Source of the DNA: Mycobacterium simiae | Lineage (GTDB): Bacteria > Actinomycetota > Actinomycetes > Mycobacteriales > Mycobacteriaceae | Length of the DNA: 64,000 nucleotides | Reading direction: 5' to 3' | Assembly (NCBI RefSeq): GCF_010727605.1 | Contig: NZ_AP022568.1 | Location: 682,001 to 746,000, forward strand | Program-made: the position numbers and the translations under genes | Shown here: positions 1 to 64,000 of the stretch, in pieces | Numbering within the stretch: position 1 is the stretch's first letter | Layout: each line of letters starts with the position of its first letter | The notes under the pieces: generated by a model | Databases searched by the model: none | Seen by the model: only the letters and a program-made list of their open reading frames with translations | Told to the model about the DNA's origin: nothing

Positions 1-60
1 TTCCTTGCTGGTGACACCGAGTTCCTTGGCTAACTCGTGTACGCGGGCCTTACCTGCCAC
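1..60 (-). CDS. infB: Translation initiation factor IF-2, N-terminal edge (partial)
   Basis: Only the first 20 codons lie in the window; the gene continues beyond position 1. The reverse strand starts at a GTG (58-60) and reads VAGKARVHELAKELG, which is the IF-2 N-terminal helical domain typical of mycobacteria. A strong ribosome binding site, AGGAGA, lies just upstream (65-70 on the plus strand as TCTCCT). IF-2 is the GTPase that brings initiator tRNA to the 30S subunit. Gene order rimP-nusA-ylxR-infB on this strand is the classic conserved operon and supports the call. Confidence 0.9.
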   Translation of the reverse strand, partial: MAGKARVHELAKELGVTSKE

Positions 61-134
61 TACATCTCCTGTCTAAGAGGCGACAGTCGTGGGGCCGCGC
101 CTCGGGTGCTAGCTGTAACGCATAGAGGTGGGAG

Positions 135-518
135 TCATCGGGACTTCACGGTGTGCTCATGTTCTTTGCTACCTGTTCTGTTGCCGAGCGAGTCGAGCGC
201 TTCCACGTGGTCGAGCAACGCGGACGTGTCCGGAGGACGGTCGATGCGCAACGCTTTGGTGAAAGCCCGCCGCCGAATCGCCTCGTGTACACACCGCGGC
301 ACGGGGTGCAACCAGGCACCCCGCCCCGGCAGGCTAGTCGCTGTGTCAACGATTACGGCGTAATCGCCGTTCCCACTTGGCACAGCTATCACTCGGAGCA
401 ATTCGGCGGCCAACTCTCGCTTTCGGCACCCGACACACGTCCGCACAGGTCCACGGGGTTCATCCGGGTGACCGTGCGCCCGTGTGGCCCGGGGGGCCGA
501 AGGCTCGCGCTGGATCAC
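135..518 (-). CDS. ylxR: YlxR-family (DUF448) RNA-binding protein
   Basis: Small basic protein of 127 residues from the GTG at 516-518. It carries the YlxR signature RTCVGCRKRE followed by LLRV and the GRGAWLHP motif, and a basic C-terminal half with RRRAF. YlxR proteins bind nucleic acid and sit between nusA and infB in most bacteria, as here. The first 24 residues before VRTCVGC are poorly conserved in the family, so an internal GTG near 446 is a possible alternative start. Known homologue position: Rv2840c. The exact molecular role is not settled. Confidence 0.85.
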   Translation of the reverse strand: MIQREPSAPRATRAHGHPDEPRGPVRTCVGCRKRELAAELLRVIAVPSGNGDYAVIVDTATSLPGRGAWLHPVPRCVHEAIRRRAFTKALRIDRPPDTSALLDHVEALDSLGNRTGSKEHEHTVKSR

Positions 519-670
519 GGCTCAGTCTAGCGTCACCGAATCGATCGTCAGAACCACCCGCGGGTGCACAGTCGCGCCGGGACCCGATCGCGCACGCCGC
601 CCGCGATGCCGTCTCGCCGGTTGCCACCCGAATCCGCGCGCCAAAGTCGAACGCGCGCCGACGATGTGGG

Positions 671-1726
671 TCAGTGGTCGTGCGCCATCGGCTGGCTGGC
701 ACCGTGCTCCGGACGGCCGTGTGGCTGTTCGCCGGCCGTGGCGGGCGAATCACCGCGGATGTCGATGCGCCACCCGGTGAGCCGGGCCGCCAGCCGCGCA
801 TTCTGCCCCTCCTTGCCGATCGCCAGCGACAATTGGAAGTCGGGCACCACCACCCGGGCCGCGCGGGCGGTCTGGTCGATCACCGACACCGACACCACCT
901 TCGCCGGCGACAAGGCGTTGGCGACGAAACGGGCCGGGTCCTCGTCGTAATCGATGATGTCGATCTTCTCCCCGGACAGCTCGCTCATCACGTTGCGGAC
1001 CCGTTGTCCCATCGGGCCGATGCAGGCGCCCTTGGCGTTGAGTCCCGGTACCCGCGACGTCACGGCGATCTTGGAGCGGTGACCGGCCTCCCTGGCCACC
1101 GCGACGATCTCGACCGACCCGTCGGCGATCTCGGGCACCTCCAGCGAGAACAGCTTGCGGACCAGGTTGGGGTGGGTGCGCGACAGCGTGATCACGGGCT
1201 CGCGCGCGCCGCGGGTCACGCCGACCACGTAGCAGCGCACCCGGTTGCCGTGCTCGTAGGTCTCGCCGGGTACCTGCTCGGCCACCGGGATGACGCCCTC
1301 CGACGCCTTGGTCTCGGTGCCCATCCGGACGACAACCAGGCCGCGGGCGTTCGCCCGGCTGTCCCGCTGGATCACGCCGGCGACGATCTCCCCCTCGCGG
1401 GTGGAGAACTCGCCGTAGGTCCGCTCGTTCTCCGCGTCACGGAAGCGCTGCAGCATCACCTGACGCGCGGTGGTCGCGGCGATGCGGCCGAAACCCTCGG
1501 GGGTGTCGTCCCATTCACTGATGACGTTGCCGTCCTCGTCGACCTCGCGGGCGATCACGGCCACGACGCCGGTCTTGCGGTCGATCTCGATGCGCGCGTC
1601 CGCCTGATGGCCTTCGGTATGCCGGTAGGCGGTCAGCAGAGCCGACTTGATGGTTTCGAGCAGTTCGTTGACCGAGATACCCCGATCGACCTCAATGGCG
1701 TGCAACGCGGCCATGTCGATATTCAT
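671..1726 (-). CDS. nusA: Transcription termination/antitermination factor NusA
   Basis: 351 residues, close to the ~347 of the M. tuberculosis protein. The N-terminal RNA polymerase-binding domain starts [12 protein letters not shown]. An S1 domain follows around residues 110-185 ([11 protein letters not shown]), then two KH domains ([19 protein letters not shown], and [19 protein letters not shown]). It binds RNA polymerase at pauses and modulates rRNA antitermination and intrinsic termination. An AAAGGAG ribosome binding site precedes the ATG. It lies downstream of rimP and upstream of ylxR and infB in the same operon. Confidence 0.97.
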
Positions 1727-1754
1727 CAGCGCCGCTCCTTTCCCCCACCAGCTG

Positions 1755-1808
1755 GAGGTGCCCCCACCTCGCTACGTCCCCCTCGCTGTCCCCCTCGCTG
1801 TTGCCCTC
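1755..1808 (-). repeat. Repeat-rich leader element between rimP and nusA
   Basis: The 130-bp gap between rimP and nusA holds a short hairpin (GAGGTG at 1755-1760 pairing with CACCTC at 1765-1770 around four C) followed by three imperfect units of 12-14 bp built on GCTGTCCCCCTC (1771-1808). Read on the coding strand, the element is a GA-rich run that ends close to the nusA ribosome binding site. It looks like an interspersed intergenic element that became part of the operon. No coding potential is apparent. Function unknown. Confidence 0.6.
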
Positions 1809-1856
1809 GCCGCTTCGCGGCCGGGGGCGCGCCCACTGCGTCGTCGCCGGCGTGGT

Positions 1857-2390
1857 TCATGTTCCGGCCTCCGTCCTGTCCGCCTCACCCACACCGGCAA
1901 GGTTCAACTCAGCTTGGGATGGCGACGAAAACTCAACTTGGACAACGGCTTTCGTGATTTCGGCGAGCGGAATATCGCGCACCGCCCAGTCGCGACCGTC
2001 GCGGACGACCAGGGCCACCGCGCCGGCGCCGGTCTGGCCCACCCGCCCGGTCAACCGCGTTCCGTCCGACAACTCGAGTTCGACCTTGCGGCCACGTGCA
2101 CGGCGAAAGTGTTTCTCGCTGGTCAACGGGCGGTCCACGCCGGGCGAACTCACTTCCAACACGTAGCTGTCGGCGCCGCTGTCCAGGCCGTCGAGCAGCG
2201 TCGACGCCGAACGTGACAACGCCGCGACGGTGTCCAGGTCCGGTGCGGTGTCGCCGTCGGCGATGACCGTGATCCGAGGCGGGCGCGCTCGGGGATCGAT
2301 GACCACGTCTTCGATCTCGTAGCCGGCGCGCGCGAACTCGCCACCGAGTAGCTCGATCACCTGCGTCTGAGACGGTAGCCCGGTGGTCAC
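1857..2390 (-). CDS. rimP: Ribosome maturation factor RimP
   Basis: 177 residues from a GTG (2388-2390) with GAGGAG about eight bases upstream. It has the two RimP domains: the N-terminal one with [15 protein letters not shown] and [14 protein letters not shown], and a C-terminal Sm-like barrel ([18 protein letters not shown]). RimP is needed for 30S subunit assembly. It is the first gene of the rimP-nusA-ylxR-infB operon and diverges from the lipoprotein gene at 2638. The call is secure from both sequence and synteny (Rv2842c). Confidence 0.95.
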
Positions 2391-2556
2391 GGCGAGCTCC
2401 TCATCTTGAGTTGTCCGGTCATCTGGCTGGGTGGCGCCGCCCTGCCATCTTCAAGCGGCTTCCGGCGTCCCGGTGGAACGGGGCGGCTGCCGTTCCGCGA
2501 GAACCAGAAACTAACGATACGCCAGGAATCGCGTATGACGAGGTGATCGCGGAGGT

Positions 2557-2593
2557 CCGCATCCTTTCGCGAAAGGTTCGCGAAAGGATGCGG
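2557..2593. promoter_or_regulatory. 37-bp palindrome between divergent rimP and lipoprotein genes
   Basis: CCGCATCCTTTCGCGAA (2557-2573) is followed by AGG and then by its exact reverse complement (2577-2593). The arms are 17 bp with no mismatch. Each arm contains a TTCGCGAA core, so the site also reads as two tandem palindromic half-sites about 12 bp apart. It lies 44 bp before the lipoprotein start and 167 bp before rimP. It could be an operator for a dimeric regulator, or a stable hairpin in the 5' leader. There is no T-tract, so a terminator is less likely. Confidence 0.7.
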
Positions 2594-2637
2594 TCCTGGC
2601 ATCAGGGCCGGCCCGGTGTGAATGGCAGGATATTGCT

Positions 2638-3174
2638 GTGCCTAGCGCAGGACCCGTCAGCAGCCGGCGGGGCGTGCTCGCCGGGGGTGCCGCGCTTGCC
2701 GCGCTCGGGGTGGTCGCCTCCGCCTGCGGCGACGCCCCACCGAAACCCCCCGCCGTCGAAGAGCTGTTGGGGCCGTTGGACCAGGCTAGACACGACAGCG
2801 CGCTGGCCGGTGCGGCCGCCGCGGCCGTCGGCAATCCGCCGCAGATCGCGGCAGCGTTGTCGGTGGTCGCCAACCAGCGCGCAGCCCACGCCCGGGCGCT
2901 GTCCACCGAGATTTCGCGAGCGGCCGGCAAGTTCACTTCGTCGTCGAGCTCGTCGAGCGAGACGACCAGTGCGAGTCCGGCGGCCCCGGCCGGACCCCCG
3001 CCGCCGCCCCCACCGGTGTCCGATGTGATCAATGCGCTGCGGGCCTCGGCCGACAACGCCACGCGTCTGGTCAGCACGCAGTCGGGGTACCGTGCCGGAC
3101 TTCTCGCCTCCATCGCCGCGTCGTGCACCGCGTCCTACACCGTTGCGCTGGTGCCCGGGGGTCCGTCCATATGA
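2638..3174 (+). CDS. Probable Tat-exported lipoprotein (Rv2843-like)
   Basis: 178 residues from a GTG start. The N-terminus has a twin-arginine motif (SSRRGVLAGG), a hydrophobic segment and a lipobox-like end (VVASAC), so the protein is probably exported by Tat and lipid-anchored at about residue 30. The mature part is Ala-rich, with a serine-rich linker and a run of prolines around residues 115-130. No enzymatic motif is visible. The stop overlaps the start of the next gene by four bases (ATGA), so the two are likely translated together. Position matches Rv2843; function unknown. Confidence 0.82.
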   Translation: MPSAGPVSSRRGVLAGGAALAALGVVASACGDAPPKPPAVEELLGPLDQARHDSALAGAAAAAVGNPPQIAAALSVVANQRAAHARALSTEISRAAGKFTSSSSSSSETTSASPAAPAGPPPPPPPVSDVINALRASADNATRLVSTQSGYRAGLLASIAASCTASYTVALVPGGPSI

Positions 3175-3617
3175 GCTCCGGCAAGGACGCCGACAACGCG
3201 GCGCTCAGCGATGCGCTGTCCGTCGAGCACGCGACCATCTACGGCTACGGCATCGTGTCCGCGATGTCACCGCCCAGCGTCAACGACCTGGTGCTGGAAG
3301 CGCTGCTGCAGCACCGCAAGCGCCGCGACGACGTGATCGCGATGCTGGCCGCGCGTCAGGTCACCGCCCCGCCCGCCGCCGCGGGCTATCAGTTGCCCCT
3401 ACTGGTGGCCAGCCCGGCCGACGCGGCCCGGCTGGCGACGCGGATGGAGAACGACGGGGCCACGGCGTGGCGGGTGGTCGTCGAGCGCGCCGAAACCGCC
3501 GAGGACCGCGCGTTCGCCGCGACCGCCCTGACACAGAGCGCCGTGATGGCCGCCCGCTGGAGCCGCATCCTCGGCGCGTGGCCGATCACGACCAGTTTCC
3601 CGGGCGGCAACGAGTAG
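3171..3617 (+). CDS. Ferritin-like fold protein, DUF4439 type (Rv2844-like)
   Basis: 148 residues starting at an ATG that overlaps the stop of the lipoprotein gene. The mostly helical sequence contains LSVEHATIYGYGIVSA and LQHRKRRDDVIAML, which resemble the helices of ferritin-like DUF4439 proteins. E and H residues are spaced as in such bundles, but I cannot confirm metal binding. No signal peptide is seen. Coupling to the lipoprotein suggests a shared envelope task. The stop TAG abuts the proS stop CTA on the other strand (3615-3620). Confidence 0.78.
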   Translation: MSSGKDADNAALSDALSVEHATIYGYGIVSAMSPPSVNDLVLEALLQHRKRRDDVIAMLAARQVTAPPAAAGYQLPLLVASPADAARLATRMENDGATAWRVVVERAETAEDRAFAATALTQSAVMAARWSRILGAWPITTSFPGGNE

Positions 3618-5366
3618 CTATCCGGCGATGGCCGTCACGATGTCGGTGGCCAACGAGACGCCCGCGGCCAGCTCGCGCGTCTGGCCGCTGAAGCGGTCGC
3701 GCAGCTCCACCACGCCGTCCGCCCAGCCGCGTCCGACCACGACGATCCAGGGCATCCCGAGCAGCTCGGCATCTTTGAATTTGACCCCGGGTGAGGCCTG
3801 GCGGTCGTCCAGCAGCACTTCGAGGCCCAGCCGGTCCAGGTCAGCGGCCAGCGCGGTGGCGCCCGCACGTGCCTCCGGGTCCTTGTTCGCGACCACCAGG
3901 TGCACGTCGAACGGCGCGATCGAGGGGGGCCAGCGTAGGCCCAGCTCGTCATGCTGCTGTTCGGCGACCACGGCCACCAACCGCGACACCCCCACTCCGT
4001 AGGAGCCCATCGTCAACCGCACCGGCTTGCCGTCCTCGCCGAGCACGTCGACGGCGAAGGCGTCGGTGTATTTGCGGCCCAGCTGAAAGATGTGCCCGAT
4101 CTCGATGCCGCGCGCCATGACCAGCGGCCCGGCCCCGTCGGGCGACGGATCGCCCTCGCGCACCTGGGCAGCCTCGATGGTGCCGTCGTCGGTGAAATCA
4201 CGGCCGGCGACTAGCCCCACGACGTGGCGACCCGGCTCGTCGGCGCCGGTGATCCAGCTGCTGCCGTCCACCACGCGCGGGTCGACGAGGTAGCGAACAC
4301 CATTGTCTCGCAATGCTTTCGGTCCGATGTAACCCTTCACCAGGAACGGGTACTTGGCGAAGTCGGCGTCATCGAGCAGCGCGTACTCGGCCGGCTCCAG
4401 CGCGGCGCCCAGGCGTTTGTCGTCGACCTCGCGGTCACCCGGTAGGCCGATTCCGAGCAGCTCCCAATCCCCGCCTGGCTGGCGGACCTTGACCAGAACG
4501 TTTTTCAGCGTGTCGGCTGCCGTGACGGTGCGGCCCAGGCCGGCCTCGTTCGCCCATGCCACCAGGCTCGCGATGGTCGGCGTATCGCCGGTGTCGTACA
4601 CCACCGCCTCGGGCAGTCCCTCGACCGGCCGCGCCTCGGGGCGGGCGGTGATGACCGCCTCGACGTTGGCCGCGTAACCCGACTCCAGGCACCGGACGAA
4701 GGTGTCCTCACCGATCGGGCTTTCGGCCAGGAACTCCTCGGACGCGCTGCCGCCCATCGCCCCCGACACCGCGGACACGATGACGTAGCGGACCTGCAGC
4801 CGGTCGAAGATGCGTTGGTAGGCCTCCCGATGCGCGTGGTAGGCAGCCTTGAGGCCGGCGTTGTCCACGTCGAACGAGTAGGAGTCCTTCATCACGAATT
4901 CCCGGGCCCGGAGGATCCCGGCCCGCGGCCGCGCCTCGTCGCGGTACTTGGTCTGGATTTGGTAGAGAGTCAGCGGGAAATCCTTGTAGGAGCTGTACTC
5001 GCCCTTAACGGTCAGGGTGAACAACTCCTCGTGCGTCGGGGCAAGCAGGTAGTCGTTGTCGCGGCGGTCCTGCAGCCGAAACAGGTTGTCGCCGTATTCC
5101 GTCCACCGGTTCGTCGTCTCGTACGGGGCGCGCGGCAGCAGCGCCGGGAACAGGATCTCCTGGCCGCCGATCGCATTCATCTCCTCGCGGACGATGCGTT
5201 CGATATTGCGCAGCACCCGCAATCCGAGCGGCAGCCAGCTGTAGAGCCCCGGGGCGACGGGTCGCACGTATCCGGCCCGGGCCAGCAGCTTGTGGCTGGG
5301 CACTTCGGCGTCGGCGGGTGCATCGCGCAGGGTGCGCAGGAACAGCTCGGACATCCGGGTGATCAC
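3618..5366 (-). CDS. proS: Prolyl-tRNA synthetase
   Basis: 582 residues from the GTG at 5364-5366, the same length as the M. tuberculosis enzyme; the open frame extends ten codons upstream but [13 protein letters not shown] is the conserved beginning. Class II motifs are visible: motif 2 ([19 protein letters not shown]), an insertion (editing) domain around residues 220-400, motif 3 ([16 protein letters not shown]) and the anticodon-binding domain at the end ([18 protein letters not shown]). It charges tRNA-Pro. Convergent with the upstream two-gene unit. Confidence 0.97.
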
Positions 5367-5498
5367 AGCGGGCCAGCCTAAATGGCGGGCGCTCAAGCCG
5401 CACCACAGGGTCGGCGACCACGTGCGTCACACCAGCCACATTGGAACGGGTCGGGGCGGTCGGGGTGGGGCGACCGGAGTACAGGCGGGACGGGCGGG

Positions 5499-7103
5499 CT
5501 ACAGCTCGCCGGCGTCGATCGCTTCCTTGACCTCCTGCGCGTGCGCCACCTGCTCCGGGGTGTATCCGATGAACAGGGCCGCACATCCGACGATGACGGC
5601 CGCGCCGGCCACCCACAGCAGGCCGTAGGTGTAGCCGTGATCGAGCGCCCGCAGCTGAACGTCGTTCATGAATTTCACCGGACCGGTGGTGCCGCCCAGG
5701 TACAGCGTGCGCGAGGTGATCACGGCCTGGATGACGGCCAGCACCAGCGGCCCGCCCAGGCTCTGCAACATCAGCGCGATCGCCGATACCGGCCCGATCT
5801 GGTCGAAACCCACACCCGCGATCGCCGCGAGCGTCAGCGGGACCACCACCATACCGATGCCGATGCCGCCGACCACGATCGGCAGCACCAAGTTCGGGAA
5901 GTAGGGCACGCCGCGGTGCATGAAGGCCCAGCCGTAGATCATCGCGACCAGCAGCAGCCAGCCGCCGCCGATGGTCAACACCCGCGGCGAGAACCGGGAC
6001 ACCAGTTGCGAGGAGATGCCCAGCCCGATGCCCATCGCGATGACGAACGGGATGAAGCCGACGCCGGCCCGCAGCGCGCTGTAGCCGAGGATGTCCTGGA
6101 CGTACAGGCCGATGCAGACGGTGAGGCTGAACATCACGCCGCCGGCCAGCAGGATCGCGGTGAACGTGACCAGCCGGTTGCGGTCGCGGAACAACTTGAA
6201 CGGCACGACGGGGTTTTCGGCGGTGCGCTCGACGATCGCGAACGCGATGCCTGCGGCCGCTGCCACCACCCCCGAACCGATCGTGGTGAACGAGACCCAG
6301 CCCTTTTCCGGGCCCATCGAGAAGGCGAACACCGCGGCGGTGCAGGCCAAGGTGGCCAGCATGGCCCCGGCGGCGTCCAGCTTCATCCGCTCGCGGTTGG
6401 TCTCGCGCAGCGCGGTCCGGGCCAGGTAGATCATCACCAGGCCGATCGGCACGTTGACCAGGAACGCCAGCCGCCACGACACCTCGGTCAGCGCACCGCC
6501 GACCACCAGGCCCATCACCGAGCCGACGGCGGTCATGGCGGCGAACACCGCGGTGGCGGCGTTGCGGGCGGGCCCCTTGGAGAACGTCGTCGCCACCAAT
6601 GCCAACCCGGTGGGGGAGGCGATGGCCGACCCGATGCCCTGCAGCAGCCGGGCGATGACCATGGTGGCCTCGTCCCAGGCGACCGCGCACAGCACCGAGG
6701 AGATGGTGAACAACGCGACGCCGACGATGAACGTGCGTTTACGGCCGATGGTGTCGCCGAGGCGACCGCCCAACAGCATCAGGCCGCCGAAGGTGAGCAC
6801 ATACGCGGTGATCACCCAGCTACGGCCGGCGTCGGACAGGCTCAGCTCGTTCTGAATCTTAGGAAGCGCGACGATCGCGACCGTGCTGTCCATCGTCGCC
6901 AGCAGCTGCATGCCGCCGATGGCGATCACCGCCGCGATGAACCGCCGCGAAGGCAGCCAGGCCGGGTAATACCTGCTGGTACGGGTCGGAGCGGCAGCAG
7001 ATGAAGTCTCAGCCGGGCGTTCGGTGCGTCCCGGGGCCGGACGATCGGGGCGTGCAGCAGACCAATTCCGGGCCGCGCGCTCTGTGTCGTTGAGGGCCGT
7101 CAT
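5499..7103 (-). CDS. efpA: MFS drug efflux transporter EfpA
   Basis: 534 residues (530 in M. tuberculosis). About 14 membrane segments are seen after an N-terminal cytoplasmic extension of some 50 residues rich in R, P and A. MFS (DHA2) motifs include LGGRLGDTIGRKRTF (loop 2-3) and ARLLQGIGSAIASPTGLALV (motif C region). EfpA is an essential inner-membrane transporter linked to drug tolerance and, more recently, lipid transport. It lies 22 bp downstream of cysG on the same strand, and that gap holds an inverted repeat, so it may have its own regulated promoter. Confidence 0.94.
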   Translation of the reverse strand: MTALNDTERAARNWSAARPDRPAPGRTERPAETSSAAAPTRTSRYYPAWLPSRRFIAAVIAIGGMQLLATMDSTVAIVALPKIQNELSLSDAGRSWVITAYVLTFGGLMLLGGRLGDTIGRKRTFIVGVALFTISSVLCAVAWDEATMVIARLLQGIGSAIASPTGLALVATTFSKGPARNAATAVFAAMTAVGSVMGLVVGGALTEVSWRLAFLVNVPIGLVMIYLARTALRETNRERMKLDAAGAMLATLACTAAVFAFSMGPEKGWVSFTTIGSGVVAAAAGIAFAIVERTAENPVVPFKLFRDRNRLVTFTAILLAGGVMFSLTVCIGLYVQDILGYSALRAGVGFIPFVIAMGIGLGISSQLVSRFSPRVLTIGGGWLLLVAMIYGWAFMHRGVPYFPNLVLPIVVGGIGIGMVVVPLTLAAIAGVGFDQIGPVSAIALMLQSLGGPLVLAVIQAVITSRTLYLGGTTGPVKFMNDVQLRALDHGYTYGLLWVAGAAVIVGCAALFIGYTPEQVAHAQEVKEAIDAGEL

Positions 7104-7107
7104 AACG

Positions 7108-7125
7108 GATTACCTTACAGTAATC
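7108..7125 (-). promoter_or_regulatory. Inverted repeat just upstream of efpA
   Basis: GATTAC (7108-7113) and GTAATC (7120-7125) form a perfect 6-bp inverted repeat with a 6-bp spacer (CTTACA). It occupies nearly the whole 22-bp gap between the cysG stop and the efpA ATG, and ends 4 bp before the start codon. The surrounding AT-rich stretch (to about 7140) stands out against the local GC content and could carry a promoter. It may be an operator for a drug-responsive regulator. No regulator gene lies next to it, so this is inference. Confidence 0.5.
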
Positions 7126-8343
7126 TTAAGAATCGTTTAAACCCCGAGCATCGCTCAGGCCGACCACGGGGCCGATCACGATGATCGCCGGAGGTCGAAT
7201 CCCCTCGGCGCGGACCTTTTGCGGCGTGTCGGCCAGCGTGGCCCGCAGCGTGTGTTGGGCGGGTGTCGTCCCGTGCTGAACCACCAGCACCGGTGTATCC
7301 GCAGGTCGGCCGCCTTTCAGCAGTACGTCGACGAAGAGTTCGATGCGCTCGACGGCCATCAGCAACACGATGGTGCCGGACAGCGCGGCCAACGCATTCC
7401 AATTCACTAACGATTCGGGATGCCCGGGCGCCAGATGCCCGCTGACCACCACAAACTCGTGATTGACGGCGCGATGCGTGACGGGAACGCCCGCCAGCGC
7501 GGGCACCGCTATGGCACTTGTCACACCCGGGACGACGGTGACCGGAATGCCCGCGTCGGCGCATGCGAGGACCTCTTCGTAGCCGCGGGCGAACACGAAG
7601 GGATCACCGCCCTTGAGCCGAACGACGAAGCTTCCGGCGCGCGCCCGTTCGATCATCACGTCGTTGATCGCGTCCTGCGCCATGGCGCGCCCGTACGGGA
7701 TCTTGGCGGCGTCGATGACCTCGACGTGCGGCGGCAGCTCGGCGAGCAGTTCAGGCGGCGCGAGGCGGTCGGCAACGACGACGTCGGCCTGGGCGAGCAG
7801 CCGACGGCCGCGGACGGTGATCAGTTCCGGGTCGCCGGGGCCGCCGCCGATCAGGGCCACCCCACCGCGCGCGGCATCCGGGCTTTCCGGGGCGATCAGA
7901 CCCCGCTGCAGCGCCTCGCGGATGGCCGACCGGATCGCCGCCGACCTACGGTGCTCACCGCCGGCCAGCACCCCGACCGACAGCCCGGCGTACTCGAAGG
8001 ACGCCGGCGTCACCGCGCTGCCCTCGACGGCGATGTCGGCGCGTACACAGAAGATCCGCCGGGCGTCGGCCGCCGCGACGACGGCGGCATTCACCGCCGG
8101 ATCATTGGTGGCCGCGATCGCATACCAGGCCCCGTCGAGATCGCCGTCGCGGTACTCCCGCAGCGTGAGGGTGATTCCCGTCATCGCCTCGACCGAGCGG
8201 GTGGCGCTGCGCGAGATGACGTGCACGTCGGCTCCGCTGGCGATGAGCAGCGGGAGGCGGCGTTGCGCAACCGTGCCTCCGCCGACGACGACGACCTTCT
8301 TTCCGGTCAACCGCAGTCCGGCGAGGTAGGGGCTTTCGGTCAC
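7126..8343 (-). CDS. cysG: Bifunctional siroheme synthase: precorrin-2 dehydrogenase and uroporphyrinogen-III C-methyltransferase
   Basis: 405 residues, equal to Rv2847c. The N-terminal third is the NAD-binding dehydrogenase/ferrochelatase domain (VVVGGGTVAQRRLPLL). From about residue 160 comes the SAM-dependent methyltransferase with GGGPGDPELITVRGRRLL, VVRLKGGDPFVFARG and VPGVTSAIAVPA. It turns uroporphyrinogen III into precorrin-2 and then sirohydrochlorin, feeding siroheme (sulfite/nitrite reductase) and cobalamin. It lies downstream of cobB, cobO and the chelatase gene on the same strand, in line with tetrapyrrole supply. A 103-bp gap separates it from cobB. Confidence 0.95.
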   Translation of the reverse strand: MTESPYLAGLRLTGKKVVVVGGGTVAQRRLPLLIASGADVHVISRSATRSVEAMTGITLTLREYRDGDLDGAWYAIAATNDPAVNAAVVAAADARRIFCVRADIAVEGSAVTPASFEYAGLSVGVLAGGEHRRSAAIRSAIREALQRGLIAPESPDAARGGVALIGGGPGDPELITVRGRRLLAQADVVVADRLAPPELLAELPPHVEVIDAAKIPYGRAMAQDAINDVMIERARAGSFVVRLKGGDPFVFARGYEEVLACADAGIPVTVVPGVTSAIAVPALAGVPVTHRAVNHEFVVVSGHLAPGHPESLVNWNALAALSGTIVLLMAVERIELFVDVLLKGGRPADTPVLVVQHGTTPAQHTLRATLADTPQKVRAEGIRPPAIIVIGPVVGLSDARGLNDS

Positions 8344-8446
8344 CCGGCAAAGCCTAGTGGCGTGCGCTAGCTGTACTGACCACGGCCGTTAGTGCGCCGC
8401 GAATCTGACCGCACCGCGACCGTGCGCTCGATTTGTCGCAGTCTCG

Positions 8447-9856
8447 TTAGGCTCGCAAGCTTGCGGCACGGGCCACGAAGCGCGCCACCGCATCCGGCAC
8501 GGCGGCGGGGTGCGTGTGCAGATAAGACGCGTGCACGCCGGCATGCACAACACCGTCGCGGCCGTCGCGGCCGTCGCCCATCGCCGCGGTGGACTCCTCG
8601 GCCGTGGCTGCCGGGTACCTCCACGCCGGCTGATAGCTCTCGGTGAATGTGATCGCAGTCCGGTGGAACTCGTGGCCCACCACCCGCGCCCCGACCGGAT
8701 ACAGCGCCGACTCCGCCACCGCAACCGCGTCGCGATACGCCAACGTCAGATTCGGCGTGAACCGCGCCGTGGCACTCAGCGCCCCGCACATCGGATAGCC
8801 GTCGAGTTCGGAGGTCAGATAGATCAGGCCGGCGCATTCGGCATGCACCGGCGCACCGGACCCGGCCAGTCGCTTGATCTGTTGCCGGACAACATCATTG
8901 GCCGACAGCTCGGCTGCGAACTGTTCGGGGAAGCCGCCGGGCAGCACGACGGCGTCGGCGCCCTCCGGCAGCGTGTCGACGAGCGGATCGAAGTCGACAA
9001 CGTCGGCGCCTGCCGCGCGCAGCAACTCGGCGTGTTCGGCATAGCCGAAGCTGAAGGCCTTTCCGGCGGCCATCGCGACCCGGGCCATCCTGGCGTGCCG
9101 ACGGCCGTCGGCCTCACCCACCGCGGTAACCGGATCCCAAGGCGCGCTGGGACTCTGGCTACGTGCGACCGCCATCACCGCGCCCAGGTCGACGTGGCGC
9201 GCGACCAGCGCGGTCATCGCGTCGACCGCGAGCCGCGCCCGTCGGCCGTATTCGACGGCGGTCACCAGACCCAGATACCTGGTCGGCAACTCTAATTCGG
9301 CATTGCGCCCAATCGCGCCCAGCACCGGGACACCGGTGTGCTCACACGCCTGTCGTAACACCTGCTCGTGGCGCAACGATCCCACCCGGTTGAGGATGAC
9401 CCCCGCGATCCGGATCCCGGTATCGAACGTCGAAAATCCGTGCAACAGTGCGGCAATGCTGTGGCTTTGACCACGCGCGTCGACCACCAGGATCACCGGT
9501 GCGCCGACCAGGGCGGCGACGTGGGCCGTCGAACCCGCGGGCGCGGTGGCGGCGCCCGCCCCGATCCGGCCGTCGAACAGCCCCATCACGCCTTCGATCA
9601 CCGCGATGTCGGCGCCGGCAGCACCGTGGGTATAAAGCGGCCCAATGAGCTGCTCCCCTACCATGACCGGGTCGAGGTTGCGTCCGGGCCGTCCGGCGGC
9701 CACCGTGTGGTAACCGGGGTCGATGAAGTCCGGGCCCACCTTGAACGGCGCGACGATGTGCCCAGCCTGCCGCAACGCCCCGATCAAACCCGTTGCGACG
9801 GTGGTCTTTCCACTGCCGGAGGCGGGTGCGGCAATGACGACCGCGGGGGCACTCAC
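8447..9856 (-). CDS. cobB: Cobyrinic/hydrogenobyrinic acid a,c-diamide synthase
   Basis: 469 residues from the GTG at 9854-9856, which overlaps the cobO stop by four bases; the longer open frame upstream runs through cobO and is not real. P-loop APASGSGKTTVATGLIGALR at the N-terminus, a dethiobiotin-synthetase-like ATPase half (VGPDFIDPGYH, VIEGVMGLFDGR), and a C-terminal class I glutamine amidotransferase half with PGGFPEQFAAELS and the nucleophile region VHAECAGLIYL. It amidates side chains a and c of the corrin ring with glutamine and ATP. Coupled to cobO and the chelatase. Confidence 0.95.
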   Translation of the reverse strand: MSAPAVVIAAPASGSGKTTVATGLIGALRQAGHIVAPFKVGPDFIDPGYHTVAAGRPGRNLDPVMVGEQLIGPLYTHGAAGADIAVIEGVMGLFDGRIGAGAATAPAGSTAHVAALVGAPVILVVDARGQSHSIAALLHGFSTFDTGIRIAGVILNRVGSLRHEQVLRQACEHTGVPVLGAIGRNAELELPTRYLGLVTAVEYGRRARLAVDAMTALVARHVDLGAVMAVARSQSPSAPWDPVTAVGEADGRRHARMARVAMAAGKAFSFGYAEHAELLRAAGADVVDFDPLVDTLPEGADAVVLPGGFPEQFAAELSANDVVRQQIKRLAGSGAPVHAECAGLIYLTSELDGYPMCGALSATARFTPNLTLAYRDAVAVAESALYPVGARVVGHEFHRTAITFTESYQPAWRYPAATAEESTAAMGDGRDGRDGVVHAGVHASYLHTHPAAVPDAVARFVARAASLRA

Positions 9857-10467
9857 CACTCGATGCCCTTCTGACCCTTGCGGCCCGCATCCATCGGATG
9901 CTTGACCTTGACCATCTCGGTGACGAGGTCGGCGGCCTCGATCAGCCGGGGCGGGGCGGCGCGTCCGGTGATCACCACATGCTGATGGCCGGGCCGGGCG
10001 ACCAGCGCGTCCACCACCTCGTCGACATCGACCCAACCCCACTTCAGCGGATAGGTGAACTCGTCGAGTACGTAGAAATCGTGGCGCTGCTCGGTCAGCC
10101 GACGCGAGATCTCGGCCCAGCCGTCCGCGGCGGCCGCCGCGTGGTCCTCCTCGCTGCCGGATTTACGGCTCCACGACCACCCGGCGCCCATCTTGTGCCA
10201 TTCGACGGCTCCGCCGAAGCCGTGCTCGTCGTGCAACCGACCGAGCCGGGTGAGCCCGGCCTCCTCCCCCACCTTCCATTTGGCACTCTTGACGAATTGA
10301 AACACCGCGACGTCCAGGCCAGCGTTCCACGCGCGCAACGCCATTCCGAACGCCGCCGTCGATTTCCCCTTGCCGTCACCGGTGTGCACCGCCAGCACCT
10401 GCTGGTTGCGCCTGGCCCGGGTGCTCAGCCCGTCGTCGGGCACCTGCAGTGGGGTTCCCTGTGGCAT
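9853..10467 (-). CDS. cobO: Cob(I)yrinic acid a,c-diamide adenosyltransferase
   Basis: 204 residues. The start is the ATG at 10465-10467 with GGAGGTG upstream, giving the conserved MPQGTPL start; the open frame reads 63 codons further but without family similarity. P-loop VHTGDGKGKSTAAFG, then FVKSAKWKVGEEA, a conserved middle (YVLDEFTYPLKWGW) and the C-terminus VKHPMDAGRKGQKGIEW. It adds the adenosyl group to the corrin cobalt. It overlaps cobB by four bases and sits 32 bp after the chelatase gene. Confidence 0.95.
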   Translation of the reverse strand: MPQGTPLQVPDDGLSTRARRNQQVLAVHTGDGKGKSTAAFGMALRAWNAGLDVAVFQFVKSAKWKVGEEAGLTRLGRLHDEHGFGGAVEWHKMGAGWSWSRKSGSEEDHAAAAADGWAEISRRLTEQRHDFYVLDEFTYPLKWGWVDVDEVVDALVARPGHQHVVITGRAAPPRLIEAADLVTEMVKVKHPMDAGRKGQKGIEW

Positions 10468-10499
10468 GGCGGCGCACCTCCGTTGTCGTTGCCCGCCGG

Positions 10500-12338
10500 C
10501 TAGGCGACGTCGCGTATCGCTTGCGTCAGCTGGTCGGCGTGCAACTGCTCCAATCGGACAGTCGGCGCACCGAGATGACGGGCGAGCTGGCTGGCCAAAC
10601 CCAACCGGACATATGATGTTTCGCAGTCCACGACCACCGCTGCCGCGCCTTCGCAAACCAGTCGAGAGGCAGCTATTCTGCTGCGGTGCAACGGATCTGG
10701 GCCCGCCGTGGCGCGGCCGTCGGTGAGCACCACCAGCAACGGGCGGCGTACCCGGTCGCGCGCCCGCTCCCGCACGATCAGCTCCCGCGCCGCGAGCAGT
10801 CCCTCGGCCAGCGGTGTCCGCCCGCCAGTGTCGAAGCGGGCCAGCCGGCGCGCGGCGATGTGCGCCGACGACGTTGGCGGCAGCAGCACCCGCGCCTGGT
10901 CTTGGCGGAACGTGATCACGGCGACCTTGTCCCGGCGTTGGTAGGCGTCGCGCAGCAGCGACAGGGTGGCGCCACTGACCGCCGCCATCCGATCCCGGGC
11001 AGCCATCGACCCCGACGCGTCGACCACGAAAATCACCAGGTTGCCTTCGCGCCCTTCCCGAATCGCCCGCCGCACGTCATCGGCGCGGATGCGCAGCGGA
11101 CCGCCCCCGGCGTGCTCGGCGGCCGACAGCACCGTGGCGAACGGATGCAACCCGTGCGCGTCGGCGTCGGTGCCGTCCGCCGCGGCCACCACGCTTCCGG
11201 ATCGATTGCGGGCGCGCGACCTTCGTCCGGGCGCTCCTTCACCCACGCCGGGAACCGTCAGCGCCCGGGTCCGGAACGTCTTGGACGGCGGGGCGCTGGG
11301 CCGCGTCTTCGGCACCTGCGCCTTAGGCGCAGCTGGTTGCGAATTCTGTTGTGCTGCACGGTCACCGGCTGGGTGTCCGCCGCCGGGTGGCTCGGGGTCA
11401 GGCTCGGGTTCTTCGCCCGCCCGCTGCAGCGCCTCGCTGAGCTGGTCGGGATCGATGCCCGGATCGTCGAACGGGTCACGGCGGCGTCGGTGTGGCAGCG
11501 CCAATTCGGCCGCCACCCGGATGTCCTGTTCCTGGACGCGCGTCGCTGCCCGCCACGCGGCGTGCGCGGTGGCGGTACGGGCCACCACCAGATCGGCACG
11601 CATCCCGTCCACGTCGAACGCGGCGCACAACGTCGCGATGCGGCGTAATTCGTTGTCCGGCAACACCACGTCTTCGACGAGTGCACGCGCCGCCGCGATC
11701 CGCTGGGCCAGTTCGGCTTCGTCGGCGGCGTAACGGGTGGCGAACCCGTCCGGGTCGGCCTCGTAGGCCATCCGTTGCCGGATCACCTCCACCCGTACGT
11801 CGACGTCACGCGACGCCTGAACATCGACTGTGAGCCCGAATCGGTCGAGCAGCTGCGGACGCAGCTCGCCCTCCTCCGGATTCATCGTGCCGATCAGCAC
11901 AAAGCGGGCCTCGTGAGTGTGAGATATGCCGTCGCGTTCGATGTGCACCCGGCCCATCGCCGCGGCGTCGAGCAGGACGTCGACGAGGTGGTCGTGCAGC
12001 AGGTTGACCTCGTCGACGTAGAGCACGCCGCCGTGGGCCCGCGCCAATAACCCCGGTGCGAACGCATGCTCGCCGTCGCGCAGCACCTTCTGCAGATCCA
12101 GCGACCCGATCACCCGGTCCTCGGTTGCGCCGAGCGGCATTTCGACCAGTCCCCCGCCGGTGCCGTTGCCCGTCGCCGCGGACAACAGCGCGGCAAGCCC
12201 GCGCACCGCCGTCGATTTGGCGGTGCCCTTTTCGCCGCGGATCAGCGCACCGCCGATCTCGGGTCGCACCGCACACAGCAGCAGTGCCAGCCGCAGCTGG
12301 TCCTGGCCGACGATCGCGCTAAACGGATAGGGCCTCAT
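10500..12338 (-). CDS. Fused ChlI/ChlD-type chelatase AAA+ ATPase with VWA domain (putative cobaltochelatase subunit)
   Basis: 612 residues. The N-terminal AAA+ module has Walker [14 protein letters not shown] and Walker [14 protein letters not shown], with [24 protein letters not shown] as sensor region. A Pro- and Ala-rich linker lies around residues 290-400. The C-terminal von Willebrand A domain has the MIDAS motif [10 protein letters not shown]. The family inserts Mg or Co into tetrapyrroles together with a large BchH/CobN subunit, which is not in this window. The cob neighbours point to cobalt. The start overlaps the stop of the GNAT gene by four bases. Homologue position: Rv2850c. Confidence 0.9.
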
Positions 12339-12805
12339 GGCTGGTCCGCCACCCCGGAACCGGGCCGCAGCATCGGAGTGTGCGGCACACCGTCATCGAG
12401 GAAATCGTCGCCGTCGCGGACAAACCCGTGCCGGGCATACATGTCGGCCAGGTAGCTCTGCGCGTTGATCCGGCACGGGTAGTCCCCGACCTCGGCCAGG
12501 GCCGCTTGCAGCAGCCGGGTGGTATGTCCCCGTCCGCGCATGCTGCGTTTGGTGCACAACCTCCCGATCCGGAACACTTTTTCACCGCCGGCATGCTCCT
12601 CCGTCAGCCGCAACGTGCAGATCACCTCGCCGTCGGGCGTTTCCAGCCAGAAGTGCCGGGTTTCGGCGAGTAGGTCGCGCCCATCCAGCTCCGGATACGG
12701 AATGGCCTGTTCGACCACGAACACCTCGACCCGCAGTTTGAGCAGCTCGTAAAGCGTTTGTGCGTCAAGGTCTTTGGCCCAGATGCGGCGGAGCGCTTCT
12801 GTCAT
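12335..12805 (-). CDS. GNAT-family N-acetyltransferase (ElaA-like)
   Basis: 156 residues from the ATG at 12803-12805. The start [15 protein letters not shown], the segment [13 protein letters not shown] and the acetyl-CoA site region [20 protein letters not shown] (Q/RxxGxG/A loop as RGRGHT) place it near ElaA. Substrate unknown. The 29 codons of open frame further upstream lie inside a 53-bp tandem repeat and are unlikely to be coding. Its start codon is the last ATG of that repeat, and its stop overlaps the chelatase start, so it is coupled at both ends. Homologue position: Rv2851c. Confidence 0.87.
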
Positions 12806-12911
12806 GAGCGTCTCTCCTGCGCATCGCTGCGCTCTGCATCGTCGACGCCGCGCGTCATCAGCGTCTCTCCTGCGCATCGCTGCGCTCTGCATCGTCGACG
12901 CCGCGTGTCAT
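12801..12911 (-). repeat. Tandem 53-bp MIRU-like element between mqo and the GNAT gene
   Basis: Two 53-bp copies (12801-12853 and 12854-12906) differ at only two positions, and five bases of a third copy follow. Read on the coding (minus) strand, each copy runs from an ATGA through CGGCGTCGACGATGCAGAGC and a GCAGGAGAGACG ribosome-binding stretch to the next ATG. The outermost ATGA supplies the mqo stop codon and the innermost ATG is the GNAT start. Size, content and stop/start overlap match mycobacterial interspersed repetitive units (MIRUs), which sit in operons in this way. The copy number may vary between strains. Confidence 0.8.
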
Positions 12912-14386
12912 AAGGCATTCAACTGTAGTGCCTGGGCGCTCCACGACCGCACCTCGTCATAGAGCCTGGGCTCCTGGGACAGCTGTGTCCCCAGCGAGGG
13001 GACCATTTCTTTGAGCCTGGGCAGCCAGGCCTGATAGCGATTGGCAAAATACCCCCGGAGCACGTCGAGCATGATCGGCACGGCGGTCGAGGCCCCCGGC
13101 GAGCCGCCGAGCAGGCCGGCGATGCTGCCGTCGGCCGAACCCACCACAGTGGTGCCGAATTCCAGCGCTCCGCCCTTCTTTTCGGCCGGCCTGATCACCT
13201 GCACCCGCTGACCGGCGACCGTCAGTTCCCAATCCGGATCGGCCGCGCCGGGAGCGAATTCGCGTAGTGCCCGCAGTCGGTCGGCGCGGGTCAGTCGCAG
13301 CTGGCGGAGCAGGTAGGCGATCAGCGTCGTCTGGGTCATGCCGGCACCGAGCATCGACACCACGTTGTCCCAGCGCACCGATCGGGGCAAATCGCTGGCG
13401 TGGCCGTGCTTCAAAAATTTCGGCGACCAGCCCGCGTAGGGCCCGAAGACCAGCCACGACTTGCCGTTAACGAATCGCAGGTCAAGATGCAGCGCCCCCA
13501 GCGGCGGCGCACCGGGTGCGGGGACGCCGTACACCTTGGCCCGGTGCTCGGCGGTCAGCGCCGGGTTGTCGGTGCGCAGGAACCGCCCGCCGATCGGGAA
13601 GCCGGCGAACCCCCTGACCTCGTTGATGCCGGACTTCTGCAGCAGGGGCAACGCGTCGCCGCCCGCACCGATGAACACGAACTTCGCGTCCAGCTTGCGC
13701 TTTTCGCCGGTGCGCCGGTCGAGCATCTGCAGGGTCCAGCTGCCATCGCCGTTTCGGGTCAGGTTGCGGACCTCGTGACCGAATAGCGTGGTGGCGCCGC
13801 CCCGCACGCAGAAGCCGACGAGCTGCTTGGCCAGCGAACCGAAGTCGACGTCGGTGCCCTCGGGCGCCCAGTTCAGCGCAATCGGCTCGGAGAAGTCGCG
13901 TTGGGCGGCCATCAACGGGAGCCGGCGGGCAAACTCGTCGGCATCAACGATCAACTCGGTCTCGGCGAACAACGGGTTGTGGGCCAGCGCCTGCCGACGC
14001 CGTCGCAGATAGTCCACCCCGTCGGCGCCCCGCACGAAACTGACGTGCGGCACGGCGTTGAGAAAGCTGGGATCGGTGAGGACGCCGTTTTCCACCGCAT
14101 AAGCCCAGAACTGACGGGTCACCTGGAATTGCTCGTTGATCAACACCGCCTTGGTGATGTCTATCGAACCGCCACGCTCGGGTGTGTAGTTCATCTCGCA
14201 CAGTCCGGCATGGCCGGTGCCGGCGTTGTTCCAGGGACTGCTGCTTTCGGCGGCGACGGCGTCAAGCCGTTCGACCAGGGTGATCGACCACTGCGGCTCC
14301 AGCAGCCTGAGCAACGCGGCCAGGGTGGCGCTCATGATGCCGGCACCGACCAGCGCGACGTCGGTGCGCGCCGTTGACTCTGACAC
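12908..14386 (-). CDS. mqo: Malate:quinone oxidoreductase
   Basis: 492 residues from the GTG at 14384-14386, preceded by GGAAGG at about 12 bases; the open frame extends 30 codons upstream without family similarity. The N-terminal FAD-binding motif is [19 protein letters not shown]. Further family blocks are [36 protein letters not shown], the region [19 protein letters not shown] and the C-terminal [15 protein letters not shown]. It oxidises malate to oxaloacetate and passes electrons to menaquinone at the membrane face. Its stop codon lies at the edge of the MIRU-like repeat. Divergent from the hydrolase at 14504. Confidence 0.95.
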
Positions 14387-14503
14387 CCGAACGTTGATCC
14401 TTCCCTGAGCCGTGCCGTCCCTCAGGTTATCCCGGGCACGCGGTCGGAAACGACCTGCACCGGCCCGGATCAGCAAAAGCGACCGCCAGGCTAAGCTGAC
14501 CTG

Positions 14504-15532
14504 GTGACTGGCTGGGTGCCCGACGTCCTACCTGGCTACTGGCAGAACACCATTGCGCTGGGAGCCGATCCCGCCGGCGAGGGCGACATCGTCGCAACCC
14601 TGATTCGACGCGGGCCCCAACCCGGCGCTGCCGGCGGCGTCGGGCATGCGGTGCTCGCGGTTCACGGTTACACCGACTACTTCTTCAACACCGCGCTGGC
14701 CGATCATTTCGCCGACCGCGGCTTCGCCTTCTATGCGCTAGACCTGCAGAAGTGCGGCCGGTCGCGCCGCGACGGCCAGACCCCGCATTTCATCACCGAT
14801 CTCGCGCATTACGACACCGAACTCGAACGCGCCCTGTCTCTCATCACCGCGCAGGCCGGCAACGACCCGAAGGTTCTGATCTACGGCCACTCGGCCGGTG
14901 GCCTGATCGTGTCGCTGTGGCTCGACCGGTTGCGACAACGAAACCCGAAGGCGCACGCCCTCATCGCCGGGCTGGTCCTCAACAGCCCCTTCCTGGATCT
15001 GCACGGCCCCGCGATCCTGCGGCTGGGTTTCACCTCGGCCATGATCGCGGGGCTGTCGCGGCTGCGCGCCAAGAGCGTGGTCCGGCCGTCGAGCAAGGGC
15101 GGTTACGGTACTACCCTGCACCGCGACTACGACGGCGAGTTCGAATACGACCTGCAATGGAAACCGTTGGGCGGCTTTCCCATAACCGTGGGATGGCTCA
15201 ACGCCGTGCGTCGCGGCCAAGCCCGGTTACACCGTGGACTCGACGTCGGGGTGCCCAACCTCATCCTGCGGTCGGACCACAGCGTGCCCGAAAGCGCGGA
15301 CGCCGCGGCCATGCAACACGGCGACGCGGTGCTCGACGTCACCCAGATCGCCAGGTGGGCGGGCTGCATCGGGAACCGTAGCAGCATCATCCCGGTGGCC
15401 GACGCCAAACACGACGTGTTCCTGTCGTTGGCGCAGCCGCGCGAGGCCGCCTATCGGGAACTGGACGGCTGGCTGGCCGGCCACCTGCGCGGCCACGATG
15501 CCGACGTCCCCGCGTCATTCGGAAAGGGGTGA
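14504..15532 (+). CDS. Alpha/beta hydrolase (Rv2854-like, lysophospholipase type)
   Basis: 342 residues from a GTG. The nucleophile elbow is [13 protein letters not shown], with Ser in GHSAGG. An oxyanion region [11 protein letters not shown] lies near residue 50, and the likely acid and base are in [11 protein letters not shown] and [10 protein letters not shown] near the C-terminus. It resembles monoacylglycerol-lipase/lysophospholipase enzymes (PF12146 type); the substrate is unknown. There is no signal peptide. The start lies only 6 bp after a TAAGCT (-10-like), so the mRNA may be leaderless. It is four bases upstream of mtr. Confidence 0.88.
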
Positions 15533-15536
15533 GGGC

Positions 15537-16916
15537 GTGCAGACCTACGACATCGCGATCATTGGAACCGGTTCGGGCAACAGCATTCTCGATGACCGCT
15601 TCGCCGACAAGCGGGTGGCGATGTGCGAGCAGGGCACCTTCGGCGGAACCTGCCTCAACGTCGGATGCATCCCGACCAAGATGTTCGTGTACGCGGCCGA
15701 GGTCGCCCAGACGATCCGCGACGCGGCGCGCTACGGCATTGACGCCAGCATCGAGCGGGTGCGCTGGGACGACATCGTCTCCCGGATTTTCGGGCGCATC
15801 GATCCCATCTCGGTCGGCGGCGAGGACTATCGCAGTTCCGCGCCCAACATCGATGTGTACAAACAACACACCCGCTTCGGACCAGTTCAGGACGACGGGC
15901 GCTACCTGCTGCATACCGACGCCGGCGAGGAGTTCGCCGCCGACCAGGTGGTGATCGCCGCCGGGGCGCGGCCGGTCATCCCCCCGGCGATTCTCGAGTG
16001 CGGTGCCCGCTACTACACCAGCGACACCATCATGCGAATCGCCGAATTGCCGGCGCATCTGGTGATCGTCGGAGGCGGTTTCGTGGCGGCCGAGTTCGCC
16101 CACATCTTCTCCTCGCTTGGCGCGCGGGTCACCCTGATCGTCCGCGGCTCCGCCTTGCTGCGCCATTGCGACGACGTCCTGTGCAAGCGCTTCACCCGCA
16201 TCGCGTCGAGCAAATGGGAACTGCACACCCACCGCAACGTCGTGGGCGCCGAGAATCACGGGTCCGGCGTCGCGGTGCACCTCGACGACGGGCACACCGT
16301 GCACGCCGACGCGATGCTGGTGGCGACCGGCCGGGTCTCCAACGCCGATCAACTCAACCTCGAGCAGGCCGGCGTCACCGTCGAGGACGGTTTGGTGGTC
16401 GTCGACGAACACCAGCGCACCACGGCGCGTGGGGTTTTCGCGCTCGGCGATGTCTCTTCGCACTACCAGCTCAAGCACGTCGCCAACCATGAGGCGCGGG
16501 TAGTGCAGCACAACCTACTGTGCGATTGGGACGACACCACGGCGATGGCCGTCGCCGACCACCGCTACGTGCCGTCCGCCGTGTTCACCGACCCTCAGAT
16601 CGCCTCCGTGGGATTGACCGAAAATGAAGCCATCGCACAGGGTTTCAAGATTTCGACCAAGATTCAGGACTACGGCGACGTCGCCTACGGCTGGGCGATG
16701 GAGGACACCACCGGGATCGTGAAACTCATCGCCGAGCGCGGCACCGGGCGGTTGCTGGGGGCACACATCATGGGCTATCAGGCCTCGTCGATCATCCAGC
16801 CGTTGATCCAGGCCATGAGCTTCGGACTCAGCGCACCAGAGATGGCCCGCGGGCAGTACTGGATCCATCCGGCGCTACCGGAAGTAGTGGAGAACGCACT
16901 GCTCGGGCTGCGCTGA
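15537..16916 (+). CDS. mtr: Mycothione reductase
   Basis: 459 residues from the GTG at 15537, the same length as the M. tuberculosis enzyme; the frame is open further upstream but inside the hydrolase gene. The FAD motif YDIAIIGTGSGNS starts the protein. The redox-active disulfide is in GGTCLNVGCIPTKM. NAD(P)H binding is in VIVGGGFVAAEFAHIFSSLG. The C-terminal dimer interface ends HPALPEVVENAL with the catalytic His-Glu pair. It reduces mycothione, keeping mycothiol reduced. Probably co-transcribed with the hydrolase. Its stop lies within a palindrome shared with the convergent Fur-family gene. Confidence 0.95.
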   Translation: MQTYDIAIIGTGSGNSILDDRFADKRVAMCEQGTFGGTCLNVGCIPTKMFVYAAEVAQTIRDAARYGIDASIERVRWDDIVSRIFGRIDPISVGGEDYRSSAPNIDVYKQHTRFGPVQDDGRYLLHTDAGEEFAADQVVIAAGARPVIPPAILECGARYYTSDTIMRIAELPAHLVIVGGGFVAAEFAHIFSSLGARVTLIVRGSALLRHCDDVLCKRFTRIASSKWELHTHRNVVGAENHGSGVAVHLDDGHTVHADAMLVATGRVSNADQLNLEQAGVTVEDGLVVVDEHQRTTARGVFALGDVSSHYQLKHVANHEARVVQHNLLCDWDDTTAMAVADHRYVPSAVFTDPQIASVGLTENEAIAQGFKISTKIQDYGDVAYGWAMEDTTGIVKLIAERGTGRLLGAHIMGYQASSIIQPLIQAMSFGLSAPEMARGQYWIHPALPEVVENALLGLR

Positions 16917-16927
16917 GCGCTCAGCGC
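16910..16927. terminator. Palindrome holding both convergent stop codons (mtr / Fur-family gene)
   Basis: GCGCTGAGCGCTCAGCGC is a perfect 18-bp palindrome. The mtr stop TGA (16914-16916) and the stop of the opposite gene (TCA at 16921-16923) sit symmetrically in its two arms, with four bases between them. It can fold as a 7-bp stem with a GCGC loop on either transcript, so it may slow or end transcription in both directions. There is no T-tract, so a classical terminator is not proven. Confidence 0.5.
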
Positions 16928-17403
16928 CGCCCCGCCGACTCGACGTCCTGGCACTCCGGGCACAGGCCGTGCAACGTCAGGCCCGCCCGCTCCGACAAGG
17001 CGAACGCGCTGCCGGCCATCGCGTGTTCGAGCGCCGAACTCAGCTGCCGGGCGGGCACCTCGATCATCGAGTCGCACTCGGTGCACACCGCGTGGTGGTG
17101 CGGGGCCGTCGCCAGCCCATAGGTTGTGGTGCCGCCGTCCAGCGTCAGCGCGTGTAACACCGACTGCTCGACCAGAGTGGTCACCGTTCGGTAGATGGTG
17201 GCCAGGTCGGGGGGCTGGGTGCCGGCGGGCAGGCACTGCTGCACCCGCTGGTGAATCTCCGCGACGGACAGATGCCCATTGACCGGTTCGAGCACGGCCA
17301 ATACCTGAATACGCGATGCCATCCGCCGCAGCCCACGGGCGCGCAGGAATTCGCCGATACGTTCGGTAACCACGGGATCGAGTGCCGACGAGTTGGACGT
17401 CAC
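16921..17403 (-). CDS. Fur-family metal-responsive regulator, probably nickel (Nur-like)
   Basis: 160 residues from the GTG at 17401-17403. The winged-helix half has LRRMASRIQVLAVLEPVNGHLSVAEIH and DLATIYRTVTTLVEQSVLHAL. The C-terminal dimer/metal domain has HHHAVCTECDSM and LHGLCPECQDV, giving the two structural CxxC pairs and a histidine cluster suited to a regulatory metal. The family includes Fur, Zur and Nur. The next gene is a NicT nickel permease, followed by a [NiFe] hydrogenase, and the intergenic site matches the Nur-box layout, so nickel is the best guess. Metal choice cannot be read from sequence alone. Confidence 0.88.
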   Translation of the reverse strand: MTSNSSALDPVVTERIGEFLRARGLRRMASRIQVLAVLEPVNGHLSVAEIHQRVQQCLPAGTQPPDLATIYRTVTTLVEQSVLHALTLDGGTTTYGLATAPHHHAVCTECDSMIEVPARQLSSALEHAMAGSAFALSERAGLTLHGLCPECQDVESAGRR

Positions 17404-17466
17404 CCGTTCAGTGTCGCGCCGGTTACGCAGGATTGCCAGTATTCGGAGCCTCAGAGGCCAAAGCTC

Positions 17467-17483
17467 CTGCAACTCGCTTGCAT
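17467..17483. promoter_or_regulatory. Candidate Nur box between the Fur-family gene and nicT
   Basis: CTGCAACTCGCTTGCAT contains TGCAA and TTGCA as a perfect inverted repeat around five bases (17468-17482). This is the core of the consensus described for the nickel-responsive regulator Nur in Streptomyces, tTGCaa-N5-ttGCAA. It lies 64 bp upstream of the regulator start and 85 bp upstream of nicT, so it could control both. The match is seen in sequence; the regulatory role is inference. Confidence 0.65.
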
Positions 17484-17567
17484 CGATCTCGTCCCCGAAC
17501 CTAAGGTCATGGGCGTCGTCCGCAGGACGCACCGCAACCGCACCGCACCTGAACACACAAGGACCGA

Positions 17568-18686
17568 ATGTCCACCACGGACCTCGCCCCGCCGCAGACC
17601 AGGTTGGCCAAGCTGCAGGGCTCGCTGAGCGCCGCGGAGTGGGGGCGTGTCGCAATGATGCTGACCCTGATCGTCGCGCTGCACCTGGTCGGCTGGGCGA
17701 CCCTGCTGCTGCTGGTCGATCCGGCGCGGCTCAGCGTGGGCGGCAAGGCATTCGGCATCGGCGTCGGGGTGACCGCGTATGCCTTGGGCCTGCGGCACGC
17801 CTTCGACGCCGACCACATCGCCGCGATCGACAACACCACCCGCAAGCTGATGGGCGACGGGCAACGCCCCCTTGGCGTCGGGTTCTTCTTCTCGTTGGGG
17901 CACTCCACCGTGGTGTTCACGCTGGCGGTGCTGCTGGCCATCGGCACCACGACCGTCGTCGGGCCCGTCGAGAACGATTCGTCCACGCTGCACCACTACA
18001 CCGGGCTGATCGGCACCAGCATCTCGGGCGTGTTCCTGTACCTGATCGCCGCCCTGAACCTGGTGGTGCTGGCCGGGATTCTGCGGACGTTTCTGCGCTT
18101 GCGTCGCGGCCATTACGACGAGGCCGAACTCGAGCAGCAGTTAGCGAGCCGCGGCTTCCTCAACCGGTTCTTCGGCCGCTTCACCCGCTCGATCACCAAG
18201 TCGTGGCACATGTATCCGATCGGATTGCTGTTCGGCCTGGGCTTCGATACCGCGACCGAGATCGCCCTGCTGGTATTGGCCGGTACCAGCGCGGCAGCCG
18301 GGCTGCCGTGGTATGCCATTCTGTGTTTGCCGGTGCTGTTCGCGGCCGGCATGTGTCTGCTCGACACCATCGACGGCTCGTTCATGAACTTCGCCTACGG
18401 GTGGGCGTTCGCCAGTCCGGTGCGCAAGATCTACTACAACATCACCATCACCGGACTCTCGGTGGTGGTCGCCCTGCTGATCGGCAGCATCGAACTGATC
18501 GACCTGTTCGCCGAGCAGCTCGGCTGGCGCGGCCCGTTTTGGGACTGGGTGGCAAGCCTCGACCTGAACACCGTCGGCTTCGTCATCGTCGGCCTCTTCG
18601 CGCTCACCTGGGTGGCGGCGCTGCTCATCTGGCGCTACGGCCGCATCGAAGAGAAGTGGGCGCCGGCCACCGAGCGCACGGTGTAG
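17568..18686 (+). CDS. nicT: Nickel (cobalt) permease NicT/HoxN family
   Basis: 372 residues with eight predicted membrane segments. The family signature in TM2, GLRHAFDADHIAAIDNTTRK, holds the RHAxDADHI motif that binds Ni2+, and the second and third signatures appear as FFFSLGHSTVVF and LLFGLGFDTATEIALL. NiCoT proteins import nickel with high affinity. The position matches Rv2856. Placed right before hypA and the hydrogenase genes, it would supply nickel for the active site. Divergent from the Fur-family regulator across the candidate Nur box. Confidence 0.95.
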   Translation: MSTTDLAPPQTRLAKLQGSLSAAEWGRVAMMLTLIVALHLVGWATLLLLVDPARLSVGGKAFGIGVGVTAYALGLRHAFDADHIAAIDNTTRKLMGDGQRPLGVGFFFSLGHSTVVFTLAVLLAIGTTTVVGPVENDSSTLHHYTGLIGTSISGVFLYLIAALNLVVLAGILRTFLRLRRGHYDEAELEQQLASRGFLNRFFGRFTRSITKSWHMYPIGLLFGLGFDTATEIALLVLAGTSAAAGLPWYAILCLPVLFAAGMCLLDTIDGSFMNFAYGWAFASPVRKIYYNITITGLSVVVALLIGSIELIDLFAEQLGWRGPFWDWVASLDLNTVGFVIVGLFALTWVAALLIWRYGRIEEKWAPATERTV

Positions 18687-18775
18687 CTGTCCCTGCGCAA
18701 GCTGCGGGTATTCGTCGCGGCTGGCGCGGAGTAGAAACAACGGTATGGGGCCGCCCCCGACGCCGGCGGCCGGCG

Positions 18776-19111
18776 ATGCATGAGCTCTCGCTGTGCGAGG
18801 CGATCGCCGGTGTGGTGAAGGTCCACGCGGACGGGCGGCACGTCGATGTGGTCCGCGTCCGGATCGGCGCGCTGCGTCAAGTGGTCCCCGAGTCGTTGTT
18901 GTTTTGCTGGACCCTGGTCCGCGACGCGCAGAGCCTGCCCGACGCCGAGCTCGAACTCGAGTGTGTCGGCGCCGAGGTGCGTTGCCGTTCCTGCGGTCGG
19001 CAATCCGAGATCACGTCGACGTGGTCGATTTGGTGCCCGCAGTGCGACAGCTCCGACGTGCAGGTGCTGCACGGCGACGAGTTCCTGGTGACATCGCTGG
19101 ACGTCTCCTGA
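18776..19111 (+). CDS. hypA: Hydrogenase nickel-insertion protein HypA
   Basis: 111 residues starting MHELSLCEAI; the N-terminal Met-His-Glu is the nickel site of HypA. The zinc domain has two CxxC pairs, CRSCG and CPQC, at about residues 70-90. HypA works with HypB to insert nickel into the hydrogenase large subunit. The long open frame that enters from upstream is not coding. The gene lies 89 bp after nicT, and immediately downstream is the decayed end of hypB rather than an intact copy. Confidence 0.94.
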   Translation: MHELSLCEAIAGVVKVHADGRHVDVVRVRIGALRQVVPESLLFCWTLVRDAQSLPDAELELECVGAEVRCRSCGRQSEITSTWSIWCPQCDSSDVQVLHGDEFLVTSLDVS

Positions 19112-19118
19112 AAGGGCT

Positions 19119-19286
19119 TGCCGCCCAGCCGAGTTCGACGTCGGCGAGCATGGAGATCTGGTGTTGCTCAACAAGATCGACCGCACGCCGCCACTGGATG
19201 CCGAGGTGGACACCTACCTTGCCCACGGGCGCCAGGGATCGATCGCGGCGGGGGTGACCGTTGACAACTCCAAGGGGCGGGAGTAG
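19119..19286 (+). pseudogene. hypB: Remnant of hypB (hydrogenase nickel GTPase)
   Basis: Eight bases after the hypA stop, an open stretch without a start codon reads C-R-PAEFDVGEHGDLVLLNKIDRTP and then LDAEVDTYLAHG, ending at a TAG (19284-19286). PAEFDxGEH and the G4 motif LLNKID are both HypB signatures, but in HypB about 25 residues separate them; here they are nearly adjacent. The P-loop, the switch regions and everything before PAEFD are gone, and the end diverges (TVDNSKGRE). This is what remains after a deletion of the first two thirds and an internal deletion. An intact hypB, if present, must be elsewhere. Confidence 0.8.
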
Positions 19287-19369
19287 ACCCAGAAACAACG
19301 CTGCGCAAGTGGGCCGACGGTCGACTCCGGCAGCGCCAGGAGCCCAGCCCGGCCCCGGAAAGCTGCAGC

Positions 19370-20425
19370 ATGCCAACGGAAGCAGCAGTCAAAGCGGAAG
19401 AAACATTGATCCACGTCCTTTGGATCAATGCGGGCCTCAGTTGTGATGGTGATTCGGTGGCGTTGACTGCCGCCACCCAGCCCAGTGTCGAGGAGATCGC
19501 CCTCGGAGCTCTTCCCGGTCTCCCCAAAGTCGCCGTGCACTGGCCCCTGATCGATTTCGAATGCGGCCCCACCGGAGGCGCCGACGACTTCCTGCAATGG
19601 TTCTTCAAGGCCGACCGCGGCGAACTGGAGCCGTTCGTCCTCGTGGTCGAAGGGTCCATTCCGAACGAGAACATCAAGCAGGAGGGTTACTGGTGCGGGT
19701 TCGGCAACGACCCCGCGACCGGCCAGCCGATGACCACCAGCGAGTGGCTGGACCGGCTTGCCCCCAAGGCCACCGCGATCGTCGCCGTCGGCACCTGTGC
19801 AACCTACGGCGGGATCCACGCCATGGCGGGCAATCCGACCGGAGCGATGGGGGTGCCCGATTATCTGGGCTGGGGCTGGCAGAGCAAGGCCGGCATTCCG
19901 ATCGTGTGCGTACCGGGCTGCCCGATCCATCCGGACAACCTGTCGGAAACGCTGACCTATCTGCTCTACATGGCGACAGGTCAGGCGCCGATGATTCCGC
20001 TCGACGATGCGCTGCGCCCGAAGTGGTTGTTCGGCAACACCGTCCACGAAGGCTGCGACCGGGCCGGCTATTACGAGCAGGGCGATTTCGCCACCGAGTA
20101 CGGGTCACCGAAATGCATTGTCAAGCTTGGCTGTTGGGGCCCCGTGGTGAAGTGCAATGTGCCCAAACGAGGTTGGATCAACGGAATCGGTGGTTGCCCG
20201 AACGTCGGCGGCATCTGCATCGGATGCACGATGCCGGGATTCCCCGACAAGTTCATGCCGTTCATGGACGAGCCACCGGGGGGCAAGCTCTCCAGCACCG
20301 CGTCCGGGTTGTACGGCTCCGTGATTCGCAGCTTGAGGGGTATCACGGCCCGCACCGTCGACAAGGAACCGCGCTGGCGCCACAAGGGCACTGAACTCAC
20401 CACCGGGGCACGCCGCACCTGGTAG
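19370..20425 (+). CDS. hhyS: [NiFe] hydrogenase small subunit, group 1h (actinobacterial high-affinity type)
   Basis: 351 residues, GGAAAG eight bases before the ATG. There is no Tat signal, so the enzyme faces the cytoplasm. Iron-sulfur ligands are visible: AGLSCDGDS near residue 25, where the second proximal-cluster ligand is Asp28 instead of Cys (the three-Cys-one-Asp cluster known for this group), then GTCATYGG, VPGCPIHPDN, HEGCDRAG, KLGCWGP, GGCPNVGGICIGC. It passes electrons from the active site of the large subunit to the respiratory chain. Sequence blocks agree with Hhy (hydrogenase-2) of other mycobacteria and Streptomyces that oxidise trace H2, and not with the Huc type. Confidence 0.94.
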   Translation: MPTEAAVKAEETLIHVLWINAGLSCDGDSVALTAATQPSVEEIALGALPGLPKVAVHWPLIDFECGPTGGADDFLQWFFKADRGELEPFVLVVEGSIPNENIKQEGYWCGFGNDPATGQPMTTSEWLDRLAPKATAIVAVGTCATYGGIHAMAGNPTGAMGVPDYLGWGWQSKAGIPIVCVPGCPIHPDNLSETLTYLLYMATGQAPMIPLDDALRPKWLFGNTVHEGCDRAGYYEQGDFATEYGSPKCIVKLGCWGPVVKCNVPKRGWINGIGGCPNVGGICIGCTMPGFPDKFMPFMDEPPGGKLSSTASGLYGSVIRSLRGITARTVDKEPRWRHKGTELTTGARRTW

Positions 20426-20497
20426 GTGCCGGCGCGTGCGTCAAGTTTTCCAGCGATCTTCACGCCACATGCCGTTGGGGCAGAGAGTAGTAATGCG

Positions 20498-22297
20498 ATG
20501 ACAACCATCATTCCCAAGCCCACGCAAGACAAGCAGCAGCCGGGTCAACTCGTCGACATGTCGTGGGACCCGATCACCCGGATCGTGGGCAGCCTAGGCA
20601 TCTACACCAAGATCGACTTCGAGAACCGCCAAGTCGTCGAATGCCACAGCACCTCGTCGATTTTCCGCGGTTACTCGATCTTCATGAAGGGCAAGGACCC
20701 GCGCGACGCCCACTTCATCACCAGCCGCATCTGCGGCATCTGCGGCGACAACCACGCCACCTGCTCCTGCTACGCCCAGAACATGGCCTACGGCGTCAAG
20801 CCGCCACACCTGGGCGAGTGGATCGTCAACCTCGGCGAGGCCGCGGAATACATGTTCGACCACAACATCTTCCAGGAAAACCTGGTCGGAGTGGACTTCT
20901 GCGAGAAGATGGTCGCCGAAACCAACCCCAGCGTGCTCTCGTTGGCCGAGAAGACCCCCGCCCCACAGGCCGGCGCCCACGGCTACCGGACCATCGCCGA
21001 CATCATGCGCTCACTCAACCCGTTCAGCGGCGAGTTCTACCGCGAGGCGTTACAGGTCAGCCGGTGGACCCGGGAAATGTTCTGCCTGATGGAGGGTCGC
21101 CACGTGCACCCCTCCACGCTGTACCCGGGCGGGGTCGGCACCGTGGCGACCATCCAGCTGATGACCGACTACCTGACCCGGCTGATGCGCTACGTGGAGT
21201 TCATGAAGAAGGTCGTGCCCATGCACGACGACCTGTTCGACTTCTTCTACGAAGCGCTGCCCGGCTACCAGAACGTCGGATTGCGCCGCACGTTACTCGG
21301 CTGCTGGGGTTCCTTCCAGGACCCCGAGGTATGCAACTTCAAGTACCAGGACATGGAACGCTGGGGCAACGCGATGTTCGTCACCCCGGGTGTGGTGGTC
21401 GACGGCAAGCTGGTCACCCACTCGCTGGTCGACATCAACCTCGGCATCCGAATCCTTTTGGGCAGTTCATATTACGACGACTGGACGGATCAGGAAACGT
21501 TCGTCAAGACCGATCCGCTGGGCAACGCCGTGGACCGGCGCCACCCGTGGAACCAGCACACCAACCCCCATCCGCAGAAGCGCGACATGGATGGCGGCAA
21601 GTACAGCTGGGTGATGTCGCCGCGCTGGTTCGACGGCAAGGATCATCTGGCATTGGATACCGGCGGCGGTCCGCTGGCCCGGCTGTGGGCGACCGCCCTG
21701 GCCGGCCTGGTCGACATCGGTTACGTCAAAGCGACCGGCAGCAGCGTGCAGATCAACTTGCCCAAGACCGCCCTGTTGGGACCGGTCGAGCTGGAGTGGA
21801 AGATCCCACAGCACGGCAGCAACACGATCGAACGCGACCGGGCGCGCACCTACTTCCAGGCCTACGCCGCGGCCTGTGCGCTGCACTTCGCCGAGAAGGC
21901 GCTCGAGGAGATCCGCGCCGGGCGCACCAAGACCTGGGAGAAATTCGAGGTGCCCGACGAGGCGATCGGCTGCGGCTTCACCGAGGCGGTGCGAGGCGTG
22001 CTGAGCCACCACCTGGTGATCCGGGACGGCAAGATCGCGAATTATCACCCTTACCCGCCCACGCCGTGGAATGCCAACCCACGCGACAGCTTTGGCACAC
22101 CCGGGCCCTACGAGGACGCGGTGCAGGGCCAGCCGATCTTCGAGGAGAACGGCCGGGAGAACTTCAAGGGCATCGACATCATGCGCACGGTGCGCAGCTT
22201 CGACCCCTGCCTGCCGTGCGGTGTGCACATGTATCTGGGGAAGGGCAGAACCCTGGAGAGACTGCACACGCCGACGCAGTCACCTGCCGGGGAGTGA
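20498..22297 (+). CDS. hhyL: [NiFe] hydrogenase large subunit, group 1h
   Basis: 599 residues from the ATG at 20498. The active-site cysteines are in L1 SRICGICGDNH (Cys79, Cys82) and L2 DPCLPCGVH (Cys571, Cys574, His577). Twenty-two residues follow His577; a C-terminal peptide of this kind is normally removed by a maturation protease after nickel insertion, and such a protease is encoded downstream (25947). The protein binds the NiFe(CN)2CO centre and splits H2. The 72-bp gap after hhyS is short and contains no other gene. Group 1h enzymes support survival on atmospheric H2 during starvation. Confidence 0.95.
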   Translation: MTTIIPKPTQDKQQPGQLVDMSWDPITRIVGSLGIYTKIDFENRQVVECHSTSSIFRGYSIFMKGKDPRDAHFITSRICGICGDNHATCSCYAQNMAYGVKPPHLGEWIVNLGEAAEYMFDHNIFQENLVGVDFCEKMVAETNPSVLSLAEKTPAPQAGAHGYRTIADIMRSLNPFSGEFYREALQVSRWTREMFCLMEGRHVHPSTLYPGGVGTVATIQLMTDYLTRLMRYVEFMKKVVPMHDDLFDFFYEALPGYQNVGLRRTLLGCWGSFQDPEVCNFKYQDMERWGNAMFVTPGVVVDGKLVTHSLVDINLGIRILLGSSYYDDWTDQETFVKTDPLGNAVDRRHPWNQHTNPHPQKRDMDGGKYSWVMSPRWFDGKDHLALDTGGGPLARLWATALAGLVDIGYVKATGSSVQINLPKTALLGPVELEWKIPQHGSNTIERDRARTYFQAYAAACALHFAEKALEEIRAGRTKTWEKFEVPDEAIGCGFTEAVRGVLSHHLVIRDGKIANYHPYPPTPWNANPRDSFGTPGPYEDAVQGQPIFEENGRENFKGIDIMRTVRSFDPCLPCGVHMYLGKGRTLERLHTPTQSPAGE

Positions 22298-22303
22298 GCG
22301 AAG

Positions 22304-23197
22304 GTGGATCGCCCGGAGATCCCGGACAGCGAAACACAGTGGCGCACGGCGGGCGATCGAATCCAGACACTCCTGGATTCGATCGCCGCGGCCGGCACGG
22401 GCGCGCACGAACGCGCGCGACAGCTGGTTCGTGAGGTGGTCGCGCTCTACGGCGCCGGGCTGGAACGGATCCTGCGGCTGGGCGGCCCACAGCTAGCCGA
22501 GCGGCTGGCCACCGACGACCTGGTGGCCAGCCTGCTCCTTGTCCACGGCCTGCATCCGCACAATGTGGACCGCCGGGTGTCGGACGCCCTGGACCGGGTC
22601 CGCCCCTACCTCGGTTCACACGGCGGTGACGTCGAGTTGATCGACGTCACCGCGGACGGCGTTGTGCGGCTGGCGTTCCGGGGAAGCTGCAAGAGTTGCC
22701 CGTCGTCGGCGGCCACGCTGGAGCTCGCCGTCGAGGACGCGATCCGTGCCGCGGCGCCGGAGATTGCCACGATCGAGGTGGTGGGCGCCGAAGCCGCGGC
22801 CCGCCCCACCGTTATCCCCGCCGACACGCTGTTGGCCCCACTACGCTCCAACGGCCACCGCCATTCCACCGCCACGAGCTGGCATCCGGTGCCCGAGGTC
22901 GCCGGGCTCGAACCCGGCGACGTGGCCGGGTTCCTTGTTTCGGGCAGCACGCTGCTGGTGTGCAGGCTCGGTGACCTGCCGCTGGCCTACCGCGACTACT
23001 GCCCGGTGTGCGACGACTCGCTGGCGGGGGCACAGCTACGCGATACGACGCTGGGCTGCCCACGCTGCGGCACGCAGTTCGACGTGGTGCACGCGGGTGC
23101 GGGGCCCAACGGTTCCCACCTCGACCCGCTCCCCCTGCTTGTGCGCGACGGAGTGCCCTCGGTCGCGCTGCCCGAACCGCTGGGGGCGGGCAGATGA
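22304..23197 (+). CDS. NifU-domain protein of the hydrogenase cluster
   Basis: 297 residues from a GTG six bases after hhyL. Residues 100-165 form the NifU C-terminal fold: RPYLGSHGGDVELIDV, then FRGSCKSCPSSAATLE with the CxxC that holds a transient iron-sulfur cluster. The C-terminal part has a second metal site, YCPVCDDSL and LGCPRCGTQFDV, as in a zinc ribbon or rubredoxin-like fold. Its place suggests a role in loading clusters into the small subunit or in electron transfer. Proteins with this pairing are typical of group 1h loci; direct function not shown. Confidence 0.85.
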   Translation: MDRPEIPDSETQWRTAGDRIQTLLDSIAAAGTGAHERARQLVREVVALYGAGLERILRLGGPQLAERLATDDLVASLLLVHGLHPHNVDRRVSDALDRVRPYLGSHGGDVELIDVTADGVVRLAFRGSCKSCPSSAATLELAVEDAIRAAAPEIATIEVVGAEAAARPTVIPADTLLAPLRSNGHRHSTATSWHPVPEVAGLEPGDVAGFLVSGSTLLVCRLGDLPLAYRDYCPVCDDSLAGAQLRDTTLGCPRCGTQFDVVHAGAGPNGSHLDPLPLLVRDGVPSVALPEPLGAGR

Positions 23198-23829
23198 CCA
23201 GTCCCTACGACGTTTTGGCCCGCATCACCGCGGTGCGGTCGGTTCCCGAGCCGGCCGGCGAGCACTGCGAAATGTGCTCCGAGCTGATCGCGGACGAGCA
23301 TCAGCATGTGGTGAATGTCGCCGGCCGCCAACTAATGTGCGTGTGCCGAGCCTGCTATCTGCTGTTCACCGACGTCGATGCCGAACTGCGTTATCGCGCG
23401 GTGCCGGACCGGTATCTGGCCTTCCCGGACTTCGCGCTGGACCGGCAGACCTGGGACGCCCTGCAGATCCCCGTCGGGGTGGCATTCTTTTTCAGAAACT
23501 CCGCGCTGCGGCGCACCGTCGCGTTCTACCCGGGTCCGGCCGGGGCGTGCGAGTCCGAATTGGACCTCGCCGCCTGGAACGCCATCAGCAGCGCCGACGC
23601 CCGGGTGCACCTGCTGACCGACGACGTCGAAGCGCTGCTGGTGCGGGCACCCGAATCAGGTTCTCCGCAAACGTATCTCGTCCCCATCGATGCCTGCTAT
23701 GAGTTCGTCGGTCGATTGCGGCTGCTGTGGCGCGGGTTCGACGGCGGCCAACAGGCGCGTGACTTCATCGACGGCTTCTTCGCCGCGATCGACGCCCGCG
23801 CTTCGGAAACACCCGGGACACCACCATGA
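23194..23829 (+). CDS. DUF5947-family hydrogenase-associated protein
   Basis: 211 residues from an ATG overlapping the previous stop (ATGA). A likely metal site lies near the N-terminus: HCEMCSEL, then LMCVCRACYLLF about 25 residues on, giving four to five cysteines and a nearby HQH. The rest is a mixed alpha/beta region with conserved tryptophans and AFYPGPAG. There are no membrane segments. I recognise it as the DUF5947 type found beside group 1h hydrogenases. It may handle a metal or a cluster; the function is unknown. Confidence 0.82.
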   Translation: MTSPYDVLARITAVRSVPEPAGEHCEMCSELIADEHQHVVNVAGRQLMCVCRACYLLFTDVDAELRYRAVPDRYLAFPDFALDRQTWDALQIPVGVAFFFRNSALRRTVAFYPGPAGACESELDLAAWNAISSADARVHLLTDDVEALLVRAPESGSPQTYLVPIDACYEFVGRLRLLWRGFDGGQQARDFIDGFFAAIDARASETPGTPP

Positions 23830-24464
23830 CCGAGGTGAACTTCACGGTGCTCGACGTCGCACCCGAACCCTATGCCGTCACCCCGGTGCTCACCGCCCGC
23901 GTCGGCGTGACCGCCGACGGCGACGACCCGGTGCACGCCATCGCGCTGCGCTGCCAGGTGCGCATCGAGCCGGCGCGCCGCCCGTACACCGACGGGGAAG
24001 CGGCCGGACTGACCGACCTGTTCGGCCCGCGCGAGCGCTGGACGAGCACCCAGCACGGCTTCCTTTGGCAGCACTGCACCGCTATGGTGCCCGGGTTCAC
24101 CGGCCACAGCACGGTGGACCTGGCGCTGGAATGCACCTACGACTTCGAAGTCGCGGCCGCCAAGTATCTGCACGCGCTGCGCGACGGCAAGATACCGCTG
24201 CAATTCCTGTTCAGCGGAACCATATTCGTCAAGTCAGGGCGTGGCTTCTCGGTCCGGCAGGTGCCGTGGGACCGCGAGTGCCGCTACGACATGCCGGTCG
24301 ACGTCTGGCGCGCGCTGATGGCACAGCACTTCCCCAACTCGGGCTGGGTGCGGTTGGGTCACGAGACCATCGCCGCACTGATCGCCTACAAGTCCGCACA
24401 AGGCTTGCTCGACCTGGACGGCGCGGTCACCTCGCTGTTGGACTCCGAACGGACCGGGGTATGA
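23826..24464 (+). CDS. DUF6084-family hydrogenase-associated protein
   Basis: 212 residues, overlapping the genes on both sides by four bases. It starts MTEVNFTVLDVAPEPYAV and contains IALRCQVRIEPARRPY, ERWTSTQHGFLWQHC and a beta-rich middle, which suggest an immunoglobulin- or jelly-roll-like fold. No catalytic motif is visible. This family travels with DUF5947 and the 453-residue protein in group 1h hydrogenase clusters. Strict co-translation suggests the three form a complex. Function unknown. Confidence 0.82.
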   Translation: MTEVNFTVLDVAPEPYAVTPVLTARVGVTADGDDPVHAIALRCQVRIEPARRPYTDGEAAGLTDLFGPRERWTSTQHGFLWQHCTAMVPGFTGHSTVDLALECTYDFEVAAAKYLHALRDGKIPLQFLFSGTIFVKSGRGFSVRQVPWDRECRYDMPVDVWRALMAQHFPNSGWVRLGHETIAALIAYKSAQGLLDLDGAVTSLLDSERTGV

Positions 24465-25822
24465 CCACGCCGACCTGGGACCGGGCCCGCGCCGTCGCCG
24501 ACGCGGTGCTCTACGAGGGCTACCTGCTGTACCCATACCGTGGTACGTCCGCCAAGAATCAATCGCGTTGGCAATTCGGCGTTTTAGGGCCACCTGGAGC
24601 GGGCGAGGCAGGCCTTGGCGAAGACGACGCCCTGGCGGCGCAGTTCCTGGTCGAGGACGCCGAGGCGATCGCCCTGGTGGTGCGTTTTTTGCAGTTGCAA
24701 CACCGGCGGGCCGAGCGCGAGGAAGCCGATGGGCGGTTCACACCCGTCGCGCAATTGACCACGCCGGCCGGGTCCTGGCTGACCTGGGATGAGGCCGTCG
24801 AATGCGAGAGCTCGTTCGGGCCAATCGCATTAGGTGATCTGCCGTGCACTGCGCCGGTTGTGGCGGGCGCGGCGGTCGACATCGAAGCACTCGGCGGCGG
24901 CCGCCTAGTGCGCGAACGCAAACAGATTCGCGGCGAGCTCACCCTCTCCAGCGAAGCCGACGGCGCCTTGCGCAGGATATCGGTGCGGTTGACCAACTCC
25001 GGCCCCGCAGCACTCGACAAGGACGACGCGATCGCCCGGTCGATGATCGGCACCCACCTGATCGCCGTGGTTACCGGGGGCCGGTTCGTCTCGATGCTCG
25101 AGCCGCCGGCAGCGGCCGCCGACGCGGTGTCCCGATGCCGCCAACACCGCTGCTTCCCCGTCCTGGCCGGCCCGCCCGACAGCCAGGACACGCTGCTGAT
25201 CTCGCCGATCATTCTGTACGACCACCCCGAAGTCGCCGAGCAGAGTAACACCGCGCTCTACGACTGCACCGAGATCGACGAAATCCTGACCCTGCGCGTG
25301 CTGACGATGACCGACGACGAGAAGGCGCAGGCGCGGGCCACCGACCCACGGGCTGCGCGGATCATCGACCAGTGCAACGCGATGTCAGCCGAGACGATGG
25401 CACGCCTGCACGGCGTGCTGCGCGACCCGCACCGCGGCGACCCAGCCGCGGGCCTGATTCCCGCGGTGCCCGACAGCGTCGATTGGTGGGATCCGCTGGC
25501 CGACAACGCTGTTCGTCCCGAGCTGGACGCCGTCCTGGTGCACGGGACCCGGGTGGCCCGGGGCAGCCTGGTTCGGCTGCGGCCACGCCGCAACGCTGAC
25601 GCACAGGACATCTTCGTCGCCGGCCGGACCGCACGCGTCACGTCGGTGCACGAGGACGTCGAGGGCAACAAACACATCGGGGTTGTGGTCGACGACGACC
25701 CCGCCGCCGACCTGCACGACTGGTACGGCCGCTATTTGTACTTCTCCCCCGAAGAGATCGAGCCGCTGGCAGCAGCGCACGACATCACAGCCCCGGAAAG
25801 GAGTTCGACATGGAAATCGTAG
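24461..25822 (+). CDS. Uncharacterised hydrogenase-cluster protein (453 residues)
   Basis: Starts at the ATG that overlaps the previous stop; the long upstream open frame lies over other genes. N-terminal blocks YEGYLLYPYRGTSAKNQSRWQFG and the later LISPIILYDHPEVAEQS are the most distinctive, with a basic middle and an acidic beta-rich C-terminus (VRLRPRRNADAQDIFVAG, DDDPAADLHDWYGRYLYF) that may be an SH3-like barrel. There is no signal peptide or membrane segment, and I see no known catalytic motif. Homologues are known only from hydrogenase loci as far as I can recall. It ends 13 bases inside the next small gene. Confidence 0.8.
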   Translation: MTTPTWDRARAVADAVLYEGYLLYPYRGTSAKNQSRWQFGVLGPPGAGEAGLGEDDALAAQFLVEDAEAIALVVRFLQLQHRRAEREEADGRFTPVAQLTTPAGSWLTWDEAVECESSFGPIALGDLPCTAPVVAGAAVDIEALGGGRLVRERKQIRGELTLSSEADGALRRISVRLTNSGPAALDKDDAIARSMIGTHLIAVVTGGRFVSMLEPPAAAADAVSRCRQHRCFPVLAGPPDSQDTLLISPIILYDHPEVAEQSNTALYDCTEIDEILTLRVLTMTDDEKAQARATDPRAARIIDQCNAMSAETMARLHGVLRDPHRGDPAAGLIPAVPDSVDWWDPLADNAVRPELDAVLVHGTRVARGSLVRLRPRRNADAQDIFVAGRTARVTSVHEDVEGNKHIGVVVDDDPAADLHDWYGRYLYFSPEEIEPLAAAHDITAPERSSTWKS

Positions 25823-25929
25823 GTTGGGTATTCGTCGCCCTGATCGCCCTGGCGGTCGGGATCGCGTTGGCGCTGGGGGTGGTATCGCTGCCAGATGCCC
25901 GCCGCTATCTGAAATTGAGGCGCATGTAG
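25810..25929 (+). CDS. 39-residue single-pass membrane peptide (DUF6893-like)
   Basis: Reads MEIVGWVFVALIALAVG and continues with one hydrophobic segment of about 20 residues, then a positively charged tail (ARRYLKLRRM) that would stay in the cytoplasm. A GGAAAGGAG ribosome binding site lies 6 bases before the ATG, and the frame overlaps the previous gene by 13 bases. The RBS, the overlap and the clean membrane topology support a real gene. It may anchor the otherwise soluble hydrogenase or an accessory complex to the membrane; that part is inference. Confidence 0.75.
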   Translation: MEIVGWVFVALIALAVGIALALGVVSLPDARRYLKLRRM

Positions 25930-25946
25930 CCGCACCGGGGGCGGTC

Positions 25947-26441
25947 ATGACAGCGCGAATCCTGGTGGCTGGCATCGGCAACATCTTTCTGGGCGACGAC
26001 GGGTTCGGCTCCGAAGTGGTCCGCAACGCCGCGTTGCCGCGCGACGATCCCAGTGTCCGCGTCACCGACTACGGCATCTCCGGCATGCACCTGGCCTACG
26101 ACCTGCTCGACGACTGGGACGGCTTGGTGCTCGTCGACGCGGTGCCCAATCGCGGCAACCCGGGCACCTTACACGTGTTCCAGGCGGACCACGACGATTC
26201 CCGTTGCGCGGCAGCCGGTCTCGACGGACACAGCATGAATCCCGCCGCGGTGTTCGCCAGTCTGCGGGCGCTGGGCGGCACACCGCCCTACACCGTGGTC
26301 GTGGGGTGCGAGGCGGGCAGCGTCGAGGAGGGCATCGGCCTCACCGAGCCCGTCGCCATGGCTGTGCCACGGGCCGCGCAGGCCGTCGGGGAGATCGTCG
26401 CCGCGTTGCGGTCTACCACCCCGAGCGTCGAGGGGTGTTGA
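25947..26441 (+). CDS. Hydrogenase maturation endopeptidase (HycI/HupD family)
   Basis: 164 residues from the ATG at 25947. The family start motif is VAGIGNIFLGDDGFGSEV, with the first nickel-sensing acidic residue in GDDGFG. LVLVDAVPNRGNPGTL carries the second acidic residue and DGHSMNPAAV the histidine. The enzyme cuts the C-terminal peptide of the large subunit once nickel is bound; hhyL keeps 22 residues beyond its last ligand, a fitting substrate. It lies between the small membrane gene and hypC with gaps of 17 bp and 1 bp. Confidence 0.92.
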   Translation: MTARILVAGIGNIFLGDDGFGSEVVRNAALPRDDPSVRVTDYGISGMHLAYDLLDDWDGLVLVDAVPNRGNPGTLHVFQADHDDSRCAAAGLDGHSMNPAAVFASLRALGGTPPYTVVVGCEAGSVEEGIGLTEPVAMAVPRAAQAVGEIVAALRSTTPSVEGC

Positions 26442-26442
26442 C

Positions 26443-26697
26443 ATGTGCCTGGGAATTCCGGGTCAGGTGATCGAGATGCTGGACGGCTACGAAGGCCAGC
26501 TCGCGTTGGTCGACGTCGCGGGCGAGCAGCGCAAGGTCAATGTCGGCATGCTGCCGGAGGAGACGTTCGCGCCCGGCGACTGGGTGATCATCCACATGGG
26601 CTTCGTGGTCGAAAAGACCGATCGCGCCGGTGCCGACCAGGCGATGGAGGGTCTCGAGTTGATGGGTCGGGGAATCGCACCCTCGGCGGGCGGCTGA
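26443..26697 (+). CDS. hypC: Hydrogenase assembly chaperone HypC (copy 1)
   Basis: 84 residues starting MCLGIPGQVIEM. Removal of Met exposes Cys2, which carries the iron ligand complex with HypD. The beta-barrel core includes LALVDVAGEQRKVNVGML and GDWVIIHMGFVVEK. HypC shuttles the Fe(CN)2CO unit from HypD to the large subunit. It precedes hypF by one base. A second copy lies at 31602, next to hypD, so one may serve as large-subunit chaperone and the other as partner of HypD. Confidence 0.95.
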   Translation: MCLGIPGQVIEMLDGYEGQLALVDVAGEQRKVNVGMLPEETFAPGDWVIIHMGFVVEKTDRAGADQAMEGLELMGRGIAPSAGG

Positions 26698-26698
26698 G

Positions 26699-29086
26699 AT
26701 GACCGGCGCGCCCCTGCTGCTACGGCCCGATCTCGCCACGGGCCACGTCCGGCAGCGCCTCACCGTCACCGGTGTTGTCCAGGGGGTCGGCTTCCGCCCG
26801 TTCGTGCACCGGCTTGCCAACGAGCTGGGCCTGGCCGGTTTCGTCGGAAACGATTGCGGCGCAGTGTTTATCGAAATACAGGGCGAACGGCCCCAGGTGG
26901 CGGAATTCGTGCGCCGGCTCGCCGCCGATACGCCGCCGCTGGCCCGCCTCACCGCGGTCACGTCGACCGACCTGATGACCGACCCGGCATGCGGCGGCCA
27001 ATTTCGGATCGTGGCCAGTACATCGACCGGCATTGGTAAGACGCCCATCTCCTCCGACATCGCGGTGTGCGACGAGTGTGTCGCCGAGCTGTTCGACCCG
27101 GGTAACCGCCGTTACCGGCACCCGTTCGTCACCTGCACCAACTGCGGGCCCCGATTCACCATCATCCGCGAGCTACCCTACGACCGCCCGGCCACCACGA
27201 TGGCTGGGTTCCCGATGTGTGACCGGTGCGCCGCCGAATACCACGATCCCGCCGACCGCCGATTCCACGCCCAACCCATCGCCTGCCCCGAATGCGGTCC
27301 CGCGCTGTGGTTCTCGGCCGGGACCCGACGGGTGACCGGCTCCGATCCGGCATTGGCGGCCGCACAACGGGCATTGGCGACCGGAGCGGTGGTCGCCATC
27401 AAGGGAATCGGCGGCTATCACCTGGCGTGCGCCGTGCAGGACGAGACAACCGTCGGCACGTTGCGCGCCCGAAAGGCGCGCGGCGCCAAGCCGTTCGCCA
27501 TGCTGGTCCGCGACCTCGATGCGGCACGCCGCTACGCCCATCTCGACGCGACCGAGGCGACGGTACTGACGAGCCCCGCTCGCCCGATCGTGTTGTTGCG
27601 GCGCCGCCGGGACGCACCCGTCGCCGAAGCCGTTGCACCGGGCCACCCGCTGCTCGGCTTGATGCTGCCGTACTCCCCCCTCCACCACCTCCTGTTGACG
27701 GAAGTTCCTGAGGGCCCCGGCGCCGAAGCGGCACCGGAAGCGTTAGTGCTCACCAGCGCCAACCGCAGCGGTGAACCGATTTGCTTCACCGACGACGACG
27801 TCGAGACCAGGCTGCCGGAACTCTGCGATGCGCTCCTCGACCACGATCGGCCCATTCACGTGCCCTGTGACGACTCCGTGGTGCGTGTCGTGAGGGAAGA
27901 CGACGAAGTCAGCGAACTCCCGCTGCGCCGGTCCCGCGGCTACGCACCGCTGCCGATCGATCTGAACCTCGATGGGCGCATCGACGGGCGCCGGGCCCCC
28001 AGCGTCCTGGCGGTGGGCGGGGAACTGAAAAACACCTTCTGTCTCACCGACGGTGCGCTCGCCTACCTGTCCGGTCATATCGGGGACATGGCTACCTGGG
28101 AGACCGTTCGTGCATTCGAGCGGGCGATTGGTCAACTCAGCGAGATCCGCGGCACCCCAACACGATTCGCGGCCGACCTGCATCCGGGGTATCACACTCG
28201 CAATTGGGCCGAGCGCCACGGCGGCGGCAGGCCGCTGGATCTGATCCAACACCACCACGCGCATGTCGTGTCGCTGTTGGCCGAACACGGGCGCATCGGC
28301 GAACCCGTCGTGGGCGTGGCCTTCGACGGCACCGGCTACGGTCCCGATCACACCATCTGGGGCGGGGAGATTCTCACCCTCGGTCCGGACAGCCACCGCT
28401 TCGCGCGGGCGGCCCACCTGCGTCCGGCGCCACTGCCCGGCGGCGACGCGGCGATCCGCAATCCATGGCGGGCGGCACTGTCCCAGTTATGGATCGCCGG
28501 CATCGACTTCGGCGGCGATCTCGCACCGGTCGCCGCGGCCACCCCGGATGAATTACGGCTCATCCGCTCGCAATTGGAAACCGGTGCGGGATGTGTCCCG
28601 TGTTCCAGCGTGGGGCGGCTGTTCGACGCGGTCGCGTCGCTGCTCGGGGTGCGGCACCGCGTCGACTACGAAGGCCAGGCCGCCATCGAACTCGAGGCAC
28701 TCGCCGAACGCGCCGACGGCCCCGTTCCCTCGCTACCGCTGCCGGTCCGTCCGAACGGGATGATCGACCCAACCACCCTGATCCAAACGATGGTCTCGGC
28801 GCTGTACGCCGGTACCCCACCCGCGCGGCTCGCCGCCGCGTTCCACCGGGCGATCGCGGCCGCGGTCGCGAAGGCAGTCTCGCTGGTGGCCGGGCCCACC
28901 CGACTGGTCGGCCTCACCGGCGGCGTGTTCCAGAACGTACTGCTGCTACGCCTATGTCGGGAATTGCTGCGAAACAACGGCTTTGAGGTGCTGAGCCACC
29001 ACGTGGTGCCACCCAACGACGGCGGACTGGCGTTGGGACAGGCGGTGATCTCGATGCTGACCGCACTCGAGGAGGCAAAGACATGA
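26699..29086 (+). CDS. hypF: Carbamoyltransferase HypF
   Basis: 795 residues with all expected domains: acylphosphatase (TVTGVVQGVGFRPFVHRLA, residues 20-100), two zinc fingers (CDECVAEL, CTNCGPRF, CDRCAAEY, CPECGPAL, residues 115-200), a YrdC-like domain (IKGIGGYHLACAV, KARGAKPFAMLVRD) and a Kae1-like domain (LIQHHHAHVVSLLAEHG, VGVAFDGTGYGPD, GLTGGVFQNVLLL). It uses carbamoyl phosphate and ATP to carbamoylate the HypE C-terminal cysteine, the source of the cyanide ligands. It overlaps the next gene by four bases. Confidence 0.96.
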   Translation: MTGAPLLLRPDLATGHVRQRLTVTGVVQGVGFRPFVHRLANELGLAGFVGNDCGAVFIEIQGERPQVAEFVRRLAADTPPLARLTAVTSTDLMTDPACGGQFRIVASTSTGIGKTPISSDIAVCDECVAELFDPGNRRYRHPFVTCTNCGPRFTIIRELPYDRPATTMAGFPMCDRCAAEYHDPADRRFHAQPIACPECGPALWFSAGTRRVTGSDPALAAAQRALATGAVVAIKGIGGYHLACAVQDETTVGTLRARKARGAKPFAMLVRDLDAARRYAHLDATEATVLTSPARPIVLLRRRRDAPVAEAVAPGHPLLGLMLPYSPLHHLLLTEVPEGPGAEAAPEALVLTSANRSGEPICFTDDDVETRLPELCDALLDHDRPIHVPCDDSVVRVVREDDEVSELPLRRSRGYAPLPIDLNLDGRIDGRRAPSVLAVGGELKNTFCLTDGALAYLSGHIGDMATWETVRAFERAIGQLSEIRGTPTRFAADLHPGYHTRNWAERHGGGRPLDLIQHHHAHVVSLLAEHGRIGEPVVGVAFDGTGYGPDHTIWGGEILTLGPDSHRFARAAHLRPAPLPGGDAAIRNPWRAALSQLWIAGIDFGGDLAPVAAATPDELRLIRSQLETGAGCVPCSSVGRLFDAVASLLGVRHRVDYEGQAAIELEALAERADGPVPSLPLPVRPNGMIDPTTLIQTMVSALYAGTPPARLAAAFHRAIAAAVAKAVSLVAGPTRLVGLTGGVFQNVLLLRLCRELLRNNGFEVLSHHVVPPNDGGLALGQAVISMLTALEEAKT

Positions 29087-29811
29087 CACCCGTCGCCGCG
29101 ATCGACCGCGGACTGAGCGCCGGGCTGGCCGCCGAGCTAGCCGACGACCTGGCCGCCACGGCCTTCACCATGGCTAAGCGATTCGCCGCGGGTGCCACCA
29201 TGTGGTCGATCGCCCCGTCCTGGGAACCGCATGCCCTGCACATCGCGGTCGAATTCGTCCACCCGGTGATCATGGGCAAACGGGCGTTGCCGGCGGTCGC
29301 GCTCACCGGACCGGATCTGGTGGACCTGGCGCGAGTGTCGGTGCGGCCCGGCGACGTCGTGATCGCCGTTGCCGGTGCCGATGACGCGCAGGCACGTTCG
29401 GTGCTGCGCCGGGCCCCGGCATGGGGAGCCACCACGATCTGGATCGGCAGCGGCACCCGGCCGCCGGCCGGTGCCGCCGATCACGTGCTCTGGCTCGACG
29501 ATCCCGATCCGCGGGTGCCGGCAACCGGCGGATTCGTGCTGTTTTACCACCTGCTGTGGGAGCTCACCCATGTCTGTTTCGAGCACTCTGGGCTGCTCAA
29601 ACCCGAATGCGCCGACGACATTTGCCTCACCTGCAGCGACGAAGGCCGGCTGGGGGAGGTCGTGGGCCCCTCGACCGATGGGCAGGCCGCGGTCCGCACG
29701 GCCCGCGGGGTGCAGAACGTGATCACGACTTTGATCGAGCCGGTCGCCGCCGGCGACCTGGTGCTGGTGCACGCGGGCACGGCAATCAGCAAGATCCAGG
29801 AGGGTCTGTGA
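29083..29811 (+). CDS. SIS-like domain fused to a HypC-like domain
   Basis: 242 residues. Residues 1-150 look like a sugar-isomerase (SIS) fold (LAATAFTMAKRFAAGATMW, PGDVVIAVAGADDAQARSVL, WGATTIWIGSG). From about residue 180, ICLTCSDEGRLGEVV leads to VQNVITTLIEPVAAGDLVLVHAGTAISKI, which follows the HypC/HupF barrel, with CxTC in place of the usual N-terminal Cys. Fusion of a HypC-like barrel to a sugar-binding fold is unusual. It is coupled to hypF in front and shares one base with the next SIS gene. It may be a scaffold in cofactor assembly; function is unproven. Confidence 0.84.
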   Translation: MTPVAAIDRGLSAGLAAELADDLAATAFTMAKRFAAGATMWSIAPSWEPHALHIAVEFVHPVIMGKRALPAVALTGPDLVDLARVSVRPGDVVIAVAGADDAQARSVLRRAPAWGATTIWIGSGTRPPAGAADHVLWLDDPDPRVPATGGFVLFYHLLWELTHVCFEHSGLLKPECADDICLTCSDEGRLGEVVGPSTDGQAAVRTARGVQNVITTLIEPVAAGDLVLVHAGTAISKIQEGL

Positions 29812-30476
29812 TGAGCGACGAACCCACCAACTTCCTCTACCCCTTCATCGACGCCGAAGAGAGCGACCCGCCCTCGCTGCTCGCCGACCTGGCCGCATCA
29901 GCACAGGCCAAGGCGGCCGAGAGCCTGGCGTTGCGGCGCTCGACCCTGCAGGCCAATGCGAAACTGCTGGAGCAGGCGGGCGCCGAGACGGCGCGCCGCT
30001 TCGCCGCCGGCGGGCGAATGTTCACCTTCGGAAACGGCGGCAGCTGTACGGATGCCACCACCCTGGCGAGCTTGTTCGCCCGGCCGCCGACCGGCGGATC
30101 GCTGCCGGCCTGGTCGCTGACCGCCGACCAGGCCATCGTGACCGCTTTGGGCAACGACGTCGGATTCGAGCTGGTGTTCGCCCGCCAGCTGATCGCCCGC
30201 GCGAAGGCCGGCGACGTCGCGATCGCGATGTCCACCAGCGGCAACTCGCCGAACCTGCTCGCCGCGCTGGCCGAGGCGCACCAACGTGGCCTCTACACAA
30301 TCGGTTTCGCCGGCTATGACGGCGGCGCCTTCGTGGACAACCCGAACGTGAACGCCTGCTTCGTCGTTCATTCGCAAAGTGTGCACCGGATCCAGGAATC
30401 GCAAGCGCTGCTCGGTTACCAGCTGTGGCTGACGGTCCACCACCGGCTCGACAACCATGGTGTGGGGGCCGCGTGA
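29811..30476 (+). CDS. SIS-domain protein, GmhA-like, of the hydrogenase cluster
   Basis: 221 residues from the ATG at 29811, one base into the previous stop. The phosphosugar-binding motifs are TFGNGGSCTDATTLASLF and AMSTSGNSPNLLAALAEA, as in phosphoheptose isomerases (GmhA). Typical GmhA has GNGGSAADA, so Cys-Thr here is a change at the substrate loop. No lipopolysaccharide heptose genes are nearby and mycobacteria lack LPS, so a heptose role is unlikely. It lies between the SIS-HypC fusion and hypE, pointing to hydrogenase maturation or a small-molecule ligand. Confidence 0.86.
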   Translation: MSDEPTNFLYPFIDAEESDPPSLLADLAASAQAKAAESLALRRSTLQANAKLLEQAGAETARRFAAGGRMFTFGNGGSCTDATTLASLFARPPTGGSLPAWSLTADQAIVTALGNDVGFELVFARQLIARAKAGDVAIAMSTSGNSPNLLAALAEAHQRGLYTIGFAGYDGGAFVDNPNVNACFVVHSQSVHRIQESQALLGYQLWLTVHHRLDNHGVGAA

Positions 30477-31573
30477 ACAAGTACCTGGCATCGGGACCGC
30501 GCTTCGCCGAAGGCGAGGTGATCGAGCGGATCGAGTCATTCCGGCGGCGCCGGCCGCGGTTGCTCGACGATCACGTGACACTAGCGCACGGCGCCGGCGG
30601 CAAAGCGTCGGCGGCATTGCTGGACGCCGTGTTTGTGCAAGCGTTCCGCAACCCGGCGCTGGAGTCACTGGGTGACGGCGCGGTGCTCACCTTGCCCGGT
30701 GGCCAGCGACTGGCCATGTCCACGGATTCGTTTGTCGTGCAGCCCAGGCGTTTTCCCGGCGGCTCCGTGGGTGCCCTCGCCGTGCACGGCACCTGCAACG
30801 ACCTGGCGATGACCGGCGCGGTGCCCGCTTGGATCTCGGCGGCATTCGTGCTCGAAGAGGGCTTCCCCATCGCCGAGTTGAAAGAGATCGTCGCCGATAT
30901 GGCGACGGCCGCGGCTAATTCCGGCGTGCAGATCGTCACCGGCGACACCAAGGTGGTCCCGACAGGTGCCGCCGACGGCCTGTTCGTCACCACCACCGGA
31001 GCCGGCGTGATTCCGTCCGGGCGGACGCTGTCGGCCGATTCGATTCGTGTCGGCGACAAACTGCTGCTCTCCGGGACGATGGGCGATCATGGCATGGCGG
31101 TCATGCTGGCCCGCGGCGATCTGGCCATCGACGCCGACATCCGCTCCGACACCGCCTCGCTGGGCCCGCTGGTGGAATTGCTGATGGCCGCGGCCCCGTC
31201 AACCCGTTGGATGCGCGATGCCACCCGCGGCGGGGTCGGCACCGTGTGCAACGAGCTGGCCCAGGCGTGCGGCTTCGGGGTGCTGCTCGACGAGCGACGG
31301 CTTCCCGTACAACCCACCGTGACCGGCGCGTGCGAGCTGCTCGGCATCGACCCGCTCTACGTGGCCAACGAAGGCAAGTTCGTCGCCGTCGTCGCGGCCG
31401 AGGAGGCCGAGGCCGGCCTGCGGGCGCTGCGGTCGCACCCGTTGGGCGCCGAGGCCGCCGAAGTAGGGGAAATCGTCGCCGAACCAGTCGAAAGCGTGGT
31501 GCTGCGAACCGGTTTCGGCGGCACCCGGATCGTCGACATGCTGGTCGGTGACCCGTTGCCGAGAATTTGCTGA
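30473..31573 (+). CDS. hypE: Hydrogenase maturation protein HypE
   Basis: 366 residues from a GTG overlapping the previous stop. It has the PurM-like ATP-binding fold (LAHGAGGKASAALLDAVF, LSTD-type motif as MSTDSFVVQP, VHGTCNDLAMTGA, DTKVVPTG). The C-terminus is the flexible GDPLPRIC tail, whose last Cys366 receives the carbamoyl group from HypF and is dehydrated to thiocyanate for HypC-HypD. All key features are intact. It lies 28 bp before the second hypC. Confidence 0.95.
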   Translation: MNKYLASGPRFAEGEVIERIESFRRRRPRLLDDHVTLAHGAGGKASAALLDAVFVQAFRNPALESLGDGAVLTLPGGQRLAMSTDSFVVQPRRFPGGSVGALAVHGTCNDLAMTGAVPAWISAAFVLEEGFPIAELKEIVADMATAAANSGVQIVTGDTKVVPTGAADGLFVTTTGAGVIPSGRTLSADSIRVGDKLLLSGTMGDHGMAVMLARGDLAIDADIRSDTASLGPLVELLMAAAPSTRWMRDATRGGVGTVCNELAQACGFGVLLDERRLPVQPTVTGACELLGIDPLYVANEGKFVAVVAAEEAEAGLRALRSHPLGAEAAEVGEIVAEPVESVVLRTGFGGTRIVDMLVGDPLPRIC

Positions 31574-31601
31574 GCCGCAGACCGCAAGGAGGTGCAGCCA
31601 C

Positions 31602-31874
31602 ATGTGTCTTGGCATTCCAGGACGAATCGTCGAAATCACCGACCCCGCCAACTATCTGGCGAAGGTCGACGTCAGCGGCGTGCAACGGACAATCAGCGTG
31701 CGGCTGCTGGAAAACGACATGCCGGACCCCGACGAGTGGGTGCTGGTCCACGTGGGCTTCGCGATGGCCAAGATCGACGAGACCGAGGCGATGCGCACCT
31801 TGGCCGCGATCCAGAAGCTCGGCGACGCCTACGCCACCGAGATGGCGGCCTTCGACTCGTCGGCGATCGGCTAA
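31602..31874 (+). CDS. hypC: Hydrogenase assembly chaperone HypC (copy 2)
   Basis: 90 residues starting MCLGIPGRIVEI with AAGGAGGTG six bases before the ATG. Cys2 is kept, along with VDVSGVQRTISVRLL and DEWVLVHVGFAMAKID. The first copy (26443) shares this plan but differs over most of the barrel, so they are diverged paralogues rather than a recent duplication. The C-terminal helix is longer here (MRTLAAIQKLGDAYATEM). Placed 11 bp before hypD, it is the likely HypD partner. Confidence 0.94.
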   Translation: MCLGIPGRIVEITDPANYLAKVDVSGVQRTISVRLLENDMPDPDEWVLVHVGFAMAKIDETEAMRTLAAIQKLGDAYATEMAAFDSSAIG

Positions 31875-31885
31875 GGAGGATCGAC

Positions 31886-33016
31886 GTGAAATTTGTTGAC
31901 GAATTCCGAGATCCCGCCGCGGCGCGAAAGCTACTCGTGGCCATCGAGCACCTGGCCGGGACCGACGGCGAACACTTCAAGTTCATGGAAGTGTGCGGCG
32001 GGCATACGCACACCATCTACCGGCACGGCATCGAGCACCTGTTGCCCGACACCGTCGAACTGGTGCACGGCCCGGGATGCCCAGTCTGCGTGATTCCGAT
32101 GGGCCGCATCGACGACGCGATGTGGCTGGCCGCGCAGCCGGGCGTGATCTTCACCTGCTTCGGCGACATGATGCGGGTGCCCGGATCGAACGGAAGTCTG
32201 TTGGACGCCAGAGCCCGCGGCGCCGATGTGCGCTTCGTGTACTCGCCGCTGGACGCGCTGAAGGTTGCGATCGACAACCCAGACAAACACGTCGTGTTCT
32301 TCGCAATCGGGTTCGAGACCACCGCCCCGTCGACCGCGGTCACGCTGGTGCGGGCGCGCGATCTGGGGCTGGCCAACTTCACCGTGTTCTGCAACCACGT
32401 CACGATCGTCCCGCCGATCAAGGCGATCCTGGAATCACCGGATCTGCGGCTGTCGGGCTTCATCGGGCCCGGCCACGTGTCGACGGTGGTGGGCAATCGC
32501 CCCTACCGGTTCGTTCCTGAGGTATATCGAAAGCCGTTGGTAGTGACCGGGTTCGAGCCACTTGACATCCTGGCGTCGGTCGCGATGCTACTCCGTCAGA
32601 TTCGTGAAGGCCGCTGCGAGGTGGAGAATCAATACCAGCGGGTGGTGCCCGAGCACGGCAACCCCGCCGCCCTGGCCCTGATGGGCAAGGTGTTCGCGCT
32701 GCGGCCGCACTTCGAATGGCGCGGCCTGGGCTTCATCTCCCAGAGCGCGCTACGGCTGCACGACGATTTCGCGGAATACGACGCAGAGCTGCGCTTCGCG
32801 ATGCCGGGCGTGCGGGTCGCCGACCCCAAGGCCTGTCAGTGCGGCGAGGTCCTCAAGGGTGTGCTCAAGCCTTGGGAATGCAAGGTTTTCGGCACCGCCT
32901 GCACGCCGGAGACCCCGATCGGCACCTGCATGGTGTCCCCTGAGGGCGCATGCGCGGCCTACTACAACTTCGGCCGGATGCATCGAGACGCCGTCAAACT
33001 TGTGGGGCGCACTTGA
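31886..33016 (+). CDS. hypD: Hydrogenase maturation iron-sulfur protein HypD
   Basis: 376 residues from a GTG with a perfect AAGGAGG upstream. Conserved blocks are MEVCGGHTHTIYRHG with the catalytic Cys, HGPGCPVCVIPM, FFAIGFETTAPSTA, GFEPLDIL, and the C-terminal [4Fe-4S] ligands in KACQCGEVL, FGTACTPETPIGTCMVSPEGAC. HypD is the platform where cyanide and CO are attached to iron in the HypC-HypD complex. It overlaps the following gene by four bases. Confidence 0.96.
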   Translation: MKFVDEFRDPAAARKLLVAIEHLAGTDGEHFKFMEVCGGHTHTIYRHGIEHLLPDTVELVHGPGCPVCVIPMGRIDDAMWLAAQPGVIFTCFGDMMRVPGSNGSLLDARARGADVRFVYSPLDALKVAIDNPDKHVVFFAIGFETTAPSTAVTLVRARDLGLANFTVFCNHVTIVPPIKAILESPDLRLSGFIGPGHVSTVVGNRPYRFVPEVYRKPLVVTGFEPLDILASVAMLLRQIREGRCEVENQYQRVVPEHGNPAALALMGKVFALRPHFEWRGLGFISQSALRLHDDFAEYDAELRFAMPGVRVADPKACQCGEVLKGVLKPWECKVFGTACTPETPIGTCMVSPEGACAAYYNFGRMHRDAVKLVGRT

Positions 33017-33756
33017 GCGACACGATGATCCGGCGCGGCGCGGACATGTTCGCCCGCTACGCGCATGCGCCCAACGCGCTGGGCTACTGCGGGCCACCAC
33101 TGGGAGCGACATTGCGCGCCGGCTCGGTCGCCGAGATACGCGCTGCGGCGGCAAAGTTCTCCGGAGCCTGGCCGTACCTGCGGGTGCTGGCCAGCCTGAG
33201 CGGGATCGACGACCCGCTGGACTACCGGGTCGTCGAATCGTATTGGCTGGGCGGCGGGATCGGTGCAGCGCTGGACCCGGCCCAGTTCCTCGAGGCGTTG
33301 CTGGCGATCATCGGCCCGCAGGCCGGGCACTACTGGTCGCACCTCACGCCGGACCTGGCCCGCGAGGCCGCCGGCAATCACTGCTTCCACGTCTTCGGCG
33401 TCTATCCGTGGACGCGATTTCTCGGTCGGGGCGCCGACCAGCATCCGCTGGACGTGCTGGACAATTGCCGAATAGCTTGGGGCACCGTGATTTCCCGCAC
33501 CGGCGACACGGTCGAATTACGGTGCCGGCGGTTGGTCTGCGACGGTGACGGTCTCGCGCTGGGCGAACCGGCGGTGCGCGCCGTGGACGTCTGGGCCGAC
33601 GGGCACAGCGCGCTGCCCGAGGTGGCCCTCGGCGACGAGGTCGCAGTGCACTGGGACCGGTTGTGCGGCCGGTTGGACGCCGAGCAGGCACGCAGACTCG
33701 CCGACAGCACCCACCGCCAATTGCGGGTGACCAGCCGGCGGCTGGCCCGAGTCTAG
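33013..33756 (+). CDS. DUF6390-family protein at the end of the hydrogenase operon
   Basis: About 247 residues. A TTG at 33013 overlaps the hypD stop by four bases as at other junctions here; an ATG at 33025 is the alternative start and no ribosome binding site decides between them. The N-terminus DMFARYAHAPNALGYCGPPLG is characteristic, followed by YWLGGGIGAAL, NHCFHVFGVYPWTRFLGRG and a C-terminal basic region. There are no membrane segments. Proteins of this kind accompany group 1h hydrogenase loci; the role is unknown. The conserved H and C residues could bind metal or cofactor. Confidence 0.82.
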   Translation: MSDTMIRRGADMFARYAHAPNALGYCGPPLGATLRAGSVAEIRAAAAKFSGAWPYLRVLASLSGIDDPLDYRVVESYWLGGGIGAALDPAQFLEALLAIIGPQAGHYWSHLTPDLAREAAGNHCFHVFGVYPWTRFLGRGADQHPLDVLDNCRIAWGTVISRTGDTVELRCRRLVCDGDGLALGEPAVRAVDVWADGHSALPEVALGDEVAVHWDRLCGRLDAEQARRLADSTHRQLRVTSRRLARV

Positions 33757-33775
33757 GCCCTGCCAGACTGGGCCC

Positions 33776-34918
33776 ATGTCTGGTCCAGCGCCCGGTTCCC
33801 TGTGCGATGTGCTGCCCGCGAGCGCCGCACTGCTTGGGATTGCGGGCAGCGCCGACCGGTTAGGCGTGACGGAATCGGTTGCCGCGCAGGTGGATCGGGT
33901 CGCGGTGCTGCTGGTCGACGGCCTCGGCTGGCACCTATTGCCACAGCTAGCGCCCAGCGCGCCGCTGCTTGCCTGCGTGCTGGGCGGCGGCACCGGACGG
34001 CTGACCCGGCTCGAGTGCACCTTCCCGTCCACCACGCCGAGCAGCCTGGTGTCGCTGGGCACCGGCGCGCCACCGGGCGCGCACGGCATCCTCGGCTTCA
34101 CCGTCAACGTGCCGGGCACCGATCGGGTGCTGACCCACATCTATTGGCGCTCGGACTCACCCGGGGCCCCGCCGCACGCCCAATGGCAGCCGGTGCCGAC
34201 CTGGTTCGAGCGCCTCGAGCGGTCCGGGGTGGCCACCCGGGCGGTGCTGCCGCAGCTGTTTGTGGGCAGCGGGCTGACCGACGCGGCGTATCGCGGCGCC
34301 ACCGTGCGCCCGGCGAGCCCGACCGACGACTATGCCCAACTGATGATCGACGAACTGCACGCCGGGCCGGGGCTGGTCTACGGCTACATCGCCGACCTGG
34401 ACACCGCCGCACACGTGTTCGGCATTGGATCGCCGCACTGGCATCAGGCGGCCGCACGCGTCGACACGCTGCTGACCCGCCTGGTCGACGCATTACCCGC
34501 GAACACCACACTGCTGGTCACCGCCGACCACGGCGGGCTGAACGTGCCGCCGCAGGCCCGCGTCGACCTGGACACCGACCCACGGCTGAGCGCGGGAATC
34601 CGGGTGGTCGCGGGGGAACCGCGGGTGCGCTACCTGCACACCGAACCGGGTGCCGCCGCCGATGTGCGCGCGGCTTGGAGCGAGGTGCTCGACGGCCGGG
34701 CTGTGGTCTACACCCGCGAACAGGCGGTCGCCAGCGGCATGTTCGGGCCGGTCGATCCGCGGCATCTGGCGCGAATCGGTGACATCGTCGTCATCTGCAC
34801 CGGCGACACGGCGGTCCTGGCGACTGAGCACGAGCCCCCGGAAGCGGCCCGCCTCATTGGTTTTCACGGCGGTGCCGCGCCCGTCGAAATGGACATACCG
34901 CTCATCGTGTTCGAATAG
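33776..34918 (+). CDS. Alkaline phosphatase superfamily / type I phosphodiesterase
   Basis: 380 residues. Metal-binding and nucleophile blocks of the alkaline-phosphatase fold are visible: VLLVDGLGWHLL near residue 45, TFPSTTPSSLVSLGTG with the Thr nucleophile, YIADLDTAAHVFG, and LLVTADHGGLNV. It resembles nucleotide pyrophosphatase/phosphodiesterase proteins (PF01663). There is no signal peptide, so it probably acts in the cytoplasm. It starts 19 bp after the DUF6390 gene and could be read through from the hydrogenase operon, but nothing links it to hydrogen metabolism. Substrate unknown. Confidence 0.88.
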   Translation: MSGPAPGSLCDVLPASAALLGIAGSADRLGVTESVAAQVDRVAVLLVDGLGWHLLPQLAPSAPLLACVLGGGTGRLTRLECTFPSTTPSSLVSLGTGAPPGAHGILGFTVNVPGTDRVLTHIYWRSDSPGAPPHAQWQPVPTWFERLERSGVATRAVLPQLFVGSGLTDAAYRGATVRPASPTDDYAQLMIDELHAGPGLVYGYIADLDTAAHVFGIGSPHWHQAAARVDTLLTRLVDALPANTTLLVTADHGGLNVPPQARVDLDTDPRLSAGIRVVAGEPRVRYLHTEPGAAADVRAAWSEVLDGRAVVYTREQAVASGMFGPVDPRHLARIGDIVVICTGDTAVLATEHEPPEAARLIGFHGGAAPVEMDIPLIVFE

Positions 34919-35088
34919 CAGGCGACGTGCCGGTTAGGCACGACACAAGCTCGGCATCGCGGTCGCACAACGCGAATCACGGCACCCGTGCTCAATGTTT
35001 CGCTCGCCGGAACCCACAACGGACTCCGACCTTTCTCACAGCTTCGGTCAGCTGACGAGCAAGGTTCGTCGGCTACAGTCTGACCACT

Positions 35089-35541
35089 GTGAACGGGCAC
35101 GGTGGCAAGAACTTTCGGCGGTGGCAGCCCGCCATCGCGATTGTGGCGGCATTGAGCCTGTTCCTCAGTCTCGTCGCGGGTGATGCGTTGCGATCCCAGT
35201 TTTCCGCGGCCTCCCTCCCCGAACCTGCGGCCTGGTTACACGCCACCCCGGGCACCGAGGGCCACGCCGCGCAGCACGCACCCGATGGCAACGCGGCGGC
35301 GCACGTGCAACATGCGTCGTGGGGAGCGTCTCCCCCGCACAAGAAGCCGTTCCACAGCACCTGGATGACACACAGCCGGCCGGATACCTGGCCGCGCATG
35401 CAAACCGCGCTACTGTGGCCGGCACTCCCTGTTTCCTTTGCTAACAACACTTTTCACCCAGGCGGGGGTGGTGTCGGCCCGCCCCAGACCCAGCATCGCG
35501 ACCAGGACATTCTTGCCCTGAGCTGTATCGCTCGTCGCTGA
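35089..35541 (+). CDS. Small membrane-anchored or secreted His-rich protein, LpqS-like
   Basis: 150 residues from a GTG. An N-terminal signal/anchor (FRRWQPAIAIVAALSLFLSLVAG) is followed by a histidine-rich region (HATPGTEGHAAQHAPD, AAAHVQHASW, PPHKKPFHS), a short hydrophobic stretch and a C-terminus ending ALSCIARR. Layout and ending recall the copper-regulated lipoprotein LpqS, but there is no lipobox cysteine. A TACAGT (-10-like) lies 9 bp before the start, so the message could be leaderless. A perfect GTCAGCTGAC palindrome lies at 35047-35056. Metal binding in the envelope is a guess. Confidence 0.65.
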   Translation: MNGHGGKNFRRWQPAIAIVAALSLFLSLVAGDALRSQFSAASLPEPAAWLHATPGTEGHAAQHAPDGNAAAHVQHASWGASPPHKKPFHSTWMTHSRPDTWPRMQTALLWPALPVSFANNTFHPGGGGVGPPQTQHRDQDILALSCIARR

Positions 35542-35696
35542 TCCCACGCCACCAGCCGGTCGGCACGTCCCTTTGCCCCACGCGGCGGGTGAGGCCGTGC
35601 CGGTCAGCACCAAGGCAGTGGTCGTTCTCAGCATCGATGCTTTGAAGGGAAATTCATGTTTTCGTGTCATTCCGCCAGCAAAAGAGCGAGGTAGCA

Positions 35697-36650
35697 GTGG
35701 AGTTCGCAACGCTGCCACCGGAGACCAATTCCGCACGCATGTACACCGGCCCCGGCGCGAGATCGTTGATGGACGCCGCGATCGCCTGGGAGGGACTGTC
35801 CGGCCGGCTGCGCCGGGCAGCAGCGCAATACCGCGCGGTGATGGTGCCGACCCACGCCGCGGCGGCCTACGCCCGTTGGCTACAGGTTCTTGCCGAGCAT
35901 GCCGAACAGACCGCAGACCGGGCCAGGTCGGCCGCCTCGGCCTACGAGCTCGCCCTGGCCGCGACGGTGCATCCCTCGGCCGTCGCCGCCAACCGCAGCC
36001 TGCGAACATGGCTGGCGCAGACGAATCATCTGGCTCAAGCGAGCCCGGCGATCGCCGACGCCGAGGCCGACTACGACCAGATGTGGGCCCAGGACGCCGC
36101 CACCATGTATGCCTACGCCGCGTTCTCCGCCGAGGTGGTGACCGACGACCCCTTCCCGCCGCCGCCGGGGTCGGGTATCACACCGGACGACACACCAGGC
36201 AGCTGGGCGTTGACGTCCGCACCGGAGGTGGTCGCGACCGGCGGCCAGGTGCTTTCGGCGATCTGCGACACCCTGCATGCGCTGTCCACGTCGCCGCCAA
36301 CCGCGTTCGAAACTTCCCTCGCACCAGTGACCGTGCCGCTGTCCAAGTTGGCTTCCGTGTGCGGCCATTCGGATTTCGCAATCAACCGCCTCAGTCATCT
36401 GAACAAGCACGCGACGCTGGACAACGCGGCAGCCTTGCTCACGCAGCTGCCGCAGCGCATACGGGTCGCGAATGCGGCGACGGGCCTGAGACGCGCGACG
36501 TCCGTCGGCATCCTGTCGGTGCCGCGCGCCTGGATGGCCAGGACGCCAGAAACGGCCACCGCGCAGTGGCCGAGTGCCGTCAACACCGAGATGTGCTACC
36601 GATTCGCGAGTTCGCGGCGTACGAGTTCGCGGCGTCGACAATCGCCGTGA
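35697..36650 (+). CDS. PPE family protein, SVP subgroup
   Basis: 317 residues from the GTG at 35697, giving the standard beginning VEFATLPPETNSARMYTGPG with Pro-Pro-Glu at residues 7-9. The helical PPE domain covers about 170 residues (MYAYAAFSAEV typical). VGILSVPRAW near residue 285 matches the GxxSVPxxW motif of the SVP subgroup. No PE gene or ESX genes accompany it. The last 24 codons, rich in S and R, lie antisense to the amidotransferase gene and differ from usual PPE ends, so the original end may have been lost. PPE proteins are normally exported by type VII secretion. Confidence 0.9.
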   Translation: MEFATLPPETNSARMYTGPGARSLMDAAIAWEGLSGRLRRAAAQYRAVMVPTHAAAAYARWLQVLAEHAEQTADRARSAASAYELALAATVHPSAVAANRSLRTWLAQTNHLAQASPAIADAEADYDQMWAQDAATMYAYAAFSAEVVTDDPFPPPPGSGITPDDTPGSWALTSAPEVVATGGQVLSAICDTLHALSTSPPTAFETSLAPVTVPLSKLASVCGHSDFAINRLSHLNKHATLDNAAALLTQLPQRIRVANAATGLRRATSVGILSVPRAWMARTPETATAQWPSAVNTEMCYRFASSRRTSSRRRQSP

Positions 36651-37341
36651 ACAGGCGCAAGTCGTCGAGGAACTGTTCGGGATGCCACTGTACGGCGACG
36701 GCGAAGTGGGCACCCGGTACCTCCAGGCCCTCAACGACACCGTCGGCGTCCTGGGCGCTGACGATCAAGCCGGCGCCGACCTTGTCGACGGCTTGGTGGT
36801 GGTAACACCACGCGTCGGCGGATTCGCCCAGCAGCGCGGCCAGCCGGGTGCCGGGGACCGTGCGGACCGGCAGCTTGGTGAACCGGCCGTAGCCTGCGTG
36901 GTGACCGCGGTGGCCGAGCACATCGGGCAGATGCTGGTGCAGCGTCCCGCCGAACGCGACATTGAGCAGCTGAGTGCCGCGGCAGATACCCAGGACCGGT
37001 AGGCCGCGATCCAGCGCGCCGCGCAACAGTGCGAGCTCGAACGTGTCGCGCACGGTGCGCGGTGCGTCGGTCTTGGGATGCGGCTGCTGGCCGTAGGTCG
37101 CGGGGTCCAGGTCGTAGCCGCCCGTGATCACCAGCCCGTCCAGGCTGTCGAGCAGGCTCTCGACGATGTCGTCATCCACCGGTTGGGGCGGCAGCAGCAC
37201 CGCGACGCCACCGGACTTGATCACGCCCTCGAAATAGTTCGCGCCCAGATATCCGGCTGGGATGTCCCAGCCGTCGGACTGAATCTGCTCCAGATAACTG
37301 GTCAGACCGATGACGGGCCGACCGATCCCCGACGCGTTCAC
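36580..37341 (-). CDS. Class I glutamine amidotransferase, gamma-glutamyl-GABA hydrolase type (Rv2859c-like)
   Basis: 253 residues from a GTG. The nucleophile is in VLGICRGTQLLNVAFGG and the His-Glu pair in VAVQWHPEQFLDD; GLVITGGYDLDPATYG is the oxyanion region. This matches PuuD/peptidase C26 enzymes that hydrolyse gamma-glutamyl amines in polyamine breakdown. In M. tuberculosis the homologue Rv2859c is followed by glnA4, a glutamine-synthetase-like gamma-glutamyl ligase; that gene is absent here. It overlaps the 3' end of the PPE gene by 71 bp in opposite direction. Confidence 0.9.
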   Translation of the reverse strand: MNASGIGRPVIGLTSYLEQIQSDGWDIPAGYLGANYFEGVIKSGGVAVLLPPQPVDDDIVESLLDSLDGLVITGGYDLDPATYGQQPHPKTDAPRTVRDTFELALLRGALDRGLPVLGICRGTQLLNVAFGGTLHQHLPDVLGHRGHHAGYGRFTKLPVRTVPGTRLAALLGESADAWCYHHQAVDKVGAGLIVSAQDADGVVEGLEVPGAHFAVAVQWHPEQFLDDLRLFTAIVDAANSYAANSRIGSTSRC

Positions 37342-37435
37342 GCCGCACGCATCCTTTCCTTGACCGCGCGACCACGTTGTCGCCCAACGCTCGTCGCGAT
37401 TGCGCCGCGACCGTTGATGTTGGTTGACCCGGTTG

Positions 37436-37999
37436 TCACCAGGTGCTGGTACGCAAGACTATTTCGGCTGCCAGCTGCGCGGTCGACTCCTGCGGGTTGC
37501 GCCGCCCGAGCAGGTCCACCGTGCGGTAGTCCGCATACACGAACCGCTGGCTGTTGCTGGCCACGTCGCGTCCATTCGCGCTGCTGACCAGCACGGTGGT
37601 GCCGATCTCCACGGGTGGGCAGTGATCGTCGCGGACCTCGCCGTGAATGTCGGCCACTCGCGGATGTCCGCGATCGATGACCACCAGCCCGACGAACCGG
37701 CCCAACTTGGTCGCTGCCAGCTCCCAGGCGAGGTCGCCGCCCGCCCGGTCACCCACCACCACCGCCCAGCCGATGCCGAGGCCGTCGAGAATGCCGATCA
37801 CAGATTTGGGGGTCAGCCGGGGGTCGAGGCCGATGACGACGGTGCGAATGGACGCGGTGTGCAGCCGCTCGCACACCGCGTCGTATGCCGATAGCTCCCG
37901 CCGCTCGTCTCCGAGAATGACGACGACGACGCCGTTCTCGGGACCGGACACGCCGACGGGGACGGGAAACCCGTCGAGCGTGGTCATCATCGAGGGCAC
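37436..37999 (-). CDS. Alpha/beta-hydrolase-fold protein of unknown substrate
   Basis: 187 residues from a GTG (37997-37999); ATGs at 37990 and 37987 are alternatives. The order VVVVILGDERRELSAYDAVCERLH, IGWAVVVGDRAGGDLAWELA and GLVVIDRGHP follows an alpha/beta hydrolase core. The usual nucleophile elbow GxSxG is replaced by GDRAGG, so a serine nucleophile is missing; Asp may take that place (as in dehalogenases) or the protein may be inactive. It lies between the amidotransferase and cobQ in a variable stretch. Confidence 0.75.
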   Translation of the reverse strand: MPSMMTTLDGFPVPVGVSGPENGVVVVILGDERRELSAYDAVCERLHTASIRTVVIGLDPRLTPKSVIGILDGLGIGWAVVVGDRAGGDLAWELAATKLGRFVGLVVIDRGHPRVADIHGEVRDDHCPPVEIGTTVLVSSANGRDVASNSQRFVYADYRTVDLLGRRNPQESTAQLAAEIVLRTSTW

Positions 38000-38063
38000 T
38001 TACGCACGCTACAGCCAATACTGAGACCGCGCGAGGTCTCCTGGCTCTTTACCGCCGAAGCGG

Positions 38064-39566
38064 TCAGGGCCGCAGCCGGCTCGCGATACACGGTCGCGGG
38101 GGCGGCGGCCCGTCGAGCAGCCCGAGCACGCCGTCGAGGTCGAGGTGAGCCGCCAGCAGCTCGGCCACCAGATCCAGCTGAGCGTCCCGTCGCGCCGCGA
38201 CGTCGATGTCCTCGGCCACAACGAATCCCGGCCGTCCGGCCGCCGCGGCGACGACGCCGAGCCAGCCGCGGCGGAAGGCGTCGTTGTCCAGCAGGCCATG
38301 CCAGTGCGTGCCGAAGACCGCGTCCCGCTCGATGCCGTGCGGTTGGCCCTCAACCGCGAACCAGGCCGCCTCGTCGCAGCGGATCAGCCGACCGTGGTGG
38401 ATCTCGTATCCGCTCAGCGGCTGCTGCCAGCGCCGCACGGTTTTCTGCTCGGAAAACGCGACGTCGGCGTCCAGCAGCCCCAGGCCATCCACTTCCCCGC
38501 ACCTGGATTCCACCGTGTCCTCGATGCGCCGGCACAGCATCTGCAAGCCTCCGCAAATCCCGAGCACCGGCTTGCCCGCCCGGGCGTGGTCGGCGATCGC
38601 ATTGGCCAGGCCGCGCTCGCGCAACCAGTGCAGATCGGCGACGGTCGCCTTGCTGCCCGGGAGCACGACCAGGTCGCTGTCATGCAGGTCGGCCGGGTCG
38701 GTGATCCAGCGCACCAGCACGCCCGGCTCGCATGCCAGCGCCTCGATGTCGGTTGAGTTGGAGATTCGCGGTAGCCGGATGGCGGCCACCGTGAGCCACT
38801 CGCTGCCCCGCGGCGGCGCCGGCCGTCCCACCACGCGGTGGGCGACCACCGACAGCGAGTCCTCGGCGTCCAACCACAGGTCGTCGGCATAGGGCAGCAC
38901 CCCGTAGGTGGGTCGGCCGGTCAAATCGGCGAGCTGCCGCAGGCCCGGCTCCAGCAGCGCGGGGTCGCCGCGGAACTTGTTGACGACAAAACCCGCGATC
39001 AGCGCCTGGTCGTCGGGTTCGAGCACCGCGACCGTCCCGAACAGGTGGGCCAACAGGCCGCCGCGATCGATGTCGCCCACCAGGATCACCGGCAGGTTTG
39101 CCGGCCTGGCCAGACCCATGTTGGCTAGATCGGTTGCCCGCAGGTTGATTTCGGCCGGAGAGCCGGCCCCTTCACAGATCACCACGTCGAATTCTGTACG
39201 CAGCGCCGCTAAATCGTCCGCGACGATATTGGCCAGCCGATCACGATGCTCGAAATAGCTTGTCGCGCTCACGGAATTGGCGACGCGCCCCCGGACGACC
39301 AGCTGCGAGGTGCGGTCACTGCCGGGTTTGAGCAGGATCGGGTTGAACCGGATACTGGGCTCGAGGCCCGCCGCCCTGGCCTGAATTGCCTGAGCCCGGC
39401 CGATTTCGCCACCCTCGACGGTGACCGCGGAATTGTTCGACATGTTCTGCGCTTTGAACGGCGCTACCCGAATACCCTTGTGCGCCAACAACCGACATAG
39501 CCCCGCGACCACCATGGATTTGCCGGCGTCGGAGCTGGTGCCCGCGACCAGCAGCGCCCCGGTCAA
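38064..39566 (-). CDS. cobQ: Cobyric acid synthase
   Basis: About 500 residues from a TTG at 39564-39566, eight bases after the mapB stop; the longer frame runs into mapB. The P-loop is [19 protein letters not shown], then [33 protein letters not shown] and [18 protein letters not shown]. The C-terminal glutamine amidotransferase half has the nucleophile in [17 protein letters not shown] and the His in [12 protein letters not shown]. It amidates four corrin side chains to give cobyric acid. The TTG start is the weakest point. It forms a two-gene unit with mapB, away from the cysG-cobB-cobO group at 7-10 kb. Confidence 0.9.
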
Positions 39567-39574
39567 CGGTTCAC

Positions 39575-40432
39575 TTAGATGGAGGTGAGGATCTCGACGC
39601 CGGTGTCGGTGACCAGCAGGGTGTGCTCGAACTGGGCGGTCCACTTGCGATCCTTGGTGACCACCGTCCAGCCGTCGTCCCAGATTTCGTAGTCCAGGCC
39701 GCCGAGGTTGATCATCGGCTCGATGGTGAACGTCATGCCGGGCTGAATCTCGGTGGTGACCGACGGCTGGTCGTAGTGCAGCACCACCAGCCCGTTGTGG
39801 AACGTGGTGCCGATGCCGTGGCCGGTGAAATCACGAACTACGTTGTACCCGAACCGGTTTGCGTATGCCTCGATGACGCGGCCGACGACCGACAGGGCGC
39901 GGCCGGGTTTGACGGCGTTGATCGCCCGCATGGTGGCTTCGCGGGTGCGCTCCACCAGCAGGCGATGTTCTTCGGAGACGTCGCCGGCCAAGAAGGTCGC
40001 GTTGGTGTCGCCGTGCACCCCGTCGATGTAGGCGGTGACGTCGATGTTGACGATGTCGCCGTTCTCGATCACCGTCGAGTCGGGGATACCGTGGCAGATG
40101 ACCTCGTTCAGCGATGTGCAGCAGGACTTCGGATACCCCTTGTAGCCCAGCGTCGACGGGTAGGCGCCGTGATCGATCATGTACTCGTGCGCGATCCGGT
40201 CGAGCTCGTCGGTGGTCACGCCCGGCGCGACCGCCTTGCCCGCCTCGTGCAACGCACCGGCCGCGATCCGGCCGGCAATGCGCATCTTCTCGATGACCTC
40301 CGGCGTCTGCACCCACGGCTCGGTGCCTTCCTTGGCAGTCGGCTTGCCGACATACTCCGGACGTGGGATGCGGCTGGGCACCGGCAGAGTCGGCGACACC
40401 ACCCCGGGCGATAGCGCGGTGCGAACAGGCAT
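39575..40432 (-). CDS. mapB: Methionine aminopeptidase, type I with N-terminal extension
   Basis: 285 residues, identical in length to M. tuberculosis MapB (Rv2861c). An N-terminal extension of about 40 residues with a SH3-binding-like Pro segment ([13 protein letters not shown]) precedes the pita-bread fold. Metal ligands lie in [19 protein letters not shown] (two Asp), [14 protein letters not shown] (His), [11 protein letters not shown] (Glu) and [11 protein letters not shown] (Glu). It removes initiator methionine. cobQ follows on the same strand after 8 bp. Confidence 0.96.
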
Positions 40433-40503
40433 GGCGCCAGCTTAATCGCCGCAGCTCGGCCCTGAACACGCTCGGGCCGGCGACCCAGCCAAGCCGGACC
40501 GGA

Positions 40504-41088
40504 TCAGGCGCCGCGGCGGGGCAGAATCGAGCGCCGCGGGCCCCGGATGGTCACCGAGCCGCAGATCACCCGCCCAGTCAGCACGACGTGCGGCCTGCCT
40601 TCGCCGGGCGCATCCTTGCGGCGATCGCGGGCGCTGCCGCCATACACCTCGACGTCGTCGATCGAGGCACTGGCGCCGTCGGGCAGCCAGATGTCGACCG
40701 AACCGAAGCGCACGTCGAGTTCCACCACCACCACCGGCCCGGCGAAACGGGCCTTGGTGAGCTCGAGTTTGACCGATCCCAGCCGGCGGACCAGCGCCAA
40801 CCGGGTCGGTACCGTCCATTCGCCGTGCCGCCGCAACGAGCCGGCCCAGCCCCGCAACTCGACCCGGTCGGCCGCCGAGGTGACGATCGCGCCCGGCCCG
40901 GGCAGGTCGCCGACCAGACCGGCCAGCTCGCCTTGGGTGCGCGCGTAGGACACTTGCGAGGATCGCTGTTCGAACTCGTCGATATCGATCAGCCCGAGCG
41001 CAACCGCATTGTGCAGTCGCCGCATCGTGCCGTTACGGTCCGCATCGGAGACGCGCAATGTCACCATGTCGCCGCCGGAATCCGTCAT
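40504..41088 (-). CDS. DUF1707 (SHOCT-like) protein with beta-rich C-terminal domain (Rv2862c-like)
   Basis: 194 residues. The N-terminal RVSDADRNGTMRRLHNAV followed by GLIDIDEFEQRSSQ and YARTQGELAGLVGDLP is the DUF1707 fold common in actinobacteria. After a linker, the C-terminal half (VELDVRFGSVDIWLPDGAS, GRVICGSVTIRGP) resembles the LiaF-like cell-wall-active domain, a right-handed beta structure. No membrane segment is predicted, so it is probably cytoplasmic. It may respond to envelope stress; that is inferred from the family. Confidence 0.85.
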   Translation of the reverse strand: MTDSGGDMVTLRVSDADRNGTMRRLHNAVALGLIDIDEFEQRSSQVSYARTQGELAGLVGDLPGPGAIVTSAADRVELRGWAGSLRRHGEWTVPTRLALVRRLGSVKLELTKARFAGPVVVVELDVRFGSVDIWLPDGASASIDDVEVYGGSARDRRKDAPGEGRPHVVLTGRVICGSVTIRGPRRSILPRRGA

Positions 41089-41131
41089 GTTCGCAAATTT
41101 ACCGCTGTTGCGGACACCGCGATCGGGCGTT

Positions 41132-42961
41132 TCAGGTCAGGTAGCCGGGCGGCATCGACTCGAACATGAATTTGGTCATCCGGACCGCCCATTCCGAGCT
41201 GCCGCCCCCGACGATCAGCGCCGCGAAGGCCAGGTCGCCGCGGTAGCCGGCGAACCACGAGTGCGATCCGCCCGGGAACTCGGCCTCACCGGTTTTCCCG
41301 TAGATCTCGCCGCAGCCATTGATCTCCTTGGCCGTCCCGTTCGTCACCACCAGCCGCATCATCGGCCGCAGCGCGTCGATGACCTTCGGACTCACCGGGG
41401 TGGTGTCCCCCTCGACCGAGGTCGGCCGGCCCGCAATCAATTGCGGCACCGGGGTTTTCCCGGCGGCGACGGTGGCGGCCACCAGGGCCATGCCGAACGG
41501 GCTGGCCAGCACGCGGCCCTGGCCGAAGCCGTCCTCGGTGCGTTCGGCGAGGTCGACCGTCGGCGGAACGGATCCGGTGACCGTGGTGATTCCGTCCACC
41601 GTGTAGTCCAGCCCGATGCCGTACTGGGAGGCCGTCTGGGTCAGGCCGCGCGGCGGCATCTTGCTGCTCAGCTCGGCGAACGTGGTGTTGCATGAGCTGG
41701 CGAACGCGCGCGACATGGACACCACGCCGAGGTCGAATCCGCCGTAGTTGGGAATGGTGCGGTGCCCGATGTCGAGGTGGCCCGGGCAGCCGACCATCGA
41801 GTTGGGGGTGGCCATGTCCCGGTCGACGGCCGCCCCGGCGGTGATCATCTTGAACGTCGACCCGGGCGGGAACAGGCCGTTGGTCGCGGGCAGGCCGTCC
41901 GCGTCGGCCGCACCGTTCTGGGCGACGGCCAGGATCTGCCCCGTCGACGGCTTGATCGCGACGATCATCGCCTTGCCGCCCTTGTTGTCCACCGCGCGTT
42001 GGGCAGCGTTCTGCACCACCCGGTCCAGCGTGATCGTCACCGAAGGTGCCGGCGATCCCTCGACCTCGTGCAGCACCGCGACGTCGACGTTGTTCTGATT
42101 GACGCTGACCACCCGCCAGCCCGCCTGGCCGTCGAGTTCGTCGATCACGGCCTTCTTGACCTCGTTGACCACGGCCGGCGCGAAACGCGGGTCGGTGGCC
42201 AACATGTCGGCTTGCGGTGTGACGACGATCCCGGGCAGCCGCCCGATCACCGGGAAGACCTTGTCGTTGTCCGCCGGCAGCAGGGTGACGCCCAGATCCA
42301 CTTGGTGCGGTGTCGAGCTAGCTTCCTCGGCCAGCAGCTGCGGGTCGGTCAGCGCGTCGTTGAACGGCCGCAATACGTCGACGATCGAGTGGGTGGTGAA
42401 GCTCAGCGACTGCGGCGGTCCGGCCTTGCTGGCGTCGAGCGTGTAGTGGTAACGGAAGCCGGGCGTCAGCACGTCGCTGCCGCCGAGCTCATTCACCGAG
42501 GCCCGCCGCGGGCGGTCGGCCCGCAGCGCGAATGTCTGATGCTCGCCGAGCCGGGGATGCAGGTCGTTGGGCGCCCAACGGACCTCCCAGCGCCCCTCGT
42601 CGCGGGCCATTCGCAGCTGGCCGTCATAGCTCCAGGTGCGGTTCTTCGGCAGGTGCCAGGTGAAGCGGTAGCTGATCATGCCGGTGTCCTCGGCGTATTT
42701 GGAGCTGAGGACCTGGGCGTCCAGATGCGTGGCCTGCAACCCGGCCCACGCCGCATTGAGCGCCTCGCGCGCCTCGTTGGGGCTGTCGCTGAGCTGGGCG
42801 GCCGTCGCGGTATCGCCGACGCCCAGCGCGCGGAAGAACTTCTCCGCGGCCGGACCGGGGCCGTCGGGCCGCGGCGTGCAGCCGGACAACGCGACCGAGG
42901 CGACGAGCAGCACTCCGACGACAACCGATGCAGCTGATGCTGCTGAGGTTTTTGTGACCAT
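41132..42961 (-). CDS. Penicillin-binding lipoprotein (class B transpeptidase, PBP-lipo)
   Basis: 609 residues (603 in Rv2864c). The signal peptide ends in a lipobox VASVALSGC, so it is anchored outside the membrane. An NTF2-like MecA-N domain covers residues 35-150, a dimerisation domain 160-310, and the transpeptidase domain follows. Active-site motifs are FPPGSTFKMITAG (SxxK), ASSCNTTF (SxN) and IYGKTGEAEFPG (KTG), all intact. It cross-links peptidoglycan and is a beta-lactam target. Gene order next to the Rv2867c-like gene and ispG is conserved. Confidence 0.94.
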   Translation of the reverse strand: MVTKTSAASAASVVVGVLLVASVALSGCTPRPDGPGPAAEKFFRALGVGDTATAAQLSDSPNEAREALNAAWAGLQATHLDAQVLSSKYAEDTGMISYRFTWHLPKNRTWSYDGQLRMARDEGRWEVRWAPNDLHPRLGEHQTFALRADRPRRASVNELGGSDVLTPGFRYHYTLDASKAGPPQSLSFTTHSIVDVLRPFNDALTDPQLLAEEASSTPHQVDLGVTLLPADNDKVFPVIGRLPGIVVTPQADMLATDPRFAPAVVNEVKKAVIDELDGQAGWRVVSVNQNNVDVAVLHEVEGSPAPSVTITLDRVVQNAAQRAVDNKGGKAMIVAIKPSTGQILAVAQNGAADADGLPATNGLFPPGSTFKMITAGAAVDRDMATPNSMVGCPGHLDIGHRTIPNYGGFDLGVVSMSRAFASSCNTTFAELSSKMPPRGLTQTASQYGIGLDYTVDGITTVTGSVPPTVDLAERTEDGFGQGRVLASPFGMALVAATVAAGKTPVPQLIAGRPTSVEGDTTPVSPKVIDALRPMMRLVVTNGTAKEINGCGEIYGKTGEAEFPGGSHSWFAGYRGDLAFAALIVGGGSSEWAVRMTKFMFESMPPGYLT

Positions 42962-43056
42962 CGGTGCTGATGTTAGAACCGAGGCGTACGCCGCGGCGCC
43001 GACACACCGAGACCGAACCGTGATGTAACGCGTCCGACACCAGTTGTGACCGCATT

Positions 43057-43105
43057 GCCCGGCCCGCCGGGCGCCGGCCGGTGAGTGCCCGGCGAGGCGG
43101 GCACT
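43057..43105 (-). terminator. Tandem hairpins downstream of the Rv2867c-like gene
   Basis: Two stem-loops lie in the 162-bp gap between the GNAT gene and the penicillin-binding lipoprotein gene. AGTGCCCG (43084-43091) pairs with CGGGCACT (43098-43105) around six bases, and GCCCGGC (43057-43063) pairs with GCCGGGC (43066-43072). They start about 18 bp after the GNAT stop. There is no T-run, as is common for mycobacterial terminators, so this is a tentative call. Confidence 0.4.
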
Positions 43106-43123
43106 GGCACCGGAGACGGGCAG

Positions 43124-43978
43124 TTAGTCGAGCAGCACCGTGGCGAACGTCCCGACCTCGGCGAAACCCACCCGCGCGTAAGCGGCACGGGCCACGGTGT
43201 TGAAGTCGTTCACGTACAGGCTGGCGATGCGCCCGCTGCCGATGATCACCGCGGCCAGCATCGCGGTCCCACGGGCGCCCAAGCCCATGCCGCGCCACTC
43301 CGGATGCACCCACACGCCCTGGATCTGTCCGACGCCGGGCGATTGCGAACCCACCTCGGCCTTGAAGACGACCCGGCCCTGCTCGAAACGGGCCCAGGCC
43401 CGCCCAGCGGCGATCAGGCTGGCCACCCGGCGGCGATAGCCGCGGCCGCCGTCGCCGAGTCGCGGGTCGATGCCGACCTCGCCGATGAACATGTCCACCG
43501 CGGCCACCAGATAGGCGTCCAGCTCCTCGGGTCGCACCTGGCGCACCTCGGGGTCGAGCTCACACATCGGGTGCTTGTCCAGCGCCATCAGCGGCTGGCG
43601 TTCACGGACGTCGCGCGCCGGCCCCCACGCGGTTTCCAAGCGCTCCCACATCGGCAGGACCAGGCTGGCTCGGCCGACCAGGGACGAGCAACGTCGGGTG
43701 CCGCTCATCGCCTCGTCGGCAAACGCATTGAGGTCCGCGGGCAGCCCGCGCAGCGGAATCAGATTGGCCCCGGCGAAGCACAGCGACTCGTCGGCGCCGC
43801 GACGGGTCCACAGCTCGCCGCCGATCGCGCCCGGGTCGATCCCGTAGTCCGCGACGCGAGAAGCCACCATGCAGGACCCGATCGGGTCTTCGTCCAATAC
43901 CCGCCACACCGCGGCGGCGTCGCGCACCACGGACACCCGTCTATCGCCGACCAGGCGGAAAAGCGGCGGAGCCGACAT
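43124..43978 (-). CDS. GNAT-family acetyltransferase (Rv2867c-like)
   Basis: 284 residues, the same as Rv2867c. The C-terminal GNAT core has VWVHPEWRGMGLGARGTAMLAAV, the acetyl-CoA loop (R-G-x-G-L-G), and YVNDFNTVARAAYARVGF. The N-terminal 130 residues form a second, degenerate domain (DUF4081 type). In M. tuberculosis the toxin-antitoxin pair relFG (Rv2865-2866) lies next to it; here only 162 bp with hairpins are present. Substrate unknown. Confidence 0.9.
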   Translation of the reverse strand: MSAPPLFRLVGDRRVSVVRDAAAVWRVLDEDPIGSCMVASRVADYGIDPGAIGGELWTRRGADESLCFAGANLIPLRGLPADLNAFADEAMSGTRRCSSLVGRASLVLPMWERLETAWGPARDVRERQPLMALDKHPMCELDPEVRQVRPEELDAYLVAAVDMFIGEVGIDPRLGDGGRGYRRRVASLIAAGRAWARFEQGRVVFKAEVGSQSPGVGQIQGVWVHPEWRGMGLGARGTAMLAAVIIGSGRIASLYVNDFNTVARAAYARVGFAEVGTFATVLLD

Positions 43979-44034
43979 CTGGCGAACTCTCTGTGGTGCG
44001 AACCGACGGTCAGTAAAAGTGAAAGAGGTCCTTC

Positions 44035-45201
44035 TCAGCTTACGGTCACAATCGGCGTACCGCTTGCTGTTGAGCTAGGACCGTTATCAGTTTCCCTATC
44101 CGACGCCAACCGCATGGCCTCTTCGATCAGGGTCTCCACTATTTGCGCCTCGGGGACGGTCTTGATGACCTCGCCGCGAACGAATATCTGGCCCTTGCCA
44201 TTTCCGGATGCGACGCCCAGATCGGCCTCCCGCGCCTCCCCCGGCCCGTTGACCACGCAGCCCATCACGGCGACCCGCAGCGGCACGTCCAACCCATCCA
44301 GGCCGGCCGACACCGCGTTGGCCAACGTGTAGACGTCGACCTGCGCCCGACCGCACGACGGGCACGACACGATCTCCAGCCCGCGCGGCCGCAGGTTCAG
44401 CGACTCGAGGATCTGGATGCCGACCTTGACCTCCTCGACCGGCGGCGCCGACAGCGACACCCGGATGGTGTCCCCGATCCCCCGCGACAGCAGTGCGCCG
44501 AAGGCGACCGCCGACTTGATCGTGCCCTGGAACGCGGGACCGGCCTCGGTGACACCGAGGTGCAGCGGGTAGTCACACTGCGCGGCGAGTTGCTCGTAGG
44601 CGGCGACCATCACCACCGGGTCGTTGTGCTTGACGCTGATCTTGATGTTGCCGAAGCCGTGCTCCTCGAACAGCGACGCCTCCCACAGCGCCGACTCGAC
44701 CAGCGCTTCGGGAGTGGCCTTGCCGTACTTCTCCATGAACCGCTTGTCCAGCGAGCCGGCGTTGACGCCGATGCGGATCGGGATGCCGGCGGCGGCCGCC
44801 GCCTTCGCGACCTCACCGACGCGGCCGTCGAACTCCTTGATGTTGCCCGGATTTACCCGTACCGCAGCACATCCGGCGTCGATCGCCGCGAAAATGTACT
44901 TCGGCTGGAAGTGGATGTCGGCGATCACCGGAATCTGACTGTGACGGGCGATTTCGGCCAGCGCGTCGGCATCCTCCTGACGCGGGCAGGCCACCCGCAC
45001 GATGTCACAACCCGCGGCGGTCAGCTCGGCGATCTGCTGCAACGTCGAGTTGACGTCATGGGTTTTGGTGGTGCACATCGACTGCACCGAGATCGGATAG
45101 TCACTGCCGACCCCGACGTCGCGGACCATCAACTGTCGCGTGCTGCGCCGGGGGGCCAGCGTGGGCGCCGGAGCCTCCGGCATGCCCAAACCAATCGTCA
45201 C
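44035..45201 (-). CDS. ispG: 4-hydroxy-3-methylbut-2-enyl diphosphate synthase
   Basis: 388 residues from a GTG. A TIM-barrel part ([47 protein letters not shown]) and the C-terminal [4Fe-4S] domain with [16 protein letters not shown] and [16 protein letters not shown], which hold the three cysteines and the glutamate ligand. It makes HMBPP in the MEP isoprenoid pathway. dxr, another step of that pathway, lies two genes upstream on the same strand with rip1 between them. Confidence 0.96.
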
Positions 45202-45223
45202 CGTTCCCCCTCTCGCTGGATTG

Positions 45224-46447
45224 TCACTGGAAAAGCCGGATCGGGTTGACCAGGTCGGCGGTCACCGTCAGCAGCATGTAGCCGACCACGAACACCAGCA
45301 CCACATAGGTCGCCGGCATCAGTTTCAGGTAGTTCACCGGCGCGGCCGCGACCATGCCCCGGGCCGAGCGGACCAGGTTGCGGATCTTTTCGAACACCGC
45401 GACCGCGATGTGACCGCCGTCGAACGGCAGCAACGGCAGCAGGTTGATCGCGCCCAGGATCAGGTTCAGCTGGGCCAGGAAGAACCAGAACGCCACCCAC
45501 AACCCGTGGTCGACGGTATCGCCGCCGATGATGCTGGCTCCCACCACGCTCATCGGTGTCTCCGGGTCGCGCTGCCCGCCGCCGATGGCGTGCACCAGGG
45601 CGCCCACCTTGGTCGGGATGGTGATCAGCGCCCGGCCGACCTCGACCGTGAGGTCACCGGTGAAAGCGAACGTGGCGGGGATGGCGGCCAAGACGCCGTA
45701 TCGCGTCGGTTCCACCTTGACCGCCCCGACGCCCATGGCCCCGACGGTCGACGCGACCGGCTTGCCGTCCTGGCCGTTACCGCCGGCGTTCACGAAGCGC
45801 TGGGTCTGGGTGATGTCCACGTAGGTGGTGATCGGCTTACCGTTGCGCTCGACGACGATCGGCACCGTACCGTGCAGCTTACGAACCGCGGCGGCCATCT
45901 CGTCAAACGTGTTCACCGGCGTGTTGCCGACCTTGACCACGACGTCACCGGCGCGGATGCCGGCCAGCGCGGCCGGACCGGGACCGGTGCAGTCGCCCAC
46001 CTTGCCCGGCGCCACTTCCGGGGCGATGCAAGCGGTTTCGCCGACGATCGCCTGGGTGGGCGGATGCAAGTTGGGCAGGCCCCAGATCAGTGCGATCACG
46101 TAGATCAGGGCCACGCAGATGACGAAGTTCATGCCCGGACCGGCGAACAGCACCGCGACCCGCTTCCAGGTCTTCTGCTTGTACATCGCTCGCTCGGTTT
46201 CATCGGGCGTCAAGTCCTCGACCGGGGTCATGCCGGCGATATCGCAGAAGCCGCCCAACGGCACGGCCTTGACGCCGTATTCGGTCTCCCCGCGGCGGGT
46301 GGACCACAGCGTGGGGCCGAAGCCGACGAAGTAGCGGCGCACCTTCATGCCGGTGGCGCGCGCGACCCACATGTGGCCGCATTCGTGCAGCGCCACCGAG
46401 ATCAGGATGGCCAGCGCGAACAGCACAATGCCGATTGCGAACATCAT
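45224..46447 (-). CDS. rip1: Site-2 (intramembrane) zinc protease Rip1
   Basis: 407 residues (404 in Rv2869c). The zinc motif is [14 protein letters not shown] (HExxH) in the first membrane segment. A PDZ domain covers residues about 130-220 ([21 protein letters not shown]). The second active-site block is [20 protein letters not shown], with the aspartate ligand. Three to four membrane segments are seen. Rip1 cuts anti-sigma factors and controls envelope composition. It is sandwiched between dxr (6 bp) and ispG (22 bp) in one operon. Confidence 0.95.
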
Positions 46448-46453
46448 CAGGCG

Positions 46454-47674
46454 CTAGGACCTTTCTAAGACCATTCCCGAGACCCTGTCAGGGGACTCCC
46501 GCGGGGCTGCGGCTGCCACCGCGCGCTGCGCTCGTTCCCGCGCCCAGCGCTGCGCGTCCAGTACCTCATCCACGTTAGCGGGTGAAACGGCCCACTGGTC
46601 GGCGGCGCTCAGCACGTCGGCGATTGTTCTGACAATGGTCGGAAAGCTGATACGGCCGGCCAGGAAGGCCGCGGCGGCCTCCTCGTTGGCGGCGTTGTAC
46701 ACCGCGGTCAGGCAGCCGCCCGTCTCTCCGGCCTGCCTGGCAAGCTCGACGGCGGGGAAAACGGTGCCGTCCAGCGGCTCGAATTCCCAGCTAGAGGCGG
46801 TGGTGAAGTCGCAGGCGGACGCGGCACCGCCCACCCGGCGCGGCCAGCCCAGCGCCAGCGAAATGGGCAGTTTCATGTCGGGCGGGCTGGCCTGGGCGAT
46901 CGTCGAGCCGTCGATGAAGGTGACCATCGAGTGAACGATGGATTGGGGGTGCACCACGACCTCGATGCGGTCGTAGGGGATGCCGAACAGCAGGTGGGTC
47001 TCGATGAGTTCCAGCCCCTTGTTGACCAGCGACGCCGAGTTCAGCGTGTTCATCGGGCCCATCGACCAGGTCGGATGGGCGCCGGCCTGCTCCGGCGTGA
47101 CGGCCTCCAGGTCGGCGGCGGCCCAGCCGCGGAACGGCCCACCCGAGGCGGTGAGCACCAGCTTGGCGACTTCGTCGGGGTCGCCACCGCGCAGACATTG
47201 GGCCAGCGCCGAGTGCTCCGAGTCGACCGGCACGATCTGCCCGGGCCGCGCCGCCTCGAGCACCAGCGGACCGCCCGCGATCAGCGATTCCTTGTTGGCC
47301 AGGGCCAGCCGGGCACCGGACTGCAATGCTGCCAGCGTCGGCCGCAGGCCCAGCGCTCCGACCAGGGCATTGAGTACGACGTCGGCCTCGGTCTCCTCGA
47401 CCAGCCGGGTCGCCGCGTCAGGCCCGCAGAAGGGGACGTCACCGAGAGCGGCGGCCGCTTGCTCATCGGTGACGGCGATGTTGCGCACCCCGGTTGCGGT
47501 GCGCTGACGCCGCAAGGTGTCCGGGTTCGACCCGCCGGCGGCCAGCCCGACCACCTCGAACCGATCCGGGTTTGCGGCGATGACCTCCAAAGCCTGGGTG
47601 CCGATGGAGCCGGTGCTGCCCAACACGAGCACGCGAAGGGGGCGTTCGGCCTGCGTGGTGGTTGGGTCGGTCAC
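46454..47674 (-). CDS. dxr: 1-deoxy-D-xylulose-5-phosphate reductoisomerase
   Basis: 406 residues from a GTG. NADPH binding is in [19 protein letters not shown]; substrate and metal motifs are [40 protein letters not shown] and [17 protein letters not shown]. It converts DXP to MEP in the isoprenoid pathway and is the fosmidomycin target. First gene of the dxr-rip1-ispG run. Divergent from the small DUF2631 gene. Confidence 0.96.
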
Positions 47675-47790
47675 TCCCTCATTGTGCCGCTCGGTTGCCG
47701 GTGCGGGCCATGGCCCGAGCCGTGCCGGCCGGTTTCGGCGTGTGCCAGAATCTGGGGGCAGCAGCCGATCCGATGCGAAAGGGAATCGCC

Positions 47791-48045
47791 GTGGCCAGTA
47801 CCGAGGTGGAGCAGTACAACGGCGTCGACCCCGCGGAAGTGCCCTCCGCCGCCTGGGGATGGAGCAAGATCAACGTCCGCACCTGGCACGCCGTCGGCGT
47901 GTTCGCGATCCTGTTTTTGCTGGCAATGCTGCACGGCAACCATGTCGGTCACGTCGAGGACAACTTCCTGGTCGGGTTCGCCGTCCTGGCGCTGTTCGTC
48001 CTGGTCCGCGACTGGTGGGGTCGCCGGCGCGGCTGGATCCGGTAG
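47791..48045 (+). CDS. Small membrane protein, DUF2631 (Rv2876-like)
   Basis: 84 residues from the GTG at 47791, preceded by AAAGGGA six bases away; an upstream ATG at 47773 in the same frame is the alternative. [17 protein letters not shown] leads into two membrane segments separated by [15 protein letters not shown], and the end [11 protein letters not shown] is basic. The family is restricted to actinobacteria and has no known function. Its TAG stop abuts the ccdA-like stop CTA on the other strand (48043-48048). Confidence 0.87.
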
Positions 48046-48912
48046 CTAGCGCGCGCGTCGATGCCGGGCGCGCAGCAGCGCCGCCGCGGCCAGCAGCGTC
48101 ACCAGCGCCGCGATCCAGGGCCACATGCCGTGCTGGTGCACCCAGCCCGCCAGCACCCCTTGTAGCCGGCCCGCCGCGGCAACCACCGCGTCGCGAGGAT
48201 CGCCCGTCGCGCTCAGCAGCCGTACCTCGTAGAGGCCGTAGTAGCCCACGTAGAGCCCGACCAGCACCAGCAGCGCGCCGCCGATCCGGTTGACGAACGG
48301 CAGCACCCGCCGCAATCGATCGGCCAGCGCCGAACTCGCGGTCGCGGCAGCGACCGCGAGCACCCCGACGACTAGGGTCAGGCCCGCGACGTAGGCGAGA
48401 TAAATCGACACGCCGGTGACCACCGACCCGCCGCGCAATCCGGCGCCGGTGACCGCCAGAAACGGTCCGACGGTGCACGACAGCGAGGCGATCGCGTAGC
48501 TGATCCCGTAGCCATACATGCCGAGCATCCGCGGCCCCTGCGCCCTCGGCGCCCAACGAGGCCCCAGCGGCCTTGGTGTCAGGGCCGTCAGCTCCCGCCC
48601 GGACAGCAACCAAATCCCCAGTGCCGCAAGCACGATGCCGATCACCACCGTCGCGTACGGCACATACCGCTGCACCGTCGTGGCCGCCGACACGGTGAGA
48701 ACGCCGAACAGCCCGAACACCGTCGAGAAGCCCAGCGCCATTCCCGCGGTGGCGGCCAGCGCGCGGCCCACCCCGGCCGGCGAATGGGAACGTTCGTCGT
48801 CCTGGCCGCCCACCACCAGCAGCAGGTAGGCCGGCAGCATCGCGAAGCCGCACGGGTTCAAGGCCGCCACCAGCCCCGCGGCGAAGGCCAGCCCGACCAG
48901 ACCTTGGTCCAC
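48046..48912 (-). CDS. CcdA/DsbD-like membrane thiol-disulfide transporter (Rv2877c-like)
   Basis: 288 residues from a GTG with six to seven membrane segments. The first segment LAFAAGLVAALNPCGFAMLPAY carries the NPCGF cysteine and a later one SYAIASLSCTVGPFLAV the second cysteine, the pair that passes reducing power across the membrane in CcdA proteins. The secreted thioredoxin-like gene (MPT53) is 3 bp upstream, so this is likely its redox partner. A cytoplasmic arginine-rich tail ends the protein. Confidence 0.92.
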   Translation of the reverse strand: MDQGLVGLAFAAGLVAALNPCGFAMLPAYLLLVVGGQDDERSHSPAGVGRALAATAGMALGFSTVFGLFGVLTVSAATTVQRYVPYATVVIGIVLAALGIWLLSGRELTALTPRPLGPRWAPRAQGPRMLGMYGYGISYAIASLSCTVGPFLAVTGAGLRGGSVVTGVSIYLAYVAGLTLVVGVLAVAAATASSALADRLRRVLPFVNRIGGALLVLVGLYVGYYGLYEVRLLSATGDPRDAVVAAAGRLQGVLAGWVHQHGMWPWIAALVTLLAAAALLRARHRRAR

Positions 48913-48915
48913 GGC

Positions 48916-49416
48916 CTAGTGCAGCGCGGCGACCCGGCCAGCGAGTTCCTGCTGGGACATCGCCGCGGTCGGGTTGTTGACGAACGTCGAGCTGCCGTCC
49001 GCCCGGTAGAACACGTAGGCCGGCTGCCAAGGCACGTTATAGCGGGCCCAGATCGAGCCGTCGGCGTCGTTGAGGTTGGTGAAGTTCAGGCCATACTTCG
49101 ACACGAACGCCTGCTCCGCCCCGACGTCGGAGTGTCCGGCAATGCCGACGAAGCTCACCCCGGGATTGGCGGCCGCCACCTGAGCCACGCCGGGTGCTTC
49201 GGCGTTACAGAACGGACAGAACGGCGCCCAGAACCACAGCACCGCCGGCTTGCCCTGCAGACTCGCGCCGTTGAACGGCGCGCCGCTCAGCGTCGTCCCG
49301 CTGAATTGCAGCCGATCGTCGGCGGCCACCGCGGATGGCGCGGCAACCGACATCACCACCACCGCCACACAGGCCACGGCAAACAGCTTCGCGAGCGACA
49401 GCAGACGAACGATCAT
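48916..49416 (-). CDS. mpt53: Secreted thioredoxin-fold oxidoreductase MPT53/DsbE-like
   Basis: 166 residues. The signal peptide (LLSLAKLFAVACVAVVVMS) ends near APSAVA. The mature protein has the active site WFWAPFCPFCNAEAP (CPFC) and a later cis-Pro region WQPAYVFYRADG. The M. tuberculosis homologue Rv2878c is an extracellular oxidase that forms disulfides. Its overlap in operon with the CcdA-like gene suggests the membrane protein keeps it in the right redox state. Confidence 0.93.
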   Translation of the reverse strand: MIVRLLSLAKLFAVACVAVVVMSVAAPSAVAADDRLQFSGTTLSGAPFNGASLQGKPAVLWFWAPFCPFCNAEAPGVAQVAAANPGVSFVGIAGHSDVGAEQAFVSKYGLNFTNLNDADGSIWARYNVPWQPAYVFYRADGSSTFVNNPTAAMSQQELAGRVAALH

Positions 49417-49500
49417 TCCCGACTCCCTTGTACTGGACCTCTATCTCGAAAGACGGAGTAACCAGGCAACGGGTTCAGCAACCCCGAGCAGACCCGCCCG

Positions 49501-50610
49501 CTAGACGTTTTCGGCGGCCAGCTGTCCGCATGCGGCGTTGATCTCGCGGCCCCGGGTGTCGCGCACCGTGCACGACACCCCCTTGGCCCGCACCCGCCGG
49601 ACGAACTCGCGCTCGGCGTCCTTGGGGCTGGCGTCCCAATCACTGCCGGGAGTGGGGTTGAGCGGGATCAGGTTGACGTGGGCCAGCGGGCCGAGCGCAC
49701 CATGCAGCCGCTTGCCGAGCAGATCGGCACGCCACGGCTGGTCGTTGACGTCGCGAATCAGCGCATACTCGATGGACACCCGCCGTCCGGTGCGGTCGCC
49801 GTAGTCCCGCGCGGCGTCGAGCACCTCACTGATCTGCCACCGGTTGTTCACCGGAACAAGCGTGTCGCGTAGCTCGTCGTCCGGCGCGTGCAGCGACAAC
49901 GCCAGCGTGACACCCAGTCGTTCGTCGGCCAGCCTGCGAATGGCCGGAGCCAGACCGACCGTCGACACCGTCACCGAGCGGGCCGAGATGCCGAACCCGT
50001 GTGGCGGCGCCGCGGTGATCCGCCGCACCGCGGCCAGCACCCGGGCGTAGTTTGCCAGCGGCTCCCCCATGCCCATGAACACGACGTTGGACAGCCGATG
50101 CTGGGTGGGACCGAACTCGTCGCGGAGTGCGACGGCACCGGCCCGCACCTGTTCCAGGATTTCGGCGGTCGACAAATTGCGCGTCAACCCGCCCTGCCCG
50201 GTCGCGCAGAACGGACACGCCATGCCGCAGCCGGCCTGCGACGAGATGCAGACGGTGTTGCGCTGTGGGTAGCGCATCAACACCGATTCGAAGGTGGTGC
50301 CCGGGTCGTTGACGGCCCGCCACAACGTCTTTCGCGTCTGACCTGCGTCGCAGCTGATATCCTTGGCGACGGTGAGCAGATCCGGGAACAGGGCGTCGGC
50401 GATCACCTCGCGCACGGCCGCCGGCAGGTCGGTCATCGCGCGCGGGTCGGCGATCAGCCGACCGTAATACTGCGCGGCGAGCTGCTTGGCCCGAAACGCC
50501 GGCAGACCCAGCTCGGCGACGGCCGCGGCAGCGGCCTGCGCGTCCAGGTCGGCGAGATGCCGCGGCGGCCGTTTCGCACGCGGCGCTTCGAACACCAGTT
50601 GTTGGGCCAT
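49501..50610 (-). CDS. rlmN: Dual-specificity 23S rRNA/tRNA A2-methyltransferase RlmN
   Basis: 369 residues. The radical-SAM cluster motif is [18 protein letters not shown] (Cx3Cx2C). SAM and substrate blocks include [29 protein letters not shown] and [18 protein letters not shown]. The C-terminal cysteine that carries the methyl group is in [12 protein letters not shown]. It methylates A2503 of 23S rRNA and A37 of some tRNAs. It lies 84 bp upstream of mpt53 and 37 bp after cdsA on the same strand. Confidence 0.95.
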
Positions 50611-50647
50611 GATCTATCCAGTATCGGCCTCGACTTGACTGGGCGGC

Positions 50648-51574
50648 CTAACCGGGCAGCAGCGTCAGCACGATCCACGCCGCCACCGCCGCGGGCAGCA
50701 CGCCGTCCAGCCGGTCCATCAGGCCGCCGTGGCCGGGCAGCAGGCGGCCCATGTCCTTGATGCCGAGATCCCGCTTCACCTGCGACTCCACCAGGTCGCC
50801 GAGCGTGCAGGTGAGCACCAGCACCACACCCAGCAGCGCGCCCACCCAGGGCGCCTTACCGGCCAGAAACGTCGCGGTCACGGTGGTCGCGGTGACGCCG
50901 AAAACCAGCGAGCCCACGAAGCCCTCCCAGGACTTCTTCGGGCTGATCGCCGGGACCATCGGGTGCTTGCCCCACAACACCCCGACCGTGTAGCCGGCGA
51001 CATCGGAGGCGACGACGGCAATCATCAGGCAGAACACCCGTCCCGCGCCGTCGTGCGCGTAGACGAGCATGGCGCCGAAGGAGGCGAACAGCGGCACCCA
51101 GGCCGCCAGGAAAATGGTGGCCGACGCGTCGCGCAGATAGTTCGACGCCGATCCGGCGCCCGAGGCCCGCCGACCGGGGTCCGTCATGAACAACCGCCAG
51201 ATCATGCAGAGCACCACCATCGCACCGAAACCGGCCAGCGCCCCGGCCGCGCGGTAGGGCCAGGTCAGCCAGATGGTGAGCTGGCCTCCGGCCAGCAGCG
51301 GGATGACCGGAATGACATACCCTGCCTCGCGCAGCCGGCGCACCACTTCATGGCTGGCGACGAATATCGCGATGGCGACGATCAAAACCCAGAACCGCGG
51401 AGCGAACACCAGCGTCGCGATCAGCAGCCCCCCGATCGCCGCGCCGACCGCGATCGCGGCGGGCAGGTCGCGGCCGGCCCGGGAAGCTTTCCGGGCGGGT
51501 GGGTTCGGGGTTTTACCGGCGCCCCGCGCCGACTCGTCCGGCGGGGTGCCTGGGCCGGCGTCAGAGGTTGCCAC
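50648..51574 (-). CDS. cdsA: Phosphatidate cytidylyltransferase
   Basis: 308 residues from the GTG at 51572-51574; the open frame upstream is an out-of-family extension. A cytoplasmic N-terminal stretch of about 45 residues is followed by roughly eight membrane segments. The family signature near the C-terminus, SQVKRDLGIKDMGRLLPGH followed by GGLMDRLD, holds the metal-binding aspartates. It makes CDP-diacylglycerol for phosphatidylinositol, cardiolipin and phosphatidylethanolamine. It follows frr by 22 bp in the pyrH-frr-cdsA-rlmN run. Confidence 0.95.
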   Translation of the reverse strand: MATSDAGPGTPPDESARGAGKTPNPPARKASRAGRDLPAAIAVGAAIGGLLIATLVFAPRFWVLIVAIAIFVASHEVVRRLREAGYVIPVIPLLAGGQLTIWLTWPYRAAGALAGFGAMVVLCMIWRLFMTDPGRRASGAGSASNYLRDASATIFLAAWVPLFASFGAMLVYAHDGAGRVFCLMIAVVASDVAGYTVGVLWGKHPMVPAISPKKSWEGFVGSLVFGVTATTVTATFLAGKAPWVGALLGVVLVLTCTLGDLVESQVKRDLGIKDMGRLLPGHGGLMDRLDGVLPAAVAAWIVLTLLPG

Positions 51575-51596
51575 AGACTTGGTTGCTGAGCGGCCC

Positions 51597-52154
51597 CTAG
51601 ACCTCCAGCAGCTCGCCTTCTTTGTGCTTGACCAACTCGTCGATCTGGTTGACGTACTGCTGGGTGGTTTTGTCCAGGTCCTTTTCGGCGCGGCCGACCT
51701 CATCCTCACCGGCCTCCCCGTCCTTCCGAATGCGGTGCAGCTCCTCCATCGCCTTGCGGCGGATGTTGCGCACCGAGACCTTGGCGTCTTCCCCTTTGCC
51801 CTTGGCCTGTTTGACCAGTTCTCGGCGGCGCTCCTCGGTCAGCTGGGGGACGGCCACCCGGATCAGGGTGCCGTCGTTGGTCGGGTTCACACCCAGATCG
51901 GAGTTGCGAATCGCCGTCTCGATGGCGTGCAGTTGGCCGGCCTCGTACGGTTTGATCACGACAAGCCGGGCCTCCGGCACGTTGATGCTGGCCAACTGGG
52001 TGATCGGGGTGTTCGTCCCGTAGTAGTCGATGACGATCCGGGAGAACATGCCCGGGTTGGCGCGGCCGGTCCGGATGGTCGACAGGTCGTCACGGGCCAC
52101 CGCCACGGCCTTCTCCATTTTCTCTTCGGCGTCGAAGAGAGCCTCGTCAATCAT
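51597..52154 (-). CDS. frr: Ribosome recycling factor
   Basis: 185 residues, the normal length. Family blocks: [30 protein letters not shown] at the N-terminus (cut here only in naming), [15 protein letters not shown], and the long helices [20 protein letters not shown] with [15 protein letters not shown] near the end. It splits post-termination ribosomes with EF-G. It lies 77 bp after pyrH in the usual pyrH-frr order. Confidence 0.97.
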
Positions 52155-52231
52155 GTGCGCCGCTCCTTCTCATAGCACGCTCCGCATCCGGTGACCGGTT
52201 TGGGCCAGCGCCGATCATTCGTGTCTTTTCA

Positions 52232-53005
52232 TCAAGTGGTAACCAGCGTTCCGATCTTCTCACCAGCGACCGCTCGAGCGATATTGCCGTCAGTCAGGAG
52301 GTTGAACACCAAGATCGGCATGCCATTGTCCATACAGAGGCTGAATGCGGTGGCATCGGCCACCCGCAGCCCCCGGTCGATGACTTCGCGATGGCTGATT
52401 ACGGTGAGCAGCTGCGCATCGGGATCCTGTCGGGGATCCGCGGTGAACACGCCGTCGACCGCCTTGGCCATCAGGACCACGTCGGCGCCGATTTCCAGGG
52501 CACGCTGCGCAGCGGTGGTGTCGGTGGAGAAATACGGCAGCCCCATGCCGGCGCCGAAGATGACGACGCGCCCCTTCTCCAGGTGGCGGACGGCCCGCAA
52601 CGGGATGTAGGGCTCGGCAACCTGACCCATGGTGATCGCGGTCTGGACTCGGGTGTCGATGCCTTCCTTTTGCAGGAAGTCCTGCAGCGCAAGGCTGTTC
52701 ATCACGGTGCCGAGCATGCCCATGTAGTCCGACCGGGTGCGCTCCATCCCGCGCTGCTGCAGTTGCGCACCGCGGAAGAAATTGCCGCCACCGATCACCA
52801 CCGCGACCTGTACACCGTCGCGGACCACTTCGGCGATCTGGCGGGCTACCTGCGCCACGACGTCGGGATCCAGGCCGACCTGGCCGCCGCCGAACATCTC
52901 GCCACCCAACTTGAGTAAGACCCTCGAATACGTGGTCGGCCGCTGTTGGCGGTCGGTCGACGATGCCGGCACGCCGTTAGCGCTGGTGGGCTCGGGCTGC
53001 GTCAT
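52232..53005 (-). CDS. pyrH: Uridylate kinase
   Basis: 257 residues from the ATG at 53003-53005, preceded by GAGGAG; further upstream open frame is not conserved. The amino-acid-kinase fold is shown by [50 protein letters not shown] and [15 protein letters not shown]. It phosphorylates UMP and is normally regulated by UTP/GTP. It starts the pyrH-frr-cdsA-rlmN group. Confidence 0.96.
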
Positions 53006-53362
53006 CAGACTCCTCGCATGACAGTGCCATCCCGAGCGAGTCCGCCCGGAACGGCAGTTCATATCCTGCCCCATCGCAGCACAATCTAGGGTCGGCGGGG
53101 TGCATTATCCGACCGGTTGGCCAGCCAGGCGCCGCGCCGGCCGCGCTGTCGCCACCGACCCGCGACGCCGCCCCGGCCACCAGTTCGGCTCCGGCGTCAA
53201 ATGTTTGAGCATTCGATCGCTTGGGAATTAGCACCAGCACGGCGGTACAGCATGGCCTTGAGAAGAAGGGCCATTACCTGCCCGATACCGAATTCGATCG
53301 CGAACCGATCGACAGGAGCATCCATTCGCTCCCACTACGTACGCCACGGAGGGGATCAGATC
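53006..53362. other. 357-bp intergenic region between pyrH and the CsbD-like gene
   Basis: Divergent spacer with no gene I can support. It holds the pyrH ribosome binding site at its left end and a SigF-like promoter (53203-53228) serving the CsbD-like gene. The open frame that enters the CsbD gene from 53117 encodes no recognisable domain. Sequence between about 53050 and 53200 is GC-rich without clear repeats. Confidence 0.6.
53203..53228 (+). promoter_or_regulatory. SigF-like promoter upstream of the CsbD-like gene
   Basis: GTTT (53203-53206) and GGGAAT (53223-53228) are separated by 16 bases. The mycobacterial SigF consensus is GTTT, 15-17 bases, GGGTAT, so one base of the -10 differs. 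The distance to the ATG is 134 bp, giving a rather long leader. CsbD genes are general-stress-controlled in other bacteria, which makes this match believable but unproven. Confidence 0.5.
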
Positions 53363-53602
53363 ATGGCGGACAACGAAAACTCCGGACCCGCGGAAGCCGT
53401 CAAGGGCGTCGTCGAGGACGTCAAGGGCAAGGCCAAGGAGGCCGCCGGCGCGCTGGCCGGTCGCGACGACCTGACCCGCGAGGGACAGGCCCAGCAGGAC
53501 AAGGCGGAAGCTCAGCGCGACGCCGCGAAGAAAGAGGCCGAAGCCGAAGCCGCGCGCGGCAGCGCGAAGGCGGCTGAGGAGCGCCAGAAGGCCAACCAAT
53601 AA
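53363..53602 (+). CDS. CsbD-like small stress protein
   Basis: 79 residues from the ATG at 53363, with GGAGGGG ten bases upstream. Highly charged and Ala-rich: VVEDVKGKAKEAAGALAGRDD is the CsbD core (VKGKxKExxG), then a repetitive K/E/A helix to the end. No tryptophan or cysteine and no membrane segment, as for LEA-like hydrophilic stress proteins. Probably monocistronic between a SigF-like promoter and a strong terminator. The mycobacterial relatives are abundant small proteins, some described as microaggregate-binding. Confidence 0.88.
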   Translation: MADNENSGPAEAVKGVVEDVKGKAKEAAGALAGRDDLTREGQAQQDKAEAQRDAAKKEAEAEAARGSAKAAEERQKANQ

Positions 53603-53616
53603 CTTGATGGAAGGAT

Positions 53617-53655
53617 GGGTCCGGCCCGGATCAACGGGCCGGACCCGTCGACTTT
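53617..53655 (+). terminator. Rho-independent terminator after the CsbD-like gene
   Basis: GGGTCCGGCCCG (53617-53628) pairs perfectly with CGGGCCGGACCC (53635-53646) around a six-base loop, followed after five bases by TTTT (53652-53655). It starts 14 bp after the stop codon. The 12-bp GC-rich stem and T-run make it the clearest classical terminator in the window. Confidence 0.85.
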
Positions 53656-53837
53656 TAGGCGTCAGCCAGGCAAAACCATCTCCATATACCGTCCCGTCAG
53701 GTGCGCATTCTGCCGAATCCGGGCTACAAACTTGGCATAGTTGTAGCCCTAATGGGTATCCAGCGCTGCGCTAACAGCCCCCTCCGGTGAGGTGGCCGAG
53801 CGGCCGCAGGCGGCGCTGACCCCCATGAGGTTTGGAG

Positions 53838-54563
53838 ATGTATTTGGACGTTCTACTGCTTTCCAATGCGGACGACTTCGCCGCCGCGCTGCCGACTCTG
53901 CAGTCGCTGACGCGCACAATTCGGCGCGTTCCGCTTTCGGAAAATCTCGACGGTCAATGCGCCGGCGCCGACGTGGCGATCATCGATGCCCGCAGCGACC
54001 TGGCAGCAGCCCGCAGCGCCTCCCGCGGCCTGACCGCCAGCGCCCCGACCCTAGCGGTGGTCGCGGTCGTCGCCGCGGCGAACTTCCCGTCGGTCGACAT
54101 CGACTGGCGGCTGGACGACGTGATGTTGCCCGCCGCCGGTGCGGCCGAGCTCGAGGCGCGGTTACGTCTTGCGATCAAGCGCCGCCGCAACGCCGTGGAG
54201 GGGTCGCTGAAGTTCGGCGACCTGGTCCTGCACCCGTCGAGTTTCGCCGCGTCACTGTGCGGCAAAGATCTCAACCTCACGGTGACCGAATTCAAGTTGC
54301 TGAGTTTCCTTGTCCAACATGCCGGCCGGGCTTTCAGCCGGACCCGGCTGATGCACGAAGTGTGGGGGTATGACTCCAACGGGCGCGTGCGCACCGTCGA
54401 TGTACACGTGCGACGGCTCCGCGCGAAGCTCGGCCGCGAGCACGAATCGATGGTGGACACGGTGCGCGGAGTGGGCTACATGGCGGTGACGCCGCCGCAC
54501 CCGGAGTGGATCTTCGACGAGCCGGGTAGCGCCGCCCAGCACAACGGCGCCGCACATCGCTGA
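53838..54563 (+). CDS. OmpR-family response regulator, GlnR-like (Rv2884-like)
   Basis: 241 residues from the ATG at 53838. The receiver-like half is short and atypical: it has AGADVAIIDARSDLAAARSASRGL, where the acidic pocket residues are largely missing, as in GlnR. The C-terminal winged helix is complete (DLNLTVTEFKLLSFLVQHAGRAFSRTRLMHEVWG, VRTVDVHVRRLRAKLG). No histidine kinase is adjacent. Likely an orphan regulator that does not depend on standard phosphorylation. It is related to, but distinct from, the nitrogen regulator GlnR; targets are unknown. Confidence 0.9.
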   Translation: MYLDVLLLSNADDFAAALPTLQSLTRTIRRVPLSENLDGQCAGADVAIIDARSDLAAARSASRGLTASAPTLAVVAVVAAANFPSVDIDWRLDDVMLPAAGAAELEARLRLAIKRRRNAVEGSLKFGDLVLHPSSFAASLCGKDLNLTVTEFKLLSFLVQHAGRAFSRTRLMHEVWGYDSNGRVRTVDVHVRRLRAKLGREHESMVDTVRGVGYMAVTPPHPEWIFDEPGSAAQHNGAAHR

Positions 54564-54603
54564 CGCACCGGTAACAACCTGTCCCCCTTGGCTTTTCACC
54601 GGG

Positions 54604-55539
54604 TCAAGCGAAAAGCGGCAGTGCCCGCTTGCGGGCCAGGGCATCCATTCCGCGCTGGATGCTGTCCTGCACTTCCCGATACTTGCGGTCCACGTAGTCG
54701 TCGTCCTCCGCGCGCGCGGGGTCGTGATCCAGCTCGACGGCGGGCATGAAGCGGGTCCTGATCTTGGCCGGCAGCGGCAGCTGCGGAAGAGCCGCGGGCG
54801 CGATGCCCCACGGCAACGATACGGCCAGCGGAAAAACCTTGAGCCGTAACACTCGATCGAGTCGTAACGCCTTGGACAGGCGATCACCGCGAAACAGCAC
54901 CGGCATGGCATCCGCACCGCCGACCGTCGCGATCGGCACGATCGGCACCCCCGCCCGAATCGCCATCTTCACGAATCCGGTGCGGCCGGCAAGGTTGGCG
55001 CGGTCCCGTTCCACCCAGGGGCGCAACGAATCCACTTCTCCGCCGGGCCACAACGCGACGTCGCGCCCTTCGGCCAGCGCCGTGGCAATGGCGTCGGGCG
55101 CGGCGGGCAGCACACCCATAGCACGGAAATAGCGGCCGAAAAGCGGAATGGCCATCAAGGCGTCGTGGGCGGTGCCGTGCAGGGTGCGTTCCGGACCGAA
55201 GCGCCGCCACCATTGCAACCCCACGGTCCACGCGTCCCACACGAACGGTGCGCCCGAGTGGATGCCGACCAACAGGGTCGGCGGACTCGGGATGTGCTCC
55301 CACCCGTCGATCTCCATGCGAAACCAGTAGTCGACCAACAGGTTCCAAAAGAATTTCTGCCGCTGCAGGGTGGTCTCGTCCTGGCCGCGTAAATCCCACT
55401 GCCCGGCGCGCTCGGCCACCCAGCCGCTGATGCCACCGTCCTGCTCGCGACGGCGTTCGGCCATCGTGTCGCGGGCCTCTTCGGCCTGCCGCTGTGCCTG
55501 GTCTCGCACGTCCGAGGGTCTGTGATCCGCGTAACTCAT
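54604..55539 (-). CDS. Phospholipid/glycerol acyltransferase (PlsC-like)
   Basis: 311 residues from the ATG at 55537-55539; the open frame upstream overlaps the MPT63-like gene and is not real. An N-terminal charged helix of about 70 residues is followed by the acyltransferase core: LLVGIHSGAPFVWDAW (His and Asp of the active site), then DVALWPGGEVDSLRPW, a variant of the FPEGTR block, and IVPIATVGGADAMPVLFRG. One weak hydrophobic segment (LQWWRRFG region) may touch the membrane. Acyl acceptor unknown. Confidence 0.86.
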   Translation of the reverse strand: MSYADHRPSDVRDQAQRQAEEARDTMAERRREQDGGISGWVAERAGQWDLRGQDETTLQRQKFFWNLLVDYWFRMEIDGWEHIPSPPTLLVGIHSGAPFVWDAWTVGLQWWRRFGPERTLHGTAHDALMAIPLFGRYFRAMGVLPAAPDAIATALAEGRDVALWPGGEVDSLRPWVERDRANLAGRTGFVKMAIRAGVPIVPIATVGGADAMPVLFRGDRLSKALRLDRVLRLKVFPLAVSLPWGIAPAALPQLPLPAKIRTRFMPAVELDHDPARAEDDDYVDRKYREVQDSIQRGMDALARKRALPLFA

Positions 55540-55672
55540 TCCTGTCGGGTACCCAGGCCGGTCGCATCCAATTCGCACGTTTTGCCGCCAAAATCCTTGG
55601 GACGCAGAACTCCCCGCGCCACGGCTGCGACGCGGGGAGTTTGCAGCCCTCGGCCCGTGCGGGCCCAGCGGC

Positions 55673-56275
55673 TTAGGTGTGCGCGGGCGCAGGTCCCGGC
55701 GGCGTACCGGGCGCCGGGGCCGGGCTCGAGTTCGGGGCCGCGCCAGGGGCAGCACCAGGAGCTAAGCCGGGCGCCGCGCCGGGCTCAGTCCCGCCCGGAA
55801 TGTTCGACGTCCAGATCAGGATGTCCTGGGTGCCTTCGTTGTAGACCACGCCGTTCGGCGGTGCGCCGGTCACGTCGAAGTACAGCGTGCCGGTCGATTC
55901 GCTGCCCTGCGGGATGGGTGCCGGGTTCAGGCTGCCGGGAGCCTGCACATGGTCGATCACCCGGTAGTTCTGACCGTTGGGCCCGCGGGCGATGAAGTCG
56001 TTGACCATCGGGGTCACCAGGCCGCCCTCGGACCGCACGGTGACGTCCGCCTGGTACAGCGTGCCCTTGGGTGTGTAGCCCGGGATCGACGCGTTGCTGG
56101 GCTGCAAATTGCTCACCGTGTAGCTGGTGACCAGCGGCCCCTGCACGAGTTGCTGGCTGGTGCCGAAGCCCTGAATGTTGGGCGCCGCGGTGGCGGTCGC
56201 CGCGGTGAAAAGACCGGCCGCAGCAATAGCCGCGGCTCCGATCGCCGATTTCATAGCATTAGAAGTGACCTTCAT
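55673..56275 (-). CDS. Secreted MPT63-like (DUF1942) protein with Pro-Ala tail
   Basis: 200 residues with a signal peptide (AIGAAAIAAAGLFTAATATAA) cut near residue 31. The mature beta-sandwich has VQGPLVTSYTVSNLQPSNA and GTLYQADVTVRSEGG, then LYFDVTGAPPNGVVYNEG, which follow the immunoglobulin-like MPT63/DUF1942 fold. The last 40 residues are repeats of A-P-G-x-A, as in other Pro-Ala-rich exported proteins. It is probably released or wall-associated. Function unknown; MPT63 itself is an antigen. Confidence 0.87.
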   Translation of the reverse strand: MKVTSNAMKSAIGAAAIAAAGLFTAATATAAPNIQGFGTSQQLVQGPLVTSYTVSNLQPSNASIPGYTPKGTLYQADVTVRSEGGLVTPMVNDFIARGPNGQNYRVIDHVQAPGSLNPAPIPQGSESTGTLYFDVTGAPPNGVVYNEGTQDILIWTSNIPGGTEPGAAPGLAPGAAPGAAPNSSPAPAPGTPPGPAPAHT

Positions 56276-56624
56276 GCTAAATCCTCTCCGTCCGATGATT
56301 GTTTCGCCGCGAACATTGACCCCCGGCCTGGGTTATCACGGCACCTTGGCCACATAGCCATTGATCAATGGGTTCAAACACCGGCCGGGTATAACTGCGG
56401 GATATCCATTTCTACGCAAATCCATTTCGCCCCAGGATTCGCATGGACCTCAAATGCCACAGCCCCCCATCGAAGGTTTTGCGAACTCTTTTTCTTCACA
56501 AATCGGCGTCCGCGGTAAACAGCGCAGCGCGAGCGACCTGATTAGCCGCCGGCCGCGCGGGTAGCGCCTAGCGGTAGCGCACAGACCACCCCGGGCAGCC
56601 GGAGACCCGACAGGAAGGATGCCG
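56276..56624. other. 349-bp divergent promoter region, MPT63-like gene / SDR gene
   Basis: AT-richer than its surroundings and with no supported gene. It carries a perfect 12-bp palindrome, CATTGATCAATG, at 56359-56370, about 85 bp upstream of the MPT63-like start. On that strand TTGAAC and TATGTG flank the palindrome at -35/-10-like spacing, so it may be an operator inside a promoter. The right end holds AGGAAGG for the SDR gene. Confidence 0.5.
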
Positions 56625-57464
56625 ATGAGCTTCGCACCGCAACACCAGGAACCGCCCGGCGTGCAGGCACAGATGGACCCCGTCCCCGATTGCGGTGAGA
56701 CCAGCTACCGCGGTTCGGGCAGACTGACCGGCAAGCGGGCCGTCATCACCGGCGGCGACAGCGGCATCGGACGCGCGGTCGCCATCGCCTTCGCGCGCGA
56801 GGGCGCCGACGTCCTGATCTCCTACCTCAACGAGCACGACGACGCGAAGGACGTCGCCCGCTACGTCGAAGAGGCCGGCCGTACCTGCGTGCTGGTGCCT
56901 GGCGACCTCTCCGAGCCCGCGCACTGCCGCGCGGTCATCGACCGGGCGGTTCAGGAGTTCGGCGGGATCGACATTCTGGTCAACAACGCCGCCTACCAGA
57001 TGATGCGCCAGAACCTGGAAGACATCAGCGACGAGGAATGGGACTACACGTTCCGGTTGAACGTCGGCGCTTACTTTTATCTGGTCAAGGCCGCCCTGCC
57101 ACACCTGGGCCCCGGCTCGTCGATCATCGGCAGTTCGTCGGTGAATTCGGATTCGCCCAACCCCACCCTGGCGCCGTACGCCGCCACCAAGGCCGCGATC
57201 GCGAACCTGTCCGCGAGCCTCGCACAGTTGCTCGGCGACAAGGGGATTCGAGTCAACAGCGTGGCACCCGGTCCGATCTGGACCCCGCTGATCCCGTCGA
57301 CGATGCCTGCCGACAGCGTGGCATCCTTCGGGGACAACACCCCGCTCGGGCGGGCGGGGCAACCGGCCGAGTTGGCGCCGGTCTATGTGCTGTTGGCCTC
57401 GGACGAGGCGAGCTACGTTTCGGGCGCCCGAGTCGCTGTCACCGGGGGCCGGCCGATTCTGTAG
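56625..57464 (+). CDS. Short-chain dehydrogenase/reductase (YghA-like)
   Basis: 279 residues from the ATG at 56625, six bases after AGGAAGG; an ATG six bases earlier is possible. NAD(P) binding is in AVITGGDSGIGRAVAIAFAREG and the following LISYL; NNAAYQMM is the NNAG block. The catalytic residues are Ser in IIGSSSVNS and Tyr-Lys in YAATKAAIANL (YxxxK). The long N-terminal tail before the fold is typical of the YghA/glucose-dehydrogenase-like group linked to oxidant resistance. Substrate unknown. Confidence 0.92.
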   Translation: MSFAPQHQEPPGVQAQMDPVPDCGETSYRGSGRLTGKRAVITGGDSGIGRAVAIAFAREGADVLISYLNEHDDAKDVARYVEEAGRTCVLVPGDLSEPAHCRAVIDRAVQEFGGIDILVNNAAYQMMRQNLEDISDEEWDYTFRLNVGAYFYLVKAALPHLGPGSSIIGSSSVNSDSPNPTLAPYAATKAAIANLSASLAQLLGDKGIRVNSVAPGPIWTPLIPSTMPADSVASFGDNTPLGRAGQPAELAPVYVLLASDEASYVSGARVAVTGGRPIL

Positions 57465-57512
57465 CCGGGGCTTCTGTAGCCGGGGCTTCTGTGGCCGGCT
57501 TCTGTGGCCGGC
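57457..57512. repeat. Short tandem repeat at the 3' end of the SDR gene
   Basis: Two copies of TTCTGTAGCCGGGGC (15 bp) are followed by two copies of TTCTGTGGCCGGC (13 bp), without gaps. The first unit contains the SDR stop codon TAG (57462-57464). The array fills almost the whole gap up to the convergent ChaB-like gene (57520). Slippage here could change length without affecting either gene. Confidence 0.75.
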
Positions 57513-57519
57513 GCGGCCC

Positions 57520-57933
57520 TCAGCGGCCGCGGATCCGGCGGTTCGCCTTTTTGATGGCGTCGACCAGCTCCGCTTTGTTCATCGTGGAGCGGCCGCGCAC
57601 GTCGAGCCGGCGCGCGACGTCCAGCAGATGCTTCTTGCTGGCATTGGCGTCGACGCCCTCGGCGGACGGCGCGGTGTTGCGCGGGCCGCCGCGTTCGGCG
57701 CGTTGGTCGGAGGGCCCGCGCTGCGCCTTGGCCTCCCAGTGATCGCCCACCTTTTCGAAGCTGTGCTTGACGGCGGCGTAGGCGACCCGATGGGCCCGTT
57801 CCTCGCTTCCGTACTCCTGCGCCGCCGAATCGTGGGCCTTGGCAAACGTCCGCTGCGCCTTGGGGCTCGAACGCCGCAGCGTGCTGGGAAGTTCGTCTTT
57901 CTTGGCGGCACCGCTTTTTGTCGTCTTCGGCAT
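57520..57933 (-). CDS. ChaB-like protein with C-terminal Rho-N/SAP-like domain
   Basis: 137 residues from the ATG at 57931-57933, preceded by AGGAGG. The ChaB fold is in LPSTLRRSSPKAQRTFAKAHDSA (helix pair) followed by RAHRVAYAAVKHSFEKVGDHW. The C-terminal 40 residues (ASKKHLLDVARRLDVRGRSTMNKAELVDAI) form a small helical Rho-N-like domain that often binds nucleic acid. Basic throughout. ChaB itself was named for cation transport, but the evidence is weak; the Rho-N part suggests DNA or RNA binding. Confidence 0.87.
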   Translation of the reverse strand: MPKTTKSGAAKKDELPSTLRRSSPKAQRTFAKAHDSAAQEYGSEERAHRVAYAAVKHSFEKVGDHWEAKAQRGPSDQRAERGGPRNTAPSAEGVDANASKKHLLDVARRLDVRGRSTMNKAELVDAIKKANRRIRGR

Positions 57934-57940
57934 CACACCT

Positions 57941-57991
57941 CCTCATTGCTGTCGACCTGCGACCTCATTGCTGTCGACCTGCGAGGTCGAC
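57941..57991. repeat. 22-bp tandem duplication with palindrome before the ChaB-like gene
   Basis: Two identical 22-bp units (57941-57962 and 57963-57984) start CCTCATTGCTGTCGACC. The second is followed by GGTCGAC, which makes GTCGACCTGCGAGGTCGAC (57973-57991), an 8-bp inverted repeat around GCG. The first unit overlaps the AGGAGG of the ChaB-like gene, so the duplication has doubled the leader region. Confidence 0.75.
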
Positions 57992-58056
57992 TACCCGGCA
58001 TCGCCGCGTTTAATCAGGCCGACGCGCCCGGTGTGCCGTCCGCGCGCCGCGCCGAT

Positions 58057-58075
58057 ATGTCAATATCATTGACAT
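58057..58075. promoter_or_regulatory. MarR-type operator overlapping the start codon
   Basis: ATGTCAATATCATTGACAT is a perfect inverted repeat with 8-bp arms and a 3-bp centre. The last two bases are the AT of the ATG that starts the MarR gene (58074). It is by far the most AT-rich stretch nearby. Size and symmetry fit a MarR dimer site, and its place implies autorepression, possibly on a leaderless transcript. Confidence 0.75.
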
Positions 58076-58493
58076 GGGTCACACCGACGATGCTCCGCTT
58101 GGCTATCTGCTCTACCGGGTGGGCGCCGTGCTACGGCCCGAGGTCTCCGCCGTGTTGGGTCGACTCGGCCTGACCCTGCCCGAATTCGTTTGCCTACGCT
58201 TGCTTTCGATGTCGCCGGGGCTGTCGAGCGCCGAGTTGTCACGCAGCACCAACGTGACACCGCAGGCGATGAACACCGTACTGCGCCGGCTGGAAGAGGT
58301 GGGGGCGGTGGAACGGCCGACATCGGTGTCGTCGGGGCGTGCGCTGCCGGCCACCCTGACCAGCCAGGGCCGCACACTGTTGAAACGCGCGGAAACCGCT
58401 GTGCGGGACGCGGATTCGCGCATACTGAGCAAGCTCACCGCGACGCAGCAGCGCGAGTTCAAGCGAATGCTGGAAAAGCTGGGCAGCGACTGA
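58074..58493 (+). CDS. MarR-family transcriptional regulator
   Basis: 139 residues. The winged-helix core is LTLPEFVCLRLLSMSPGLSSAELSRSTNVTPQAMNTVLRRLEEVGAV (recognition helix TPQAMNTVLRRLE), with the wing RPTSVSSGRALPATLTSQG. N- and C-terminal helices for dimerisation are present. No ligand residues are obvious. It is probably autoregulated through the palindrome that overlaps its start. Candidate targets nearby are the ChaB-like gene, divergent from it. Convergent with amiC. Confidence 0.92.
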   Translation: MGHTDDAPLGYLLYRVGAVLRPEVSAVLGRLGLTLPEFVCLRLLSMSPGLSSAELSRSTNVTPQAMNTVLRRLEEVGAVERPTSVSSGRALPATLTSQGRTLLKRAETAVRDADSRILSKLTATQQREFKRMLEKLGSD

Positions 58494-58499
58494 CCGCGG

Positions 58500-59918
58500 T
58501 TACCCGGCCGCCTGGATCTTGGCCCACGGCCTGGCTTCTTCGAGTTCGTAGGCCAATTCCAGCAGCAGGGCTTCTTGGCCCAAGTCGGCGGCGAGCATCA
58601 TGCCGACGGGCATCCCGTCGGCGGATTGGGCAAGCGGCAACGAGATCGCCGGATCGCCGGTGACGTTCTGCAGCGGCGTGAACGCCACCCAATCGATCAG
58701 TCGGTCCATGACCTGCTGGTAGTCGGTCGGCGCTAGGTGACCGACCCGCACGGTCGGGTCGGCGAGGGTCGGGGTGAGTAGGGCGTCGTAGCTGCGGTAG
58801 AACTCGGCGCTGCGCTTGCGCATTTTGCGCAGCCGCACGATCACGCCCGGTAACCGGTGCAGGTTGCGGCCGGTGTGGTGTTCCAAGCCCAGGGTGAGCG
58901 CGTCCAGACGGGTGCGGTCGAATGTGTTGCCGAACAGCCGCCGCCCCGCGCGCACCTGCATCAGCGCCAGAAATCCCCAATACAGGACGAAGTCGTCGAC
59001 GAAGCTGTCCGGCACCGGGTGTTGTTCGAGGTGTTCGACGCGGTGTCCCAACTCCTCGAGCACCCCGGCGGTCTTGAGGGTCAGCTCCCGCAATTCCGGC
59101 GCGCAATCGCGGCGGAGCGAACTCGTCGCGACGGCGATGCGCAGCCGCTGCCGGCCCGGCCCGGTGACGTCGCCGACGGGCGCGAGTTTGGGGTTCCGCC
59201 AAAGCCGTTCGGCCTCACGGTAGAAGGCCGCGGTGTCGCGCACCGAGCGGGTCAGCACACCATTGGCGACTATGCCCACCGGCATCCGACGCAGCTCCGC
59301 GTCCAACGGCAGCCTGCCGCGCGACGGCTTGAGGCCGACGATGCCGTTGCAGGCGGCCGGAATTCGGATCGAGCCGCCGCCATCGTTGGCGTGGGCGATG
59401 GGCACCACTCCGGCGGCGACGAACGCACCCGAACCCGACGACGACGCGCCGGCGGTGTAATCCGTGTTCCACGGGTTGCGCACCGGGCCCAGCCGGGGAT
59501 GCTCGGCGGCCGCGCTGAAGCCGAACTCCGACATCTGGGTCTTGCCCAGCGAAATCGGACCGGTGGCCAGGTACAGCCGGGTGAACTCGCCGTCACTGAT
59601 GGCGTTGCTCGGCGCCCAGGCGTCGGCACCCCGCATGGTGGGCTGGCCGGCGACGTCGACGTTGTCCTTGACGAACGTCGGTACGCCCTCGAAGAACCGG
59701 GCGGCCCCGCTCGCCGGCTTGGCCGCCGCGGCCGCGCGCGCCTGCTCGAATGCCTTGTACGCCAAGCCATTCAGCATGGGGTTGACGGCCTCGGCCCGGG
59801 CGATCGCGGCCTCGACGACCTCGGATCTGGATACCCAACCCGCTCGGATGGCCTCGCTGAGGCCGGTCGCATCGAGATCGCCGAGGGCATCGTCGCCGAA
59901 AGCGTGCACGCGTCGCAT
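58500..59918 (-). CDS. amiC: Amidase (AmiC, Rv2888c-like)
   Basis: 472 residues from the ATG at 59916-59918 (MRRVHAFGDDALGDL); nine further codons upstream are open but not conserved. Amidase-signature residues: Lys in VPTFVKDNVDVAG, cis-Ser and Ser nucleophile in TDYTAGASSSGSGAFVAAG, and GGGSIRIPAACNGIVGLKPSRG. It hydrolyses an amide of unknown identity. Gene order next to tsf and rpsB is conserved. Confidence 0.93.
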   Translation of the reverse strand: MRRVHAFGDDALGDLDATGLSEAIRAGWVSRSEVVEAAIARAEAVNPMLNGLAYKAFEQARAAAAAKPASGAARFFEGVPTFVKDNVDVAGQPTMRGADAWAPSNAISDGEFTRLYLATGPISLGKTQMSEFGFSAAAEHPRLGPVRNPWNTDYTAGASSSGSGAFVAAGVVPIAHANDGGGSIRIPAACNGIVGLKPSRGRLPLDAELRRMPVGIVANGVLTRSVRDTAAFYREAERLWRNPKLAPVGDVTGPGRQRLRIAVATSSLRRDCAPELRELTLKTAGVLEELGHRVEHLEQHPVPDSFVDDFVLYWGFLALMQVRAGRRLFGNTFDRTRLDALTLGLEHHTGRNLHRLPGVIVRLRKMRKRSAEFYRSYDALLTPTLADPTVRVGHLAPTDYQQVMDRLIDWVAFTPLQNVTGDPAISLPLAQSADGMPVGMMLAADLGQEALLLELAYELEEARPWAKIQAAG

Positions 59919-59966
59919 GACGTCGACGCTAGCCGTTGCCGTCATGCGCGCGGCGAACGCCCCAGG

Positions 59967-60791
59967 CTAGGCCTGGCCGACCTCGAAGCGGACGAACCGG
60001 GTCACCGTGACACCGGCCTCGTCGAGCAGGGCCTTGACCGTCTTCTTGTTGTCGGACACCGACGGCTGCTCGAGCAGCACGGCGTCCTTGAAGAAGCCGT
60101 TGAGCCGGCCCTCGACAATCTTGGGCAGCGCCTGCTCCGGCTTGCCTTCCGCCTTCGCCGTTTCCTCGGCGATGCGCCGCTCGCTGGCCACGACGTCCTC
60201 AGGCACGTCCTCCCGCGAGAGGTAACGCGCCTTGAGCGCCGCGATCTGCAACGCCACCGCATGGGCGGCCTCGGCTTGAGCGGGCCCGCCGCCGGTGTAT
60301 TCGACGAGCACGCCAACCGCGGGCGGCAGGTCCGCAGACCGCTTGTGCAGGTAGGTCTCGACGGTGCCGTCGAAGTAGGCGACGCGGCGCAGCTCGAGCT
60401 TCTCGCCGATCTTGGCCGATAGCGCGGCAACCGTCTCCTCGACGGTACCGTTGGCCGTCTTGGCGGCCTTGAGCGCGTCGACGTCCTTGGCCTTGGAAGC
60501 CGCTGCAGCCGAGACGATTTCGTCGGCCACCTGTTGGAACTCGGCGTTCTTGGCGACGAAGTCGGTCTCACAGTTGAGCTCGATCAGCGCGCCGTCCTTG
60601 GCCGCGACCAGACCTTCGGCGGTGGCACGCTCGGCACGCTTGCCGACGTCCTTGGCGCCCTTGATCCGCAGGGCCTCGACCGCCTTGTCGAAGTCGCCGT
60701 CGCTTTCAGCCAGTGCGTTCTTGCAGTCGAGCATGCCGGCACCGGTGAGCTCGCGCAGACGCTTGACGTCGGCAGCGGTGAAGTTCGCCAT
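59967..60791 (-). CDS. tsf: Elongation factor Ts
   Basis: 274 residues (271 in M. tuberculosis). The N-terminal UBA-like part is [24 protein letters not shown], followed by the core with [18 protein letters not shown] (TDFV motif that displaces Mg2+ and nucleotide in EF-Tu). The C-terminal module follows with a linker rich in E and A. It recycles EF-Tu. It is 10 bp downstream of rpsB, the standard rpsB-tsf operon. Confidence 0.97.
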
Positions 60792-60801
60792 TTCAGCCTT
60801 C

Positions 60802-61668
60802 CTAAGAGGATTCAGGGGTTGTTTCGGGTGCGCCTCCAGCGGCGTCGGTGGTGGCTGTGGTTGTCGCCGTGGTGCTCGCCCCGGCAGTAGCGGAAGCCAG
60901 CAGCTCCTGCTCCCACTCGGCGAGCGGTTCGGCGGTCAGAGAATCCCCAGCCTCGGGCTTGCCGTCGCCGCGCCCCACACCGGCGCGGGCCTGCAGCCCC
61001 TCGGCGACCGCGGAGGCGATCACCTTGGTCAGCAGCGCGGCCGAGCGGATGGCGTCGTCGTTGCCCGGGATCGGGTAGTCGACCTCGTCGGGGTCGCAGT
61101 TGGTGTCGAGGATCGCGATGACCGGGATGCCCAGCTTGCGGGCCTCGCCGACCGCGATGTGCTCCTTGTTGGTGTCGACGACCCACACCGCCGAGGGCAC
61201 CTTGGCCATGTCGCGGATACCGCCGAGGCTGCGCTCCAGCTTGTTCTTCTCGCGGGTCAGGCCCAGGATCTCTTTCTTGGTGCGGCCCTCGAAGCCGCCG
61301 GTCTGCTCCATCGCCTCGAGTTCCTTGAGGCGCTGCAGCCGCTTGTGCACGGTGGAGAAGTTGGTGAGCATGCCACCCAGCCAACGCTGGTTCACGTACG
61401 GCATGCCGACGCGGGTGGCCTCGGCCGCGACGGACTCCTGCGCCTGCTTCTTGGTGCCGACGAACAGCACGGTGCCGCCGTGGGCGACGGTCTCCTTGAC
61501 GAACTCGTACGCCTTGTCGATGAACGTCAGCGTCTGCTGCAGGTCGATGATGTAGATGCCGTTGCGGTCGGTGAAGATGAACCGCTTCATCTTGGGGTTC
61601 CAGCGCCGGGTCTGGTGCCCGAAGTGGGTGCCGCTATCCAGCAGCTGTTTCATGGTCACGACGGCCAT
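60802..61668 (-). CDS. rpsB: 30S ribosomal protein S2
   Basis: 288 residues from the ATG at 61666-61668; 100 further codons of open frame upstream are leader. Family blocks: [50 protein letters not shown], and [20 protein letters not shown] with the C-terminal DDAIRS. The last 45 residues are a low-complexity T/A/E tail as in other mycobacteria. First gene of the rpsB-tsf operon. Confidence 0.97.
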
Positions 61669-61985
61669 GGTGATGCCATTCCTTTGTTTCGGTTGCCGCC
61701 CGGCGTCGGGTGAAGCCGGGCCCTGGCGCCTGCTGCGATGCCGGACCCGACCGGGAAACCCGGCCGGGACCTCCCGGCATGCGATTGCGTTCTCCTGGTC
61801 GAACTGGGAGACGCGGGGCAGACGCGCGAAGTCAGCCCGCGAACGAGCTGCGTGGAGCAGTTTACACCGATTCAGCTGGTGGTTTTGCACGCCGGTATCC
61901 CGGTCGGTGTGCACACCGGCGCGTCCGTGCACAGATCGGGCGTACCCGAGTGGTCGAGTCGCCGGCACCGGGGTGAACTGGGCGG
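61669..61985 (-). promoter_or_regulatory. rpsB leader and divergent promoter region (317 bp)
   Basis: No gene is supported. On the minus strand a TAAACT (-10-like, 61859-61864) lies about 190 bp before the rpsB start, implying a long leader. The leader holds two stacked hairpins: CCGGGA/TCCCGG (61764-61769, 61772-61777) and CCGGG-AAA-CCCGG (61751-61763). S2 operons often carry leader structures for feedback by the protein. The rpsB ribosome binding site (AAAGGAA) is at the left end. Confidence 0.5.
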
Positions 61986-62501
61986 GTGCGGCGGGCGGCG
62001 CTGATCCTGGGCTTGGCCCTCGTCCCCGCGCTGACCAGCAGGTTTTGGGCGACGGCGGACCCGGACGGTGTGCAGGCCCGGCTTCAGTGGCCGCTGCGCC
62101 CGGCCCCGGCAGTCGTGCGGACGTTCGACGCGCCGTCGCCGAACTGGCAGCCCGGGCATCGCGGCGTGGACCTGGCCGGGCGGGCCGGTGAGCCGGTGTA
62201 CGCCGCGGGCCGTGCGACCGTCGTGTTCGCCGGACTGCTGGCGGGGCGTCCGGTGGTGTCGCTGGCCCATCCGGGCGGCCTGCGCACCAGCTACGAGCCG
62301 GTCCGGCCGGTCGTGCGGGTTGGGCAGCAAGTCACGGCGCAGACGATGCTGGGCGAATTGATGGCCGGGCACGCCGGCTGCCCTGCCGGGGCATGTCTGC
62401 ACTGGGGCGCGATGTGGGGTCCGGCGTCGGGCGCGGATTACGTCGATCCGCTGGGCCTGCTGGCGGCCACGCCGGTCCGGCTCAAACCGCTGAACGGCTG
62501 A
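61986..62501 (+). CDS. Secreted M23-family peptidase (LytM/DD-endopeptidase fold, Rv2891-like)
   Basis: 171 residues from a GTG. A signal peptide ([15 protein letters not shown]) is followed by the M23 core: [18 protein letters not shown] (the HxxxD zinc pair), [21 protein letters not shown], and [14 protein letters not shown], where the last zinc histidine pair HxH is HWG. The missing second His suggests it may be an inactive regulator type, or bind zinc differently. It would act on peptidoglycan. Confidence 0.9.
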
Positions 62502-62527
62502 CCGGCCTTGCTACCGCATTGACCGTG

Positions 62528-62647
62528 CAATCGCGGCGTTGGGTGTGCAGTCGCGGCGTTGAGAGCGCAGTCGCGGCGTTGGGTGTGCAGTCGCGGCGTT
62601 GAGAGTGCAGTCGCGGGGTTGGGTGTGCAGTCGCGGCGTTGAGAGTG
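62528..62647. repeat. Six-copy 20-bp minisatellite between the M23 peptidase gene and xerC
   Basis: Six near-perfect 20-bp units such as CAGTCGCGGCGTTGGGTGTG are arranged head to tail. The last six bases alternate between GGGTGTG and GAGAGTG/GCG, so a 40-bp dimer is repeated three times. About 40 bp further, GCACACCCAACGCCG (62688-62702) is an inverted copy of one unit and could pair with any of them. The array lies between two convergent genes. No coding use is likely, and copy number is expected to vary. Confidence 0.85.
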
Positions 62648-62720
62648 CGCTGGCGGCGGCCCGCCTCGGCGTGTCGGCACGCTGGACGCACACCCAACGC
62701 CGGTGATGCACACGCAGGCG

Positions 62721-63617
62721 TCAGGCCCGTGGGTGGGCCTGATCATGCACGGCCCGCAACCGCGACACCGCGACATGGGTGTAGAGCTGGGTGGTGGCCA
62801 AGCTCGAATGGCCCAGCAACTCCTGAACCACCCGCAGGTCGGCCCCGCCCTCGAGCAGATGCGTGGCGGCGCTGTGCCGCAGCCCGTGCGGACCCATATC
62901 CGGAGCGCCGTCCACCGCCGCGATCGTCTGGTGCACGACGGTTCGGGCCTGCCGCACGTCGAGCCGGCGACCCCGTGCGCCGAGCAGCAGCGCCCGGCCG
63001 GACTCCGCGGTCACCAGCGCGGGACGCCCGCCGGCCAGCCAGGCGTGCAACGCGTCAGCGGCCGGCACCCCGAACGGTGCGGTGCGCTGCTTGTTGCCCT
63101 TGCCGAGCACCCGCACCACCCGCTGTCCGGTGTCGACATCGTCGACGTCCAGGCCGCACAGCTCGCTGACTCGGATGCCGGTGGCGTAGAGCATCTCGAC
63201 GATCAGCCGGTCCCGCAGCGCCAGCGGATCTCCTTGCTGGGCGCCGGATTTCGCGGCCGCCATGGCGTCGAGAGCCTGATCCTGGCGCAGCACCGCCGGC
63301 AGGGTGCGGTGCGCCTTGGGGACCTGCAGGCGCGCGGCGGGATCCGTCGCCAGCAACCCGCGCCGCAGCGCCCACGCGGTGAACGCCTTGACCGCCGAGG
63401 TGCGGCGGGCCAGCGTGGTGCGAGCGGCCCCGGCCACCGCCCCGCTGGACAACCAGGACCGCAGCAGCGGCAGGCTGATCGCGTCGAGACCCGCGCCGTG
63501 GCGCTCCAGATAGGCGAACAACGAGCGCAGGTCGCCCAGGTAAGCGCGGCGGGTGTGCGCGGACCGGCCGCACTGCAAATTCAGGTATTCGTCGAACTCG
63601 TCGAGGATCGCCTGCAC
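62721..63617 (-). CDS. xerC: Site-specific tyrosine recombinase XerC
   Basis: 298 residues from a GTG. The N-terminal SAM-like domain ([23 protein letters not shown]) is followed by the catalytic domain with Arg in [17 protein letters not shown], Lys in [12 protein letters not shown], His-x-x-Arg in [20 protein letters not shown], His in [17 protein letters not shown] and the nucleophile Tyr of QLYTHV. All six catalytic positions are present. It resolves chromosome dimers at dif with XerD. Confidence 0.95.
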
Positions 63618-63649
63618 TCGACCACGGTGGCAGCGCGACCCGCTGCTGG

Positions 63650-64000
63650 TCAGCCGACGCGCCGAAGTGTGTCCGGGGTGAGATCTTTCAGCGTCGGGTA
63701 ACCGTCGACGGCCATGATGAGGTCCGCCTCGGCGAGCAGGCTGCGCAGCACGTGCACGATGCCGTCGACGCCGCCGAGCGCCAGCCCGTAGGCGTATGGC
63801 CGGCCGACGCCCACCGCGGTTGCCCCCAACGCCAGCGCCTTGACGACGTCGGCGCCGCTGCGAATCCCCGAGTCGAACAGCACCGGCAGCCCGTCGGCCG
63901 CTTCCACCACGCCCGGCAGGCAGTCCAGTGCGGGCAAGCCGCCGTTGGCCTGCCGACCGCCGTGGGTCGAGCAGTAGATGCCGTCGACACCGCCGTCCCT
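63650..64000 (-). CDS. FMN-dependent alpha-hydroxy-acid dehydrogenase, C-terminal part (partial)
   Basis: The last 116 residues only; the gene continues past 64000. It reads [18 protein letters not shown], where HGGRQ is the catalytic His-Arg motif of lactate/glycolate oxidase-type flavoenzymes, then [19 protein letters not shown] and [19 protein letters not shown], the FMN phosphate site. Family members include LldD, lactate 2-monooxygenase and MftD; the substrate cannot be told from this part. It is 32 bp after, and on the same strand as, xerC. Confidence 0.9.

Follow-up and report, generated by a model that had tools for sequence, protein, structure and literature searches.

A split GmhA-like protein pair in a mycobacterial hyp operon is associated with one lineage of HypD

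Results and Discussion

Two genes between hypF and hypE of Mycobacterium simiae encode SIS-fold proteins, P1 and P2, that look like specialised halves of one duplicated, GmhA-derived protein. Their relatives, which we call the Hyp-SIS family, are associated with one clade of the maturation protein HypD, and this association was found across phyla. Because the specialised halves are co-inherited with one lineage of the maturation machinery, P1 and P2 are good candidates for a missing step in assembly of the iron-cyanide-carbon-monoxide centre. We consider it probable that they form a composite pocket dedicated to HypD. The window is the whole stretch of 64,000 nucleotides that was analysed. It contains the following features:

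19370..22297, + strand: hydrogenase small and large subunit genes (ORF, NCBIfam), which we take to be of group 1h (Hhy) type
26443..26697, + strand: first free hypC (ORF, Pfam)
26699..29086, + strand: hypF (ORF, Pfam), overlapping P1 by ATGA
29083..29811, + strand: P1, SIS-N and HypC-like fusion of 242 aa (ORF, Pfam, alignment, profile-profile match), with SIS-N at about 19-170, a CxTC linker (Cys181/Cys184) and a HypC-like barrel at about 185-240 that includes His230 of VHAG
29811..30476, + strand: P2, GmhA-like SIS-C half of 221 aa (ORF, Pfam, structure matches, alignment)
30473..31573, + strand: hypE with C-terminal PRIC (ORF, NCBIfam), overlapping the P2 stop
31602..31874, + strand: second free hypC (ORF, Pfam; start set by the MCLGIP motif)
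31886..33016, + strand: hypD of the SIS-associated clade (start approximate)
33025..33756, + strand: DUF6390 protein, neighbour of hypD (ORF, Pfam; start approximate)

Two SIS-fold proteins in a conserved operon

The first-pass annotation had placed two SIS-fold proteins, outside the known HypA-F set, between hypF and hypE and had described them as translationally coupled to both genes. The analysis bears this out. Start and stop codons overlap at all three junctions: the P1 ATG with the hypF stop (ATGA), the P2 ATG with the P1 stop (TGATG), and the P2 stop with the hypE GTG at 30473. Conservation was examined by scanning genome contigs for the best 80 of 199 relatives, chosen by P1 similarity, with gene order counted by ORF stop positions; other phyla were reached mainly via plasmids and protein matches. 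The order hypF-P1-P2(-hypE) was kept in 79 of the 79 loci with visible neighbours, and hyp genes accompany the pair in 79 of 80 loci. Both genes are under purifying selection, with dN/dS values over eight pairs of 0.12-0.19 for P1 and 0.15-0.27 for P2 (HypD, 0.04-0.09). A chance neighbourhood is thus ruled out by the conserved order together with the selection on both genes.

A Pfam scan of P1 gave no SIS domain match, and its assignment to the SIS superfamily rests on homology. Residues 32-171 share 35.8% identity with an SIS protein encoded in a Thermus hyp cluster (tblastn, E 1e-5), and profile-profile comparison matched P1 to double-SIS proteins, in their N half, with 99.3% probability over 140 columns at 37% identity. 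The SIS domain of P1 is degenerate, with His53 and Glu57 as metal-ligand equivalents (His50 and His60 are also present). The HypC-like barrel with an internal CxTC that had been proposed for P1 was recovered as well: residues 199-240 match Pfam HupF_HypC with 38.6 bits (cut-off 28.5), and the barrel keeps the His of the VHxG motif found in HypC/HybG/HupF chaperones. Unlike these chaperones, P1 is fused to an SIS domain, carries its Cys pair internally (C181xxC184) in place of the N-terminal MCxxxP motif, and fails the NCBIfam HypC model TIGR00074 (29.3 bits versus 48 needed). Cys181 and Cys184 are invariant among 41 aligned P1 relatives, and the CxTCxD pattern occurs in 79 of the 80 loci, which were themselves selected by P1 similarity.

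P2 matches Pfam SIS_2 (PF13580) with 55.4 bits (cut-off 27, E 9e-15) and solved GmhA structures with E 3.9e-27. The phosphate loops GNGGS (74-78) and STSGNS (141-146) are present. Among the GmhA zinc ligands H64, E68, Q175 and H183, P2 has only the equivalent of Q175 (Gln195), which in GmhA is donated by the neighbouring subunit; the other positions are Thr84, Leu88 and Gln198. Since the His/Glu/His ligands are lost and the Gln alone is kept, P2 by itself probably does not function as a phosphosugar isomerase. Replacement of Ala-Ala by Cys-Thr in the GNGGSCTDA loop, noted earlier, is correct for the window but is not a fixed feature: CT occurs in 66 of 78 loci and ST in the other 12, which rules out a fixed catalytic Cys.

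The database names of P2 relatives, D-sedoheptulose-7-phosphate isomerase among the matches listed (the best 120 of 5329, of 4558 and of 8000), could suggest an ordinary GmhA for cell-surface heptose that sits in the operon by happenstance. We reject this extremely improbable explanation. P2 scored far under the cut-offs of the NCBIfam GmhA equivalogs (109 of 276, 99.9 of 209, 79.5 of 265 and 70 of 320 bits), the metal ligands are lost, the hyp genes are nearly always present, and the family forms a clade of its own, as described below.

The Hyp-SIS family and its split active site

Hyp-SIS proteins are encoded in hyp clusters of Actinomycetota, Thermus, Sulfobacillus and Proteobacteria; the association is not a mycobacterial oddity and extends across phyla. 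The family is monophyletic and stands apart from the GmhA sequences used, in a tree that included 2 of the 9 double-SIS loci tried and 2 of 3 non-hyp sequences. With GmhA (D-sedoheptulose 7-phosphate isomerase, SIS_2 family) it has the fold and phosphate loops in common, whereas it differs in its separate clade, in its location in hyp clusters and, for P1/P2, in a site divided over two proteins. Identity to other proteins with two SIS domains (GlmS/GFAT isomerase domain, tagatose-6-phosphate isomerase-like proteins and GKRP) is 9-15%, and Hyp-SIS differs from them in having no amidotransferase part and in adjoining hyp genes.

In the Proteobacteria examined, SIS is a single gene whose product retains the entire metal and phosphate site of GmhA. 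H64, E68, Q175 and H183 are kept, with the metal ligands intact in six of six single proteins, and the gene lies directly before hypD, after hypC or hypF. In the actinobacterial-type (AH) hyp cluster of Cupriavidus necator H16, this single gene is H16_RS31885. Outside Proteobacteria the SIS domain is duplicated into an N-type half, corresponding to P1, and a C-type half, corresponding to P2. All 37 N halves retain equivalents of His53 and Glu57 and have lost the phosphate site, while phosphate-site residues are conserved in 37 of 37 C halves, which also keep the neighbour-donated Gln; these counts exclude sequence L083_P1N, include some near-identical sequences (G088 and G119 share an identical HypD) and contain G129 twice. 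Both halves are fused as one gene in Thermus and others. The results establish the common ancestry of the two halves, their natural fusion elsewhere and the division of conserved residues between them. P1 and P2, as halves of a duplicated ancestor that are fused elsewhere, can therefore be regarded as one unit.

We propose that P1 and P2 would assemble into a hetero-oligomer that has a single composite pocket of the GmhA type. In such a complex, a metal could be held by His53 and Glu57 of P1 and completed by Gln195 of P2, the P2 loops would anchor a phosphate, and the fused CxTC HypC-like domain might dock the pocket at HypD, the site of Fe(CN)2CO assembly. The mycobacterial pair has no H183 and P1 also lacks Q175; its pocket might therefore bind a ligand but not catalyse a reaction.

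The same residue patterns bear on two other explanations. In the first, the pair acts as a scaffold without catalysis: the SIS-N His/Glu residues hold Fe(II) or a partial Fe unit, the CxTC HypC-like domain hands this on to HypD, and SIS-C is structural. Retention of the His/Glu pair in N halves that have lost the phosphate site and the invariant cysteines of P1 agree with this, as does a separate CxTC HypC that adjoins hypC and hypD in Thermus, Sulfobacillus and a number of Actinomycetota; a passage in a review also calls several cofactor assembly steps unresolved (PMC12134894). A pure metal scaffold would, however, have no need for the phosphate residues found in all C halves, and the Proteobacterial single proteins retain the whole metal set. 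We regard the scaffold as unlikely. In the second, the phosphate loops would handle a carbamoyl compound, either carbamoyl phosphate or an intermediate, on its way from HypF to HypE, in keeping with the position of the genes in the window, their overlapping codons and the conserved phosphate-binding residues of the C halves. The gene position in Proteobacteria argues against this, and HypF itself is described in part of the same review as accepting carbamoyl phosphate and giving the carbamoyl group to HypE (PMC12134894), which makes a carbamoyl role very unlikely.

Association with one HypD clade

In the Actinomycetota sample, SIS genes were found in 30 of 36 genomes inside the HypD clade and in 0 of 83 outside it, in a comparison that took in five of L001-L080 and left out the HypD fragments G045 and G128. 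Four in-clade genomes (G148, G161, G167 and G170) have no recognisable SIS despite other hyp genes around hypD; in two more without a visible SIS (G139 and G159) the contigs stop just beyond hypE. A wider comparison, from which eight long-branch or short sequences were excluded, also placed within the clade HypD proteins that have no accompanying SIS, those of E. coli, Azospirillum and Octadecabacter; their branches are long and of unsure placement. The Octadecabacter plasmid has a cluster nearly as in Sphingopyxis, yet without SIS and without HypX. For the 103 plasmid HypD records beyond the 19 SIS plasmids, few neighbourhoods were inspected and the rest were judged by SIS searches (20 of 137 and 60 of 83 records listed). 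The HypD positions fixed in the SIS clade are presumably shared in part with E. coli HypD.

These data suggest that Hyp-SIS works with a particular HypD lineage. This lineage includes the maturation set of mycobacterial atmospheric-hydrogen-type hydrogenases, with an SIS partner and no HypX in the clusters examined. SIS domains are used without catalysis in glucokinase regulatory protein (GKRP) and DiaA, and by analogy the pair might be a sensor for a central-carbon phosphate through which HypD or hydrogenase maturation is gated. We consider a sensor quite unlikely: association with one HypD clade suits a HypD partner better than a general regulator, and the metal ligands are kept in all six single proteins.

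Relation to HypX and a possible role in CO supply

Like the Hyp-SIS genes, hypX is an optional extra member of hyp clusters. The proteins are unrelated; HypX consists of formyltransferase and enoyl-CoA hydratase-like domains and is required for CO synthesis under oxic conditions, according to parts of a review that also describe the origin of CO in anaerobic maturation as unresolved (PMC12134894). A Pfam scan of P1 and P2 gave no formyltransferase or enoyl-CoA hydratase-like domain, and neither protein is HypX. No HypX was seen in the SIS-bearing hyp clusters examined, and no entry in the HypD comparison has SIS and HypX side by side. In three genomes HypX replaces SIS beside the same hydrogenase type. 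Strict exclusion at the level of the cell is ruled out: G002 and G087 have both on different contigs, and 9 of the 19 SIS plasmids carry HypX at a second site. Two genomes with a group 1h-type hydrogenase, defined as at least 66% identity to the large subunit of the window, have neither (G042 and G176).

A CO-donor role of Hyp-SIS is plausible and would be compatible with the absence of HypX from SIS clusters. COX1, the sole oxidase sought, is absent from 9 of 30 SIS genomes; SIS is therefore not clearly tied to aerobic life, and a strict link to aerobes is ruled out. A strict requirement of SIS for CO is disfavoured by these genomes and by aerobes whose hyp clusters contain neither SIS nor HypX.

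Returning to the composite pocket, we think that its combination with small-molecule (donor) chemistry has a little under an even chance of being correct. The most likely role, although a guess that by itself has clearly less than an even chance, is a metal-assisted reaction in which a small phosphorylated metabolite is the substrate and a one-carbon (CO) unit would be delivered to HypD-bound iron, analogous to HypX elsewhere. We know of no chemistry that leads from a phosphosugar to a CO ligand. A fuller version, which we judge unlikely, is a second, HypX-independent CO source: a split metalloenzyme would act on a phosphorylated central metabolite through an enediol bound to the metal, an intermediate also proposed for GmhA, and pass a one-carbon unit to iron between HypD and the CxTC HypC domain. 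If true, this would account for the assembly of an oxygen-insensitive hydrogenase in aerobic mycobacteria that have no HypX.

The neighbourhood has appeared in published lists. In the A. ferrooxidans hup operon, GmhA was counted as a maturation protein (PMC7735108), the association of GmhA with HypD and HypE was reported as unclear (PMC3231954), an SIS domain cluster was listed (PMC12727194), and MSMEG_2706, the gmhA-like gene of M. smegmatis mc2 155, was listed as gmhA by hypE (PMC5445863). The portions of these papers that contain the lists give no assigned role, paired halves or HypD link. The present analysis offers named genes and named residues through which an open step in cofactor assembly can be addressed, and some genes annotated gmhA are probably not heptose isomerases.

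Gene order around the SIS pair

In the window, hypC, hypF, P1, P2, hypE, another hypC, hypD and a DUF6390 gene all lie on the + strand, downstream of hydrogenase genes that we take to be of the group 1h type.

29083-29811, +, P1: 242 residues, degenerate SIS domain (SIS-N half) fused to a HypC-like domain with CxTC
29811-30476, +, P2: 221 residues, GmhA-like SIS protein (SIS-C half)
33025-33756, +, DUF6390 gene adjoining hypD

The hydrogenase large subunit is 94% identical to that of the actinomycetotal genome G097, and P1 shares 97% protein identity with M. sherrisii, to which the Mycobacterium of the window is close. The first-pass annotation placed two SIS proteins between hypF and hypE, translationally coupled to them. 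This was borne out: the ends of P1 and P2 overlap the adjoining genes by a few bases, and the order hypF-P1-P2-hypE-hypD was present in 76 of 80 loci picked by P1 similarity. Among the remaining four, hypD was not found in two, and hypE and hypD were not found in one; one of the 80 loci carried P1 without the other genes of the set. DUF6390 also turns up in the hyp loci of Pseudonocardia and of an M. intracellulare plasmid, as well as in a few others. A NixA/HoxN-type nickel transporter (242 bits) is encoded upstream of the small subunit gene, between 15001 and 19370 of the window.

P1 and P2 are two halves of a duplicated SIS protein

The two SIS halves have a common ancestry and occur naturally fused. 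A Thermus thermophilus plasmid encodes a 392-residue SIS protein directly after hypE, and P1 and P2 match separate halves of it. A Sulfobacillus plasmid has a Thermus-like double-SIS arrangement with an interrupted frame. With the Thermus protein as query, all 8000 of 8000 candidates scored E < 0.001; the best 120 of these were 390-404 residues long, each with two Pfam domains of the SIS type, and their names included Thermus, Gemmatimonadota and Silvibacterium. Some Actinomycetota encode the halves in tandem genes. In a maximum likelihood tree of 47 rows, including three GmhA and two non-hyp rows, all SIS proteins of hyp clusters (Hyp-SIS) grouped together against the latter (support 100/100). 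An N clade containing P1 (100/99) and a C clade containing P2 (90/93) joined at 84/84, and the proteobacterial single-gene forms branched outside both. P1 and P2 are under purifying selection.

Genome G112 has its own distant fusion of SIS-N and CxTC-HypC, 40% identical to P1. Apart from these fusions, the CxTC HypC-like protein has a gene of its own, next to hypC and hypD. P1 thus joins two parts that occur unfused in other clusters. On the Thermus (L081, 12480-12707) and Sulfobacillus (L082, 12422-12655) plasmids the free protein is encoded between hypC and hypD and has an extended N-terminus; it is the unfused counterpart of the C-terminal domain of P1.

The Sulfobacillus acidophilus double-SIS gene (L082, 14857-16045) is unannotated and lies between hypE and a glutaredoxin gene; the break near its end is a sequencing error or marks a broken gene. 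Several hyp clusters also encode a small glutaredoxin-like protein close to the double-SIS gene (L081, 16046-16306; L082, 16048-16275; loci L175, L178 and L187). It is named as Uxx-star family in Thermus and may serve the module as a redox partner.

Hyp-SIS is associated with one HypD clade

Among 216 Actinomycetota genomes, HypD was found in 119, P1-like SIS in 31, HypX in 7 and COX1 in 117. SIS was present in 30 of the 119 genomes with HypD versus 1 of the 97 without (G168; Fisher p 6e-8, uncorrected for kinship). HypD scores against the window HypD fell into two groups, at ≥523 and ≤425 bits, and SIS occurred in 30/36 genomes of the upper group versus 0/83 of the rest, two of the 83 being fragments. 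Of the upper-group exceptions, G139 and G159 have contigs ending just past hypE, a frequent position of the SIS gene; no SIS was recognised in G148, G161, G167 and G170.

A HypD tree was made by a quick method after adding plasmid rows, partly chosen by content, and E. coli rows, and dropping 8 rows. It contained one clade of 54 rows (SH-aLRT 96), 45 with SIS, 9 without and none with HypX, while the 78 rows outside it included 0 with SIS and 7 with HypX. On plasmids, at least 19 records carry SIS in the hyp cluster among the matches listed (60 of 83). By HypD identity they rank as the top 19 of 122 records (60 of 122 listed), with 61-91% against 57% for the next.

Division of active-site residues

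GmhA binds zinc through three residues of one monomer, H61, E65 and H183, with Q175 coming from the adjacent monomer (PMC5387315); in B. pseudomallei numbering the ligands are H64, E68, Q175 and H183, and the active site lies between three chains (PMC5705639). The aligned rows are relatives, not independent samples. The proteobacterial single-gene forms had all four ligands in 6/6 rows and kept the phosphate residues, with Ser to Ala in Methylocystis as the single exception. N halves kept H64 and E68 in 37/37, Q175 in 32/37 and H183 in 15/37, with the Ser of GNGGS and the full STSxxS set in 0/37, and C halves kept the phosphate residues and Q175 in 37/37 and H64 and E68 in 0/37, with Gln replacing H183 in 36/37. 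Mycobacterial-type P1 (4 rows) retained H64 and E68 and lost Q175 and H183; mycobacterial-type P2 (3 rows) retained only the phosphate residues and Q175. The P1 pattern H..H...EF was present in 80/80 loci.

A residue split of this kind is hard to explain if each half works alone, and is expected for composite sites shared by two proteins. P1 and P2 would form a composite pocket, the HypC-like domain of P1 would dock the pair on HypD, and the pair would perform small-molecule chemistry.

HypX distribution and the source of CO

With a threshold of 66% identity, 23 genomes had a group 1h-type large subunit. SIS was present in 17 of them (16 by P1 search and G032 as read in locus L155), including G087, which has HypX as well. 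G027, G127 and G166 have HypX and no SIS, and G012, G042 and G176 have neither; G012 gave no HypD match. Its locus L154 contains hhySL, hypA, hypB, a hypC and DUF6390 genes. HypX was not found in 50 mycobacterial genomes with P1. An empty result of this kind calls for a positive control; the same query did match in the 216-genome set, including Pseudonocardia G002, which is outside the 50.

A complete listing gave 49 plasmid records with HypX. They include nine of the 19 SIS plasmid records, in which about 54 kb or more separate the two genes. The plasmid HypX of C. necator and B. guangzhouense sits in a second hyp cluster, and two HypD places on each of the other SIS and HypX plasmids point the same way. 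Relatives of HypX are also encoded at sites with no hyp genes nearby (loci L293 and L294), and G053 and G218 have HypX without a HypD match. Genome-level HypX presence is therefore a poor marker by itself, and another use of HypX-like enzymes besides hyp is suggested.

In the accessible parts of the literature found, that on HypX and GmhA included, no role is assigned to hyp-cluster SIS/GmhA proteins. For A. ferrooxidans, GmhA is one of the hup operon's maturation proteins named as elevated (PMC7735108). Tables give a cluster of SIS domains among the neighbours of hydrogenase genes (PMC12727194) and MSMEG_2706 gmhA among M. smegmatis hydrogenase genes (PMC5445863), and the passages of PMC6883350 do not mention an isomerase. 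A predicted GmhA-HypD-HypE association is called unclear in PMC3231954; that GmhA is CAC3054, whose kinship to Hyp-SIS is not established.

That Hyp-SIS donates the CO ligand is favoured because CO is the small molecule that HypA-F are not known to supply, because the tested mycobacteria lack HypX, and because either gene, SIS or HypX, occurs beside the same hydrogenase type. It is doubted because some clusters carry neither gene, some SIS genomes lack COX1, the mycobacterial pair lacks some ligands, and Octadecabacter and Sphingopyxis differ. CO donation is therefore a tentative and somewhat doubtful proposal; a composite pocket dedicated to HypD is probable.

The Octadecabacter (L291) and Sphingopyxis (L297) plasmids have nearly identical hydrogenase and hyp gene orders, with SIS between hypC and hypD only in Sphingopyxis. 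Both carry a gene annotated HflD between hypE and hypA (L291, 9180-9932; L297, 12858-13577).
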